From contig PXYT01000025.1 of NCBI GenBank assembly GCA_003023725.1, positions 1 to 46,865 on the forward strand: DNA of 46,865 nt, written 5' to 3'. The first letter of the stretch is position 1, and the number at the start of each line of letters is the position of its first letter. Of this stretch, positions 1 through 46,865 are shown piece after piece. Source of the stretch: Sulfobacillus benefaciens (GTDB taxonomy: Bacteria > Bacillota > Sulfobacillia > Sulfobacillales > Sulfobacillaceae). Below the pieces are notes generated by a model, which saw only the letters and a list, made by a program, of their open reading frames with translations, was not told where the DNA came from and made no database searches. Position numbers and translations under genes: made by a program.

Positions 1-72
1 GCGCAGCGATCAAGGAGCCAGGAAGCTGTGGGGGCGACCCCGAAACCCCCACCTCAACCCCATCGGGGTTAG
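1..72 (+). CDS. tnpB: C-terminal tail of a TnpB-type (IS200/IS605 OrfB) nuclease, partial
   Basis: Only the last 23 codons are in the window, ending at TAG 70-72. The translation contains QRSRSQEAVGATP and lines up with the tail of the TnpB-like gene at the right edge of the window (QRSMSQELSGAIP). The similarity continues past the stop into the right-end hairpin, so this is the 3' end of a related IS605-group element in the opposite orientation. The rest of the gene lies to the left of the window, so it is unknown whether that copy is intact. Confidence 0.75.
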   Translation, partial: AQRSRSQEAVGATPKPPPQPHRG

Positions 73-105
73 GTGGCGGGAGAGTTCATTTGCCTGTAAT
101 GCTGT
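46..105 (+). ncRNA. Right end of a TnpB element: hairpin and presumptive guide of its omegaRNA (reRNA)
   Basis: A hairpin forms from CCACCT-C-AACCCC (49-61), loop ATC, and GGGGTTAGGTGG (65-76). Sequence identity to the other TnpB end in the window stops just after TTCAT (85-89), which I take as the element boundary. In characterised TnpB systems the 3' end of the element is transcribed as a guide RNA whose roughly 16-nt guide is the flanking DNA; here that would be 90-105, starting TTGCCTGT. The hairpin and boundary are seen directly; RNA function is inferred from the family. Confidence 0.55.
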
Positions 106-247
106 CCAACCGGCCAGCGGTGACCCACTTTAGTCTTGAGGTGACCTCCCATGCCCGCCATGACAAACTCCACTAATCTCTCGGTTGTGCGTCGTAACAC
201 CCCCGAGGTGCCAAGAACATCCGGAAGACTGGCTTCACAGGGGTAAG

Positions 248-736
248 CTACCTGACATACGGTCTTCTTTGGAACAACGTTTTCTCATGTCCTTCGGCGG
301 AGAAAATTTCTTTGGGATACGGAAATTGAAGCGGGGGGAAAGACCTCTCGTCAAAGAATTGGTAGTGTGCTATTTCGCCATCGACAGAGTGTAGCGTTCC
401 CTTCCGTATACGGCACTCAAACACGAAATTTAGGTACTCGACCTGATTGCCATCCGGGTACACCCACCGAAACTCTTGTCCGCCGAACACGCCCAGGAGC
501 GTTGAGGGAACACATGAGAGCCCGGTTTCCTCATAAACCTCACGAATCAAGGCTTCGGCCGGTGTTTCCCCGATTTCGATGGCACCTGCAGGCAATCCCC
601 ATCCCGTTGCGCCCTCTTCTTGCACAAACAGTATCTGCTGCAACTCATTGCGAATGACGGCCACAACACTCGGGCAGAAAATGAGTTGAGTGCCAATTTT
701 TTGACGGAGTTCTTGATAATAGGCTGACATGGGCAT
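248..736 (-). CDS. NUDIX hydrolase
   Basis: This 162-residue protein is predicted to hydrolyse a nucleoside diphosphate linked to another moiety. The full NUDIX signature is present: G51, E57, R65-E66-V67, E69-E70, G72-L73, exactly matching GX5EX7REUXEEXGU, which supplies the metal-binding and catalytic glutamates. Length is normal for a single-domain NUDIX protein, and there is no signal peptide or membrane segment. The ATG at 736 is chosen because no in-frame start lies between it and the AGGAGG at 751-756; spacing is a little long (14 nt), so ATG 730 is an alternative. It stands alone, so the substrate cannot be inferred. Confidence 0.9.
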   Translation of the reverse strand: MPMSAYYQELRQKIGTQLIFCPSVVAVIRNELQQILFVQEEGATGWGLPAGAIEIGETPAEALIREVYEETGLSCVPSTLLGVFGGQEFRWVYPDGNQVEYLNFVFECRIRKGTLHSVDGEIAHYQFFDERSFPPLQFPYPKEIFSAEGHEKTLFQRRPYVR

Positions 737-1326
737 AGTAGGCCATTGTGCCTCCTCTCACGATTTTGCGGGGATAGTCCCAGGCGTCACTCAGTGCCTC
801 TGCTAAAGGGGGCCGAATCCTGAGTGCACGTCTATGGATCAGTATACATTGCGAAAACAATCCGGGTACTAAATCAAGTATGTTTACAAACATCATAAAC
901 CCGGTGACGTCCCTCATTGCTTGGGACGGCATAGAGTGCCTTGGACTCGGGTTCGTCATAGTCTTTGGGTTTAGCGGCAGAGGGCTCCCGGTATTTGCCC
1001 ACTTCCCTTTCCCCATCATTGCACGCAGGCGCTGTTTAATCCGCTCCCGGTTCATCTCGCATTTGCCCCGGGACCCGTGACGCCCCATTCCATCCTTTCC
1101 CTTCGGCGTCAATGGGATTGGGGGCTCTAAAGCGGTCCAGTGATCACGTGGGAAGAGGCGGTGAGGCCAGAGGCCTAGAATGAATGGTATTGGCGTGAAC
1201 TGGATATGGCGCCCTATTCCGTCCGGACAAGGCGACGTAATACAAGGCAAAGCGTGTTACGAAATTCGGCACATTGCCCGCGTGACTACACGAGAAGGTG
1301 TGGTGAAGCATGTAGACCATCCGGTG
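737..1326. other. Intergenic stretch, no supported gene
   Basis: A minus-strand open frame of 201 codons spans 645-1250 but has no ribosome binding site at its ATG, low-complexity Pro/Arg-rich content and runs into the NUDIX gene in another frame, so I do not call it. I see no clear promoter, terminator or RNA here beyond the ribosome binding site of the NUDIX gene at 751-756. Confidence 0.5.
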
Positions 1327-1773
1327 CTACGGAAACAAACTCATCATGAAAAAGTGCAGATAGCGATCTTCCGCCCGGTCCTTCAACCCTACATCGATTT
1401 CAATTCCGCTATGCGCGAAAAATTCGCCAAGACGGTATTCCAGTTCCGGTAAGCTGATTTCTCCCTGGGCATAACGGCTCTGCAAAGCGTCCACAACCGT
1501 CTGGGCAGGATCGGTTGGGCGTAGATGCCGACCGAGGTTCCACAATTCCAGGAACAGTACGAAAAGGAGAATGAACACCACCACTCCATCAAGACACACG
1601 GCCGTCATTAACCCCGCAACCACTGGTATTGCCTCCCTCCGCCATTTTGCCACCGGCCCCGGGGCCTTTGTCCGGCGAAGTGCCTGCCAAACGTCCCGCA
1701 AGCGTCTCTCGGGAATTCTCCCCGTAATCCCTAGGAAGCCCGGGGACAAGACACGCTTTTCCGGCCATTTCAT
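1327..1773 (-). CDS. SHOCT-domain membrane protein
   Basis: This 148-residue protein has a basic N-terminal region, a long hydrophobic segment (about residues 48-78, one or two membrane passes), and then a short SHOCT-like motif near residues 95-112 (ALQSRYAQGEISLPELEYRL). SHOCT modules are short C-terminal helical motifs, often in membrane proteins, thought to mediate oligomerisation. The start ATG at 1773 lies 12 nt beyond the stop of the upstream small membrane gene, so the two are probably co-transcribed; no strong ribosome binding site is visible, which suggests translational coupling. Function is unknown. Confidence 0.7.
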   Translation of the reverse strand: MKWPEKRVLSPGFLGITGRIPERRLRDVWQALRRTKAPGPVAKWRREAIPVVAGLMTAVCLDGVVVFILLFVLFLELWNLGRHLRPTDPAQTVVDALQSRYAQGEISLPELEYRLGEFFAHSGIEIDVGLKDRAEDRYLHFFMMSLFP

Positions 1774-1785
1774 CTGTTCCGCATT

Positions 1786-2127
1786 TCAGCGCCCCTGGTG
1801 TCCCTTTCGTTTTCGGTAGGCTGCGGGGATCCTCCGGTGACGCCCGTGGTGCAACGGCTGGGAAGATTCGATAAGAATCCCCAGCCAGATTAGCCACAAG
1901 ACGTACTCCAACATCGCCCCCAATCCCACCCAGCTCAGAGCGAGAATAATGCGTATGGGCCAGTTCGGCACCGCCTTGACTAAAAAACCGCCCGCAATGC
2001 CCATGACACTGCCGCCCACGACTCCACTCACGAACAGCCAACGGCCCTGGCGCATTCTGCGCCGAATCGGAAACTCCACGACTTTGGCCCGTTGTGACGG
2101 CGTGTTCTTGCCCAAAATCCCCCTCAC
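1786..2127 (-). CDS. Small two-helix membrane protein, paralogue of 23642-23941
   Basis: A 113-residue protein with a basic N-terminus containing KVVEF, two hydrophobic helices (roughly residues 31-52 and 58-82) with LEYVLWL at the end of the second, and a His/Arg-rich C-terminus (HHGRHRR). The same order of features occurs in the gene at 23642-23941 (KIIEF, RI near helix two, LEYLVWL, HHRQNHR). I know no named family for it. The GTG start at 2127 is tentative; TTG or a downstream start are possible. It precedes the SHOCT gene by 12 nt. Confidence 0.65.
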   Translation of the reverse strand: MRGILGKNTPSQRAKVVEFPIRRRMRQGRWLFVSGVVGGSVMGIAGGFLVKAVPNWPIRIILALSWVGLGAMLEYVLWLIWLGILIESSQPLHHGRHRRIPAAYRKRKGHQGR

Positions 2128-2332
2128 CCGCTTTCTTTCTTGTCCGTTCTTATCTCCTCACACATCAGGCTCTGGGCTTCCTCCACGGGACTTTGGCCTA
2201 AATCCCCTAAATCCCGACCCTGCCATATTGAGCCGGATCGCCGGCTCCCAACCGAAAACGGACGGTCCCGGGACTGATCTCCATTTGTCCGGCCGATCAC
2301 CTCTGAAGCCCATTGCCCCTTTAAACCCTGGG

Positions 2333-3193
2333 CTACCGATTTACGGGAGTCATGGGGGAAGAGGGCTCGCGGTCATCCACCCGTCCGGCTACGGACACCA
2401 CAAAATACCGTTGAGTAAAGAGAAATACAATAATAATTGGCGTAAGCGTCAGAAGTGACGCCGCCGCCAGTTCACGCCAGTGGGTTCCGTCAAACCCTTG
2501 GAAATAAGACAAGGCGACTTCAATGGGACGGGCGGCCTGGCCCTGAGTGATAATCAAAGGCCACTGGAACTGGCTCCACTGCGACGAGAATGTCAAGAGC
2601 GACACCGTTGCCACGGCCGGTTTGGACAAGGGCAAGGCCATATTCCAGAGATAGCGCCACCATGAGGCCCCGTCCAGTTGCGCCGCGTCCCACAATTCCT
2701 TGGGCAGCGTTTTAAAGAACTGCCGAAAAATGAAAATGGCAAAGACATTGACCGCAAACGGCAACACCTGGCCACGCAGCGAGTTCAAAATGTGCAAATG
2801 ATAGGCCACAACATAGTCGGGAATGAGAATGGCCTCGGGAGGCACCATTAAGGCCGCGAGAAATATCCCGAAAATTATTTCCCGGCCCCGAAAAGTGGGC
2901 AAACTTAACGCATAGCCGGCGCTCGCCCCGGTTATCAGCACCAAAAGAATGGTGCTGCCGGTAATGATGACCGAGTGTAGAAAATATAAACCCCAGGGAG
3001 CTGCCTGAAATACCCGTTCCCAAGGGTGGAAGTCCCATCCTGGCACCAAATCCGGAGGCAAGGTGAAAACCCGGGATTTTGGTGCCACACTGAGCACAAT
3101 TGCCCAGTAAAACGGAAACAAGAAGATCAGCGCCACACCTGCCTGAAGCACGGTGCGCAACACCCGCCGGTCTTGATGCTGTCCTAACCGCAT
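2333..3193 (-). CDS. ABC sugar transporter permease, MalG/UgpE type
   Basis: This 286-residue protein has six predicted membrane helices and the cytoplasmic EAA loop, seen as KELWDAAQLDGASWW followed by ALP (about residues 167-190), where the ATPase docks. It belongs to the binding-protein-dependent transport family CUT1, whose members import di-/oligosaccharides or glycerophosphodiesters. A clear GGAGG lies upstream of the ATG at 3193. It is the third gene of an operon (binding protein, MalF-type permease, this gene) with gaps of 11 and 48 nt. No ATPase gene is adjacent, so the pair must borrow a shared MsmX/UgpC-like ATPase from elsewhere; that is inference from what is common in Bacillota. 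Confidence 0.92.
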   Translation of the reverse strand: MRLGQHQDRRVLRTVLQAGVALIFLFPFYWAIVLSVAPKSRVFTLPPDLVPGWDFHPWERVFQAAPWGLYFLHSVIITGSTILLVLITGASAGYALSLPTFRGREIIFGIFLAALMVPPEAILIPDYVVAYHLHILNSLRGQVLPFAVNVFAIFIFRQFFKTLPKELWDAAQLDGASWWRYLWNMALPLSKPAVATVSLLTFSSQWSQFQWPLIITQGQAARPIEVALSYFQGFDGTHWRELAAASLLTLTPIIIVFLFTQRYFVVSVAGRVDDREPSSPMTPVNR

Positions 3194-3241
3194 GGCCCTT
3201 TCCTCCCCGTATTCGTGAATTGCGACAGCCGCACAATGCCG

Positions 3242-4225
3242 TTATTGGTAAGAGGTATACCTCTCGCCGACCTGTTTTTGCACAATGGTCATTAGCAGCA
3301 GCAAGGCGAACAACACCACAGAGACAGCCGCTCCGTATCCATAGTGGAAGAAGATAAAGGCAGATTTGTAGAGATAAATCGCGGTCGTCGTGGTCGAATT
3401 CAAAGGCCCGCCCCCGCCGCCAAACTGTCCGCCGGTCATCGCGTAAATGGATCCAAAGGCCTGCATGGCTTGGATCGTGGTTAAGATGACAACCATCAGC
3501 GTTACCGGCGACAGGTAAGGCAGGATCACATAGCGAAACGTTTGCCATCCGTTGGCCCCGTCCAGCCAGGCCGCCTCTACCGCGTCGCCGGGGATATTCG
3601 ACAAACCCGCCAGAAAGAGAACCACGGTAAATCCGAGGTTGTGCCACAGATTATTAATCATCACCGCCGGCAAAGCCCACGTCGAACTCACCAGCCAGCC
3701 GAGAGCGGGAAGGTGAAATAGCCTCAAGACAGCATTGGCCAGACCGAATTGCGGATTAAAAATAAACACCCAGATAATTGATGTGGCGATGGCCGGTGTG
3801 ATATAAGGGAGAAATACGGCCGCCCGCGTAAACGTCACCCAGGGAGTGGGCTTGTGGGCCCCTCCCCGGAAGAGCCAGGCAATGCCCAGTCCCAGGGCAA
3901 TTGTCATGGGCACCATGATCCCCACATAATAAAACGTGACGCTTAGAGACTCAAGAAATCCCGAAACAGGATTAAAAAGTTCCCGGTAGTGCAAAGCCCC
4001 CACCCACTGAGAGTCCTGAAACCCTCCCAAACTCCAGTGATAAAAACTCATGGCCACGACCAGCAAGGCCGGGCCGTAGGTAAAAAGCGTTAAAATCGCC
4101 AGGGCGGGCAAGACCAAAAGCCACCCGGTAGCCCCTTTCCTGGTCCGGATCAAGGTGCGTGCCACGGCCTTGGAACGGGTCAATGAGGCGGGCCTGTCCC
4201 ACGTAGGGTTCAAGTTTTCTTGCAT
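3242..4225 (-). CDS. ABC sugar transporter permease, MalF/UgpA type
   Basis: A 327-residue integral membrane protein with a roughly 30-residue cytoplasmic lead followed by six predicted helices. The EAA loop is visible as GDAVEAAWLDGANGW followed by ILP (about residues 209-232). It pairs with the MalG-type permease downstream to form the heterodimeric channel for the substrate delivered by the upstream lipoprotein. The ATG at 4225 is preceded by AAAGGAGG with ideal spacing. The substrate cannot be named from sequence; glycerol-3-phosphate or an oligosaccharide are typical of the family. Confidence 0.92.
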   Translation of the reverse strand: MQENLNPTWDRPASLTRSKAVARTLIRTRKGATGWLLVLPALAILTLFTYGPALLVVAMSFYHWSLGGFQDSQWVGALHYRELFNPVSGFLESLSVTFYYVGIMVPMTIALGLGIAWLFRGGAHKPTPWVTFTRAAVFLPYITPAIATSIIWVFIFNPQFGLANAVLRLFHLPALGWLVSSTWALPAVMINNLWHNLGFTVVLFLAGLSNIPGDAVEAAWLDGANGWQTFRYVILPYLSPVTLMVVILTTIQAMQAFGSIYAMTGGQFGGGGGPLNSTTTTAIYLYKSAFIFFHYGYGAAVSVVLFALLLLMTIVQKQVGERYTSYQ

Positions 4226-4236
4226 ATGGGCCTCCT

Positions 4237-5571
4237 TTACTGAACTGCCGCACCCGATAAATACGCCGTGGCCTGTTTTTGCATATTGCTCAAGGCCTGA
4301 CTGACCGTCTCTTTGTGTTGCACCACACTCTGGATTTGGTTTTGTATCACGGTATCGATCTCACTTTGATTGGGACCGATGATTTTATGAATCACATGAC
4401 CGCTTTCGAGTTCCCGAATCGCCACCGCCGTTCCGGCGTATGGTCCCGGATTCGCGGAAAACTGGCTTCCGGCCATTTTCTCGACACTGGCAACATCAGC
4501 CTGGCTCATGGGAGGCTCCCCGCCCACTGTCGACCAGATAGCTTGACCTTGGGGAGAATCAAAATATTTGATGAAAGACCAGGCCGCCTGTTGCTGTGCG
4601 GTGGAGGCATGCTTGAAAATCACGAAACTCAGCCCCTGATAAAGATAGTCGGAATGACCCGTAGATCCCGGCGGAGGAGAAAACACGCCCACGGGGAATT
4701 TGCCGCCGACTTGTTCCCGAACCATCTCATAGCCGTCGGCCGTATTTTCCAAAATGCCCAGCTTGCCCGAAGCAAAGTCCTCGAAGCTGGTGTTATAAGA
4801 AAGAATTTTCGTATACGGCGCATTGTCCCGCGCTGTCACTTGCCGTATCGTCTGCGCCATCGCAGGCGAATTCAAATCGAGCTGTCCCGGATGCCCGGGC
4901 TTGTAATAGTGGCCGCCGTTGGAGTAAAACAGCGGCAGCCAGTCGTTGTGGTCCAGCCGCGCCCCCAGTCCGATAGCCCCTGTCTTACTCTGAATTTGCT
5001 GGGCATCTGCCATCAACTGACTCCAGGTCGTGGGAGGCGTGCTCAGCCCGGCCTTTTTCCACAGGGTCGCATTATAGAAGAATTCGGCCACTTTGATATC
5101 CACAGGAAACAGATATTGCTGGTGTGAGGGCGTAAATTCCGCCTGCCACACCGCCGGCCATATCTGGTGCAGCTGCTGGGACGGAAATCCGTTGGGCCCA
5201 TTGATAAACGGCTTTAAATTGACGAGCGCGTTAGCCTGTTCATATCCGTATTGCGGTTGATGGCCGATCATGGCCATAATCGGAGGGTCGCCGGCCTGTA
5301 CGGCCGCCAGGGCTTTGGCCGACGCCGGGGTCACATGCACTTCCACCTTGATGCCGGGATGGCTTTGGTTGAACTTGCTGACAACCTGCGCCAATGCTTG
5401 CCCCTGTTGGTTGGCGGCACTGTGGGATTCCCAAAATGTCACGATGGTTTTCCCATTGGAGTGCGCAGGGCTATTGTGAGTAGCCGCCGCGGCAGTTGTC
5501 CCGCAACCGGCCAGAGTGGCTCCACTGACTAAGGCCAAAGCAAACAGACTCTTGCGGTTCTTGTTCTTCAT
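4237..5571 (-). CDS. ABC sugar transporter substrate-binding lipoprotein (SBP family 1)
   Basis: This 444-residue extracytoplasmic binding protein starts with a basic lead, a hydrophobic stretch and the lipobox LAGC with Cys23 as the lipidated residue. The mature part opens with a strand motif VTFWESHS typical of the MalE/UgpB cluster, and later shows WSFIKYFDSPQGQAIW, a common hinge-region signature of the family. A longer frame begins 23 codons upstream, but ATG 5571 is favoured because it gives a proper lipoprotein signal and has AGGAGAT upstream. It is the first gene of the three-gene importer operon. Confidence 0.92.
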   Translation of the reverse strand: MKNKNRKSLFALALVSGATLAGCGTTAAAATHNSPAHSNGKTIVTFWESHSAANQQGQALAQVVSKFNQSHPGIKVEVHVTPASAKALAAVQAGDPPIMAMIGHQPQYGYEQANALVNLKPFINGPNGFPSQQLHQIWPAVWQAEFTPSHQQYLFPVDIKVAEFFYNATLWKKAGLSTPPTTWSQLMADAQQIQSKTGAIGLGARLDHNDWLPLFYSNGGHYYKPGHPGQLDLNSPAMAQTIRQVTARDNAPYTKILSYNTSFEDFASGKLGILENTADGYEMVREQVGGKFPVGVFSPPPGSTGHSDYLYQGLSFVIFKHASTAQQQAAWSFIKYFDSPQGQAIWSTVGGEPPMSQADVASVEKMAGSQFSANPGPYAGTAVAIRELESGHVIHKIIGPNQSEIDTVIQNQIQSVVQHKETVSQALSNMQKQATAYLSGAAVQ

Positions 5572-5654
5572 GGTTAAGGTGTCATCTCCTTGGCTGGTTA
5601 AATCACGGCATGGCCGTGTCCGGTACGCGTACTCCTTCACACTAAGTTGCCGGT

Positions 5655-5685
5655 GTTATAAACATGTAATGCCCGTGTTAAAACT
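5655..5685 (-). promoter_or_regulatory. Direct repeats in the probable promoter of the sugar-importer operon
   Basis: GTGTTATAAAC and GTGTTAAAAC recur about 22 bp (two helical turns) apart, roughly 90 nt upstream of the binding-protein start. Read on the minus strand the repeats contain TTATAAC and TTTAAC, so they could be a -10-like element or a regulator site. No matching regulator gene is adjacent. Tentative. Confidence 0.3.
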
Positions 5686-5901
5686 TTTGGTAGATTCCGT
5701 GAGGCCCCGGGGACGCCGAAATCTCACGGGTGGCAGGGAAAAAAGAGAGTCTCTCGTACGAAGGCCAGAGCAAGCCACCCCCACGGGTCCGGCAAAAGAC
5801 CGGGGGGAGACCACTTCCCTTTATTCTGGCGGGGTTACCCAGGCAAGTTCCGGGGACCAGGCAACGCTGTCCCTTAAGAATTCAGCCGGCAGGAAATGAA
5901 G

Positions 5902-5946
5902 AACGCATCACCCTCCGGAATCTGAGCCGGTCATCCGTGATGCGTT
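5902..5946. repeat. 10-bp inverted repeat
   Basis: AACGCATCAC (5902-5911) and GTGATGCGTT (5937-5946) are perfect inverted copies around a 25-nt loop. It lies about 330 nt downstream of arsM; on the minus strand it is followed by TTCTTCATTTCC, so a weak terminator is possible, but it could also be a mobile-element end. Confidence 0.35.
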
Positions 5947-6278
5947 GCGGAAAAGCGGTTTTTGGTCCTGATTTTAACAAGGTATGAGAAGGCACCACCA
6001 ACCCCATTCGGCAAGAACCTGTATGTGAAAGGACAATACTGAGACGAGACTTGCGGCACGGCACGACCTTTGAAGGTAGTGGTGAAAAATCTGCCGCATC
6101 GCCATTGAGATGACCTCAGTAACAAAATCTCGCTCCCCGGTACCAGGTTGTTGTGTTATTGGGGTTCTCGCGAATTGTTATGGAACGGCCTGGGGTTGGT
6201 GTTGCCGCCTGATCTCGAGTTTGCCGGGATTTCGCCGGCTGGACAAGGCAAAAGAGGAGGATGGACAGAGGATATGGT

Positions 6279-7409
6279 CTACGGTGACAAACCGGTATCC
6301 TTGTAACCCTCAATGACGGCGGAGACCACATAATCCGTCAAAGAGGCGCCTGGGACCCATTGGCGGATAAATTCCCGGCTTCCTGCCTGCGGTTTTATGG
6401 AGACTCTGTTAAAGCCCACTCCCTGCATGATGGCGGTGAGTTCGTCAATGCCTGCTGCCCCTGCCATGCAATTGGTCCACAAAGACAATTCCCGGCGCCA
6501 TTCCTCCGGAATATCGGCTGTCGCCACAACGTCGGAAATGGCAAGCCAGCCACCCGGTTTCAGCACACGGAATGCTTCCCGAAAGACCTGCCGTTTATTC
6601 GAGGACAAGTTAATGACACAATTCGATATAATCACGTCAACAGACTGGTCTGCAAGGGGAAGATGTTCGATTTCTCCCAACTGGAATTCCACGTTGAAAA
6701 ATCCTCCGCGTCTGGCATTCTGCTCCGCGCGGGCAATCATTGCCGGAGTCATGTCGACACCGATAACCCGCCCCTTGTCACCCACCCGTTTCGAGGCCAG
6801 AAAACAGTCCAACCCGCCGCCACTGCCCAGGTCCAGCACCGTTTGTCCGGGCTCGATCCGGGCTATGGCCAGCGGGTTTCCGCACCCTAAACCTAAATTG
6901 GCTTCTTCTGGCACCTCAGCTAGTTCGGAGCCTGTATATCCCAGATACACCGATACCATAGACGGGTCAAATTCCTGCGCACCGGATCCGCACCCGCATC
7001 CTTTCCCCGTTTCGGCGATTTGTCCGTAACGGTTCTTAATGGCCTCCTGGCGTTCTATACCGGTAATCATGGGAAGTTCTTGCTTGAGTTCGCCGGAAAG
7101 CCCCGAAAGATGGGGAGATGCTTTCCCGCTTTCGATATCCCCCATCTCACACTGGTTCATCCAGTCGCGGACAGCCTCCACATCGATAAGCGATCCGTAA
7201 AGGTGGACCATGACACCGCCCTCACCATCCTCGACCGTCACATCGTCAATGCCCGTCAGAATAGGTCCATTGGAGAGGACATTCCCACTCCCCGCAGCCG
7301 ATTCCCGAACCAGCCGTTCAATAAATGCCACGGGAAATCCGGGTTCAAGCCGAATGCGCACACCGGATGGTTCGGGTTCCAGCCGGCCAATCTCCGACCA
7401 TTTTGCCAC
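6279..7409 (-). CDS. arsM: Arsenite S-adenosylmethionine methyltransferase with N-terminal extension
   Basis: This 376-residue enzyme is predicted to methylate As(III) with SAM. The SAM-binding motif VLDLGSGGG is at residues 191-199 with GVDMT after it. Cysteines expected in ArsM are visible: C138/C140 (GCGCGSG), C176 (GLGCGNP), C264 (ISNCVIN) and C314 (TNCMAG). Residues 1 to about 95 form an extra segment not usual in ArsM and not recognised by me. The open frame extends to a TTG at 7454, but GTG 7409 is preferred because AAGGGG sits 8 nt before it. It follows arsR, and an ArsR-like palindrome lies between them, so arsenic-responsive control is likely. Confidence 0.88.
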   Translation of the reverse strand: MAKWSEIGRLEPEPSGVRIRLEPGFPVAFIERLVRESAAGSGNVLSNGPILTGIDDVTVEDGEGGVMVHLYGSLIDVEAVRDWMNQCEMGDIESGKASPHLSGLSGELKQELPMITGIERQEAIKNRYGQIAETGKGCGCGSGAQEFDPSMVSVYLGYTGSELAEVPEEANLGLGCGNPLAIARIEPGQTVLDLGSGGGLDCFLASKRVGDKGRVIGVDMTPAMIARAEQNARRGGFFNVEFQLGEIEHLPLADQSVDVIISNCVINLSSNKRQVFREAFRVLKPGGWLAISDVVATADIPEEWRRELSLWTNCMAGAAGIDELTAIMQGVGFNRVSIKPQAGSREFIRQWVPGASLTDYVVSAVIEGYKDTGLSP

Positions 7410-7426
7410 CTGTCTCAACCCCTTAA

Positions 7427-7442
7427 ATCGATTATCATCGAT
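7427..7442. promoter_or_regulatory. Second ArsR-type operator, between arsR and arsM
   Basis: ATCGA-N6-TCGAT (7427-7431 and 7438-7442) has the same half-sites and the same spacing as the operator in the arsR promoter. It sits 18 nt upstream of the preferred arsM start. Seen directly; binding by the adjacent ArsR is inferred. Confidence 0.55.
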
Positions 7443-7459
7443 GATTAGGAACAAAAAAA

Positions 7460-7810
7460 TTACGTCCCGAGAACGGGCTCGACAGCCACAGGCCGACGGA
7501 TGGCACCACAGACTTTGGTATCCGCCACATGGCGCTGAAAGGATTCCCAGGTCTCTTGATTAACCTGATAGACGCGGTACGTGCCCCGCCGTTCCACCGT
7601 AACCAGACCCGCATCCATAAGAACTTGCAAATGATGGGAAATAGTGGACTGGGCCAAGGGATGGCGCTGGGTTAAATCCACTACGCAGCAAGCGCTCTCC
7701 TCGGGGATTACATCGGCACAACAGGAGGCTCCCTGGACTTGCAACAAGTCCTCAAACAACGCATAACGCTGCGGTTGGCCCAACGCTTTAAAAATCTGGA
7801 TAGGGTTCAT
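7460..7810 (-). CDS. arsR: ArsR-family arsenic-responsive repressor
   Basis: A 116-residue winged-helix repressor. The N-terminus LFKAL-like IFKALGQPQRYALFEDLL is the usual first helix pair, the recognition region is STISHHLQVLMDAGLV (residues 55-70), and the wing is VERRGTYRVY. Two vicinal cysteine pairs, C30/C31 and C41/C42, sit before the recognition helix and are candidate As(III) ligands; C101 is near the end. ATG 7810 is favoured over ATG 7861 because AAGGAG precedes it. The stop is about 50 nt from the arsM start, so both are probably one transcript under autoregulation. Confidence 0.92.
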   Translation of the reverse strand: MNPIQIFKALGQPQRYALFEDLLQVQGASCCADVIPEESACCVVDLTQRHPLAQSTISHHLQVLMDAGLVTVERRGTYRVYQVNQETWESFQRHVADTKVCGAIRRPVAVEPVLGT

Positions 7811-7826
7811 TTCGGCACTCCTTTTC

Positions 7827-7871
7827 ATCGATGACTGTCGATATATTAAAGGATAACCCAATCCGAGTCAA
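7827..7871 (-). promoter_or_regulatory. arsR promoter with overlapping ArsR-type operator
   Basis: Minus-strand -35 TTGACT (7866-7871), 17-nt spacer and -10 TAATAT (7843-7848). The operator ATCGA-N6-TCGAT spans 7827-7842, immediately downstream of the -10 box and touching the likely transcription start, the arrangement expected for repression. Confidence 0.75.
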
Positions 7872-8502
7872 GACGGTGCGTGATTAGGGGGCCAAAACCT
7901 CGACTTGAACCCTAGAATTCGCATGGTTAATGGGATCGACTAAAGGGCGGACACCCAGCTGCCGACGATTTGTCGTCAATCTATGAAGACATTATCGCCT
8001 GACGCACCCTTCCGTTAGCCGCGGCGGCACTACGACCGGGCGAGCGCCATTAACAAGTGGCCGAGGGGCAGGGCTCCCGCTCTGAGTGGCGGGACTGTTG
8101 CGGGAGACATGCCGGGCAGGAGAGGCGTGGATTGGCTTGATCCCCGAACAGAGCCGCCGTGGACTCGCGTTTCGCGGTCAATAAGTCCGGGGCTGCCCAG
8201 ACACCAGAGACATCATTGATGCAGAACGGCTAAGCGTTTCTCATCACGGTGCTATCATAATTGTCCAAATTTAACTTTGGCGAAGACCCGTATGGCGGTG
8301 GCCCGGTGTTGGTGACAGCCTGGGATGCAGCTAAGAGGCATCCCAGGCCAAAGGTTCACCGGGGCGGCTCTGGTTTCTTGTGATTTTCTATCAGAGTCGC
8401 CAATTCATTATAGAAGTTCACGCAGGGCGACCGGATGGGGAACGGGGAATCCTCCCCAATACCGACCCCGGGTCCCCGGTGAATCTCTTTGCGATGTGGC
8501 CG
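7872..8502. other. Intergenic region between arsR and an MFS transporter gene
   Basis: No gene is supported. It contains a strong GC-rich hairpin at 8318-8348 (separate entry). Several stretches read as GC-rich scraps in all frames with stops; a decayed gene is possible but I cannot name one. Confidence 0.45.
8318..8348. repeat. Perfect 11-bp GC-rich hairpin
   Basis: GCCTGGGATGC (8318-8328) and GCATCCCAGGC (8338-8348) surround a 9-nt loop. No U-tract follows on either strand, so it is not a canonical intrinsic terminator, though it lies 155 nt downstream of the MFS gene on the minus strand. Confidence 0.55.
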
Positions 8503-9906
8503 TTATGATTCGGTCAATAGAGGTCCTTTGGCGATGGCACTCTGTGCCCCCATCTCTTCACCGGCCGTATCTTCCAATGACATGCGGCGGGGTTCCGGAA
8601 TCCACACCAGGGTAATCAACGATGCCAAAACCGCGGCACCGGCCAGGAACATGATTGCACCCGACTCGCCCCAGCGGTGAAAGAGCGCGGGAAAGACAAA
8701 AGCGCTCAGCGACGCTCCCAAACGTCCGGATGATACCGTAAATCCCTGAACAAGGCTGCGAATTTTCGTTGGCGCCAGCTCGACCCCAAGAACCCCTGAA
8801 GCCGAAATGGATCCCGGCCCCGCCTGCGACATGAAATTCTGCCCGCCGTAGAGCAAAAGACTAATGAGCGGCACGGCCGCCGCTGTGCCCTGATAGACGC
8901 TAAAGGCCACGAGAGAGGCCGCAATGCCAAGAAATCCCGCAATCTGAAGCGGCTTTCGCCCCCAGCGGTCAACCAACAACAATCCCATCGCCGCACCGGG
9001 GACAACGAATCCAAATTCCATCAGCAACTGAAAATTGCCGGAAGACAGTCCCAATCCCTTGGCAATCAAAGACGGCCCGAAGAGAATTCCGGAATAGGCC
9101 ACCATATCAAAGAGAAACCACAGCAAGGACGCAGCGATCATACGCTGTCCGTGGGTTTTCCAATACTCCCCCAGTCTCCTTTTATCCGCGTCAACTTTTG
9201 TCAGTGGAACCGTTTGGCCCGAGACCTGGTTGATAACCCCAGACGCTTTGCCGGTATCCCCTTTTACCCGCGCCAGGAATCGTGCCGTTTCCGGCATTTT
9301 TCTCCGCAGATAAATCACGGACAGTGCAGGAATTGCCCCAAAACCGAGAACGATGCGCCAAATCAAATCCGGCGGCACGTGAAAAGCCATCAACATCAGG
9401 TAGAGAACGGCCGCTGCCGTTGCGCCGAGGCCCCATGTCAGGCCGAACCCCGCCGCAAGGGTTTTACCCCGGTCCTTGGCATTGGCATGTTCTGCCATAA
9501 TTACCGGGGACAGCACATAATCCGCGCCCACTCCGATTCCGAGCACGAACCGCACCGCAATCAACCAGGAGAGATTCGGCACAAAGGCCTGCATCACGGC
9601 CGCTATGGCCATGATGCTCACATCCAGCCCATAAAATGTCTTCCGCCCGCGATTTCCCAGCATGCCGAAAATGATGGCGCCAATCATGGCGCCGATCAAC
9701 GCCGATCCGGCCAGAAGGGAGCTTTGAATTCCGGTGAGAGAGCTTAAGCCGAAGTTGGCCAGGATGATCGTCAGCACGATCCCCACCGACGACAAATCGT
9801 AGCCATCGGTAAAGACGCCCATACCTGTGGTGAGCATGGAGCGCCAGTGAAAGCGATTAAAATGTATCCGGTCAAGAATATGAAAAGGCGATGAAGAAGA
9901 TTCCAT
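8503..9906 (-). CDS. MFS transporter, PHS-like (phosphate:H+ symporter) family
   Basis: A 467-residue protein with twelve predicted helices. The opening GMGVFTDGYDL and the loop GIGVGADYVLSPVIMAEH correspond to the PHS-family signatures (usually GxGxGGDYPLS with a following acidic residue); here the second Gly and Pro are replaced (GADYVLS), so phosphate transport is less certain. A paralogue with the canonical GGDYPMS form is at 22103-23542. It has ATG at 9906 with AAAGGAG upstream at slightly long spacing. It stands between the ars pair and a phosphoesterase, on the same strand as the phn operon. Confidence 0.85.
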   Translation of the reverse strand: MESSSSPFHILDRIHFNRFHWRSMLTTGMGVFTDGYDLSSVGIVLTIILANFGLSSLTGIQSSLLAGSALIGAMIGAIIFGMLGNRGRKTFYGLDVSIMAIAAVMQAFVPNLSWLIAVRFVLGIGVGADYVLSPVIMAEHANAKDRGKTLAAGFGLTWGLGATAAAVLYLMLMAFHVPPDLIWRIVLGFGAIPALSVIYLRRKMPETARFLARVKGDTGKASGVINQVSGQTVPLTKVDADKRRLGEYWKTHGQRMIAASLLWFLFDMVAYSGILFGPSLIAKGLGLSSGNFQLLMEFGFVVPGAAMGLLLVDRWGRKPLQIAGFLGIAASLVAFSVYQGTAAAVPLISLLLYGGQNFMSQAGPGSISASGVLGVELAPTKIRSLVQGFTVSSGRLGASLSAFVFPALFHRWGESGAIMFLAGAAVLASLITLVWIPEPRRMSLEDTAGEEMGAQSAIAKGPLLTES

Positions 9907-10228
9907 GGAAGGCAGAAACTCCTTTCGGCCACCGAATGTGTGTTTTTGGATTCCGAGAACAACAGGCTATCTTCATGGTCTACCCGCCGTCTGAAAGGCC
10001 GTGACCAGGGCGACGAAAATCGCGGCGGGACAGGGCATAACAGCCGCCGCCCACAATCTTCTTATGCCCTCCCCCCTCTCGCTTCTTTCATCACAAGGCG
10101 AAGAAGGGCATTACTGCAAACATTGGCTTTGAGGGACAGTCCGCCCAGACCTTGGCCACCCCATCTTCCTCCCTTGAGGCCCATAGGGCCTAGTTGCGGG
10201 GCTTTTGATAAGCCCCGCAACCGCCCTC
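9907..10228. other. Intergenic region, carries a terminator near its right side
   Basis: No gene is supported. The right part holds the terminator of the phosphoesterase gene (10193-10221) and a second small hairpin AGGCCC-ATA-GGGCCT at about 10176-10190. Confidence 0.55.
10193..10221 (-). terminator. Hairpin terminator of the phosphoesterase gene
   Basis: GTTGCGGGGCTT and AAGCCCCGCAAC form a perfect 12-bp stem with a 5-nt loop, starting 8 nt after the phosphoesterase stop. The U-tract is missing, but position and stability favour a terminator. Confidence 0.65.
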
Positions 10229-11110
10229 TCACCCGTTCTGGCGTGCGACAGCCGGCACTTGGCTGCGAGCCACCGCCGGCTGAATGCCCAGGCGCATTCC
10301 CGCGTGATCCAGGTGTTGCACCAAAGGCTGTTCGGTATCGGCAGCCTCCCAGAAGGTTAAAGGACCGTTGCCCAAGACGGAGAAATAAGCCAGCTGTCCT
10401 TCCGCCACCTGGTAGATCCAAAATTGACTGGCCCCGGGTCCCATGGCTCCTGCGCTAATCTGCCAAGTCTGGTTAAAGAGGTGCCGGCGCGAAGCGGCGT
10501 GAACATGACCGCAGCCGTAGAGCTGCACTTGCGGAAAACGGGAAAACAAACGATGAAGATCATCAAGAGTTCCTCCCAGGTAATCATGACCGCCAAACGT
10601 TGCCAGAGGACCCTCATGACTGACTGGGATTAGAGGATAATGGCCAAAAGCCAAAACCGGGGCCGTTTCCGTCTTCAAATAGGATTCGAGCAGTGCCAGG
10701 GTATTGTCGGGGTCATGCTGGCGGATGGAAAACGCCAGAATCGTGACGCCCAGATGATTCCACCGCACGACTGGAGGCTGGCGAAACACATGATAAAAGT
10801 GGGTGTGAGTCCAGGGTACGTCTTCGTAAGCTTCCGTCCAGGGAAATTGCCGGCCTCTTAAAGAATTCGCTCCTAAATCATGATTCCCGGCCACGACTAA
10901 GTACTCCAGTTCCATCTCGTCCAGAGCGAACCGGACTTGGAGCAGAGCCTGTTCGTCATGGCTTCCGGTTGAACTCAAGTCGCCCGTAATAATCACCAGG
11001 TCGGGATGCATGATACGCAGCGCCTGACACAAATTCTCCCATTCCGGCAAGTTCCCGGCCAATGTGGTGTCCCAGTGCAAATCCGAAAGATGAACAATCG
11101 TAAGCGCCAT
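10229..11110 (-). CDS. Calcineurin-like metallophosphoesterase
   Basis: This 293-residue protein is a two-metal phosphohydrolase. The ordered family motifs are all visible: SDLHW (D10, H12), ITGDLS, VAGNHDLG, FGHYP and CGHVH, which supply the metal ligands and the catalytic His. ATG 11110 is preferred to ATG 11116 because AGGAGGGG then has proper spacing. No signal peptide or membrane segment, so cytoplasmic. Family members include cyclic-nucleotide phosphodiesterases and other phosphoesterases. It lies near the phn operon, which lacks the cyclic phosphodiesterase PhnP; a role there is only a hypothesis, since a divergent HAD gene separates them. Confidence 0.9.
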   Translation of the reverse strand: MALTIVHLSDLHWDTTLAGNLPEWENLCQALRIMHPDLVIITGDLSSTGSHDEQALLQVRFALDEMELEYLVVAGNHDLGANSLRGRQFPWTEAYEDVPWTHTHFYHVFRQPPVVRWNHLGVTILAFSIRQHDPDNTLALLESYLKTETAPVLAFGHYPLIPVSHEGPLATFGGHDYLGGTLDDLHRLFSRFPQVQLYGCGHVHAASRRHLFNQTWQISAGAMGPGASQFWIYQVAEGQLAYFSVLGNGPLTFWEAADTEQPLVQHLDHAGMRLGIQPAVARSQVPAVARQNG

Positions 11111-11831
11111 GAACATCCCCTCCTGTGGTGGCGTCGTGAACGGTAGGCGTTGTGTGGCATCCCTACGCTCATGACGATAACGAGAGACTGTTGTGTTTCC
11201 ATGATCCCGTTATTAAGGTTCGTTAAATGTTTCGTGGCATACCCGGCGTCCCAGGGACCCCAACCCTGAGGACTCGCTCAGACCCGCGGGAAGGCGGGAC
11301 GGAAGTCACGGAGATTGTGAGCGCAAGCGGACAGTGTTCGGGGATCGGGACAAGATCAAGGGTCTCCCGGGTCATTTGGTCCATCATCGTGCCACATCTG
11401 CACTTTCAGATTGGGCCCGGGCTTTGACCCTGAAGACGTGTGATTTAAGCCCGGCAATCAAAGATAAAGATTAAAGAGGGAAAAGAGATGGCAAACGAAT
11501 CCTCAAGGCCCTTAATTTTGTTGTACAATCCTTACAAGGTCCGGAGCAGGCGGGGTCCGTCCTATACCGTTCAACCCAAAGGGCTCCTTTCGGTCTTTCC
11601 CCTTGATTCCGTTCATATCATGATGGGGTCCCGGCGATTGAGGGTAAACAGAAGACCCTGTCTGCAACCCAAAGTCGAAGTTCTTGGTGAGAGACCGGTC
11701 ACCGAACCTCATATCAAGATATTAGGCTTGGGCTTGCGAACCGCCCCGCCATCTTCCGAGATGGGGATGACAGGGACAATGGCACGCTTGCCAATCCCGT
11801 TGACCCGGCCAAGAGAAAGGACGTCTTCCTC
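11111..11831. other. Intergenic region between divergent phosphoesterase and HAD genes
   Basis: It should contain two divergent promoters, but none stands out. A plus-strand open frame at 11488-11910 has a purine-rich lead but no family resemblance and overlaps the HAD start in another frame, so I do not call it. CCGGGCTT (11417-11424) and AAGCCCGG (11447-11454) form an 8-bp stem. Confidence 0.45.
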
Positions 11832-12560
11832 ATGCTTTGTCAGGCAGTCATCTTTGACTTGTACGGCACCCTGGTCCCCCCGTTCCAAATGCGAGAGCAC
11901 ATTCTCATAATGCAAAAAATCGCCCGTGTATTGTCGGTCGACTTCGAAAGTCTGCATGTCGCGTGGGGGAAGGACTTTCCTCGCCGCATCCGCGGAGAAT
12001 TTGCGTCGGTGGCTGACAACCTGGCATCCATTGCTGCGGGATTGGGCAACCCGGCTGATCCGGGTGCCTTAGCCGAAGCGGAAAGGATTTACCGAACCTT
12101 TACCCTGGAGGGACTCACTCCCAAACCGGGGGCTATCCAGGTGCTGCAGTGGCTGCACCGCCAGCATATCCCGCTGGGACTGATTTCTAACTGTTCCCCG
12201 GATGTCGTGGCCCTGTGGAATCAGTCCCCTCTGGCCCCGTACTTTTCCCATTGCGCCTTTAGTAGCCGTGAAAGGATTGCCAAGCCGAATCCGCTAATCT
12301 ACCGCAGAACGCTGGATGCGCTCGGAGCCCCTGGCGAACGCACGCTTTATGTAGGCGACGGAAGTGACCAGGAGCTTAGTGGTGCCGAACGCTCGGGCAT
12401 GCAAGCCGTATTGTTTGTGCAGGACTTATCCAATACCTATGATCGAAATCGCCCGGATGTTCAAAACTGGACCGGCACAAAAATCCTTTCTTTTGACGAA
12501 CTCTACCCGGTAGTGCGTCATTTCAAGCCCAAAAGTGACTCCTCGGAACTGAAGGATTAA
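11832..12560 (+). CDS. HAD-superfamily hydrolase, subfamily IA
   Basis: A 242-residue phosphatase-like protein. Motif I is FDLYGTL with nucleophile D9; the second Asp of the usual DxD is Tyr, as in dehalogenase-like and some phosphatase HADs. Motif II is ISNCS, motif III Lys is in AKPNP, and motif IV is VGDGSDQELSGA. A cap domain fits between residues 15 and 90. The start ATG has AAAGGA upstream. It is convergent with phnM. The substrate is unknown; a phosphorylated sugar or phosphonate breakdown product is possible from context only. Confidence 0.88.
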   Translation: MLCQAVIFDLYGTLVPPFQMREHILIMQKIARVLSVDFESLHVAWGKDFPRRIRGEFASVADNLASIAAGLGNPADPGALAEAERIYRTFTLEGLTPKPGAIQVLQWLHRQHIPLGLISNCSPDVVALWNQSPLAPYFSHCAFSSRERIAKPNPLIYRRTLDALGAPGERTLYVGDGSDQELSGAERSGMQAVLFVQDLSNTYDRNRPDVQNWTGTKILSFDELYPVVRHFKPKSDSSELKD

Positions 12561-12649
12561 AGCTGAGGGTCATGCAATTGGGCTTGCAGCGCATGAGATC
12601 ACCGAATCTGCCGGAGACTCGGTACCGTCACAGATCATCAACGCGCCCT

Positions 12650-13837
12650 TTAACGTCCCTGCCGCACCACCGATGTGACCACGCGTCCTCGAGTGAGTAC
12701 GGACTTCACATCGGGCACTTCGCCCTTGAGGGTGCCGACTACCAGCAAATCCGCCTCCTTTCCCACTTCAATAGAACCTTTGTCCCCTGCAATGCCCAAA
12801 GCCCTGGCCGGATTCAAGGACACCATATTGACGGCGCAGGACATCTCCAATCCCGTTCGCACCAGCGCAAACACGCTGTGCAGCAACGAAGGCGGGTAAT
12901 AATCGGAACATAAGATGTCGACCGCGCCGGCTTCAATAGCCTCCTGTGCCGACAGATTGCCGGTGGTGGACGCCCCGTTGAGAACATTGGGAGCTCCCAT
13001 GACGACGTAAAATCCCCGTTTTTTGGCCTCTTGCGCCACGTCCAGGGAGATGGGGAACTCACAGATGCGTCCGTGCCAGCCCTCTAAAAGATCAAGACGC
13101 TCGACCGTGTCGTCATCATGCGACGCTAAGGGAATGCCGGCGGCGCGGGCATGGCCCGCCAGTTCCTCAAGGACGTCCCATTCGACTTTGGCGTGCTGCA
13201 TCCGGCTCTCCAATAAGTTGTCTGCTTCCTCACGGGAGAGATGGCGGTGGGACACCAAAAAATGGCGAAACTGTTCAATGTCCCGGTACTGTCCTTGACC
13301 GGGGGTATGATCATTAAACGACAGCTCATCAATCCATCCGGACTGAATAACTTCGCGCACATATGGCACCGCATACAAATTGGCTACCTCAAAGCGCAAA
13401 TGAATCCGGTGAGTGAGCAAACGGTCCGACTCCCGGGCAAAAGCTCTCAGATGGTTGAGAATATCCCGGACCATCTCCGTTTGCCTCATCCAGCGCAGAG
13501 AGTCCCAATCGGCAAGAGACAGGGCATGGTAAATGGTGGTAATGCCCGACCCAATGAGCTTGCGCTCCAGCTCATGCATCGCCACGTCATAAGGCAGGCG
13601 GGAGGTGGGGCGCGGCGCCAGTTCCGCTTCGATGGCGTCGCTGTGCATATCGATAATCCCCGGCATAATCCAGCAATTCTGGGCGTTGATGACTGTCTCC
13701 GCCAAACGGGCGGGGTGCGGCAACGGGCTGGTTGCAATCGCTGCAATCCGCCCGTTTTCAACAAACACGGATCCGCGAGGAATCAGAGTACCGGGGGTCA
13801 CTACCGTGCCATTGTGGATGAGAAGGTTCTTCGTCAT
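12650..13837 (-). CDS. phnM: Alpha-D-ribose 1-methylphosphonate 5-triphosphate diphosphatase
   Basis: This 395-residue amidohydrolase removes pyrophosphate from the ribose triphosphate phosphonate intermediate in the C-P lyase pathway. Metal-binding motifs are visible: MPGIIDMHSDAIE near residue 60, FNDHTPGQGQ, LASHDDDT and LCSDYYPPSLL (the last with the catalytic Asp). Length matches E. coli PhnM. The start ATG overlaps the phnL stop by 4 nt (ATGA). It is the last gene of phnGHIJKLM; no phnN, phnO or phnP follows. Confidence 0.96.
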   Translation of the reverse strand: MTKNLLIHNGTVVTPGTLIPRGSVFVENGRIAAIATSPLPHPARLAETVINAQNCWIMPGIIDMHSDAIEAELAPRPTSRLPYDVAMHELERKLIGSGITTIYHALSLADWDSLRWMRQTEMVRDILNHLRAFARESDRLLTHRIHLRFEVANLYAVPYVREVIQSGWIDELSFNDHTPGQGQYRDIEQFRHFLVSHRHLSREEADNLLESRMQHAKVEWDVLEELAGHARAAGIPLASHDDDTVERLDLLEGWHGRICEFPISLDVAQEAKKRGFYVVMGAPNVLNGASTTGNLSAQEAIEAGAVDILCSDYYPPSLLHSVFALVRTGLEMSCAVNMVSLNPARALGIAGDKGSIEVGKEADLLVVGTLKGEVPDVKSVLTRGRVVTSVVRQGR

Positions 13838-14541
13838 ATAGGCTTCATCTCCTCCCGTTTTTCCGGCCGGGTCAAATTCAGCTGACTGTCTTTAAGTTGC
13901 GTCGCGAGCCGGTTGTCGTGAAAAATACTGAGCATGGTGGTGCCACGGTCTTTCAAATCACTCAGAATTTCCATCACCACTCCGGCACTCCGGGCATCAA
14001 GAGCCGACGTGGGTTCGTCAAGCAGTAATAGTCGCGGCGAGGTAATCAGCGCACGCGCCAAATTTATGCGTTGCTTTTCTCCGCCGCTGAAAGTCTGAGG
14101 ATACGCGTCCCATAGATGCGAAGGGATGCCCAAACGCTCCAGCCATTCCGATGCCTGCGCACGGGCTTCGCTGGAACTCTCTCCGAGCAATAAAAGCGGT
14201 TCCGCCACCACATCTATAGCGGGCACACGCGGAATCACATGCAGAAACTGGGATACCATCCGAACTTCCTGCCGGCGCAGGCGAAGAATTTCCCTTTCGG
14301 ACAGGCCAGCCAGGTCGATGCGCCCATACTCACGCGACTGGTACCAAATGCGTCCTGTAGTCGGACGATAGGAACGGTAAATGCACTTGAGCAAGGATGA
14401 CTTGCCGCCGCCGCTGGGTCCCGATATATTAAGGCATGTGCCTTGTTCCACCGAAAACGACACATTGCCCAGGGCTGTCACCGTAATGTTCCGATGAAGG
14501 GCCAACTGAAATGTTTTCGTCAATGACTCCACGTTCAGCAC
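13834..14541 (-). CDS. phnL: C-P lyase system ABC-type ATPase PhnL
   Basis: A 235-residue ABC ATPase. Walker A is GPSGGGKSS, the signature is FSGGEKQR, Walker B is LLLLDEPTSALD, and the switch His is in SIFHDN. PhnL is associated with the C-P lyase core and not with a membrane transporter. GTG 14541 is chosen because GAGGAGG precedes it; the longer frame to 14604 adds residues unlike the family. It begins 25 nt after the phnK stop and overlaps phnM at its end. Confidence 0.95.
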   Translation of the reverse strand: MLNVESLTKTFQLALHRNITVTALGNVSFSVEQGTCLNISGPSGGGKSSLLKCIYRSYRPTTGRIWYQSREYGRIDLAGLSEREILRLRRQEVRMVSQFLHVIPRVPAIDVVAEPLLLLGESSSEARAQASEWLERLGIPSHLWDAYPQTFSGGEKQRINLARALITSPRLLLLDEPTSALDARSAGVVMEILSDLKDRGTTMLSIFHDNRLATQLKDSQLNLTRPEKREEMKPI

Positions 14542-14566
14542 TCTAGTCCTCCTCGCAATATCCGCC

Positions 14567-15412
14567 TTACAATAACGAATGAACCAGCATCTGAGTGAAA
14601 GCATGCTGGGGATCCTGAAGAATTTGATCGGTCAGCCCCTGTTCAATAATGTGTCCGTCTCTCATGACTACCGTCCGGTCGGTCAAAAGGCGGATCACTC
14701 CGAGGTCGTGGGACACCACGATCATTCCAATCTGCCACTCCCTTTGAATTTTCCGGATCAGGTCCAGAACCCTGGCCTGAACCGACAAATCGAGTCCGCT
14801 GGTAATTTCGTCAAGCAACAGCAAAGGTGGATGATTGGCCAGGGCTCTGGCTATTTGTACCCGTTGCTGCATACCGCCGCTAAAAGTCTTAGGTGCTTCA
14901 TGGATGCGCGCCAGGGGAATTTCCATCACATCCAGAAGGTTTGTGGCGCGCTTTTGGATTGAACCCACATGAAACCAATTAGCGGCAATCAGTTTTTCCG
15001 CCACGTTGCCGCTGCTGGAAAACGCCATGCGCAATCCCATCAGCGGATTTTGATAGACCATCCCCATGAAGCGATTGCGGATAGCCCGGCGGTCTTGGCT
15101 CGATGCCTCGAAGATGTTGCGGGTTCCCTGTTGATAGGGATAAAGGCGGGCACTGCCTTGGGTAGGCATTTCGTCAAAATAGAGACAGCGTAGAAGAGAA
15201 CTCTTTCCGGAACCGCTCTCGCCCACAATTCCCAGAATTTCTCCGTTAAAGACTTCAAGATCGATCCCACGGCAACCCCACACGCTCCCGCAATACGGAC
15301 ACCGCCTGTCCGCTGCTCCATCCCTCTCGCAACGAGAACAGCCGGCTCCGTATCGCTTTCCTAAATTTTCCACCCGTAGCAAGGGCTCCTCCTGAGATCC
15401 CGGATTGATCAT
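14567..15412 (-). CDS. phnK: C-P lyase system ABC-type ATPase PhnK with a cysteine-rich insertion
   Basis: A 281-residue ABC ATPase that in E. coli docks on the PhnGHIJ core and drives catalysis. Walker A is GESGSGKS (64-71), the signature is FSGGMQQR, Walker B is LLLLDEITSGLD, and the switch His is in VVSHDLG. Between the first strand and Walker A are Cys25, Cys28, Cys38, Cys41 and Cys47 (GCSRCERDG then CPYCGS), a zinc-ribbon-like insertion absent from the E. coli protein. The start ATG overlaps the phnJ stop (ATGA at 15409-15412). Confidence 0.95.
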   Translation of the reverse strand: MINPGSQEEPLLRVENLGKRYGAGCSRCERDGAADRRCPYCGSVWGCRGIDLEVFNGEILGIVGESGSGKSSLLRCLYFDEMPTQGSARLYPYQQGTRNIFEASSQDRRAIRNRFMGMVYQNPLMGLRMAFSSSGNVAEKLIAANWFHVGSIQKRATNLLDVMEIPLARIHEAPKTFSGGMQQRVQIARALANHPPLLLLDEITSGLDLSVQARVLDLIRKIQREWQIGMIVVSHDLGVIRLLTDRTVVMRDGHIIEQGLTDQILQDPQHAFTQMLVHSLL

Positions 15413-16257
15413 ATGTCTCCCTTTCCGATTTCGGTTTGCCTTTTGCGGCAATAGGCGGTATCCGAACATTGATAGATTCGTTCTTGGATCTTGGCATCCC
15501 AGAGTTCATCCAGGTAAGCCTCACGGCTGCCGCACAATCTGCAAGCCGACAGGAATTTTTCGGTTTCAAATCCGTAATCCTCAAATGCCACCGGTTCTAC
15601 GTCAGTGTAGGGGGGAATAGCGTAGATTTTGCGCTCCCTCCCAGCACCCAAGAGTGTCAGAAAGGGTGCCTGGTGCAATTTGGGCAAATCCCAGCGTGGA
15701 ATGGGCGTCGGCTTTATCATGTACCGGTGATGAACGACAGCGGGATAATCGGCCCCGGTGGTAATCTGTCCAAAACGGACAATGTCCTCATACAATCCCA
15801 GCCATACGGCGCTATAGTCCCTTTCCGCATGCATCCGCCGGGTTTGGGCTTCTCTGGGCTCCACATGTCGCAGAGGTTCGGGTTGCGGAACCTGCAGAAT
15901 GAGAATCTGCCCCGGCCTCAGAGGATCATCCGGAATACGGTGGCGGGACTGAATAATGGTGGCCTGATCGGTCACGTCCGTGGTCTCGATATGGGTCGTG
16001 GCTACTACCAGATTACGGATACTGACAGCGTTGACGCTGTCGTCATGCCCTTGATCAATCACCTTGAGCCGGTCCGTGGGGCCAATCAAAGACAGAGTCA
16101 GCTGCAGTCCGCCGGTACCCCATCCTCTGGCAATCGGCAGTTCCCGTGAACCAAAGGGCACTTGAAAGCCAGGTATCGCCACCGCCTTGAGAATAGCGCG
16201 GCGGATCTCCCGTTTCGATCCTTCATCAAGATAGGCAAAATTATACGGACTTGTCAC
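15409..16257 (-). CDS. phnJ: C-P lyase radical SAM enzyme PhnJ
   Basis: This 282-residue enzyme cleaves the carbon-phosphorus bond of 5-phosphoribosyl 1-phosphonates. The unusual radical-SAM cluster motif CX2CX21C is complete: C239, C242 and C264. C270 corresponds to the E. coli thiyl-radical Cys272, and G30 in AIPGFQVPF to the glycyl radical position. The GWGTGG loop (residues 45-50) is also present. All catalytic residues I can check are intact, so the operon looks functional. The start is GTG, overlapping the phnI stop as GTGA, with GGGAGG upstream. Confidence 0.98.
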   Translation of the reverse strand: MTSPYNFAYLDEGSKREIRRAILKAVAIPGFQVPFGSRELPIARGWGTGGLQLTLSLIGPTDRLKVIDQGHDDSVNAVSIRNLVVATTHIETTDVTDQATIIQSRHRIPDDPLRPGQILILQVPQPEPLRHVEPREAQTRRMHAERDYSAVWLGLYEDIVRFGQITTGADYPAVVHHRYMIKPTPIPRWDLPKLHQAPFLTLLGAGRERKIYAIPPYTDVEPVAFEDYGFETEKFLSACRLCGSREAYLDELWDAKIQERIYQCSDTAYCRKRQTEIGKGDI

Positions 16258-17369
16258 CGAATTCCCTCCCTAGAGCCAGTGTCCGGCGTCTGCCGGACGG
16301 TCCTCAGGCGGTCCAGTTCCGACTGGAAGGTGACATAATGAGGCAGTTTCAAATGGGATATAAATCCTGCCGATTCAATGCTGTCAATATGACTTAACAC
16401 ATATTCCTCGTCATGAACGGGTTCGGTGCCGGACACCACATCGAGGGCGCGATCCAAAACGGACATGGCAATACTTTTGACCTCATTCTGACCAAATGAC
16501 ACTCCATATCCCAAGACCAGCTGCACAGGCTCACCCGGCTCAGTGCCGGCAAAGCCGTTAATCGCCTCCACCTCCGTGATCAACAGTTCGCCGGCGTACA
16601 CGCTCTCGCCGTTCTCCAAGGGATAGGGAAGAATAAGCGCACAGTACCCCACCCGCAATTCCCCGATTGTGGGGTGAACCGCCCCATACCCGCGCAAGCT
16701 GCTGTAAGCCAAGGCCACCATGGCCCCCGTCTCCCCCCGGGCCATGGTTTGCAGGCGGGCGGAGCGGGGAGCGGGAAAAGGGAGTTTAAACCGCGTAATG
16801 TCGAAAGGCTCCTCTTCACCTGCACCGGGATGGGGAGGCGCCATCAATCCTTCTTCGCGCAGGAAATCGGACACTCGGGGAAAGAGTGCCGGCTCTTGGT
16901 CCTCTTCGGCGGAGTAGCGGTCCTCCACCCGTTTTAGCACCTGCGCAATCGCCTCGGGAGGCTCATCCAGGAGGTCAAATTGCAACAAGCGGTGAGCATA
17001 GTCGAAGGTCGGGCCTAGAATCTGGCCCCCGGGAATATCGCGAAAGGCCGACGAAATCCGGCGAATAAGCCGCATGCCCTGAGTGTCCAAGGGCAAGGAG
17101 ACATGATTTCGGGGCACGGTCGACCGGTACGCCCGCAACAAAAACGCCGCTTCATAGACGTCTCCTTGAGCCTGTTTCAGGGCGAGAGCGGCATGTTTAG
17201 GGGCGTAGAATCCCGCCTCACTCATGACGCGATCCACCAAAAAACGCATCTGAGACGGCAACATGCCGACGTCCAGCGAACCCGGCGCATGCCGAAGCCG
17301 ATAATAGCCCGTCAGTTCCGAACTGGCTAGGATCGCTTTCTGACCGCCTTTGACGGCAACATACCCCAT
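16254..17369 (-). CDS. phnI: C-P lyase core subunit PhnI
   Basis: A 371-residue protein, close to the length of E. coli PhnI. PhnI with PhnG, PhnH and PhnL attaches the phosphonate to ribose by displacing adenine from ATP. It begins MGYVAVKGGQKAI and contains RHAPGSLDVGMLPSQMRFLV, both typical. The reading frame extends 23 codons further upstream, but ATG 17369 has GGGAGG 9 nt before it and matches the family N-terminus. It starts 4 nt after the phnH stop. Confidence 0.96.
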   Translation of the reverse strand: MGYVAVKGGQKAILASSELTGYYRLRHAPGSLDVGMLPSQMRFLVDRVMSEAGFYAPKHAALALKQAQGDVYEAAFLLRAYRSTVPRNHVSLPLDTQGMRLIRRISSAFRDIPGGQILGPTFDYAHRLLQFDLLDEPPEAIAQVLKRVEDRYSAEEDQEPALFPRVSDFLREEGLMAPPHPGAGEEEPFDITRFKLPFPAPRSARLQTMARGETGAMVALAYSSLRGYGAVHPTIGELRVGYCALILPYPLENGESVYAGELLITEVEAINGFAGTEPGEPVQLVLGYGVSFGQNEVKSIAMSVLDRALDVVSGTEPVHDEEYVLSHIDSIESAGFISHLKLPHYVTFQSELDRLRTVRQTPDTGSREGIR

Positions 17370-17373
17370 GCTA

Positions 17374-18030
17374 TTAAACCTCCCGTGTGCCTTGATGCAG
17401 TGTGGTGTGACGCGGAACGCCAACAAGATGTCCTTCATGGTCCACTAAGAGAAAGTCGGTGCCCATAGGAAAATCCCGGACCATCTCCTCCCGCCTCCTG
17501 ATCCAATCCTCTTCCAAACCAGACACCGCCACCAACCGTGTACCGGGTATTCCGGGTCCACTCATTCTCCAAAGGCGTGTTGCGATCCGGGAAAGTTCGG
17601 GACAATCCGTGGGTTCCACGGCTTGAACCCGGCTTACTAAAATCGTGATCAAAGCACCCTGGCCGGGATTCAGAAGTTCTCCGGCAAAGAGGGGGGACAA
17701 AAATCTCCGAATTTCCTGGGCATCGGTCGGTTCCTGGATAAATACGTATTCGGCGGGACTTCCCGGTTCGGCGGCCTTGGCCCATGTGAGGGTTTGCAAG
17801 GCGGCCGCCAAAGCCTGTTGTCCGCTCCCCCCGGTAGCGAAGGTCACCTGGCGATCCAACAGCGTCAAGGCAATGGATGCCAAGGGAGGGGAAACGAACG
17901 GGCTTGGATCCGGGGGTGACCAGGGCGGAATCGCCACGACACGTCCCGGTTCCGACATCGCGGCCAGCAGCTGCCGGAATACGTTCTGGGTATGATACAC
18001 TCCATCAGAGCTCTCATCGAGGTTTGTCAT
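17374..18030 (-). CDS. phnH: C-P lyase core subunit PhnH
   Basis: A 218-residue subunit that dimerises in the PhnGHIJ core complex. The family N-terminus is recognisable as HTQNVFRQLLAAMSEPGRV, and a Pro-rich stretch with RTRLV-like GTRLVAVSG and GTDFLLVD occurs in the C-terminal half. ATG 18030 has GGGGAG upstream and overlaps the end of phnG by 17 nt, which argues for translational coupling. A 24-codon upstream extension of the frame is rejected. Confidence 0.94.
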   Translation of the reverse strand: MTNLDESSDGVYHTQNVFRQLLAAMSEPGRVVAIPPWSPPDPSPFVSPPLASIALTLLDRQVTFATGGSGQQALAAALQTLTWAKAAEPGSPAEYVFIQEPTDAQEIRRFLSPLFAGELLNPGQGALITILVSRVQAVEPTDCPELSRIATRLWRMSGPGIPGTRLVAVSGLEEDWIRRREEMVRDFPMGTDFLLVDHEGHLVGVPRHTTLHQGTREV

Positions 18031-18451
18031 ATTCACTCCCCGTCTCGAACCGGACTCGCGTTTGGGATACCGCGGCAAATTCCTCACGATGGCGCCGGAC
18101 AAGCTCTGCCTCCGCTTCCTTTAACCGAGTCACCCAGTATTCGGTGGGAAGAGTCCCTTTGTTCCATGCAGCATCCACAACAGCCAGCCGGTAGGCCTTT
18201 TCCGTGTCGTCTCCCAAAACCGCGCCGAATCCCAGGACGTTATCAATTGCCACCGTACATTCACTAATGAGAATTTCTCCCAGAAAAAAGGGGACACGCT
18301 GCACCGCATCCAAAGCCTTAGCCATCACACACCCATTGGAACTCTGCCTATGAATGCGCACGGGCACCTTATTCTCGACATAGTGACACAGGCTGATCAG
18401 CAAATCCCCTTCGTCTTCCACTAGAATCCGAGTCCTCTGCCGTCTATTCAT
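18014..18451 (-). CDS. phnG: C-P lyase core subunit PhnG
   Basis: A 145-residue subunit, first gene of the phn operon. Typical features are MNRRQRTRILVE at the start, VRIHRQSSNGCVMAKALDA in place of the usual MVRARDS-like segment, and FFLGEILISEC (usually FyLGEvlvte), followed by GDDTEKAYRLAVVDAAW. ATG 18451 has GGAGGA 9 nt upstream. The upstream leader is long and contains a hairpin conserved in a second, decayed copy of this region at 26.8-27.0 kb. Confidence 0.92.
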   Translation of the reverse strand: MNRRQRTRILVEDEGDLLISLCHYVENKVPVRIHRQSSNGCVMAKALDAVQRVPFFLGEILISECTVAIDNVLGFGAVLGDDTEKAYRLAVVDAAWNKGTLPTEYWVTRLKEAEAELVRRHREEFAAVSQTRVRFETGSEYDKPR

Positions 18452-18492
18452 AGGAAATGCTCCTCCCCCGAAATTCGCCCCTCCCGTCTTCC

Positions 18493-18705
18493 CCGTGAAG
18501 AAGTCCGGCCCCAGGGCGGAGAGGACCCGGTGTTCTCTCGGCCCTGTCGAAATGGATGGTTCACCAAACAACGTACCCCTCCCCCATGAACTTCCCGGGA
18601 TCTTTTTGTTAGAGTTGGATTAACGGATGGTGCATCTCCGGCGCCCTGGGTTGACGCGCCGCAGCGGATCGTTCGGGATATTGACGTTCCGGCCAAACTG
18701 CCATA
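18493..18705 (-). repeat. phn leader and promoter region, copy 1
   Basis: This stretch upstream of phnG resembles 26803-27008 over about 210 bp by eye. Conserved blocks include a region with TTATCCAACTCTAACAAAAA or close to it (near 18607-18630), TTCATG, TTGTTTGGTGAA, the hairpin of the next entry and CCGGACTTCTTCACGGG. It probably holds the phn promoter. TTAATC-N5-CTAACA (minus strand) weakly resembles a PhoP-type box, but I do not rely on it. Confidence 0.7.
18512..18546 (-). ncRNA. Candidate structured leader RNA of the phn operon
   Basis: On the minus strand CAGGGC-C-GAGAG pairs with CTCTC-C-GCCCTG (11 pairs, one C-C mismatch) around the loop AACACCGGGTC, about 60 nt before the phnG start. 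The decayed second copy at 26825-26853 has the same loop and a different but still paired stem, including a G-C to T-A double change. The hairpin is directly visible; a regulatory role is inference. Confidence 0.5.
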
Positions 18706-19251
18706 CCGGACAGACAACTAATCCTGCCACGCCGGGCGGTTGTGTCACCCGGGCAGCCAAGAAGATTCCACACGCCAGGTTGGGCCTCGACCCTTATAGC
18801 CCGTGATCCACGAATGAACCCATCCCAACCTACGTGAGGGAAGACGGATCCCATGCGGGAACGAACTCCATGGCGACAAATTCTCGATCAGCCCCATTCA
18901 GTGATGTTCCGCTTCATCGGTGATGTTGTGCGTGAAGTGACGTCACCTGTTCCGTCTATCACGAATCACGACAATTATTAACCATGCGGCGACGCCAATG
19001 CCGAGTAGCAGTTGCCAAACTGGCATATCCCCGAAACCCTCCTGGTATTCGTTACAAGCGTGAAGTCATCACAACGTTAAACATAATTAATCATCCCCGG
19101 TCCCACCACATACAAGCCGTTCCAATATTCCCGGGACTCGCGACTGAAGTGTCCAGGCGCCTTGACACTTGAGGAGTCAAGACCCTGACAGAGCCCTGAC
19201 TCGTCTCAAAATTTTGCCCCTCTCCAATTAAACGAGTCCAGCCTGTGCTGC
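18706..19251. other. Intergenic region upstream of the phn leader
   Basis: No gene is supported. It separates the phn leader from the downstream end of the kinase-HAD gene, which runs the same way. No clear terminator after the kinase-HAD stop is visible. Confidence 0.45.
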
Positions 19252-20475
19252 TTAAAACCAAATGCCCTCCATTGCCAAATGCCGGGTGAAATCCACAGTA
19301 TTTGAGAATACGTGTCCATGCATACCCAGATTTTCGGCCACAGTAACATTGGCGGCCTTGTCATCAACAAACAGAATATTCTCCGGCTCAACAGCTATTT
19401 TGTGAAGCAGATGTTGAAAAATCCGTGGGTCAGGCTTCCGCATCCGAACGCGATAGGAGTTGATCACAAATTCGAAGAGATCCCACACACCGAAGTATTG
19501 AATTTCGTCGTCCCACCCATTTCCGACTTCGACCGAAATGTGGGGAAACTCGGAGATAATCGCACGGGCATATTCAACCACCTCCTGAACGAGATCCCAA
19601 AAACGCATCGGCTTAAGGAGTGTTGGAGAAAAATTGGATGCCTGCTCCATAATGAGCAAGTCGGATACCAAACTTTTCATTTTGGAAATGGTCGTGTCGA
19701 CCACCCTTAAAGCCGTCCTGCCTTGGGACGTCGTTAAACCATCACGCTGAAGAACGCTCAGATTCCCTTGAATCACCGTCAACAAGGTTCGCAGGTGATG
19801 GGTCACATCGGCAAGCTGTGCCCGCTCTCGCTTCTGCCCTTCTCGCAGGTCTGAGAGTAGCCGGTTGATTAAAACCGACAAATCGTAAAATTCGTCGCCG
19901 GAGTTCGGAATCGGCAACGACTCGCTTATCCCCGCATTAAGCATATGTTCTGCGGACGAGATCATTGAACGCACCGGTTTCAATGTGTTTTGCACGAACG
20001 CCCCGGCCGCTGTTCGAATTATCAGAGTTCCCGCGGCAGATCCAATAATCAAAACGGCCAGCAAAAGTGTCGCCAGGAAATCGTAGTCATTCAACGGAAC
20101 GTCGATCACTAAAGTCCGCTCCCGGTGGGAGGTGACGAATTGGTAAGCGTTAAGTGCCGGAAAGAATCCCACTGTGACACGTCTTGGCGGGTCACAGGCA
20201 GCATTGGGCGATTTCAACACCACGTGCTCCGCTTGCATCACCCAAATACGGGCTTCGTCGGGCCGATTGTAGACGTGAAGCGCCGCAGCCAACCCGCCTC
20301 CGTAATCGGTGCCAATGACGGCCAAAGTGTGTTGGGCATGCAAGCGAATGTCGTGGTACATATGCCACAGCGCCGTGCCCAGAGTGGCTAAAGAAAACAC
20401 CACTAATGTTGTGGCGGCAACCTTGGTAATTTGACGCATAAAGACGTGAAAAGCACGAGATGCACCCTGCGTCAT
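19252..20475 (-). CDS. Chimeric sensor: histidine kinase N-terminal part fused to a HAD C-terminal domain
   Basis: This 407-residue protein starts like a normal membrane sensor kinase: helix one (about 13-40), an extracytoplasmic domain (41-133), helix two (134-158), HAMP (160-217) and the dimerisation/phosphoacceptor helix with DVTHHLRTLL, H226 being the probable phosphoacceptor. No N, G1 or G2 boxes of an ATPase domain follow. After about residue 319 the sequence becomes the C-terminal half of a HAD-IA hydrolase: motif II region VINSYRV (S340), motif III K347 in RKPDPRIF, motif IV FVDDKAANV (D371, D372). The HAD nucleophile motif is absent. The frame is open throughout. The ATG overlaps the regulator stop (TAATG). 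It most likely arose by a deletion joining neighbouring genes; it cannot autophosphorylate in the usual way. Confidence 0.88.
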   Translation of the reverse strand: MTQGASRAFHVFMRQITKVAATTLVVFSLATLGTALWHMYHDIRLHAQHTLAVIGTDYGGGLAAALHVYNRPDEARIWVMQAEHVVLKSPNAACDPPRRVTVGFFPALNAYQFVTSHRERTLVIDVPLNDYDFLATLLLAVLIIGSAAGTLIIRTAAGAFVQNTLKPVRSMISSAEHMLNAGISESLPIPNSGDEFYDLSVLINRLLSDLREGQKRERAQLADVTHHLRTLLTVIQGNLSVLQRDGLTTSQGRTALRVVDTTISKMKSLVSDLLIMEQASNFSPTLLKPMRFWDLVQEVVEYARAIISEFPHISVEVGNGWDDEIQYFGVWDLFEFVINSYRVRMRKPDPRIFQHLLHKIAVEPENILFVDDKAANVTVAENLGMHGHVFSNTVDFTRHLAMEGIWF

Positions 20476-21158
20476 TAATCCACCAACTTCAGGGTATAGC
20501 CCATTCCCCGGACGGTGGCAAGTTCGGCGTCTGTGTCGTTCCACGGTATTTTTTGACGCAAATACCGGACATAAACATCGACCACGGCCGTTGATCCGCC
20601 AAACCCCCATCCCCATACGTGGTCGAGAATCATGTCTCGTGTCAGGACAATGCCAAGATTCTCCATGAGATATCGCAATAGAGCAAATTCACGGATACTC
20701 AGCTCGACAGGCTGTCCCCAAACCATTACCTGGTGTCGTGATGCGGAGAGTTGAATTTTTCCCGCAAAGAGCCAATCCCCTGAACTGCCTGACATCCTGC
20801 GGCTGCGCCTGATCAACGCGCGCATGCGGGCGAGCACTTCCGTAATAGAAAAGGGTTTTACCAAGTAATCATCGGCACCGGCATCAAGACCCAGCACTCT
20901 ATCTGTCAACTCGTCGCGTGCGGATAATATAAGGATAGGGACATCCGATTGACGGCGCATCATCCAGCACAGCGCGAGCCCATCAATGTCCGGCAACATT
21001 AAGTCCAACAAGACCATCGCTGCCGAATGGGATCGAAGAACCCGCAAGCCGGCGTCTCCGTCTCGGCACCAGTTGATCTGCCAATCTTCGCGAGCCAGCT
21101 CCTGGATAAGCAGTTGGCCAATCTGCGGGTCGTCCTCGATAAGCAAGGCAACCGGCAT
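20475..21158 (-). CDS. OmpR/PhoB-family response regulator
   Basis: A 227-residue two-domain regulator. The receiver has the acidic pair E8-D9-D10, phosphoacceptor D52 in LLDLMLPDIDG, and Lys about 101 in LVKPF. The C-terminal winged helix contains LSIREFALLRYLMEN and VDVYVRYLRQKI, typical of the OmpR class, followed by TVRGMGYTL. ATG 21158 has GAGGGGG at good spacing. It is co-transcribed with the chimeric kinase. Tandem 11-bp repeats upstream of the divergent PHS transporter are the sort of site this class binds, suggesting a phosphate-linked role. Confidence 0.94.
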   Translation of the reverse strand: MPVALLIEDDPQIGQLLIQELAREDWQINWCRDGDAGLRVLRSHSAAMVLLDLMLPDIDGLALCWMMRRQSDVPILILSARDELTDRVLGLDAGADDYLVKPFSITEVLARMRALIRRSRRMSGSSGDWLFAGKIQLSASRHQVMVWGQPVELSIREFALLRYLMENLGIVLTRDMILDHVWGWGFGGSTAVVDVYVRYLRQKIPWNDTDAELATVRGMGYTLKLVD

Positions 21159-21639
21159 CCTACTACCCCCTCGTAAATAACTTCAAGTTGGGAAAAACAC
21201 TGCGTCAACACCAAATAGACTGGCTATTATCCGGGCATGGAGCAATGCTTTTGTTCGGGTTCGCCGAAAGTGAAAACCAAAGACCGCTATAGGCCTCCCT
21301 TAGGGATCCTGCCGCAGCATTCTTCTCGCCTAGATCTGCCCTCTTGTCGGGCCATTGGATATACCGAAGCTATTATAGAAGGAGACTATTATAACGCGAG
21401 GACATTTCGATTAAAGATGGGTTAAAGGATGGAAGTTGCCCACTATCCCTCCCAAGTCTGCACAACGCAGCCCAATCAAATTTGATGCCCTGGAACAAGC
21501 CGCGAGTTCAGTGTGAACGCGGATAGAGGATCTGGTCCCGATCATGGACCCCGTCGGACGGCCATGCCATCACCTCGAATCTTGTGAAATTGACTAACCG
21601 GTAGGGGATGATCATCTGATCACCGACATGCATGATGGC

Positions 21640-21726
21640 TTAGAGACAGAGAAAACGATCCGCTCCCGCAATATATACATAGGTGGTGTCTGTTTGCCAG
21701 AATTGGTTCGGTGCTGTGATCACGTA
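21640..21726 (-). pseudogene. Possible integrase-type (rve) transposase scrap
   Basis: The minus frame ending at a stop at 21640-21642 reads PNQFWQTDTTYVYI, which resembles the NQxWxxDxTY motif surrounding the first catalytic Asp of IS3-like transposases. It is cut by a stop 15 codons later, and no longer coding frame is recognisable. A chance match cannot be excluded. Confidence 0.3.
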
Positions 21727-21887
21727 ACCCGGTAGAGTAAAAGGAGCTCTTCCGAATCCCGTCACCGGGTCTCAACAAAATAGGATCACGGAACCCATCC
21801 AGGGGGCCAACAGGCCATTGTCCAAGGCTATTCCTCACAGAGATCATTGCATCGAATGGCCTTACACCACGCATCGGTGCCAAGTTG

Positions 21888-21909
21888 ACTTCATGAGAAC
21901 TTCATGAGA
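21888..21909 (+). promoter_or_regulatory. Tandem 11-bp direct repeats, candidate response-regulator site
   Basis: ACTTCATGAGA occurs twice in perfect tandem, preceded by TTG so that a -35-like TTGACT overlaps the first copy, and followed by two looser 11-bp units (starting AATTAACG and TCATAACC). The 11-bp phase is that of OmpR/PhoB-class sites. It lies about 195 nt upstream of the PHS transporter. Confidence 0.5.
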
Positions 21910-22102
21910 AATTAACGTATTCATAACCTATTTATCCCCCCGTCTTAATACACTCCCGTTATGCTCACTTTGGACTCGTCGTGCATGCTATCCACAGCTG
22001 AAGATAACGACCTCGTTCTCACGCCAATATACAGAGGTTCGGCGATACGCGAGTGTGATACCGGCACCAAAATACCGTATGTTTACTCGGGGAGGGTGAA
22101 TT

Positions 22103-23542
22103 ATGGATCAGGGATCATCAGGAAATACCCGTGATCGCCTTTTGAAACCGCTGGAGGATACAGGGCTGCAAAAATTTCACTTTCGCACCTGGCTCACAGC
22201 AGGCATGGGTTTTTTCACGGACGCCTATGACTTGTTCATTATCGGCGTTGTGACCACACTTTTAGCCCCATTATGGCATCTGAGCACGTTAGATCTGATG
22301 TTACTCAACAGTTCTGCACTGTTTGCTGCGGTGCTAGGAGCCTTGATTTTTGGACGCTTAATGGACAAGTTGGGCCGAAAAGCTATTTATGGTCTGGAAG
22401 CCGCACTGCTGACTTTAGGGGCCCTCTTGTCCGCATTTTCCGTCAACTTCTGGATGCTGCTGATTTTGCGATTTATTGTCGGAATGGGAGTTGGCGGCGA
22501 TTACCCGATGAGCGGGATTATCATGAGTGAATACTCCAATCGGAAGAACCGCGGATTTTTGGTCAATTCCGTCTTTGCCATGCAAGGATTTGGCTTATTG
22601 GTTGGTCCGCTCGTCGCCATCATTCTGCTCTCCAGCGGCATGCCGGATATGGTGGCATGGCGGGTTATGCTGGGATTAGGCGCCATTCCCGCGGCCGTGG
22701 TCATCTATCTGCGACGCAAAATTTCCGAAACCCCGCACTTCACCCTCGGAGTACGCGGAGATGTCAAGGAAACGGCTCAGATTGTGCAGCACTTAACCGG
22801 AAAACCCGTGGCGGCTACAGAGCCCAATGTCTCCAAACTATCCAGTTCCCCCAAGGTGTTGTTCAGCGACAAACGGCTCTTCGTGACACTTATTGGCACC
22901 GCCTTTTCATGGATGTTCTTGGACATGGCATTTTACGGCAACAGTGTGTCTTCCGGGCTGGTCATGAAAGCATTGCAGCCGCATGGCACCTTGATCTCCC
23001 ACACGCTGACCTCCTTTTGGATATTTCTGGCGGCGGCGGTACCGGGGTATTGGATCTCGGCACTCACTGTAGACAAGTTAGGACGCCGGTTTATTCAAAT
23101 TATGGGATTCGTGGTGATGGCCCTGGCCTATGGACTACTATGGCTTGACCCTGGGATTACCTCGGTTCCAATTGACTTTCTTTTGGTTTATGCGGTTAGC
23201 TACTTCTTCATCGAGTTTGGTCCCAACTGCACCACCTTTGTGTTTCCTTCCGAGGTGTTTCCTGTAACGGTACGCGGCATGGGTTTCGGCATTTCTGCCT
23301 CTCTCGGCAAATTTGGGGCGGCGATCGCGGCTTTCTTGTTTCCCCTGCTGCTGATCCAGTTGAAACTGCCCGGCACGATGGGACTGTTGGCGGGTATTTC
23401 TCTGCTGGGAGCCGTCTTAACGATGATCGTCTTACCAGAACCCAAAGGCTTGACGTTGCGGCAAGCCTCCCAAGAACAGATATTAGAAGACTCTGGTCAG
23501 TCTTCGTCAAGTCAGGAGAAGTTGAGGCCGTCTCACTCTTAA
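22103..23542 (+). CDS. MFS transporter, PHS (phosphate:H+ symporter) family
   Basis: A 479-residue protein with twelve predicted helices. It carries GMGFFTDAYDLF in the first helix and GMGVGGDYPMSGIIMSEY in helix four/loop, matching the PHS-family signature closely, as well as GRLMDKLGRK between helices two and three. It is predicted to import phosphate (or a related anion) with protons. ATG 22103 has GGGAGGG at good spacing. It is divergent from the two-component system and followed by a small membrane gene. It is a paralogue of 8503-9906 and the more canonical of the two. Confidence 0.92.
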   Translation: MDQGSSGNTRDRLLKPLEDTGLQKFHFRTWLTAGMGFFTDAYDLFIIGVVTTLLAPLWHLSTLDLMLLNSSALFAAVLGALIFGRLMDKLGRKAIYGLEAALLTLGALLSAFSVNFWMLLILRFIVGMGVGGDYPMSGIIMSEYSNRKNRGFLVNSVFAMQGFGLLVGPLVAIILLSSGMPDMVAWRVMLGLGAIPAAVVIYLRRKISETPHFTLGVRGDVKETAQIVQHLTGKPVAATEPNVSKLSSSPKVLFSDKRLFVTLIGTAFSWMFLDMAFYGNSVSSGLVMKALQPHGTLISHTLTSFWIFLAAAVPGYWISALTVDKLGRRFIQIMGFVVMALAYGLLWLDPGITSVPIDFLLVYAVSYFFIEFGPNCTTFVFPSEVFPVTVRGMGFGISASLGKFGAAIAAFLFPLLLIQLKLPGTMGLLAGISLLGAVLTMIVLPEPKGLTLRQASQEQILEDSGQSSSSQEKLRPSHS

Positions 23543-23641
23543 AGGATAACGGGATCGCTCTGGAAAGAACACGAAAAATCCGTTGGTGAAACGAGACAAC
23601 CAGTCCCAACTGCCAGACGGGCGAGAGGGGGTCAAACACCA

Positions 23642-23941
23642 ATGCTGTCCGAATCGAGATCACAGCTACCGCGAACAAGAAAAATCATTGAGTTTCATAA
23701 CTTTCGCAGTCGTATCCGTCGTCTTAAGCAGTGGTTCGTGCTCACCGAACTACTCGCAGGAAGCATAACAGTGCTCATAGAATGGCTCTTGCTGAAACGA
23801 GTTTCTGGATGGAGTTGGAGGATCGGACTCATGGTGTTCTTCACGCTGAGTGGAGGATTATTGGAATACCTCGTCTGGCTGGCTACGGTAGGCACTCGCC
23901 GCCGTATTGTTCATCACCGTCAAAATCATCGATACAAATAG
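23642..23941 (+). CDS. Small two-helix membrane protein, paralogue of 1786-2127
   Basis: A 99-residue protein with a basic N-terminus containing KIIEF, two hydrophobic helices (about residues 32-52 and 59-82), LEYLVWL at the end of the second helix and a basic, His-rich tail (HHRQNHR). GAGAGGGGG precedes the ATG. It begins 99 nt after the PHS transporter and is followed by a good terminator, so it is probably the last gene of that transcript. Its function is unknown; the family is one I cannot name. Confidence 0.7.
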   Translation: MLSESRSQLPRTRKIIEFHNFRSRIRRLKQWFVLTELLAGSITVLIEWLLLKRVSGWSWRIGLMVFFTLSGGLLEYLVWLATVGTRRRIVHHRQNHRYK

Positions 23942-23977
23942 AGGCAATGGCAGCAAAAGACCGGTTAAGATTCGCAT

Positions 23978-24008
23978 AGCGCCCTGCAAAACAGCAAGGC
24001 GCTTTCTT
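23978..24008 (+). terminator. Intrinsic terminator after the small membrane gene
   Basis: AGCGCC-C-TGC pairs with GCA-A-GGCGCT around AAAACA, followed by TTTCTT. It lies 37 nt after the stop codon. Confidence 0.75.
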
Positions 24009-24997
24009 AATTGATGACGGCATCGACGTTCACTCTATTGGCGCCTTAACTTCTTTGGGTCAAGAATTGCCTGGCACATCGCCACAGCGTCATAAACGGC
24101 ACGTAGCCGATCACAGCACACATTCTTCGTTTGCCGTAAAACTATTGCTAAAACTTGTTGGATTCTAAAACCTGAATCATGAAACATTAAATGTATGTTC
24201 GTGTTATCACTAACAACACCATGATATGATGCGACAGTTAAAAGTGGCTTGTGTCTGGAGTCCTCCATTACCAAAATCGGGCGTAAAGCCCCCGCCTTGA
24301 GGCCAATGCATTACCCATAAGTATTGGGTGGGTGAAGGAAGTCCCACATAGCCGTGAGTTTGTCGTCGGAAGGCTCACCAGAGTATCTTCAGATCCGGAT
24401 GACCATCTCGTGTGCGTCCCCCAGTTTGGTAGTCCACAATCCGCTAATCCGGTCGTTTGCATTTCCGTCTGATTCACCATGTCCTGGGAGACATCCGAGA
24501 AGCCGTGATGACGTGGGATTGGACCAATCCGCAGGATAGGAGCCATTGAACTCTTTCACGCGTAGAATGCCTTGGGCTGGGAGGGGATCATCCGAGGCAA
24601 AGGGTCGACTCACCGGGCAGGGACCCCCGGAGTGCGGCGAACTCCGGGCGATTTTCGTCGTCGGATTCCCTCGCTAAATCGACGGGTTGCAGAGGCAATA
24701 CGCGCACCTGACGGAAGACGCCGGCTCCCGTTGACCCTCATGACTTGACTCCACTGACCAACGTTCCTAAACCGAGTGCGTTTTTCCGAAAAATGCGCAT
24801 TTCGGGCATCTCCTGGGGTTATATGTTAACCCGTCCCCCACAGCGGCCACACAACGCGGGGCATCTGAGATCCAGCGTGGCCGACCTTCGATCGCGGCAT
24901 CCATTTGGCGCAAAAAACTTTGTCCCAATAGCAGCGGACCCACGACCAAAAACTAGGGATCTCTCAGCACCGAGAGAGAAGAGCCGTGCGTCGTGGA
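24009..24997. other. Gene-poor stretch
   Basis: Short open frames on the minus strand at 24035-24274 and 24268-24546 have no recognisable motifs or good start sites. A 7-bp hairpin CCGGAGT/ACTCCGG at 24627-24647 is followed by GCGATTTTCG and may be a weak terminator. The region probably contains decayed mobile DNA, as an IS1380-like relic begins at its right edge. Confidence 0.4.
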
Positions 24998-25400
24998 GCA
25001 TTTGAGGAAGCTCCCCCGGTACGGCACGCGCCGGGGGAGTGCGTGTGCCAAGTCACCGAACGCACTATCGCCACCGATGGTGGTCAGATCTTGCTGATTT
25101 CCGACATTGAGGTCGCCCCGTACTGCACATCCTAAACCCCAACCCCGGATGACAGACTCCCGTGGTACCGGGATCATGGCACGATGGAACAGGATCACAG
25201 CGAGGTCAAGGCGGATGTGCATTTTAAAGCGGTTGCCGTCAGGAAAGTTTGCCACCAACCAACTCGTGCTCCATCTGGCGTGTCTCACCTATAACCTCTT
25301 GCCTGTCATTGGTCAGGCGACAATCGGGCGTGAGGATACGCCCTTACGTAAGGTCGCCCAGTCAATCGCCCATGCACGCCAAGACCGCATTCGTTACGGT
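24998..25400 (+). pseudogene. IS1380-like transposase C-terminal relic
   Basis: The frame from 24998 reads VTERTIATDGGQILLISDIE, a TAA at 25133-25135, then WYRDHGTMEQDHSEVKADV; near 25230 the frame shifts and continues with RLPSGKFATNQLVLHL and LTYNLLPVIGQ. This order matches the C-terminal half of IS1380-family DDE transposases, whose catalytic Glu lies in the HGTxEQxHSE block. The stop codon, frameshift and missing N-terminal half make it non-functional. Confidence 0.75.
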
Positions 25401-25575
25401 CCGGGAAACCGGTGGGACCGAGTCACCGGGCAACTCGTCTCCTCCCTTCGAAAGAACATCGTCCTTGGAAGCCGGTGCAGACAGTGCCTGTCACAATACT
25501 GTATTATCCAGTCTACCCGTGCCGCAAATGGAATTTTTCATGGAGATCAGTGACACTCCATGACTTTTGGTCAGG

Positions 25576-26163
25576 CTATTTTGGAAGAGAATCCAGGTGC
25601 TCCGTGGAATTATACCCCCCGATGTGCCACGTTCCCTGACGATGGGACAATCGGCTTAAGCAGGCATTTTTCAAAGTTGTCTTACCGGAACCTATTTCTC
25701 CGTTGGAGAGGACGGCGAGAATTGCATTGATCACGGCGCCATGCGACACCACAATTATTTTCTTGCCGGAATAGTGCTGAAGAATATGGTTAAGCACTCC
25801 CATGGAACGGTGAGTGAGCACGCTGCGATCCTCTCGACCCGGAATCTGTCCATTGGGGAATCTTAAGGCTATTTCCTGGTGAGTGAGTCCGGACGCCTCG
25901 CCATAATTTCTTTCACGGAGATCGTCGACTTGCAAGACCGTGGCCGTCTTCACAAGCTGTTCAATAATTTCCGCCGTTTTTCGCGCCCGGCTCAAAGGAC
26001 TCGTCAAGATCACGTCCCATGATTCTCGGGCAAGATACAGACCGCAACGTGTTGCCTGATAGATTCCGGTCTCATTGAGTTCAATATCCTCCTGACCTTG
26101 CAGGCGTCCCCTAAGGTTCCAGTCGGTTTCCCCATGCCTTACCAGACAAACTGTTGACCCCAT
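25576..26163 (-). CDS. Histidine phosphatase (phosphoglycerate mutase-like)
   Basis: A 195-residue branch-1 histidine phosphatase. RHGETDWN provides the phosphorylated His (H10), SPLSRARKTAE the conserved Arg, RERNYGEASGL the acid region, and VVSHGAV the second His. Length and motifs fit the cofactor-independent phosphatases of the GpmB/CobC type. AGGAGT lies 6 nt before the ATG. It stands alone between an IS relic and the phn leader relic. The substrate is unknown. Confidence 0.92.
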   Translation of the reverse strand: MGSTVCLVRHGETDWNLRGRLQGQEDIELNETGIYQATRCGLYLARESWDVILTSPLSRARKTAEIIEQLVKTATVLQVDDLRERNYGEASGLTHQEIALRFPNGQIPGREDRSVLTHRSMGVLNHILQHYSGKKIIVVSHGAVINAILAVLSNGEIGSGKTTLKNACLSRLSHRQGTWHIGGYNSTEHLDSLPK

Positions 26164-26768
26164 GTCTTCACTCCTGACGCATTCAGCAGGCTATCCTCTG
26201 CGAGAACTTTTTTTGCGCAGGGCACGCGCTGGTTTGTTTGTACTCGTTGCTACCAATCTTGGCAAGGCCTCCAGCCAGATTTCTTCAGTGTATTGGATTG
26301 AACAATAAACCATACCCAGAGAACTCTCTCCATAGGCCAACATACATCAACACGAACAGGCAGCGAAACCCGTCGGCCACATCCTCACCTATCATGAACA
26401 GATATGCACCGAAAAATGGTAACCTGTGCCATTTAATGGGCTAAAGTGACAAAGTGCATGAGGCTACCCTTTCGAGCATCAGGTTTTGGCCCACACCCCA
26501 GGCGGCAAACACTCTGCCACTGTTCCCTACCGCAATGAAACGAATTCACTGGCACGGGTCCAGACTTTCACTGACAAGAACCGCGATGTGCCGGTCGCAC
26601 GTGGTGACGGTGGCCAAGACCACGGAGCCAGACGGGGATCTGGCCATGACCCGACGACGGTCCGGATACGACGAATACCTTCGGAAAGAGGAGGTCTTCG
26701 GGGACTACTTTGGAGATGGCCGCATATTTCGGCACAGGCCACTGTTACTTTTTGTCACGGATCCAGGG
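26164..26768. other. Intergenic stretch, no supported gene
   Basis: A plus-strand frame from 26454 reads plausibly for about 100 codons but lacks a ribosome binding site and runs straight through the phn leader relic, so I treat it as chance. Confidence 0.4.
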
Positions 26769-27008
26769 ACACAGCCTGATCAGCAAATCCCCTTCGTCTT
26801 TCCCGTGAAGAAGTCCGGAACCCGTGCCGAGCGAACCCGGTGTTCCCTCGGCATTGCAAAAATGGATTATTCACCAAACAATATAACCGTCCGCCATGAA
26901 TTTGCTGCGATCTTTTTGTTAGAGTTGGATAAGTGGATGATGCGAGTCGGGCGCCTTGTTCGGCGCGCCGCACCGGGTCGTCCGGTACCCGCAAATTCCG
27001 GCCAAACC
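26769..27008 (-). pseudogene. Relic of the phn leader and the 5' end of phnG, copy 2
   Basis: 26769-26800 matches phnG codons at 18387-18418 at 31 of 32 positions (minus-strand reading DEGDLLI). 26803-27008 resembles the phn leader at 18493-18705. Between the blocks 73 bp present in copy 1 are missing, including the phnG start and ribosome binding site; in copy 1 that segment is flanked by CGTCTTCC at 18412 and 18485, so a slippage deletion between short repeats explains it. Confidence 0.75.
26825..26853 (-). ncRNA. Second copy of the phn leader hairpin
   Basis: On the minus strand TGCCGAG-G-G pairs with C-G-CTCGGCA around AACACCGGGTT. The loop is the same as in copy 1 while the stem differs. 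It now sits downstream of the hexapeptide transferase gene with no phnG attached, so any present function is doubtful. Confidence 0.4.
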
Positions 27009-27038
27009 CACCCCGAATTCCGTCACCACCAAGCCGCC

Positions 27039-27746
27039 CTAGCCCTCACTTTTCTTCTCTTGCATCTCGCTGGAGAACACAGATGATGACTGGTGCAGAG
27101 GACGAGCGGGATCATAACGGGCCAAAAATTCTCTAAGATCATAAAAATCATGGAAACGCTCCAACAATTCGTCACGGCTCCAGTTCCACCAGGCAACACG
27201 CATCAATGCCTCTGCAACGGATTTGGCGAAACGTCTTTTGATCGGCTTGGCCGGATTGCCAGCCACCACCGAAAAGGGCTCCACGTCTTTCGTCACTACC
27301 GAGCCCGCTCCTACCACAGATCCGGTCCCCACCGACACTCCCGCAAGGATAATGGCACCGTGCCCAATCCATACATCGTGGCCAATGTCAGCCTTTTGCA
27401 ACTGCCGCCAATAAAACAAGGTCTCGTCGTCTTGTTCCCCAACACCATAGGCACGGCGTCGATAGGTCATATGATGGAGCGTGACCCTGTCCATGGGATG
27501 ATTGACGGGTCCGACTGAGACATAAGCGGCGATATTGGTAAAGCGGCCCACTCTAGCATGTTGAATCGTGACATGCTCGCCGGTGTACGTATAGGCCCCG
27601 ATTTGTGAGGCCACAATGCGGTTGTGCGGTCCAATCGACACCCATTCCTCGAAGCAGGAATCGACAACCCTAGCGCTCGCATCCACATCAGGTTCGGATC
27701 CTAGCGGGGCATTCCATCTTTGAGTAATTTGCTGATAGTGGTCCAT
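27039..27746 (-). CDS. Phosphonate-associated hexapeptide-repeat acyltransferase
   Basis: A 235-residue left-handed beta-helix protein. Hexapeptide repeats run from about residue 18 (VDASARV) through [19 protein letters not shown] and again through [36 protein letters not shown]; the NHP motif with HH nearby matches xenobiotic/chloramphenicol acetyltransferase-like enzymes. It resembles the hexapeptide transferases that accompany phn operons, and the relic phn leader just downstream supports that link. ATG 27746 has GGTGAGG upstream; the ATG at 27770 lacks spacing. It follows an XRE regulator gene and three 11-bp repeats. Confidence 0.85.
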
Positions 27747-27785
27747 ATGAAAAACCCTCACCACAACCATCCTCCCATTCCCTTC

Positions 27786-27818
27786 TTTGTCCCCTCTGTG
27801 TCCCCTCTTTATCCCCTC
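27786..27818 (-). repeat. Three tandem 11-bp repeats upstream of the acyltransferase gene
   Basis: Plus-strand units TTTGTCCCCTC, TGTGTCCCCTC and TTTATCCCCTC follow one another without gaps. They overlap the last codons of the XRE gene (stop at 27809) and end 40 nt before the acyltransferase start. They could be a regulator site or simple sequence expansion. Confidence 0.55.
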
Positions 27819-28363
27819 CAAGAGGGGGCGGAAGACGGCTGCATGGGGCCAATGCCGGTGTCTTCCAGCGGCCCAAACCTGCGAGCTACCAATCCCAGCA
27901 CTTTGACAAAGCGAATTACGTCGTCCGGTGTCGCCCGGTTCCAATCCACCCACTGCACCATCTCCCAAAACTGCCGCGATTTCTCAGAATTTAGCCTGTC
28001 TGTGAAAAGAAATCGAAAACCCATGACCCTGGCTATGATAAGGGGGTTAAGGGTCTGGTAGGCCTTTGGTAACGCTTGTTCCACCAGATCCTCCGCCATC
28101 TTTGGGTGGCCGCTCTCGTGGACCCGATGCGCCATGTGCAATAGCGTGTCAATGAGGTGTCCGTCCTGTCCGGGCTGATAGAAATCGGCAGTATGATACC
28201 GAAGCCGGTCGGTGAGATACCACACAAACCGTCTGGATGGCTTTTGCAGCCCTCTCTCCACACGGCTGACGTACGATGCCGAGAACTCTTCACGTCCGAA
28301 TTCCTGTTGGGAGGGGCAAATCACCCGCCTGATCAGTCTAATGTTTTGTTCCATCTGTGCCAT
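27809..28363 (-). CDS. XRE-like helix-turn-helix regulator
   Basis: A 184-residue protein. The N-terminal region [20 protein letters not shown] and [13 protein letters not shown] (about residues 8-43) fits an XRE-type helix-turn-helix whose second helix is [11 protein letters not shown]. The remaining 140 residues are helical and may form TPR-like repeats, as in Rgg/PlcR-type regulators. GAGGTG lies upstream of the ATG. It is immediately upstream of the phosphonate-associated acyltransferase on the same strand, so it may control it. Confidence 0.75.
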
Positions 28364-29004
28364 CCTTACACCTCTTTTCTCAACAACTCACAACAAGCAT
28401 GAGCGAGCTCCGGGTCCTTTGATGGCTGCAGAGATGTCTTTCACGGTTCCTGAGGGACGATATTCCCCAAAAGACGGTTCACATAGTTCACATAGCTTCT
28501 ATATAGCAGCGTTCCGCCTCGGCCGGGCGGTGTATAGCCCCGCCACGGCATGGACTAATAAAATCCCACCCCATTCACGTCTGTTTTAGTTTTAACCGGG
28601 AGAACACTCCAGGACAGGTGTTGCGCAAAAGCAAACTAAGAGATTCCTCATCCCGTCCGCCCGCATGGATTGCGTGGGCATCATGTCACGATTGTGACGA
28701 TTTGAAGAAACCGCATGATTTCTGGCCGTCCGACTTGAACTCGAAAGGAGGGCGGCCTGCGCTCTTACGCCCGTCAATCTTCCGCGGAAAAATCGGCGCT
28801 TTCCTTTTCCCCTGGGCGGCGGCAAACCCGTTTTTCCGGATCGTACGACCGGGTGCATAAGATGTTCATGGTGAGTGTAACAGACGAAAGCGGCCTTTGC
28901 AGGAACATTGGGTTAAGATTCTTTTAACAATCGGTGGGATTGCGGGTTGTCTGCCCCGAGAGCCTGCCCACAGTAACTCGGCATATGGTGGACCGAGAGA
29001 GGCC
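28364..29004. other. Intergenic region
   Basis: No supported gene. The right side lies downstream of the ABC permease gene and contains GTTAA-N7-TTAAC (near 28908-28930), too weak to call a terminator. The left side must hold the promoter of the XRE gene. Confidence 0.45.
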
Positions 29005-29823
29005 TTATAGCGACAAATCCCGCCGGCGGAACAACCAGATTGCCGCAATCCAAAGAAGAGTACCGATAAAAAATAGACCCAAGGCCCCAGGCCAGACTCG
29101 GTGCCACCCATGGGCCACAATGTCGGCTGGGCGGTACCAGCCAAACAGTGAAAGACGGCGCAGCCATACAAGGTGTGGCGTAAGACCCCCAACCAAAGAC
29201 AGCAGATATTCGAGAGCCATGATGGCACCTGCCGTGTTCAAGGCCCTGTCGTCGTCGCGGAAAGCGCTGGCACACACCGCCGTCATCCCCGCCAGCGCGA
29301 AGAACAGGAGAAATGACAAAAGATTGAGCGCTACCAGAATTTCTGGCGTCGGATGTTGGCCCCGATCCCAAATCGCCAGCGCCACAGGGGTTGACAGCAT
29401 ACCGACGAGCGTGAAGACGAAAAGGCCCAGGATAAAGACAAAACCTTGGCTCATTATCCACTGGGCGCGAGACACCGGCCCCGCCAGCCATGCCCAGGCA
29501 AATCCCCGGTCGGGTCCCTGGGCCAAAAGCCGAACAACACCCACTACCGTGAATATCATCAGTGCCCACAGATCGATGGTGCCATAATATTCACTGGCCA
29601 AATAGGCTAAGGGATTCGCGAATCCTGCCGTTAACCCTAGTGTCGCCGTGAGACTTTTCGGCAGCGTCGCCAGAACGCTCTCAAGACCCGGAGCGTGGAC
29701 TATCGACGGATAGAGCCACAAAAGCAAAAACATATAGCCTACGGAACCCAGCACATATACCGCTACGGTCGGGCGAAAAGCACGCCATCCCATTCCAACG
29801 AGAACTTGCATCTCTTTCGTCAC
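29005..29823 (-). CDS. ABC-2 type exporter permease
   Basis: A 272-residue membrane protein with six predicted helices, beginning with a short cytoplasmic lead. The third gene of a compact operon: its GTG start overlaps the stop of the ATPase gene as GTGA. It forms the membrane part of an ABC exporter. Substrate unknown; exporters controlled by a GbsR/MarR-like protein often handle antibiotics or lipids, but that is a guess here. Confidence 0.85.
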   Translation of the reverse strand: MTKEMQVLVGMGWRAFRPTVAVYVLGSVGYMFLLLWLYPSIVHAPGLESVLATLPKSLTATLGLTAGFANPLAYLASEYYGTIDLWALMIFTVVGVVRLLAQGPDRGFAWAWLAGPVSRAQWIMSQGFVFILGLFVFTLVGMLSTPVALAIWDRGQHPTPEILVALNLLSFLLFFALAGMTAVCASAFRDDDRALNTAGAIMALEYLLSLVGGLTPHLVWLRRLSLFGWYRPADIVAHGWHRVWPGALGLFFIGTLLWIAAIWLFRRRDLSL

Positions 29824-30704
29824 GGATGTGTCACCCCATCAGAATAGAAATGCCGAAATAATGTTTCAAGACTTTGGGTTCGCTGCTCGAGGTGGCTAAC
29901 GGGCAAATTCGCCAGGGTGCGGACAAACCGGAAATAATCGCCCTGAACCGCTACCGTGAACACCAAGTCACGGCGGTCCACAATTTTCAGGCCGTTCAGT
30001 GCCTCGGTCGTAGGGGCCTGGGACATTGTCACATCGAATAGAATTTCCTGTTCGGCGCGAAGTCTGGCCATGGCGTCCATTGCCACGATATGGCCGTCTT
30101 TGAGTACAGCCACTTGGTCGCAAACCCGTGCGACTTCCGAAAAGATATGAGAAGACAAAACTACGGTTTTTCCCCGCGCCCTCTCCTCGTCCATCAAGGA
30201 AAGAAATGCCTGTTGCATCAGAGGATCGAGACCCGAGGTCGGCTCATCCAAAATCAGGACGGCAGGATCAGAGACCAAGGCCGCAATTATGGCGAGTTTT
30301 TGCCGGGTGCCCTTGGACATGAGGCGGATAGCCTGATCCGGATTTAAGTCAAAGCGTGCCAATAACGAATTCAGCCTTGTAGGAGGGCCCGAAACGCCCC
30401 GCAGTCTTTGGATGTCCTCCAAGAACCGGCGTCCCTTCATAGTTTCGGGGAGAACCACATCGCCGGGAAGATAGCCTACCAAGCGATGGACGGCCGCAGC
30501 TTCTTGCCAACAATTTTTGCCGGCAACCCTTGCATATCCGTGAGTGGGGCGAACAAATCCCATCAGACAGCGCAGAGTGGTCGATTTTCCGGCACCATTG
30601 GGTCCGATAAGTCCGGTAGCCTCGCCCCGTTCAACCGTAAAAGACAATTCGTGAATGCCGCGTCCCGGGGAAAATTGTTTAGACAGGCGATGAACCTGAA
30701 TCAT
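29820..30704 (-). CDS. ABC exporter ATP-binding protein
   Basis: A 294-residue ATPase. Walker A is GPNGAGKST, the signature is MSKGTRQKL (a degenerate but common form in ABC-2 exporters), Walker B is VLILDEPTSGLD and the switch His is in SSHIFSE. A C-terminal domain of about 80 residues follows. The ATG overlaps the regulator stop by 4 nt (ATGA, 30701-30704), so regulator, ATPase and permease are translationally coupled. Confidence 0.94.
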   Translation of the reverse strand: MIQVHRLSKQFSPGRGIHELSFTVERGEATGLIGPNGAGKSTTLRCLMGFVRPTHGYARVAGKNCWQEAAAVHRLVGYLPGDVVLPETMKGRRFLEDIQRLRGVSGPPTRLNSLLARFDLNPDQAIRLMSKGTRQKLAIIAALVSDPAVLILDEPTSGLDPLMQQAFLSLMDEERARGKTVVLSSHIFSEVARVCDQVAVLKDGHIVAMDAMARLRAEQEILFDVTMSQAPTTEALNGLKIVDRRDLVFTVAVQGDYFRFVRTLANLPVSHLEQRTQSLETLFRHFYSDGVTHP

Positions 30705-31168
30705 AGGGACTTCCCTTCCCGTGCCGCGTAGGTAGAAAGTTCCCTGGCAATATCCGCAAACTTTTCTTCCAGATAGTCAAAAAACTGGAGCATGCTTTGC
30801 ATTCGCCGAAAACTCGGGGTGTCTTCCGGCAGTGTCTGCAGTCCTTCTTCCGCCAGTGTCTTCCACCGTGTCAGAATTTGAAGCTGAATTAATGTACTCC
30901 GGATCCACACATTCTCCGGAACTGCATAATAGTCCTTTCTATCGCCGGGTTTTGTCACTTTTTCAACCAGGCCTGCCTGAAGAGCTTGTCGCACGGTCAA
31001 TGAACACGTCCCTTTGCTGACATGCAGCTGATCGGCTAACTCTTGCAGACCTTGCGGTTCATTACTCACGAGCAGAGCGGCGAACAGACGCCCTAAAGTC
31101 CGGTGAGATCCATATTGTTCGAAGTCCAGACCAAAGTGTTCAACAAACTGTACAAGTTGGGGATTCAT
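30701..31168 (-). CDS. GbsR/MarR-like transcriptional regulator
   Basis: A 155-residue winged-helix protein. It starts MNPQLVQFVEHFGLDFEQYG and continues with TLGRLFAALLVSNEPQGLQELADQL, the typical beginning of the GbsR/COG1510 group; the recognition helix is SKGTCSLTVRQALQAGLV, followed by the wing and a helical dimerisation end. ATG 31168 has GAGGTG upstream; the longer frame to 31357 is rejected. It heads the ABC exporter operon and faces AT-rich palindromes, so autoregulation is likely. Confidence 0.88.
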   Translation of the reverse strand: MNPQLVQFVEHFGLDFEQYGSHRTLGRLFAALLVSNEPQGLQELADQLHVSKGTCSLTVRQALQAGLVEKVTKPGDRKDYYAVPENVWIRSTLIQLQILTRWKTLAEEGLQTLPEDTPSFRRMQSMLQFFDYLEEKFADIARELSTYAAREGKSL

Positions 31169-31182
31169 GCCAACACCTCGAC

Positions 31183-31200
31183 TTAATATTAAATATTTAA
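31183..31200. promoter_or_regulatory. AT-rich palindromes upstream of the GbsR-like regulator
   Basis: TTAATATTAA (31183-31192) and TTAAATATTTAA (31189-31200) are overlapping perfect palindromes 15-32 nt upstream of the start codon. They probably include the operator of the regulator and its promoter. Confidence 0.5.
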
Positions 31201-31703
31201 TTCGTATTAAACAAGAGAGATATGCCAATATTTCGTCCCGAAATCCACTCAATCCCGCACCAAACATTCGGCCAATATTAATCGGACGATCATCGAAACA
31301 CAACGATATACGGATAACATGGGCTCGGAACAAATTTGCTGCATGCTGCCCGCGCATGGCAATAAACCGGAACGTCCAATGCCTGCCGCCGCAGTCTTTA
31401 AGATTTTAACTGGACCCTTTGCATCTCCAGTCGGGAAAAGAGCGGGATTCACAGACGGGGCGGACTCACGAAAAGAGGGGGCCGTTAATCCCGGCCGAAA
31501 AGGTTTCGTGGGAAACCCCGGAACTGGTCATGAGGATTACCCTCTTCAATATTTGGCTTGAGACAGTTTAACCGAATAATCCCGGAGTACCAAAACCGAA
31601 TCGTGATCGCAAGCGATCACTTTTCCCAAAATTTCATTTACTGGCCGGCATCCCGGCCGTGCCTGAAGACGGCTATCAAATCAATCAAAAGGAGGGAACA
31701 TTC
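31201..31703. other. Divergent intergenic region
   Basis: No supported gene. The plus-strand frame 31319-31561 has no ribosome binding site. The right side carries GTGATCGC-AA-GCGATCAC at 31603-31620, followed by TTTT, and AAAGGAGGG of the next gene. Confidence 0.5.
31603..31624. promoter_or_regulatory. Perfect 8-bp dyad followed by a T-run
   Basis: GTGATCGC and GCGATCAC are separated by AA and followed by TTTT. With a 2-nt centre it is more like an operator than a terminator. It lies about 80 nt upstream of the SEC-C microprotein. Confidence 0.4.
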
Positions 31704-31841
31704 GTGTCCAAGAAAATTTCTCAAACCGCACCCTGCCCTTGCGGTTCCGGAGAACAATATGGTTCGTGCTGTGGTCGAGAAGAGCTCTGCGAGTGTGGAT
31801 CAGGAAAACCTGCAGGCGTTTGCTGCTATTTTGCCGAATAG
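31704..31841 (+). CDS. Double SEC-C motif microprotein
   Basis: A 45-residue protein that consists almost only of two SEC-C-like zinc motifs: PCPCGSGEQYGSCCG and CECGSGKPAGVCC. SEC-C motifs bind zinc and are normally the C-terminal tail of SecA or of larger proteins. Translation from GTG 31704 is supported by AAAGGAGGG with 7-nt spacing, and a very strong terminator follows the stop. An ATG at 31659 without such a site is less likely. Function is unknown; metal buffering or binding to a partner are options. Confidence 0.75.
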   Translation: MSKKISQTAPCPCGSGEQYGSCCGREELCECGSGKPAGVCCYFAE

Positions 31842-31866
31842 ACACCCGTTCCGATGGCCCCCAGCC

Positions 31867-31904
31867 AAAGATAAAGGGCTCCGCTGCCGGAGCCCTTTAT
31901 CTTT
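31867..31904. terminator. Strong bidirectional terminator
   Basis: AAAGATAAAGGGCTCCG pairs with CGGAGCCCTTTATCTTT around CTGC: 17 perfect pairs, with an A-rich lead and T-rich tail on each strand. It ends the SEC-C gene and may also stop transcripts from the right. Confidence 0.92.
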
Positions 31905-32087
31905 TCACCAGAAGGTTGTGCCAAGTCGCCGACAACAGGAGGTGTCTGCGGGCCGCGGGCCCGTTATTTCACCGTCTTTTTCACTTATTCCTCTGCCGAT
32001 TCCTTTGAGATACTACCCCAGCAGAATCTTCACCCCTGGACACGCGAACCCTCGCAGGACGACGCAACGCAATATACCGCAATGACA

Positions 32088-32684
32088 TCAGGGTGCGCTA
32101 CCGGCTCCTCCAAATACGCAAATGTCAGGATTGGGCCCAGCAATCCACCCCGGAACCGTGTCACGATAGTGCAGGGCAACGGCCGTAATCACCCCTTGGG
32201 GCAGTCCATCTTGCATGGGTGTCAAACTCACCACTACCTTGACCGTCACATCGCGGTAAGGATCTCCCGGTGGCAGGACAGGATTGTAAAACCAAGCGAC
32301 ATAAGCATAACCATTGGGATCATGAGAGCGGCGATCAACACGTCCGTGTTCCACTGTCGCAGCCACGACCGAGGTGGCAGTGCCATACCTGCTAAGAACC
32401 ATGGTTAAACCAAAGTGAGCGTTGCCTAGCCTATAAGGGACATCCGCGCCATTGCTTCCGCGAAAATTGCGATAAATATATCCGGCAGAATCCGGCGGGT
32501 AGATCCTGTTGCCAAGGTGCAGTCCGGCAAGTTTCGGCGATTTCGAAATTGCCGTTTGAGGAATGCGGGCAATACTTACAGTCCGTGGCGGCTGCACGAT
32601 CCCAAAAACCGGGCCTGCACAGCTGCTGCATGCCATTCCCACAAGCACGAGGGCCGATAAGTAGCGTCCATATCTTGCCACCAT
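32088..32684 (-). CDS. Putative exported (lipo)protein
   Basis: A 198-residue protein with a short basic lead and a hydrophobic stretch (about 6-18) followed by MACSSCAG, a possible but non-ideal lipobox. The rest is a soluble, Tyr/Gly/Pro-rich domain with no motif I recognise; the C-terminal part alternates strands. AGGAGG lies 11 nt before the ATG. It ends just before the terminator region of the SEC-C gene, on the other strand. Secretion is likely, function unknown. Confidence 0.65.
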   Translation of the reverse strand: MVARYGRYLSALVLVGMACSSCAGPVFGIVQPPRTVSIARIPQTAISKSPKLAGLHLGNRIYPPDSAGYIYRNFRGSNGADVPYRLGNAHFGLTMVLSRYGTATSVVAATVEHGRVDRRSHDPNGYAYVAWFYNPVLPPGDPYRDVTVKVVVSLTPMQDGLPQGVITAVALHYRDTVPGWIAGPNPDICVFGGAGSAP

Positions 32685-33443
32685 AGGCGGTGAACCTCCT
32701 AATCTTGGTCAATACGGGCGTTCAACATCAGTGGTTAAAGAAATGCATTAGTTATTCTGCCCATGAAATGAATTGAATTTCCTAAACCTGCCACTCACAG
32801 AGCTATCAGGGACATCCGGTTCGTCTTTTGCCGGAGCTAAAATTGCACACGAAAGAACGGCGTCGGCGCAGACTGTTCCGCGGCCGGATGCGAAGCGCAA
32901 TGGTGTTTGCTCCGACCTGACTTTCGGCCCCACTGCCAAATTCTCTGAGCCCGGCAGGCGATTGCCCAGAAGCAACATGTCCAAGGATTTTTGACGCGTA
33001 CCGACTATCCCCGGGAAATTAGTGCGGTAAGTTAGTGCCGGTCCCATGCTTCCGTCTGGGGCGCACAAATTTATCCTCGCCGATGCCAGTGCCGCGAGTC
33101 ACGAGGCATAAAGAGGGCCTCTTTGGCATGAAGTCCTTTCCCATTCTTCGAACTGACAACCGCCGTGTCCGGTATCTGGTCCCTTGCCCCGGTCGGACCT
33201 CGAATGAAACGAAGAAAGCCCAGGGGTAGCTAGGATCGGAACGGGTTCCGCTAGATGATTACGCAATGATGAATTCCGGTGCATTTCTGGTGATTGCTGT
33301 AATTCTTTCCAAGCGTTTAACTCAATCCCGCCGTGTAGCCAATAGTGAAAGACGTTCTGTATGTGCCCGAGGTGTCATCGGCTCGGGATGCCTTAGAACG
33401 AGAGAAGTCGTAGGCACCAATCCGGAGCATCTTGATTATAGGT
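32685..33443. other. Gene-poor stretch
   Basis: Open frames on both strands near 32748-33068 and 33317-33598 have no start signals and no recognised motifs. It may contain remnants of mobile DNA, but I cannot identify any. Confidence 0.4.
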
Positions 33444-33476
33444 GACGTTGACTGACACATGCTGTCAGTCAACGTC
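33444..33476 (-). terminator. 14-bp perfect inverted repeat across the WYL gene stop
   Basis: GACGTTGACTGACA and TGTCAGTCAACGTC surround CATGC. The stop codon of the WYL regulator (33465-33467) lies inside the second arm. There is no U-tract on the minus strand. A terminator, or a binding site for a dimeric regulator, fits. Confidence 0.5.
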
Positions 33477-34439
33477 TCCATTTTGTTCAAAATGTTTTCC
33501 CCATGCGTAACACAAGGTGGCCATCCTTTGCCGAAGAAGATTCGGTTCAATAATTTGAATGGAATCCCCATAAGAAATAAGGTAAAGAGCTGCTTCATCG
33601 AGTCTCACTGTGGGGATGCGGAGAATGACGCGGGTTCTCTCCTGCTCCAGAACGCATAGCCGGAGAAACCAATGATCGCACAGGCTGGCAATCGCCCAAG
33701 GCGTGCCTTCGACACGCACCGGGGAGTGGGGCTCCCGCTCTATTCTCTCTCTCATTTGCTTGTCGGAGAAGTAGTCCTGCACAGAGAAATCGGCAGGACG
33801 GGTAAAGACAGCGTCCGTCGGATTCAGATTTTGAATCCGATCAACGCGAAACGTTCTAAGAGCCCTGCGGCTTCGGCAAAAAGCCGCCAAATACCATACC
33901 CCCGCAGAGAAGGCCAGTCCATACGGCTCGACCTGTCTCCATTCCGGCTCTTCGGCATTCAGCTTTTGATATAACATGTTGACCGTCCTGGATTGTGCTA
34001 CGGATTCTTCCAAAATGCCTAGCCAAGGCTCTACGGATCCCCCGCGCAGATACGGCACCACCTCAAAGCCCATGACATGTTTCTCCAAATGAGCCATTTG
34101 ACCCGGGGCCAGTGTCCGTTGTAATTTCCTTAGCGCCTGATCCAAAACGTCCGTGTATGGATATCCGGAATTTTGCGCGAATTTTGTCGCATGAAACAAC
34201 GCACTGACTTCACCAGGATCAAAGAACAATGGCGTACCGCGGAACCCAGGTGCCAGACGGTAACCTCCGTCATGTCCCGAGTCCGAAATAATGGGTACCC
34301 CACTTGCACATAAGGAGTCGATATAGCGATAAACAGTACGAATACTGATTTCCAATTCCTCGGCGAGCTGTGCAGCGGTCATTCGCTCTCTGGCGTACAA
34401 TAACCACAACAACGAGAGCATGTTGTCGGATTTGGCCAC
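33465..34439 (-). CDS. WYL-domain transcriptional regulator
   Basis: A 324-residue protein with an N-terminal HTH_11/DeoR-like domain (LLYARERMTAAQLAEELEIS then RTVYRYIDSLCASGVPI, residues 12-50) and a WYL domain (VEPYGLAFSAGVWYLAAFCR, about residues 170-190, then RTFRVDRI) and a C-terminal WCX part. WYL proteins sense ligands, often nucleotides or DNA. GTG 34439 has AAGGGCGG upstream. A 13-bp palindrome lies in its probable promoter. It is divergent from nothing obvious and its targets are unknown. Confidence 0.9.
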   Translation of the reverse strand: MAKSDNMLSLLWLLYARERMTAAQLAEELEISIRTVYRYIDSLCASGVPIISDSGHDGGYRLAPGFRGTPLFFDPGEVSALFHATKFAQNSGYPYTDVLDQALRKLQRTLAPGQMAHLEKHVMGFEVVPYLRGGSVEPWLGILEESVAQSRTVNMLYQKLNAEEPEWRQVEPYGLAFSAGVWYLAAFCRSRRALRTFRVDRIQNLNPTDAVFTRPADFSVQDYFSDKQMRERIEREPHSPVRVEGTPWAIASLCDHWFLRLCVLEQERTRVILRIPTVRLDEAALYLISYGDSIQIIEPNLLRQRMATLCYAWGKHFEQNGDVD

Positions 34440-34477
34440 GAGTTTTCCGCCCTTTCTCGAGTGGTCTTAGGTCGGTA

Positions 34478-34490
34478 GATAGATTCTATC
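34478..34490. promoter_or_regulatory. Palindrome in the WYL gene promoter region
   Basis: GATAGA-T-TCTATC is a perfect dyad about 40 nt upstream of the WYL start; read on the minus strand it contains TAGAAT, a possible -10 box. Candidate autoregulatory operator. Confidence 0.4.
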
Positions 34491-34835
34491 ACGTTATGCG
34501 CTTACGGCGAACATATTTTCGTCTACAAGGAAAGAAAGACATGCTCCCTTGACGTCGCTTTCAGCGCAATCTGTGCCAAGGACAGAGAGTCTCAATGCTC
34601 CCAATGATTCGTGGACAAAAGGCCTGCACACAATATCCCGGTCTTTGTTTTTGGAACTATGCTCCTGTATTCAGCACACGCAATGTCGCCCGGCACTCCG
34701 GAATTGTAAGCACTTTACACACTCCGGCGTTTGAGTTTCCGTTCTGGGGAGAATGGCCAGACATTCTCGGAGGGGCATGCGACCACACGCGCTATTCCGG
34801 GAGTTCACGGCCGTTGAAATTGGTGACTGAGGGCA

Positions 34836-35314
34836 TCAACGACACCATGGCATTCCACGGGCAGGGCATAACCACTCAAAACTCCGCGTCCCGAGGTTCC
34901 GGCTGGAGAGCGATCTGCCGCCAAAAATGCAGGAAAACCCTAGGGTGCCGATATGCTGGTCGGCCCTATGCATGTGGTCAATCGCAGGCAACAGTGTTGG
35001 CCCAATCCCTTGTATCATCCATTTGACGCCGGGTGGTGGCTTTCCCCCGCGATATAAAGGACGTCCTTCTATTGGTGCCCAAACATGCACCTCGGCTTGT
35101 TCCCGGAGGTGTCAGGCTCTTCGTTGTGGTCGATATCGTGGTACGTGAGCAGAATGTGATCAAGGTGATCGACTCCCAAAGCGAACTCGGCCCCGATGGC
35201 TCCAAATTGTCCGGGAATTCCCGGTGTCCATCCAGATGGACTCTCGTCTTGAATCAGGTACAGATGACTGCTTACACCAATCTTAAGCATCCTCACACCA
35301 TCAGTGATGATCAT
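34836..35314 (-). pseudogene. Frameshifted metallo-beta-lactamase-fold hydrolase
   Basis: From ATG 35314, preceded by AAAGGAG, the frame reads IITDGVRMLKIG, then GQFGAIGAEFALGVDHLDHIL and LTYHDIDH, which is the THxHxDH metal motif with the first His replaced by Tyr. Near 35090 the frame shifts and continues WAPIEGRPLYRGGKPP, the usual EGxxPLxK-like segment of this group. Later blocks are spread over several frames with stops. The conserved start signal and family order support a recently inactivated gene; read errors could mimic the shifts. Confidence 0.65.
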
Positions 35315-36075
35315 GCCCTGCTCCTTTGCTCACAGTAAAATGAGCCTACTTATAATAGACCAGTTCCCTTTGTTACGCAACTGACAATTTTCTTTCGACA
35401 CCCTCGGACGACGGGATAAATGGTGTTCGTCAAGAAGCGGGGGTAACCTTTGTGGGGTCATCCGCCCACTAATTTTTGAAACGGCATCAGATCAACAACG
35501 ATCCCTGCTATACGAAAAACTGCCGAGGAACCAGTGGTCTATTGAGAACTGACGGCACGACACCGCCATATTCACTTTTTGGCGCTGTCCATGATCGCTC
35601 CGGCCCCCACTTACGGCTTTGGCGGCGTTTCTTCTGATGGTGCTCTGAGCGGGCGATTTGGCGAGACTTATTACGCGATAATGGTTCGCCGGTTCACTTG
35701 GGTAGATAACTCTGGGTGTAGGGATTCCCCTCAGTCAATTTGGTCTATTGAACATTTCTTAAGCCGGCAAGGCATCTACGGACGCCATTGGGTTATATAG
35801 CCTCGACAAGAGACTTCTTTCCGGGCTATCTACAAAGGTATTGCATACAATTCAGTCTATTGTCCACAGTTCCTATATTTAAGACAAAAAATACACAATG
35901 ACTGATCGAATATATACATTTTTTAATGTTACACTACTAAAATTTAATAATAATTATTCAATATAATCACAAAAGTCCGCATAGGTATGGTATGATAGAG
36001 ATGTTAGGAAAAGGGAATCCAGGCATCGGCAAGGTCCACGATTGAACCCGACGGCCCCTTAAATGAGGAGGTAAC
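35315..36075. other. Intergenic region with an AT-rich tract
   Basis: A plus-strand frame at 35579-35800 shows no motif or start signal. From about 35830 to 35990 the DNA is strikingly AT-rich with many T/A runs and TATGAT-like -10 elements (for example 35989-35996), likely the promoter zone for the YggT gene. Confidence 0.5.
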
Positions 36076-36477
36076 ATGATGCAAGACCAACCCACAAAGA
36101 AAATTCCAGATCTAGGGACAGAAACCACGGAGACGCACACGATTCGCACCGCGACCAACGGCGTTCCTCAGAAGCAGCAGACAGTGGCTCCAAAACGAAC
36201 TGTGGTCACCCGGGTCATATGGTATGTGGCGAGTATTCTCCTAACATTCCTCGCTTTTCGATTTGTTCTCGCGTTATTAGGAGCCAATCCCACAAATCCT
36301 TTCGCCGGATTCATTTATGGCATAACCGCACCGTTTGTGGCACCGTTCTCGGGACTCTTCGGTTATCATCTGGCATATGGGGCGTCTCAACTCGAAGTGG
36401 TGACCCTTGTAGCCATAGTGACGTATGCAGTGGTTGCATGGGGACTCACTCGACTGGTCAACCTTACACGCGTATAG
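36076..36477 (+). CDS. YggT-family membrane protein
   Basis: A 133-residue protein with a 45-residue polar Thr-rich N-terminal part and two hydrophobic segments. FRFVLALLGANPTNPFAGFIY and PFVAPFSGLFG are the conserved YggT blocks; the second helix region is VVTLVAIVTYAVVAWGL. GAGGAGG lies 5 nt before the ATG. YggT proteins are small membrane proteins linked to cell division/envelope stress in some bacteria, with no proven activity. It stands alone. Confidence 0.88.
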   Translation: MMQDQPTKKIPDLGTETTETHTIRTATNGVPQKQQTVAPKRTVVTRVIWYVASILLTFLAFRFVLALLGANPTNPFAGFIYGITAPFVAPFSGLFGYHLAYGASQLEVVTLVAIVTYAVVAWGLTRLVNLTRV

Positions 36478-36843
36478 CTCCATCCCGGCAATTCCTTCCC
36501 CGTTTCTCGAACTCCACTTCATCACTCTGTCTCATATTGACTGTTCCGTGCATTCAAGAAAGGTAGCCCATGAGGCAAAAGAAAACGCAGTCCTGCCATC
36601 CAACAGAAGTTTCCATCTTGCGTTGCAGTAAGGGATGTGGTTGAATCCACACTGGACACAATGGCCGATGAGACGGCGGATAGGGCATGGACTGCGGCGG
36701 GACAAGTGATAACTTCAACAACAGATAAGAAACAAATGCGCATTCGCGTGTCCAGAAAAACCCCACTTGACTGATGTTCGCAAACGTATGTTGTCCCCAT
36801 CTCCCGGTTCTCCTTGCGCTCATAGCAGGCGCAATCTTTTGAC
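36478..36843. other. Convergent intergenic region
   Basis: It lies between the end of the YggT gene and the end of the RND pseudogene. No supported gene or clear terminator is visible. Confidence 0.5.
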
Positions 36844-38220
36844 TCATCGTCCAGGGCAGCCAGTCGCGTCAAGAAACGAATACACGACGGGAATGATGCC
36901 TAAGGTAAGGACTGTGGATGAGATTAAACCGCCAATCGCCGCAATAGCCATTGCCTGATGATCGGCAGAACCCGATCCCGCACTCACCGCCAGCGGAATC
37001 ATCGCCATAATCATAGTCACAGACGTCATCAAGATAGGCCGCAACCGTGTCCGTCCCGCCTCAATTAACGCCGTTTCCCGGTCATATCCCCGTTTTCTCA
37101 GCGTCTGGGTATAGTCCACCAGCAAAATCGCATTTTTAGTCACTATCCCCATGAGCATAATCAACCCCACAATCGCGAAAATATTGATACTTTGATCGCC
37201 AAGAACCAACGCCGAAAGAGCGCCAATCCCGGATAAGGGGACTGTCATCATAATGGTCAGGGGAAGCACCAAAGATTCATACAACGCGGCCATAAGCATG
37301 TATACCAACAGGACGGACAAACCAAGAGCCTTAAAGAGCGATCCGAAAGCCGTCTTTTGTTGATGAATTTGACCGCCATAGACGATTTGGTATCCGGCAG
37401 GCATCTCCATCTTGCTTATGGCCGCCTTAATCGACTTCACGGCGGGGCCCAAGGTACCGGGGTGGCTCCCCTTGTCTGCAAAATGATACGGGAGGCGGTG
37501 CCCGACGATCCTAGCTGGTATGTTGACACGCTCAGGCCCTGGGTCTCCGTCTGGATGGTGTCAATCACGTTCTTTATCGATACTCCTAATTGCTGGGCCT
37601 TGCGGTGAGACACCGTTACCTGCAGTTCCGGCAGAGCGACGGGTGTATTGTTGGTCACCTCTTTTAGCGTCGGCAGTTGGGTCATCTTGCGAGTGATGAC
37701 AGCGGACAGCTTGTGCACTTCCGACAATTTGGGGCCGAGCACCCGCACGGCCACAGGCAGACCGTTTCCCGGGGTCAAGGGATTGGCTGTCACCGTATTC
37801 GCACGCAAATTCGGAATGTCGCTCGCATAACGGGCGCTTTCGTTTTCAACGCGAACGATGGACGCTTCACGTCCCGCCGACATCCACTGAACGCTCAACG
37901 ACCCGACATTGGACTGTCCGCCTCCTCCGGCCGTTGCGAAGACGGTTTTCACGCCCCGCAATCTTTGGATCTTCGAGGACAACTCATGCAGATTCTGCTG
38001 CATGATCTAAAGAGGCGTTCCCGGTGGCAAACTGATATTCATCGAAAATAGTCCCGTGTTCTCGGGAGGAATAAAGGTGGTGTGAATGAGTTTCAGAGAA
38101 AAAAACGACAATGTCATGCCTACGGAAGCCAGTACCACAACCACTGCAATCCAGCGCCTGTGCAGCAACGCGCGCAAGATCCTGGCATATCCATTGCGGA
38201 CCGTGTCAAGTTTATGATCC
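36844..38220 (-). pseudogene. Truncated, frameshifted RND (AcrB-like) efflux pump
   Basis: This is the C-terminal part of an RND pump closely similar to the intact gene at 38679-41780. It lacks the N-terminal half. An in-frame TAG follows LPPGTPL near 38010, where the intact copy continues, and near 37450 about 150 nt are missing, shifting the frame between LQTRGATP and GPAVKSIK. The last part retains LLVYMLMAALYESLVLPL and GIVTKNAILLVDYTQTLRK. The remains are preserved enough to suggest recent inactivation after a tandem duplication. Confidence 0.9.
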
Positions 38221-38419
38221 CCCAACAGTGCTGAGGCACGATCATCTTCAGCGACGGTATGTTGGTTTGAGATGGGACCGAATGGGAGCAAGGGTCTATC
38301 CGTTGGAAAGATGGGGGCGATCCCAGCCAGGGTGCACACACGGGGATGGGGATGACAGGCTCACCATTTCCGACGAAACGGGGTATGGTCGGGGCGGGAT
38401 GGGTCAAGCGAGGAGAAGG

Positions 38420-38630
38420 CTAGGTAGCCCATGAGCCGATCTGGTGGGCGTGCAGAAACTCGCTCGACAGCCAACCCCCGGTCCAGACCTCACGCAAAAA
38501 ACGGAAGGTCTCTTGGTATCCTAAGGCGGCAGAGCGACCATCCCCTGGGAGTCTCTAAGGTGAAAAGGTTCAGGAAATGGGCGACTTTCATGAAGTAATG
38601 CCAGCCGCCAAATTTTGGGTCGGGGTGGGC
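38420..38630 (-). pseudogene. IS4-like transposase C-terminal relic
   Basis: One minus frame reads GGWHYFMKVAHFLNLFTL, like the KGYHYLMRxGHLxN block of IS4-type transposases; a frameshift then leads to YQETFRFLREVWTGGWLSSE, a typical tail. The relic lies exactly between the truncated and the intact RND pump genes, so its insertion probably caused or followed the truncation. Confidence 0.65.
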
Positions 38631-38678
38631 GACACATCCCAGAAGAAGGCAATGATATTTCAAGAGATTTGCGAGATC

Positions 38679-41600
38679 TCAAGCCTGTTCTCGGCGGTTT
38701 TTGTTTGTAAGAGTCGGGCTCGGGATTTTTTGGTTAAGACTCCACGGTAGCCATCTATCCAGAAAGGTGTAGGCTACTGGGATAACCCCAAGAGTGAGTA
38801 CCGTCGACGAGATTAAGCCGCCTATGACGGCAATGGCCATAGCTTGATGGTCGGCGGCTCCCGACCCTACGCTGAATGCCAACGGGATCATGGCCATGAT
38901 CATAGTCAGCGATGTCATTAAGATCGGCCTGAGCCGTGTTTGTCCCGCTTCAATCAGGGCCGATTCTCGATCCTGGCCTCGTTTGCGCAGCGTTTGAGTA
39001 TAGTCGACCAACAAAATGGCATTCTTGGTGACAATCCCCATTAACATAATCAATCCGACAATCGAGAAAATATTGATGGTCTGCCCTGTCAAGGCCAAAG
39101 CACTCAAGGCTCCCACTGCGGACAAGGGCACAGTGAGCATGATGGCCAAGGGCAGTACCAGAGATTCGTAAAGAGCAGCCATGAGCATGTACACCAGAAG
39201 AACTGACAGTCCTAAAGCCTTGAAGAGTGGCCCGAATGCAGACTTTTGCTGATGGACCTGTCCCCCATATACTACTTCATATCCCGGTGGCATGGGTATC
39301 GACTTAATGGTGTTTTTGACAGATTTTATGGCGGGTCCCAACATTCCGCTTTGGCTGAGCCCGGCGGAAATGGTATCGGCATATAACCGGTTCTGTTGTT
39401 GGATTGCCGTGGCGGTCGAAGTGGATGTGAGATGCGCTACCGCAGATAAGGGCACGGTGCCTTCGACGGTCGAAGGCACTGGATAGGACAGCAGATTACT
39501 CGAATTCGTACCCTGAGTCTGTAAAAGGATATTGAGAGGTGTTCCCCCTGATCCGGGCTGATAGGTGGATACCGTCAGTCCTTGAGTCTCACTTTGAATC
39601 GTTTGCACCACATCTTGTACAGATACTCCGAGTTGTTGTGACTTTTGGTGAGATACCGTCACGGCAAGCTCGGGCAGGGCCACTGGGGTATCGTTTGTCA
39701 CTTGGGTCAGGGAAGGTAATCCGGCTATTTTCTTGTCAACTACCGAAGCCAGATTCTGAACCTGGGATAGATTTGGACCCAAGATTCGGATTGCCACGGG
39801 CTGAGCATTGCTTGGTGTGAGAGGATTGGCGGTGACAGTCGTTACTTGCATATTGGGAATATTGTTCGCATACTGGTTACTCTGAGTCTCGATGTGTAAA
39901 ATGGCGGATTCGCGCCCTGCCGTGGCTAATTGCACGCTGAGTTGTCCTATATTTGATGCCGTATTTGCACCTGCTGTGGCAAAAACTGTTTTAACCCCCG
40001 GAATTGCCTTAATGTTTTGGGCGAGCTTGTGCACATCTTGTTGGGTGGTGCTAAGGGCTGTCCCCGGAGGAAGAGTGAGATTCATGGTAAAGAGTCCTGT
40101 ATTTTCGGGAGGAATAAAGGTGGTGTGAATTAGGCCTAAGGGAAAGAACATGACGGTCATCCCGATTGTGGCTGCCACCGTCAGAACAGCAATCCAAGGG
40201 CGGTGAAGGAGAGCATGCAAGGCCTTGGCGTATGCGTATTTCACTCGCTCTAAGCCCTGATCCCATTTGACAGCCCATAGGGCCCTGGGACCTTGAGTTC
40301 CCCATCTGGCTGCCATCAAAGGCGTCAGGGTGAATGATACGAGCAAGGAGAATAAGGTGGCACTGACTATTGTCAAGCCGAACTCGCGGAACATGGCCCC
40401 GACATTGCCCTTGACCAGTGCTAACGGCAAGTACACCACCACATCGGTCAAGGTTATAGCGACGGCTGCAGCCCCGATTTCCATGCGCCCGTCAAACGCC
40501 GCATTCCACGGTGATTTTCCCATGGCTTGATGGCGGTGAATGTTTTCGAGCACCACCACTGCATCGTCGACTAAAAACCCAATAAGAAGAGACAACGCCA
40601 TGAGGGAGATTAAATCCAAACTAAAGCCTAGAGCCCACATCACCCCCATGGTCGCAACAATGGACACAGGGATTGCAATCAGGATAATCAGAGTATTTCG
40701 CCACCGGTGCAAAAAAGCAAACAGTACGATGCCGGCAAAGAATACTGCCAGAAACAAATCGACTTGAGTGGAAGTTAATGCGCTTTGGGTGAAACTGGCA
40801 GAATTACTCGTGGTCTTCACGCTGACTTGGGGTGGAAAAGTGCCTTTGATGCTCTTCAATGTTTGCAGCAAATCATGAGTCACACTGAGGGTATCGGCAC
40901 CGGGTTGTTCCGTGATGCTGAGACCGATGGCCGGATGCCCGTTATAGGATGCCTCGGTTGTAGATGGCGTATTGCCGAGTGTCACAGAAGCCAAATCATG
41001 GAGCGGCAAGGCGGTGGAAGGAGTCCCCTTGGATGTGGACGGCAGCATAATCGCCAGGTTTCTCAGGGCATTCAGGCTGTTAAACTGTCCGTGAGTGCTC
41101 ACATCATAGGATCGGGATCCAGAGATTAAGTTGCCGTTTGATTGTGACACGTTAGCGTTCGCCACTTGCTGACCCACCGCAATAACCGGAAGGTGCAGCG
41201 ACTCGAGCAAGGTGGCGTTGAGGCTCACCTTGACGGCTTGAGTGGGTGTTCCGAATGTCTGGATTTGTCCCACACCGGGAACTTCCTCCAGACGGGGAAT
41301 CAGGGTGTTTTCTACCCAGGATGTGGGGACAGCCGCATTAGGCGATCCCAACACCGCGACATTCAGAATGGGCAACGAAGAGGGATCGGCTTCAATGACG
41401 GAGGGATAGCTTGCTCCGGAAGGTAAGGATTTGGCAATCCTCTGAATGGCACTGTTCACCTGGGACATGTCGGCATTGAGCGATGTGCCCTGGTCGAATT
41501 CCACCAAAATACGGGACTCTCCGGCCAAGGATGTGGCCTTGATTGTGTAAAGTCCGGAGATTGTGGCCAGTTGATTCTCCAATGGGTTAGAGACTGTATT

Positions 41601-41780
41601 CATCACGGCATTAGGGGAAGTTCCCGGGTCCTTGACCACTACTTGTGCTGTGGGAATGCTGACCTGGGGAAATCGGCGCACGGGAAGATGCAAGTATCCG
41701 TCAATACCCAGGAGGATCACGGCAAGAAAGACCATCACGATGGTCAAAGGCCGTTTCAAAGACCAGTATGTCAGATTCAT
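38679..41780 (-). CDS. RND efflux transporter, HAE1/AcrB-like
   Basis: A 1033-residue protein with the standard RND layout: helix one at 10-30, a large extracytoplasmic loop, helices 2-6 from about 335, helix seven near 530, a second loop and helices 8-12. The proton-relay motif in helix four reads GFLVDDAVVVLENI with the paired Asp residues. AGGAGA lies 7 nt before the ATG. It follows the adaptor gene by 41 nt in a MarR-adaptor-pump operon. In a monoderm host it would work without an outer-membrane channel; no such gene is nearby. Confidence 0.95.
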   Translation of the reverse strand: MNLTYWSLKRPLTIVMVFLAVILLGIDGYLHLPVRRFPQVSIPTAQVVVKDPGTSPNAVMNTVSNPLENQLATISGLYTIKATSLAGESRILVEFDQGTSLNADMSQVNSAIQRIAKSLPSGASYPSVIEADPSSLPILNVAVLGSPNAAVPTSWVENTLIPRLEEVPGVGQIQTFGTPTQAVKVSLNATLLESLHLPVIAVGQQVANANVSQSNGNLISGSRSYDVSTHGQFNSLNALRNLAIMLPSTSKGTPSTALPLHDLASVTLGNTPSTTEASYNGHPAIGLSITEQPGADTLSVTHDLLQTLKSIKGTFPPQVSVKTTSNSASFTQSALTSTQVDLFLAVFFAGIVLFAFLHRWRNTLIILIAIPVSIVATMGVMWALGFSLDLISLMALSLLIGFLVDDAVVVLENIHRHQAMGKSPWNAAFDGRMEIGAAAVAITLTDVVVYLPLALVKGNVGAMFREFGLTIVSATLFSLLVSFTLTPLMAARWGTQGPRALWAVKWDQGLERVKYAYAKALHALLHRPWIAVLTVAATIGMTVMFFPLGLIHTTFIPPENTGLFTMNLTLPPGTALSTTQQDVHKLAQNIKAIPGVKTVFATAGANTASNIGQLSVQLATAGRESAILHIETQSNQYANNIPNMQVTTVTANPLTPSNAQPVAIRILGPNLSQVQNLASVVDKKIAGLPSLTQVTNDTPVALPELAVTVSHQKSQQLGVSVQDVVQTIQSETQGLTVSTYQPGSGGTPLNILLQTQGTNSSNLLSYPVPSTVEGTVPLSAVAHLTSTSTATAIQQQNRLYADTISAGLSQSGMLGPAIKSVKNTIKSIPMPPGYEVVYGGQVHQQKSAFGPLFKALGLSVLLVYMLMAALYESLVLPLAIMLTVPLSAVGALSALALTGQTINIFSIVGLIMLMGIVTKNAILLVDYTQTLRKRGQDRESALIEAGQTRLRPILMTSLTMIMAMIPLAFSVGSGAADHQAMAIAVIGGLISSTVLTLGVIPVAYTFLDRWLPWSLNQKIPSPTLTNKNRREQA

Positions 41781-41821
41781 TCTTTTTCTCCTATTCCGCT
41801 TTGTCCGCTTTTTTCCTGCTG

Positions 41822-43336
41822 TTATCCCTGTCCCAGTGTTCTGACACGTGCTCCGTTGGCTAATTCCGTGTTTGCCGGAGAAACAACTTCTGTATTTGGT
41901 GAGAGGGACGAGACGATGGCTTGACGGCTGTTTTGAAGCACGATGTGTAACACTAGGGTGTGTAAGAAGCCGTGATTCACGGTTTCCACCAAGGCTTTAT
42001 TCCCGATCTGTGGAATTAAGGCAGACGCCGGAATGATGGTACCCCGAGCCGATTGGACGGGAACCTCTGCCGTGACACTTTGCCCCGGTGTCAAAGACGC
42101 GGGGGCATTGAGACTCACTTGGTATAAGGATGAGGTGTTAGGCATCGGCACATTGGACTGGACCTGAACAGTCTTGGCACCTTGTGGCGTTTCAATGGTT
42201 ATGGACTGGCCGGAATGGAGATTTTGGGAGAGAGTCTCGGGAAGGGTCATAACCAAGTTTGAAGACGTACTGGTTATGCTCATTATCGGCGCCGCCGGGG
42301 AGGAACCTTGGCCGGAAACACCCTCTATTCCGCTCACAGTTCCTGCTACAGGGGCTTTAACAGTTAGGTCTTGAACAGCTGTTTGAGCGGCACTTAGAGC
42401 CGAATCAGCCGCTTGGAGTTGCTGTTGTAAAGAAGTCAGCGTGGATGAAGAGGGGGCCATGGACGATGCTGTCAGTTGATTAAGATCAGTTGCCGTAGTC
42501 TTAGCCGCGGCAAGATTTTGCTGGGCATATTGCATGGCCTGGCTTTGGGCAGCTTGGGCCGTGGCCAGATTGCGTTGGGCAAAAGTGACAACCGTTTTGT
42601 CCAAAGCTTGGGCGCTGTTGAGCTCTTGTTGATCAAAAGCCAGCATCTCTTGAGCAGCGGTAATGGCACTCGGGGATCCGCTCGTTTGAGCCTGCTGCAC
42701 TTGGGACTGGGCCTTTTGAAGGGCGGATTGAGCTTGGCTTATGGCTTCAAGATAGGGGCCCGACGGAGATTGGACGATCGTCAAAAATTTTTGGTCCTCG
42801 GCTACAGTCATAGCCGAATAAGACCCGGAACTGCTGACAGATGCCATTTCACGCTCGGCTAAGGTGATTTGGCTTTGGGCATTGTTCGAGAGTTGACTCG
42901 CGCCATTGGCTGTGCTGCCCGTACTTTGGGCCGCCGACACTTTAGCCTGCATCATCGAGACATTGGCTTCGGCTTGACTCACAGCGGATGTTAAAGCCGG
43001 ATTACTGAGAACAGCCAGGGGCTGGCCAGCGGAGACCACTTGGCCCGATGACACCAGAATTTTACTGATTGTTCCGGATACCAAGGGACTCACCGTAACA
43101 TTTTGGGTCGGGGTCATCGTGAGACTTTGGGGACTGAAGGCGGTTAAATGACCGAATTGGGCACGACTCACCGAAACCAGAGGGAATTGCGTCACGCCGG
43201 ACGTGTGGTGAGGTGAAGCTGTAGTGCGCCAAATCAGGACGCTGCCGCCAGCCACAACTAACACAGCCACTGCCCACTTAAGTTGGCGCGTATAATGCCG
43301 GGGAGCGGATCCCGTATTAGGGAGTGATGGTTTCAC
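41822..43336 (-). CDS. Membrane fusion (adaptor) protein of the RND system
   Basis: A 504-residue protein with one N-terminal membrane anchor (about residues 20-38), the first lipoyl half (VSPLVSGTISKILVSSGQVVSAGQPLAVL), a long Ala/Gln-rich helical hairpin (about 110-325), the second lipoyl half (VKAPVAGTVSGIEGVSGQ) and a beta-barrel end. The hairpin is unusually long and low in complexity. It anchors in the cytoplasmic membrane next to the pump and bridges to the outside. It lies between the MarR gene and the pump. Confidence 0.92.
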   Translation of the reverse strand: MKPSLPNTGSAPRHYTRQLKWAVAVLVVAGGSVLIWRTTASPHHTSGVTQFPLVSVSRAQFGHLTAFSPQSLTMTPTQNVTVSPLVSGTISKILVSSGQVVSAGQPLAVLSNPALTSAVSQAEANVSMMQAKVSAAQSTGSTANGASQLSNNAQSQITLAEREMASVSSSGSYSAMTVAEDQKFLTIVQSPSGPYLEAISQAQSALQKAQSQVQQAQTSGSPSAITAAQEMLAFDQQELNSAQALDKTVVTFAQRNLATAQAAQSQAMQYAQQNLAAAKTTATDLNQLTASSMAPSSSTLTSLQQQLQAADSALSAAQTAVQDLTVKAPVAGTVSGIEGVSGQGSSPAAPIMSITSTSSNLVMTLPETLSQNLHSGQSITIETPQGAKTVQVQSNVPMPNTSSLYQVSLNAPASLTPGQSVTAEVPVQSARGTIIPASALIPQIGNKALVETVNHGFLHTLVLHIVLQNSRQAIVSSLSPNTEVVSPANTELANGARVRTLGQG

Positions 43337-43360
43337 AATAGTCCTCCTTATCTTATGACA

Positions 43361-43819
43361 TTAGAGTGTCTGACGGACATTTTGCTGAATCTTTGCCAGA
43401 ATTTGCGCCAGTGTTTCTTTATCTTCGGCAGAGAGATTTTCGATCAGCTGTCTTAATCGCTCGTGTTGCATGGCTTCGACTCTCTCTACATGTTTGCGTC
43501 CTTCCGCCGTCAGTGATATCCATACAACGCGCTGGTCATTTTCGTCCCGGTGACGTATGATCCATCCCTCCCGCTCCAGTTTTTGAGCGGTTTGGGTCAT
43601 GGCCGGCTGGCTAACCTCGCTATAGGCCGCTGCCATGGAAATAGAAAGCACAGGATTGCGGTAGAGCCAACGCAGCATAGCCAGATGCGGAAGCGATATG
43701 GGCAGGGATAGATTGCGGGGTTTGAGGAAATCCATGATTGTAAACAATTGCTCGTCAATCTGATCTTCCCACGACAATAGATTCACATCCTGATTTAATA
43801 AATAACTTAATATATACAT
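43361..43819 (-). CDS. MarR-family regulator of the RND operon
   Basis: A 152-residue winged-helix protein. The recognition region is SEVSQPAMTQTAQKLEREGWI, and the wing RHRDENDQRVVWISLTAEGRKH, both characteristic. It is 24 nt upstream of the adaptor gene on the same strand and presumably represses the operon. The start is uncertain: ATG 43819 has no good ribosome binding site, and a TTG about 14 codons later with AGGA upstream is an alternative. TAATATAT repeats lie in front. Confidence 0.9.
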   Translation of the reverse strand: MYILSYLLNQDVNLLSWEDQIDEQLFTIMDFLKPRNLSLPISLPHLAMLRWLYRNPVLSISMAAAYSEVSQPAMTQTAQKLEREGWIIRHRDENDQRVVWISLTAEGRKHVERVEAMQHERLRQLIENLSAEDKETLAQILAKIQQNVRQTL

Positions 43820-43832
43820 TTCTAATATATCA
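43808..43832. promoter_or_regulatory. TAATATAT direct repeats at the MarR gene start
   Basis: TAATATAT occurs twice about 15 bp apart (43809-43832), bracketing the first codons of the MarR frame as called. Together with the flanking TATA-rich DNA they may be promoter and operator; if so, the true start is further downstream. Confidence 0.35.
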
Positions 43833-44149
43833 TGCTGATATGCATTGGCAAGGCCCTATCGTCCGAAGCAACGAGCTGCAAGTTAATCCCTTTCGATCAA
43901 ATCGGTGCTTTGGTTTATGCGGAAATTGCCGGGTGCCCGTTACCGATAATCAAGCCGAAGTTGGATGTGCGCATGACCAAATCCCGTCAAAACATCTACC
44001 GCATTTTTCGCAAGCCTCTAGGGAGCACGTGAGGCGTTTTTCCAGGTTGGGAGCGTTATTGAGCTCAGTGAAGAAATAAGGGTTCTCCTGTACGGGAATA
44101 TTTTTGACGCGGGCAATGAAACGCGGCCGGTATGTTGGCTCTTTGTCCC
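43833..44149. other. Intergenic stretch
   Basis: Plus-strand frames at 43832-44079 have no ribosome binding site and no recognised motif. Nothing else is seen. Confidence 0.45.
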
Positions 44150-44368
44150 TTAACTATCTCCGGGGGGCCCTTTGCAGAGCTCGGAGGGTTTTTGGCTATC
44201 GCCTAAGAAGGGGAATACACGGGCGTTATGTTCAAAGAGGACACGGGCTTCTGTCAAGGTAAATGGGGTATGCCACCGTCGTTCGTCTAATGTGCCGGCG
44301 CGAGTGAGATAAAACCGGGTGAATTCGCGTATCAGTACTACCGGTTGCGTCTGTTTGATGCTTGACAC
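44150..44368 (-). pseudogene. N-terminal fragment of a MarR-type regulator
   Basis: The 72-codon frame reads VLIREFTRFYLTRAGTLDERRWHTPFTLTEARVLFE, which is the usual N-terminus of MarR proteins, including MarR-GNAT fusions. Sequence after that is unrelated and ends at 44150, before the recognition helix. GTG 44368 has AAGGAC upstream. An inverted repeat GCTTGACA/TGTCAAGC (44360-44367 and 44391-44398) flanks the start and may be the old operator. Confidence 0.6.
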
Positions 44369-44693
44369 CGTCCTTAATAATTGTTGACGATGTCAAGCGT
44401 ATGATTCAACGACCGTCATGTTAATGCGCTGCCTAAGATGCTTCAAGCAAAACCTTTTTGACAAGAGCCCACATGAGGCATTCTCCATTGCTCGAATGCT
44501 ACAGAGATATTTTGACTGATTGTGATTTTGAATCACCTGCCGTTGTTCCTGGCATATTAGCGGATTACGCAATTATGGCTAGAAGTGAGATAGGTGAAAT
44601 TCAGTCTTGCACTACATGGTGTCGTTTAGTACAATGGCTCCTGTGGGACGATCCACATTATGGGAAGTGACATAAATCCGAGGAGGGGAATGG
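44369..44693. other. Upstream region of the secreted protein gene
   Basis: A plus-strand frame at 44458-44670 (70 codons from TTG) has no convincing ribosome binding site. AGGAGGGG for the next gene lies at 44681-44688. Confidence 0.45.
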
Positions 44694-45503
44694 ATGTTTG
44701 GCAGACTAATGGCTTTGAGTTTAGGACCCTTGTCTGCACTAGGGTTATCATGGGGAATGCCGCATTACGCGACACCTTTGCCTGTTAAGGTCGTGGACAC
44801 TAAAGTGAGTGCGGAAATTCTTCCGGCGGCTTCGCAGTCATCGTCCGCGCACCATAAAGCGGTGTTCGTTATTTCGGCGTATTCCAGGCATCATAAACCG
44901 GTACAACATGCACCTGTGGTGTTTTATATTGGGACGATGGCACCGGGATCCGGTATTCCTCCAACATCATTCGTGGCGACAAATACGAGCCAGGCCAAAT
45001 CCTATGTGCAATATGCCTCAGCCTACACTAATCGCTTGGGTCAGGCGGTGCTGGTGTTAAAAGGGCAGAAGGCTCAGACCATGGAGATGGTGGGGGTCAA
45101 AGTCGGTAATTTCAGCAGCTATAATCCCAGCACTAATAAGCTGTCCGCGGCGCTAGATGCTTGGTGGACAACCCCGTCATCCACTCCCACGGCGCAAAGT
45201 TATGACACCTTAACAATCAATCCCTTTATGATCAAGGCCGCCAAAGGTCCGATTAAAGAACAGGTTGTCGCCAGGCACGAAGGACAATTCATAGCTGGCG
45301 TCACTTTGCATGCCTTTGTTAACGCCGGCACCCCTCAGGCATCTGAAATGACGACCACGACTAATAGCCGCGGTAAAGGATCTTTCACATTGCCTGAACC
45401 TACCGTCGCGACCATCGTGGCGATTAAATCAGCGGCTCCGAATTCCACCTCTCCCTTCACCGGAGGAGTCGTCGCGTTATTGACCCAAACGGCCAAGAAG
45501 TAG
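44694..45503 (+). CDS. Secreted Ala/Ser/Thr-rich protein
   Basis: A 269-residue protein with a hydrophobic N-terminal signal (MFGRLMALSLGPLSALGLSWG) and a probable cleavage after about residue 26. The mature part has two beta-rich halves: KAVFVISAYSRHHKPVQHAPVVFYIG with later TNRLGQAVLVLKG, and GVTLHAFVNAGTP with TNSRGKGSFTLPEP. The TNxxGxAxxxL pattern is that of Big_1/invasin-like Ig folds. AGGAGGGG is well placed for ATG 44694. It is followed by a terminator. Surface or extracellular function unknown. Confidence 0.75.
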   Translation: MFGRLMALSLGPLSALGLSWGMPHYATPLPVKVVDTKVSAEILPAASQSSSAHHKAVFVISAYSRHHKPVQHAPVVFYIGTMAPGSGIPPTSFVATNTSQAKSYVQYASAYTNRLGQAVLVLKGQKAQTMEMVGVKVGNFSSYNPSTNKLSAALDAWWTTPSSTPTAQSYDTLTINPFMIKAAKGPIKEQVVARHEGQFIAGVTLHAFVNAGTPQASEMTTTTNSRGKGSFTLPEPTVATIVAIKSAAPNSTSPFTGGVVALLTQTAKK

Positions 45504-45527
45504 CTTTAGAGATCACAGAGCCATAGA

Positions 45528-45564
45528 AAAGACACTGGAATGTGTTCACGGTGTCTTTCTTAAT
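45528..45564 (+). terminator. Intrinsic terminator of the secreted-protein gene
   Basis: AAAGACAC (45528-45535) and GTGTCTTT (45551-45558) pair, followed by CTTAATT. It lies 25 nt after the stop. Confidence 0.65.
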
Positions 45565-45888
45565 TCCTATGCATCCATGACCTTAAAGAGAGTCGTTTAA
45601 CCCGGCAAAGATCTAACAGATGGAAAAGTTAGCTTGACTCACCGACTTTGCTGCTATTTCTGGGACAAAAAGCGTAAACACGGGTCTTCAAGCATTCCAG
45701 AGTCAATTTATTACGGAATTCTTTTAATCTATCCCAGCCGGCGCCGGGGCGAATTTTACCGCAAGGAATTCCGTTTCGTCCAGAATTCCAAAATGGTTTA
45801 AGGATTAGAGCCAGCGATCTTTCACCAAAGCTGCGACCCCGTCCTTGGGCAGCCAGATGCCAGAGAAAAATGGCCTAAAGCCATTGTT
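45565..45888. other. Intergenic stretch adjoining the TnpB element
   Basis: Several GAATTC-containing repeats and short minus-strand frames occur, none long enough to identify. It may be a decayed transposase. Confidence 0.35.
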
Positions 45889-45950
45889 GAGCCCTTAGCT
45901 AGAGATGAACTCTCCCGCCGCCTAACCCTGACGGGTTGAAGCGGGGGTGT
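45889..45950 (-). ncRNA. Right end of the second TnpB element with presumptive guide
   Basis: On the minus strand CCGCTT-C-AACCC pairs with GGGTTAGGCGG (45917-45943). Similarity to the left-edge element ends after TTCAT at 45905, so the putative 16-nt guide is 45889-45904 (starting CTCTAGCT on the minus strand). Relative to the left copy the stem shows an A-T to G-C double change, supporting an RNA structure. Confidence 0.5.
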
Positions 45951-46716
45951 TCGGGATCGCTCCCGAAAGTTCCTGGCTCATTGATCGCTGCACCGCCTGT
46001 TTGTGGCCCTTGGCGTCTTGCGCAATCTCCCCAGGCGTGAATTCGGACCGTTCCGGCCCTAGCTTCCGAAAAATCCGCGTCCGTTTGTGCTTCTGGATGG
46101 GCGGATCTCCGGCAAGAGGTTTTGTGATGCCGCGCTGAGCAATCACCATCGCAGCATTGTGATCTGCGTTATCCGTGTGTCCGCAGCGTTGACAGACAAA
46201 TTCGGATTGACTCTTCCGATTGTCCGGGAATGTGAATGTGCAGACCGCACATTCCTGCGAACGGTGTTGGGGCGGGACCGTGATGACCAACTTTCCCTGA
46301 CGGAGGGCTTTATAGCGGGTGAACGAGACGACCTCGCCCCATGCCGACGACACGATGGCCCGATTGAGCCCCGCTTTGGCCTTCGCACCGTAGGGCGGAA
46401 AATGCCTAGAAGCGTCTTTTTTCGCCTTCGGTCGCTTGGTCATATTCTGAATCCGCAAATCCTCAAACACATACAGCTCGCACTCGGCGTGGATCACGAG
46501 AGCATGACGGGTCTGATGCGCATACTCGTGATGCACATGCATCTCATAGTGCTGATACCGAGCCGCTTGGCGATAGGCTTTCTGTTGATTTTGGGACCCC
46601 TTCTGGCGCCGGGTGGCCCGCCGTTGCCATTTTTCCCGCTGTCGTCAGGCCTTTTGGTTCCGTTCATTGTGCACAGGCTTGTGCACAAGCTGAAAATCAA
46701 AGGTTTGCCCGTCTGA
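45922..46716 (-). pseudogene. tnpB: Decayed TnpB (IS605 OrfB-type) RNA-guided nuclease
   Basis: The frame retains FEDLRIQNM with the RuvC-II Glu, the zinc finger CAVC...CQRC and the RuvC-III Asp in NADHNAA. Upstream, LMTSDGQTFDF matches the segment after RuvC-I, but a TGA follows NERNQKA near 46644, and RuvC-I itself is disrupted (the DxG-like segment is joined to foreign sequence at about 46717). The longest intact piece is 206 codons from 46542. Not functional as read. Confidence 0.8.
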
Positions 46717-46721
46717 GGTCA

Positions 46722-46865
46722 TCAACGGTCGCGCAGCACCGTCTCCCAGATTTCGACCGGAATGGTTTGTAAAAGACGGTCGACGGTGTCAAAGTGCGGA
46801 ATCGAATCCAGGTCCGGGAAGATCTCCCGTCACGCCTGGGCTAAGCGGGGACTCGTCGCGTTGCG
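46722..46865 (-). pseudogene. N-terminal scrap of another transposase
   Basis: A different minus frame reads REIFPDLDSIPHFDTVDRLL and QTIPVEIWETVLRDR, then TGA TGA at the junction with TnpB. A TGA before REIF is probably a lost Trp codon. The pattern resembles the N-terminal region of DDE transposases. It continues beyond the window. Confidence 0.45.

Follow-up and report, generated by a model that had tools for sequence, protein, structure and literature searches.

Two-component systems of the OmpR family whose kinases carry a BaeS/PhoR-like HisKA domain combine a membrane sensor, a HAMP-like linker, a phospho-acceptor histidine followed by an acidic residue and an ATPase (HATPase_c, or CA) domain with an overlapping upstream regulator gene. 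According to PMC3510030, the phosphatase residue of the DHp domain is a threonine or asparagine, and the acidic residue beside it is required for kinase activity only. The same source reports that in EnvZ and NtrB the DHp domain alone suffices for phosphatase activity, with a constitutive phosphatase phenotype in vivo, and that the CA domain strongly raises this activity. Hydrolases of the HAD-IA type, such as the epoxide hydrolase N-terminal-like and YihX-like proteins, possess a nucleophile motif I, a cap, motif II, a motif III lysine and a motif IV Asp-Asp pair. Finally, spontaneous bacterial deletions have been verified at direct repeats of 8 bp or more (PMC3411829).

Here, we analysed a stretch of 46,865 nucleotides from Sulfobacillus benefaciens (contig PXYT01000025.1; hereafter, the window), in which a single gene joins parts of a kinase and of a HAD hydrolase. 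The encoded chimera shares with the OmpR-family systems the membrane sensor, the HAMP-like linker, H226 and the overlap with the upstream regulator gene but, unlike them, has no HATPase_c domain and carries a histidine in place of the acidic residue (HHLRT). From the HAD-IA hydrolases it has retained the motif III lysine and the motif IV aspartates, whereas motif I, the cap and motif II are absent. Like the EnvZ and NtrB fragments described in PMC3510030, it possesses a DHp domain without an ATPase domain and keeps the phosphatase threonine; however, those fragments were engineered, whereas the chimera is a product of natural deletion, with a HAD remnant attached and an activity that is putative. 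The join itself resembles the deletions compiled in PMC3411829, in that kilobases of DNA are missing and a direct repeat marks the endpoints, although its 5-bp repeat is shorter than the verified ones (at least 8 bp).

Features of the chimeric locus and its surroundings (window coordinates)
Feature	Position	Strand	Basis or remark
Chimeric CDS, 407 aa	19252..20475	(-)	Start codon shares one base with regulator stop
Kinase-derived part, residues 1-326 (TM sensor, HAMP, HisKA, start of ATPase linker)	19498..20475	(-)	
HAMP-like region, residues 161-212	19840..19995	(-)	Pfam PF00672, below curated cut-off
HisKA (DHp) domain, residues 218-278, with H226 and T230	19642..19824	(-)	Pfam PF00512, E 2.2e-10
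Deletion junction, 5-bp direct repeat TTCAA	19498..19502	(-)	Comparison with L042
HAD-derived tail, residues 327-407, motif III K347, motif IV D371-D372	19255..19497	(-)	
OmpR/PhoB-type response regulator, intact, D52	20475..21158	(-)	Pfam Response_reg, Trans_reg_C
ABC importer, two permeases and solute-binding protein	2333..5640	(-)	Homologues beside orthologous pair in five relatives

The reading frame is open across its whole length, and the kinase front reported in the preliminary description (sensor, HAMP, phospho-acceptor H226) is indeed present, with a significant HisKA match and a sub-threshold HAMP match (19.6 bits, E 0.0012, against a cut-off of 25). The DHp domain is whole, and the phosphatase threonine T230 stands four residues past H226 in the local sequence T-H-H-L-R-T. 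In an alignment of the clade (window 19786-19800), most kinases likewise carry HHLRT or HQLRT rather than HELRT, with L034 and L040 keeping HE; thus, the clade generally lacks the acidic residue reported as necessary for autokinase activity. Beyond the DHp domain, a Pfam search of the chimera returned no HATPase_c match at E<=1, the same domain scoring E 1.8e-18 in the intact orthologue of a congener (G014), and HAD profiles match residues 322-386 instead (E 1e-7), so that the ATPase domain has been replaced by the C-terminal end of a HAD-IA protein, as had been proposed. The idea that residues 280-330 hide a degenerate ATPase domain was discarded, since its residues align, in intact kinases, with a normal DHp end followed by the first part of the ATPase domain. 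The HAD nucleophile is missing, in line with the earlier reading: the motif I aspartate, found within FDIGG in the intact protein, was removed together with HAD residues 1-117. Motifs II to IV had been thought to persist; III (K347) and IV (D371/D372) do, but the Ser/Thr of motif II was lost too, the LSNSD strand lying ahead of the join in the intact proteins of L042 and L045. An AlphaFold model built on a 29-row alignment gave pLDDT values below 50 across residues 276-344, a pTM of 0.35 and a strand-helix remnant at residues 350-390 (pLDDT roughly 65-79), values consistent with a HAD tail that does not form a domain. Next door, the response regulator is intact, as previously noted, and 85% identical to that of the congener (dN/dS 0.13).

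The state of the locus before the join is preserved in two places. Contig DAHWKJ010000016.1 (L042), which belongs to a Sulfobacillus sp. MAG and is identical to G008:C84, carries the kinase gene from residue 282 onwards, with a complete ATPase domain, and a complete HAD gene 6.2 kb away. The congener G014 encodes an intact kinase of 443 aa and an intact HAD protein of 209 aa, the two being separated by about 6.1 kb of the same contig. Gene order is common to the two, at a DNA identity of about 82%, and the kinase part of the chimera is 76% identical in amino acids to the intact kinase of the congener. Bases 1-136 of L042 agree with the kinase side of the window at 134 of 136 positions (98.5%); on the HAD side, agreement extends to 250 of 251 positions (99.6%) over bases 6331-6581. 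The pentamer TTCAA occurs in L042 at 132-136, within the kinase gene, and at 6331-6335, within the HAD gene, but in a single copy at the join in the window; from this spacing, 6,199 bp are missing. The last kinase residue is Q326 and the first HAD residue Y327, which moves the junction from the neighbourhood of residue 319, where it was first placed, to residues 325-326. When breakpoint pairs were drawn at random from the two genes by simulation, 0.6% of them had a match of at least 5 bp; the frames had a 1-in-3 chance of matching. Given the undeleted alleles and the repeat at the join, an origin of the chimera by a single deletion, as the preliminary description had suggested, appears close to proven on comparative sequence grounds. 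The HAD gene does lie downstream of the kinase gene; it is, however, not the next gene, five others occupying the roughly 6.2 kb between them.

The strain from which L042 derives is not certain, since the contig was binned with another genus. In that MAG, C84 and positions 1-508 of C26 are 97-99.6% identical to the genome of the window, and were probably mis-binned from a close strain, recent transfer being the other option. We also considered whether L042 starts 136 bp before the join as a branch of a 141-mer assembly graph, but the number of bases does not fit, differing by several. At its other end, homology with the window ceases at the HAD stop codon, and L042 6582-6733 has a 97% identical copy in the genome of the window (G000:C137 5291-5441), next to which lies a transposase-like ORF; a third, partial copy is found on contig C41 of that genome (3141-3191). 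This is most simply read as an insertion element located immediately after the HAD gene in the strain behind L042; it accounts for the apparent second breakpoint at the HAD stop and leaves the join in the window untouched.

Between the breakpoints, L042 encodes the kinase ATPase domain, then five genes, then the N-terminal HAD segment, which bears motifs I and II. The five specify an SBP_bac_8 lipoprotein, a 265-aa membrane protein, a 96-aa protein, a 589-aa ABC ATPase with two domains (a fused EcfA-type protein) and CbiQ/EcfT; together they suggest an ECF-type importer supplemented by a binding protein. The membrane protein (L042 2087-2881) belongs to no clear family, with a weak ABC_cobalt match, its L042-lineage and congener copies sharing 95% identity (dN/dS 0.04); it was found only in G014 and the G008 contig, being absent from the genome of the window and from 31 other genomes of the family. 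A DNA search of the missing 6.2 kb against the same assembly, which is 98.4% complete, returned a single 77-bp match of 74% identity, and relocation of the lost genes was rejected, just remote ABC ATPases of at most 39% identity being present. As a whole ECF-type transporter operon went with the kinase and HAD segments, the event was an operon loss more than a shuffling of domains.

No second case of the fused form was found among 154 genomes of the class. The window was the sole full-length match in a protein search of the family genomes, where the other relatives match either the kinase or the HAD part and show the intact two-gene or the kinase-only state. Kinase and HAD are separate genes in the congener, the arrangement that the preliminary description had proposed looking for in related genomes, and in these genomes the fusion is common to no relative. 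Our literature search likewise yielded no natural kinase-HAD fusion.

In five relatives, the orthologous kinase sits no more than a few kb from an ABC importer, whose binding protein is 35-37% identical to the deleted one. Compared with the importer that survives in the window, the permeases of these relatives are 44-50% and the binding protein 34-37% identical. Because homologues of this importer adjoin the orthologous pair in all five, solute uptake is the probable target of the intact regulator-kinase pair, and a portion of its presumed regulon may survive in the window, where the importer lies about 14 kb from the chimera. A C-P lyase (phn) operon is found directly downstream of the chimera (12650-18571), and an MFS gene resembling phosphate:H+ symporters occupies 22103-23542. 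Contig C125 encodes a kinase paralogue and, with it, a 51%-identical regulator; cross-talk with the pair in the window is conceivable but speculative.

What the chimera does can be anticipated from its domain content. As comparison with the undeleted alleles shows, a recent 6,199-bp deletion between the two TTCAA copies took the ATPase domain, the solute-binding lipoprotein, the ECF-type transporter and the first 117 HAD-IA residues; the frame stayed open by chance, leaving a kinase-HAD chimera encoded. Without an ATP-binding domain, the protein should form no phospho-histidine, and autokinase activity is expected to be absent; the neighbouring regulator would then be deprived of its own phosphate donor, as anticipated earlier. 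Without a nucleophile and motif II, the HAD part should be unable to hydrolyse phosphate esters. With both activities gone, the allele is most likely a loss-of-function remnant, and we hold it highly probable that the chimera is just that, left by a recent deletion. Should the protein be produced in stable form, the sole activity it could still have is DHp-mediated dephosphorylation of the adjacent regulator, which would keep that regulator off.

Over the 387 bp common to the window and L042 there are three differences, at residues 304, 312 and 362, all non-synonymous but too few to show relaxed constraint. Both parent genes are under purifying selection, judging from dN/dS values of 0.08-0.21, and the parts of the chimera give 0.13-0.20 against the congener, values that mostly predate the deletion. 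Nothing in these comparisons shows selection on the fused form.

The best-surviving alternative is that the chimera has been kept as a partner that is controlled by its sensor and active as a phosphatase only, so that the regulator stays unphosphorylated, the HAD tail acting as a stabilising cap. The chimera has an intact sensor, HAMP region and complete DHp domain, T230 included, the regulator is intact too, and the open frame leaves room for a kept function; homologues of the regulator-linked transporter persist in the window; and the parent clade already lacks the acidic residue that, in the HisKA proteins tested, kinase activity requires and phosphatase activity does not. The prediction of a regulator locked off draws, by analogy, on this complete DHp domain and on the DHp-only phosphatases of EnvZ and NtrB in PMC3510030. 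Yet the same source credits the CA domain with greatly boosting phosphatase activity in known cases, the chimera occurs in one genome only, its presumed adjacent target operon has been lost, and the tail is an incomplete domain behind a junction region of very low AlphaFold confidence, in an allele too young to make selection visible. We therefore regard retention for this role as unlikely. The fuller version, in which the deletion turned a bifunctional kinase into a signal-gated membrane phosphatase holding the regulator off, with the HAD cap as a novelty and the allele being kept, strikes us as somewhat less likely again. Of the two partner roles put forward in the preliminary description, the phosphatase-like one is thus possible through the chimera's own DHp domain, as in the EnvZ and NtrB fragments, and not through the HAD remnant; the ligand-sensing one found no support. 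A dead remnant is more likely than a regulator locked off.

Far less probable is an assembly artefact, in which a chimeric read or an erroneous join of mixed-sample data produced the junction and the strain itself has the operon intact. A close relative does carry the undeleted allele. However, a 5-bp overlap is far too short to drive an assembler join, which makes an artefact unlikely; the window contains no Ns, the contig runs on for 19 kb and 26 kb on either side, and the missing DNA is on no other contig of an assembly that is 98% complete. An ancestral or purposeful fusion, interrupted by insertion of the operon in relatives, has nothing but the open frame in its favour and is ruled out for practical purposes by the intact orthologues, since both the kinase and the HAD protein are whole in two lineages, with conservation running across the breakpoint, and an insertion could not have supplied an ATPase domain and a HAD N-terminus in register.

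Collectively, these results capture, at base resolution, a short-repeat deletion that cost its bearer a transporter operon and welded what remained of a sensor kinase onto an unrelated enzyme's C-terminal end, with the before-state at hand in a near-identical contig. The case is a warning that an open frame and two domain matches are no proof of a functional multidomain protein, and the chimera is not a new kind of signalling protein. It is a deletion allele of a single genome, ordinary in kind and a recent gene loss, for which the evidence before and after the event is unusually clean. At the same time, the locus offers a natural test case of whether loss of the ATPase domain leaves a phosphatase-locked regulator.
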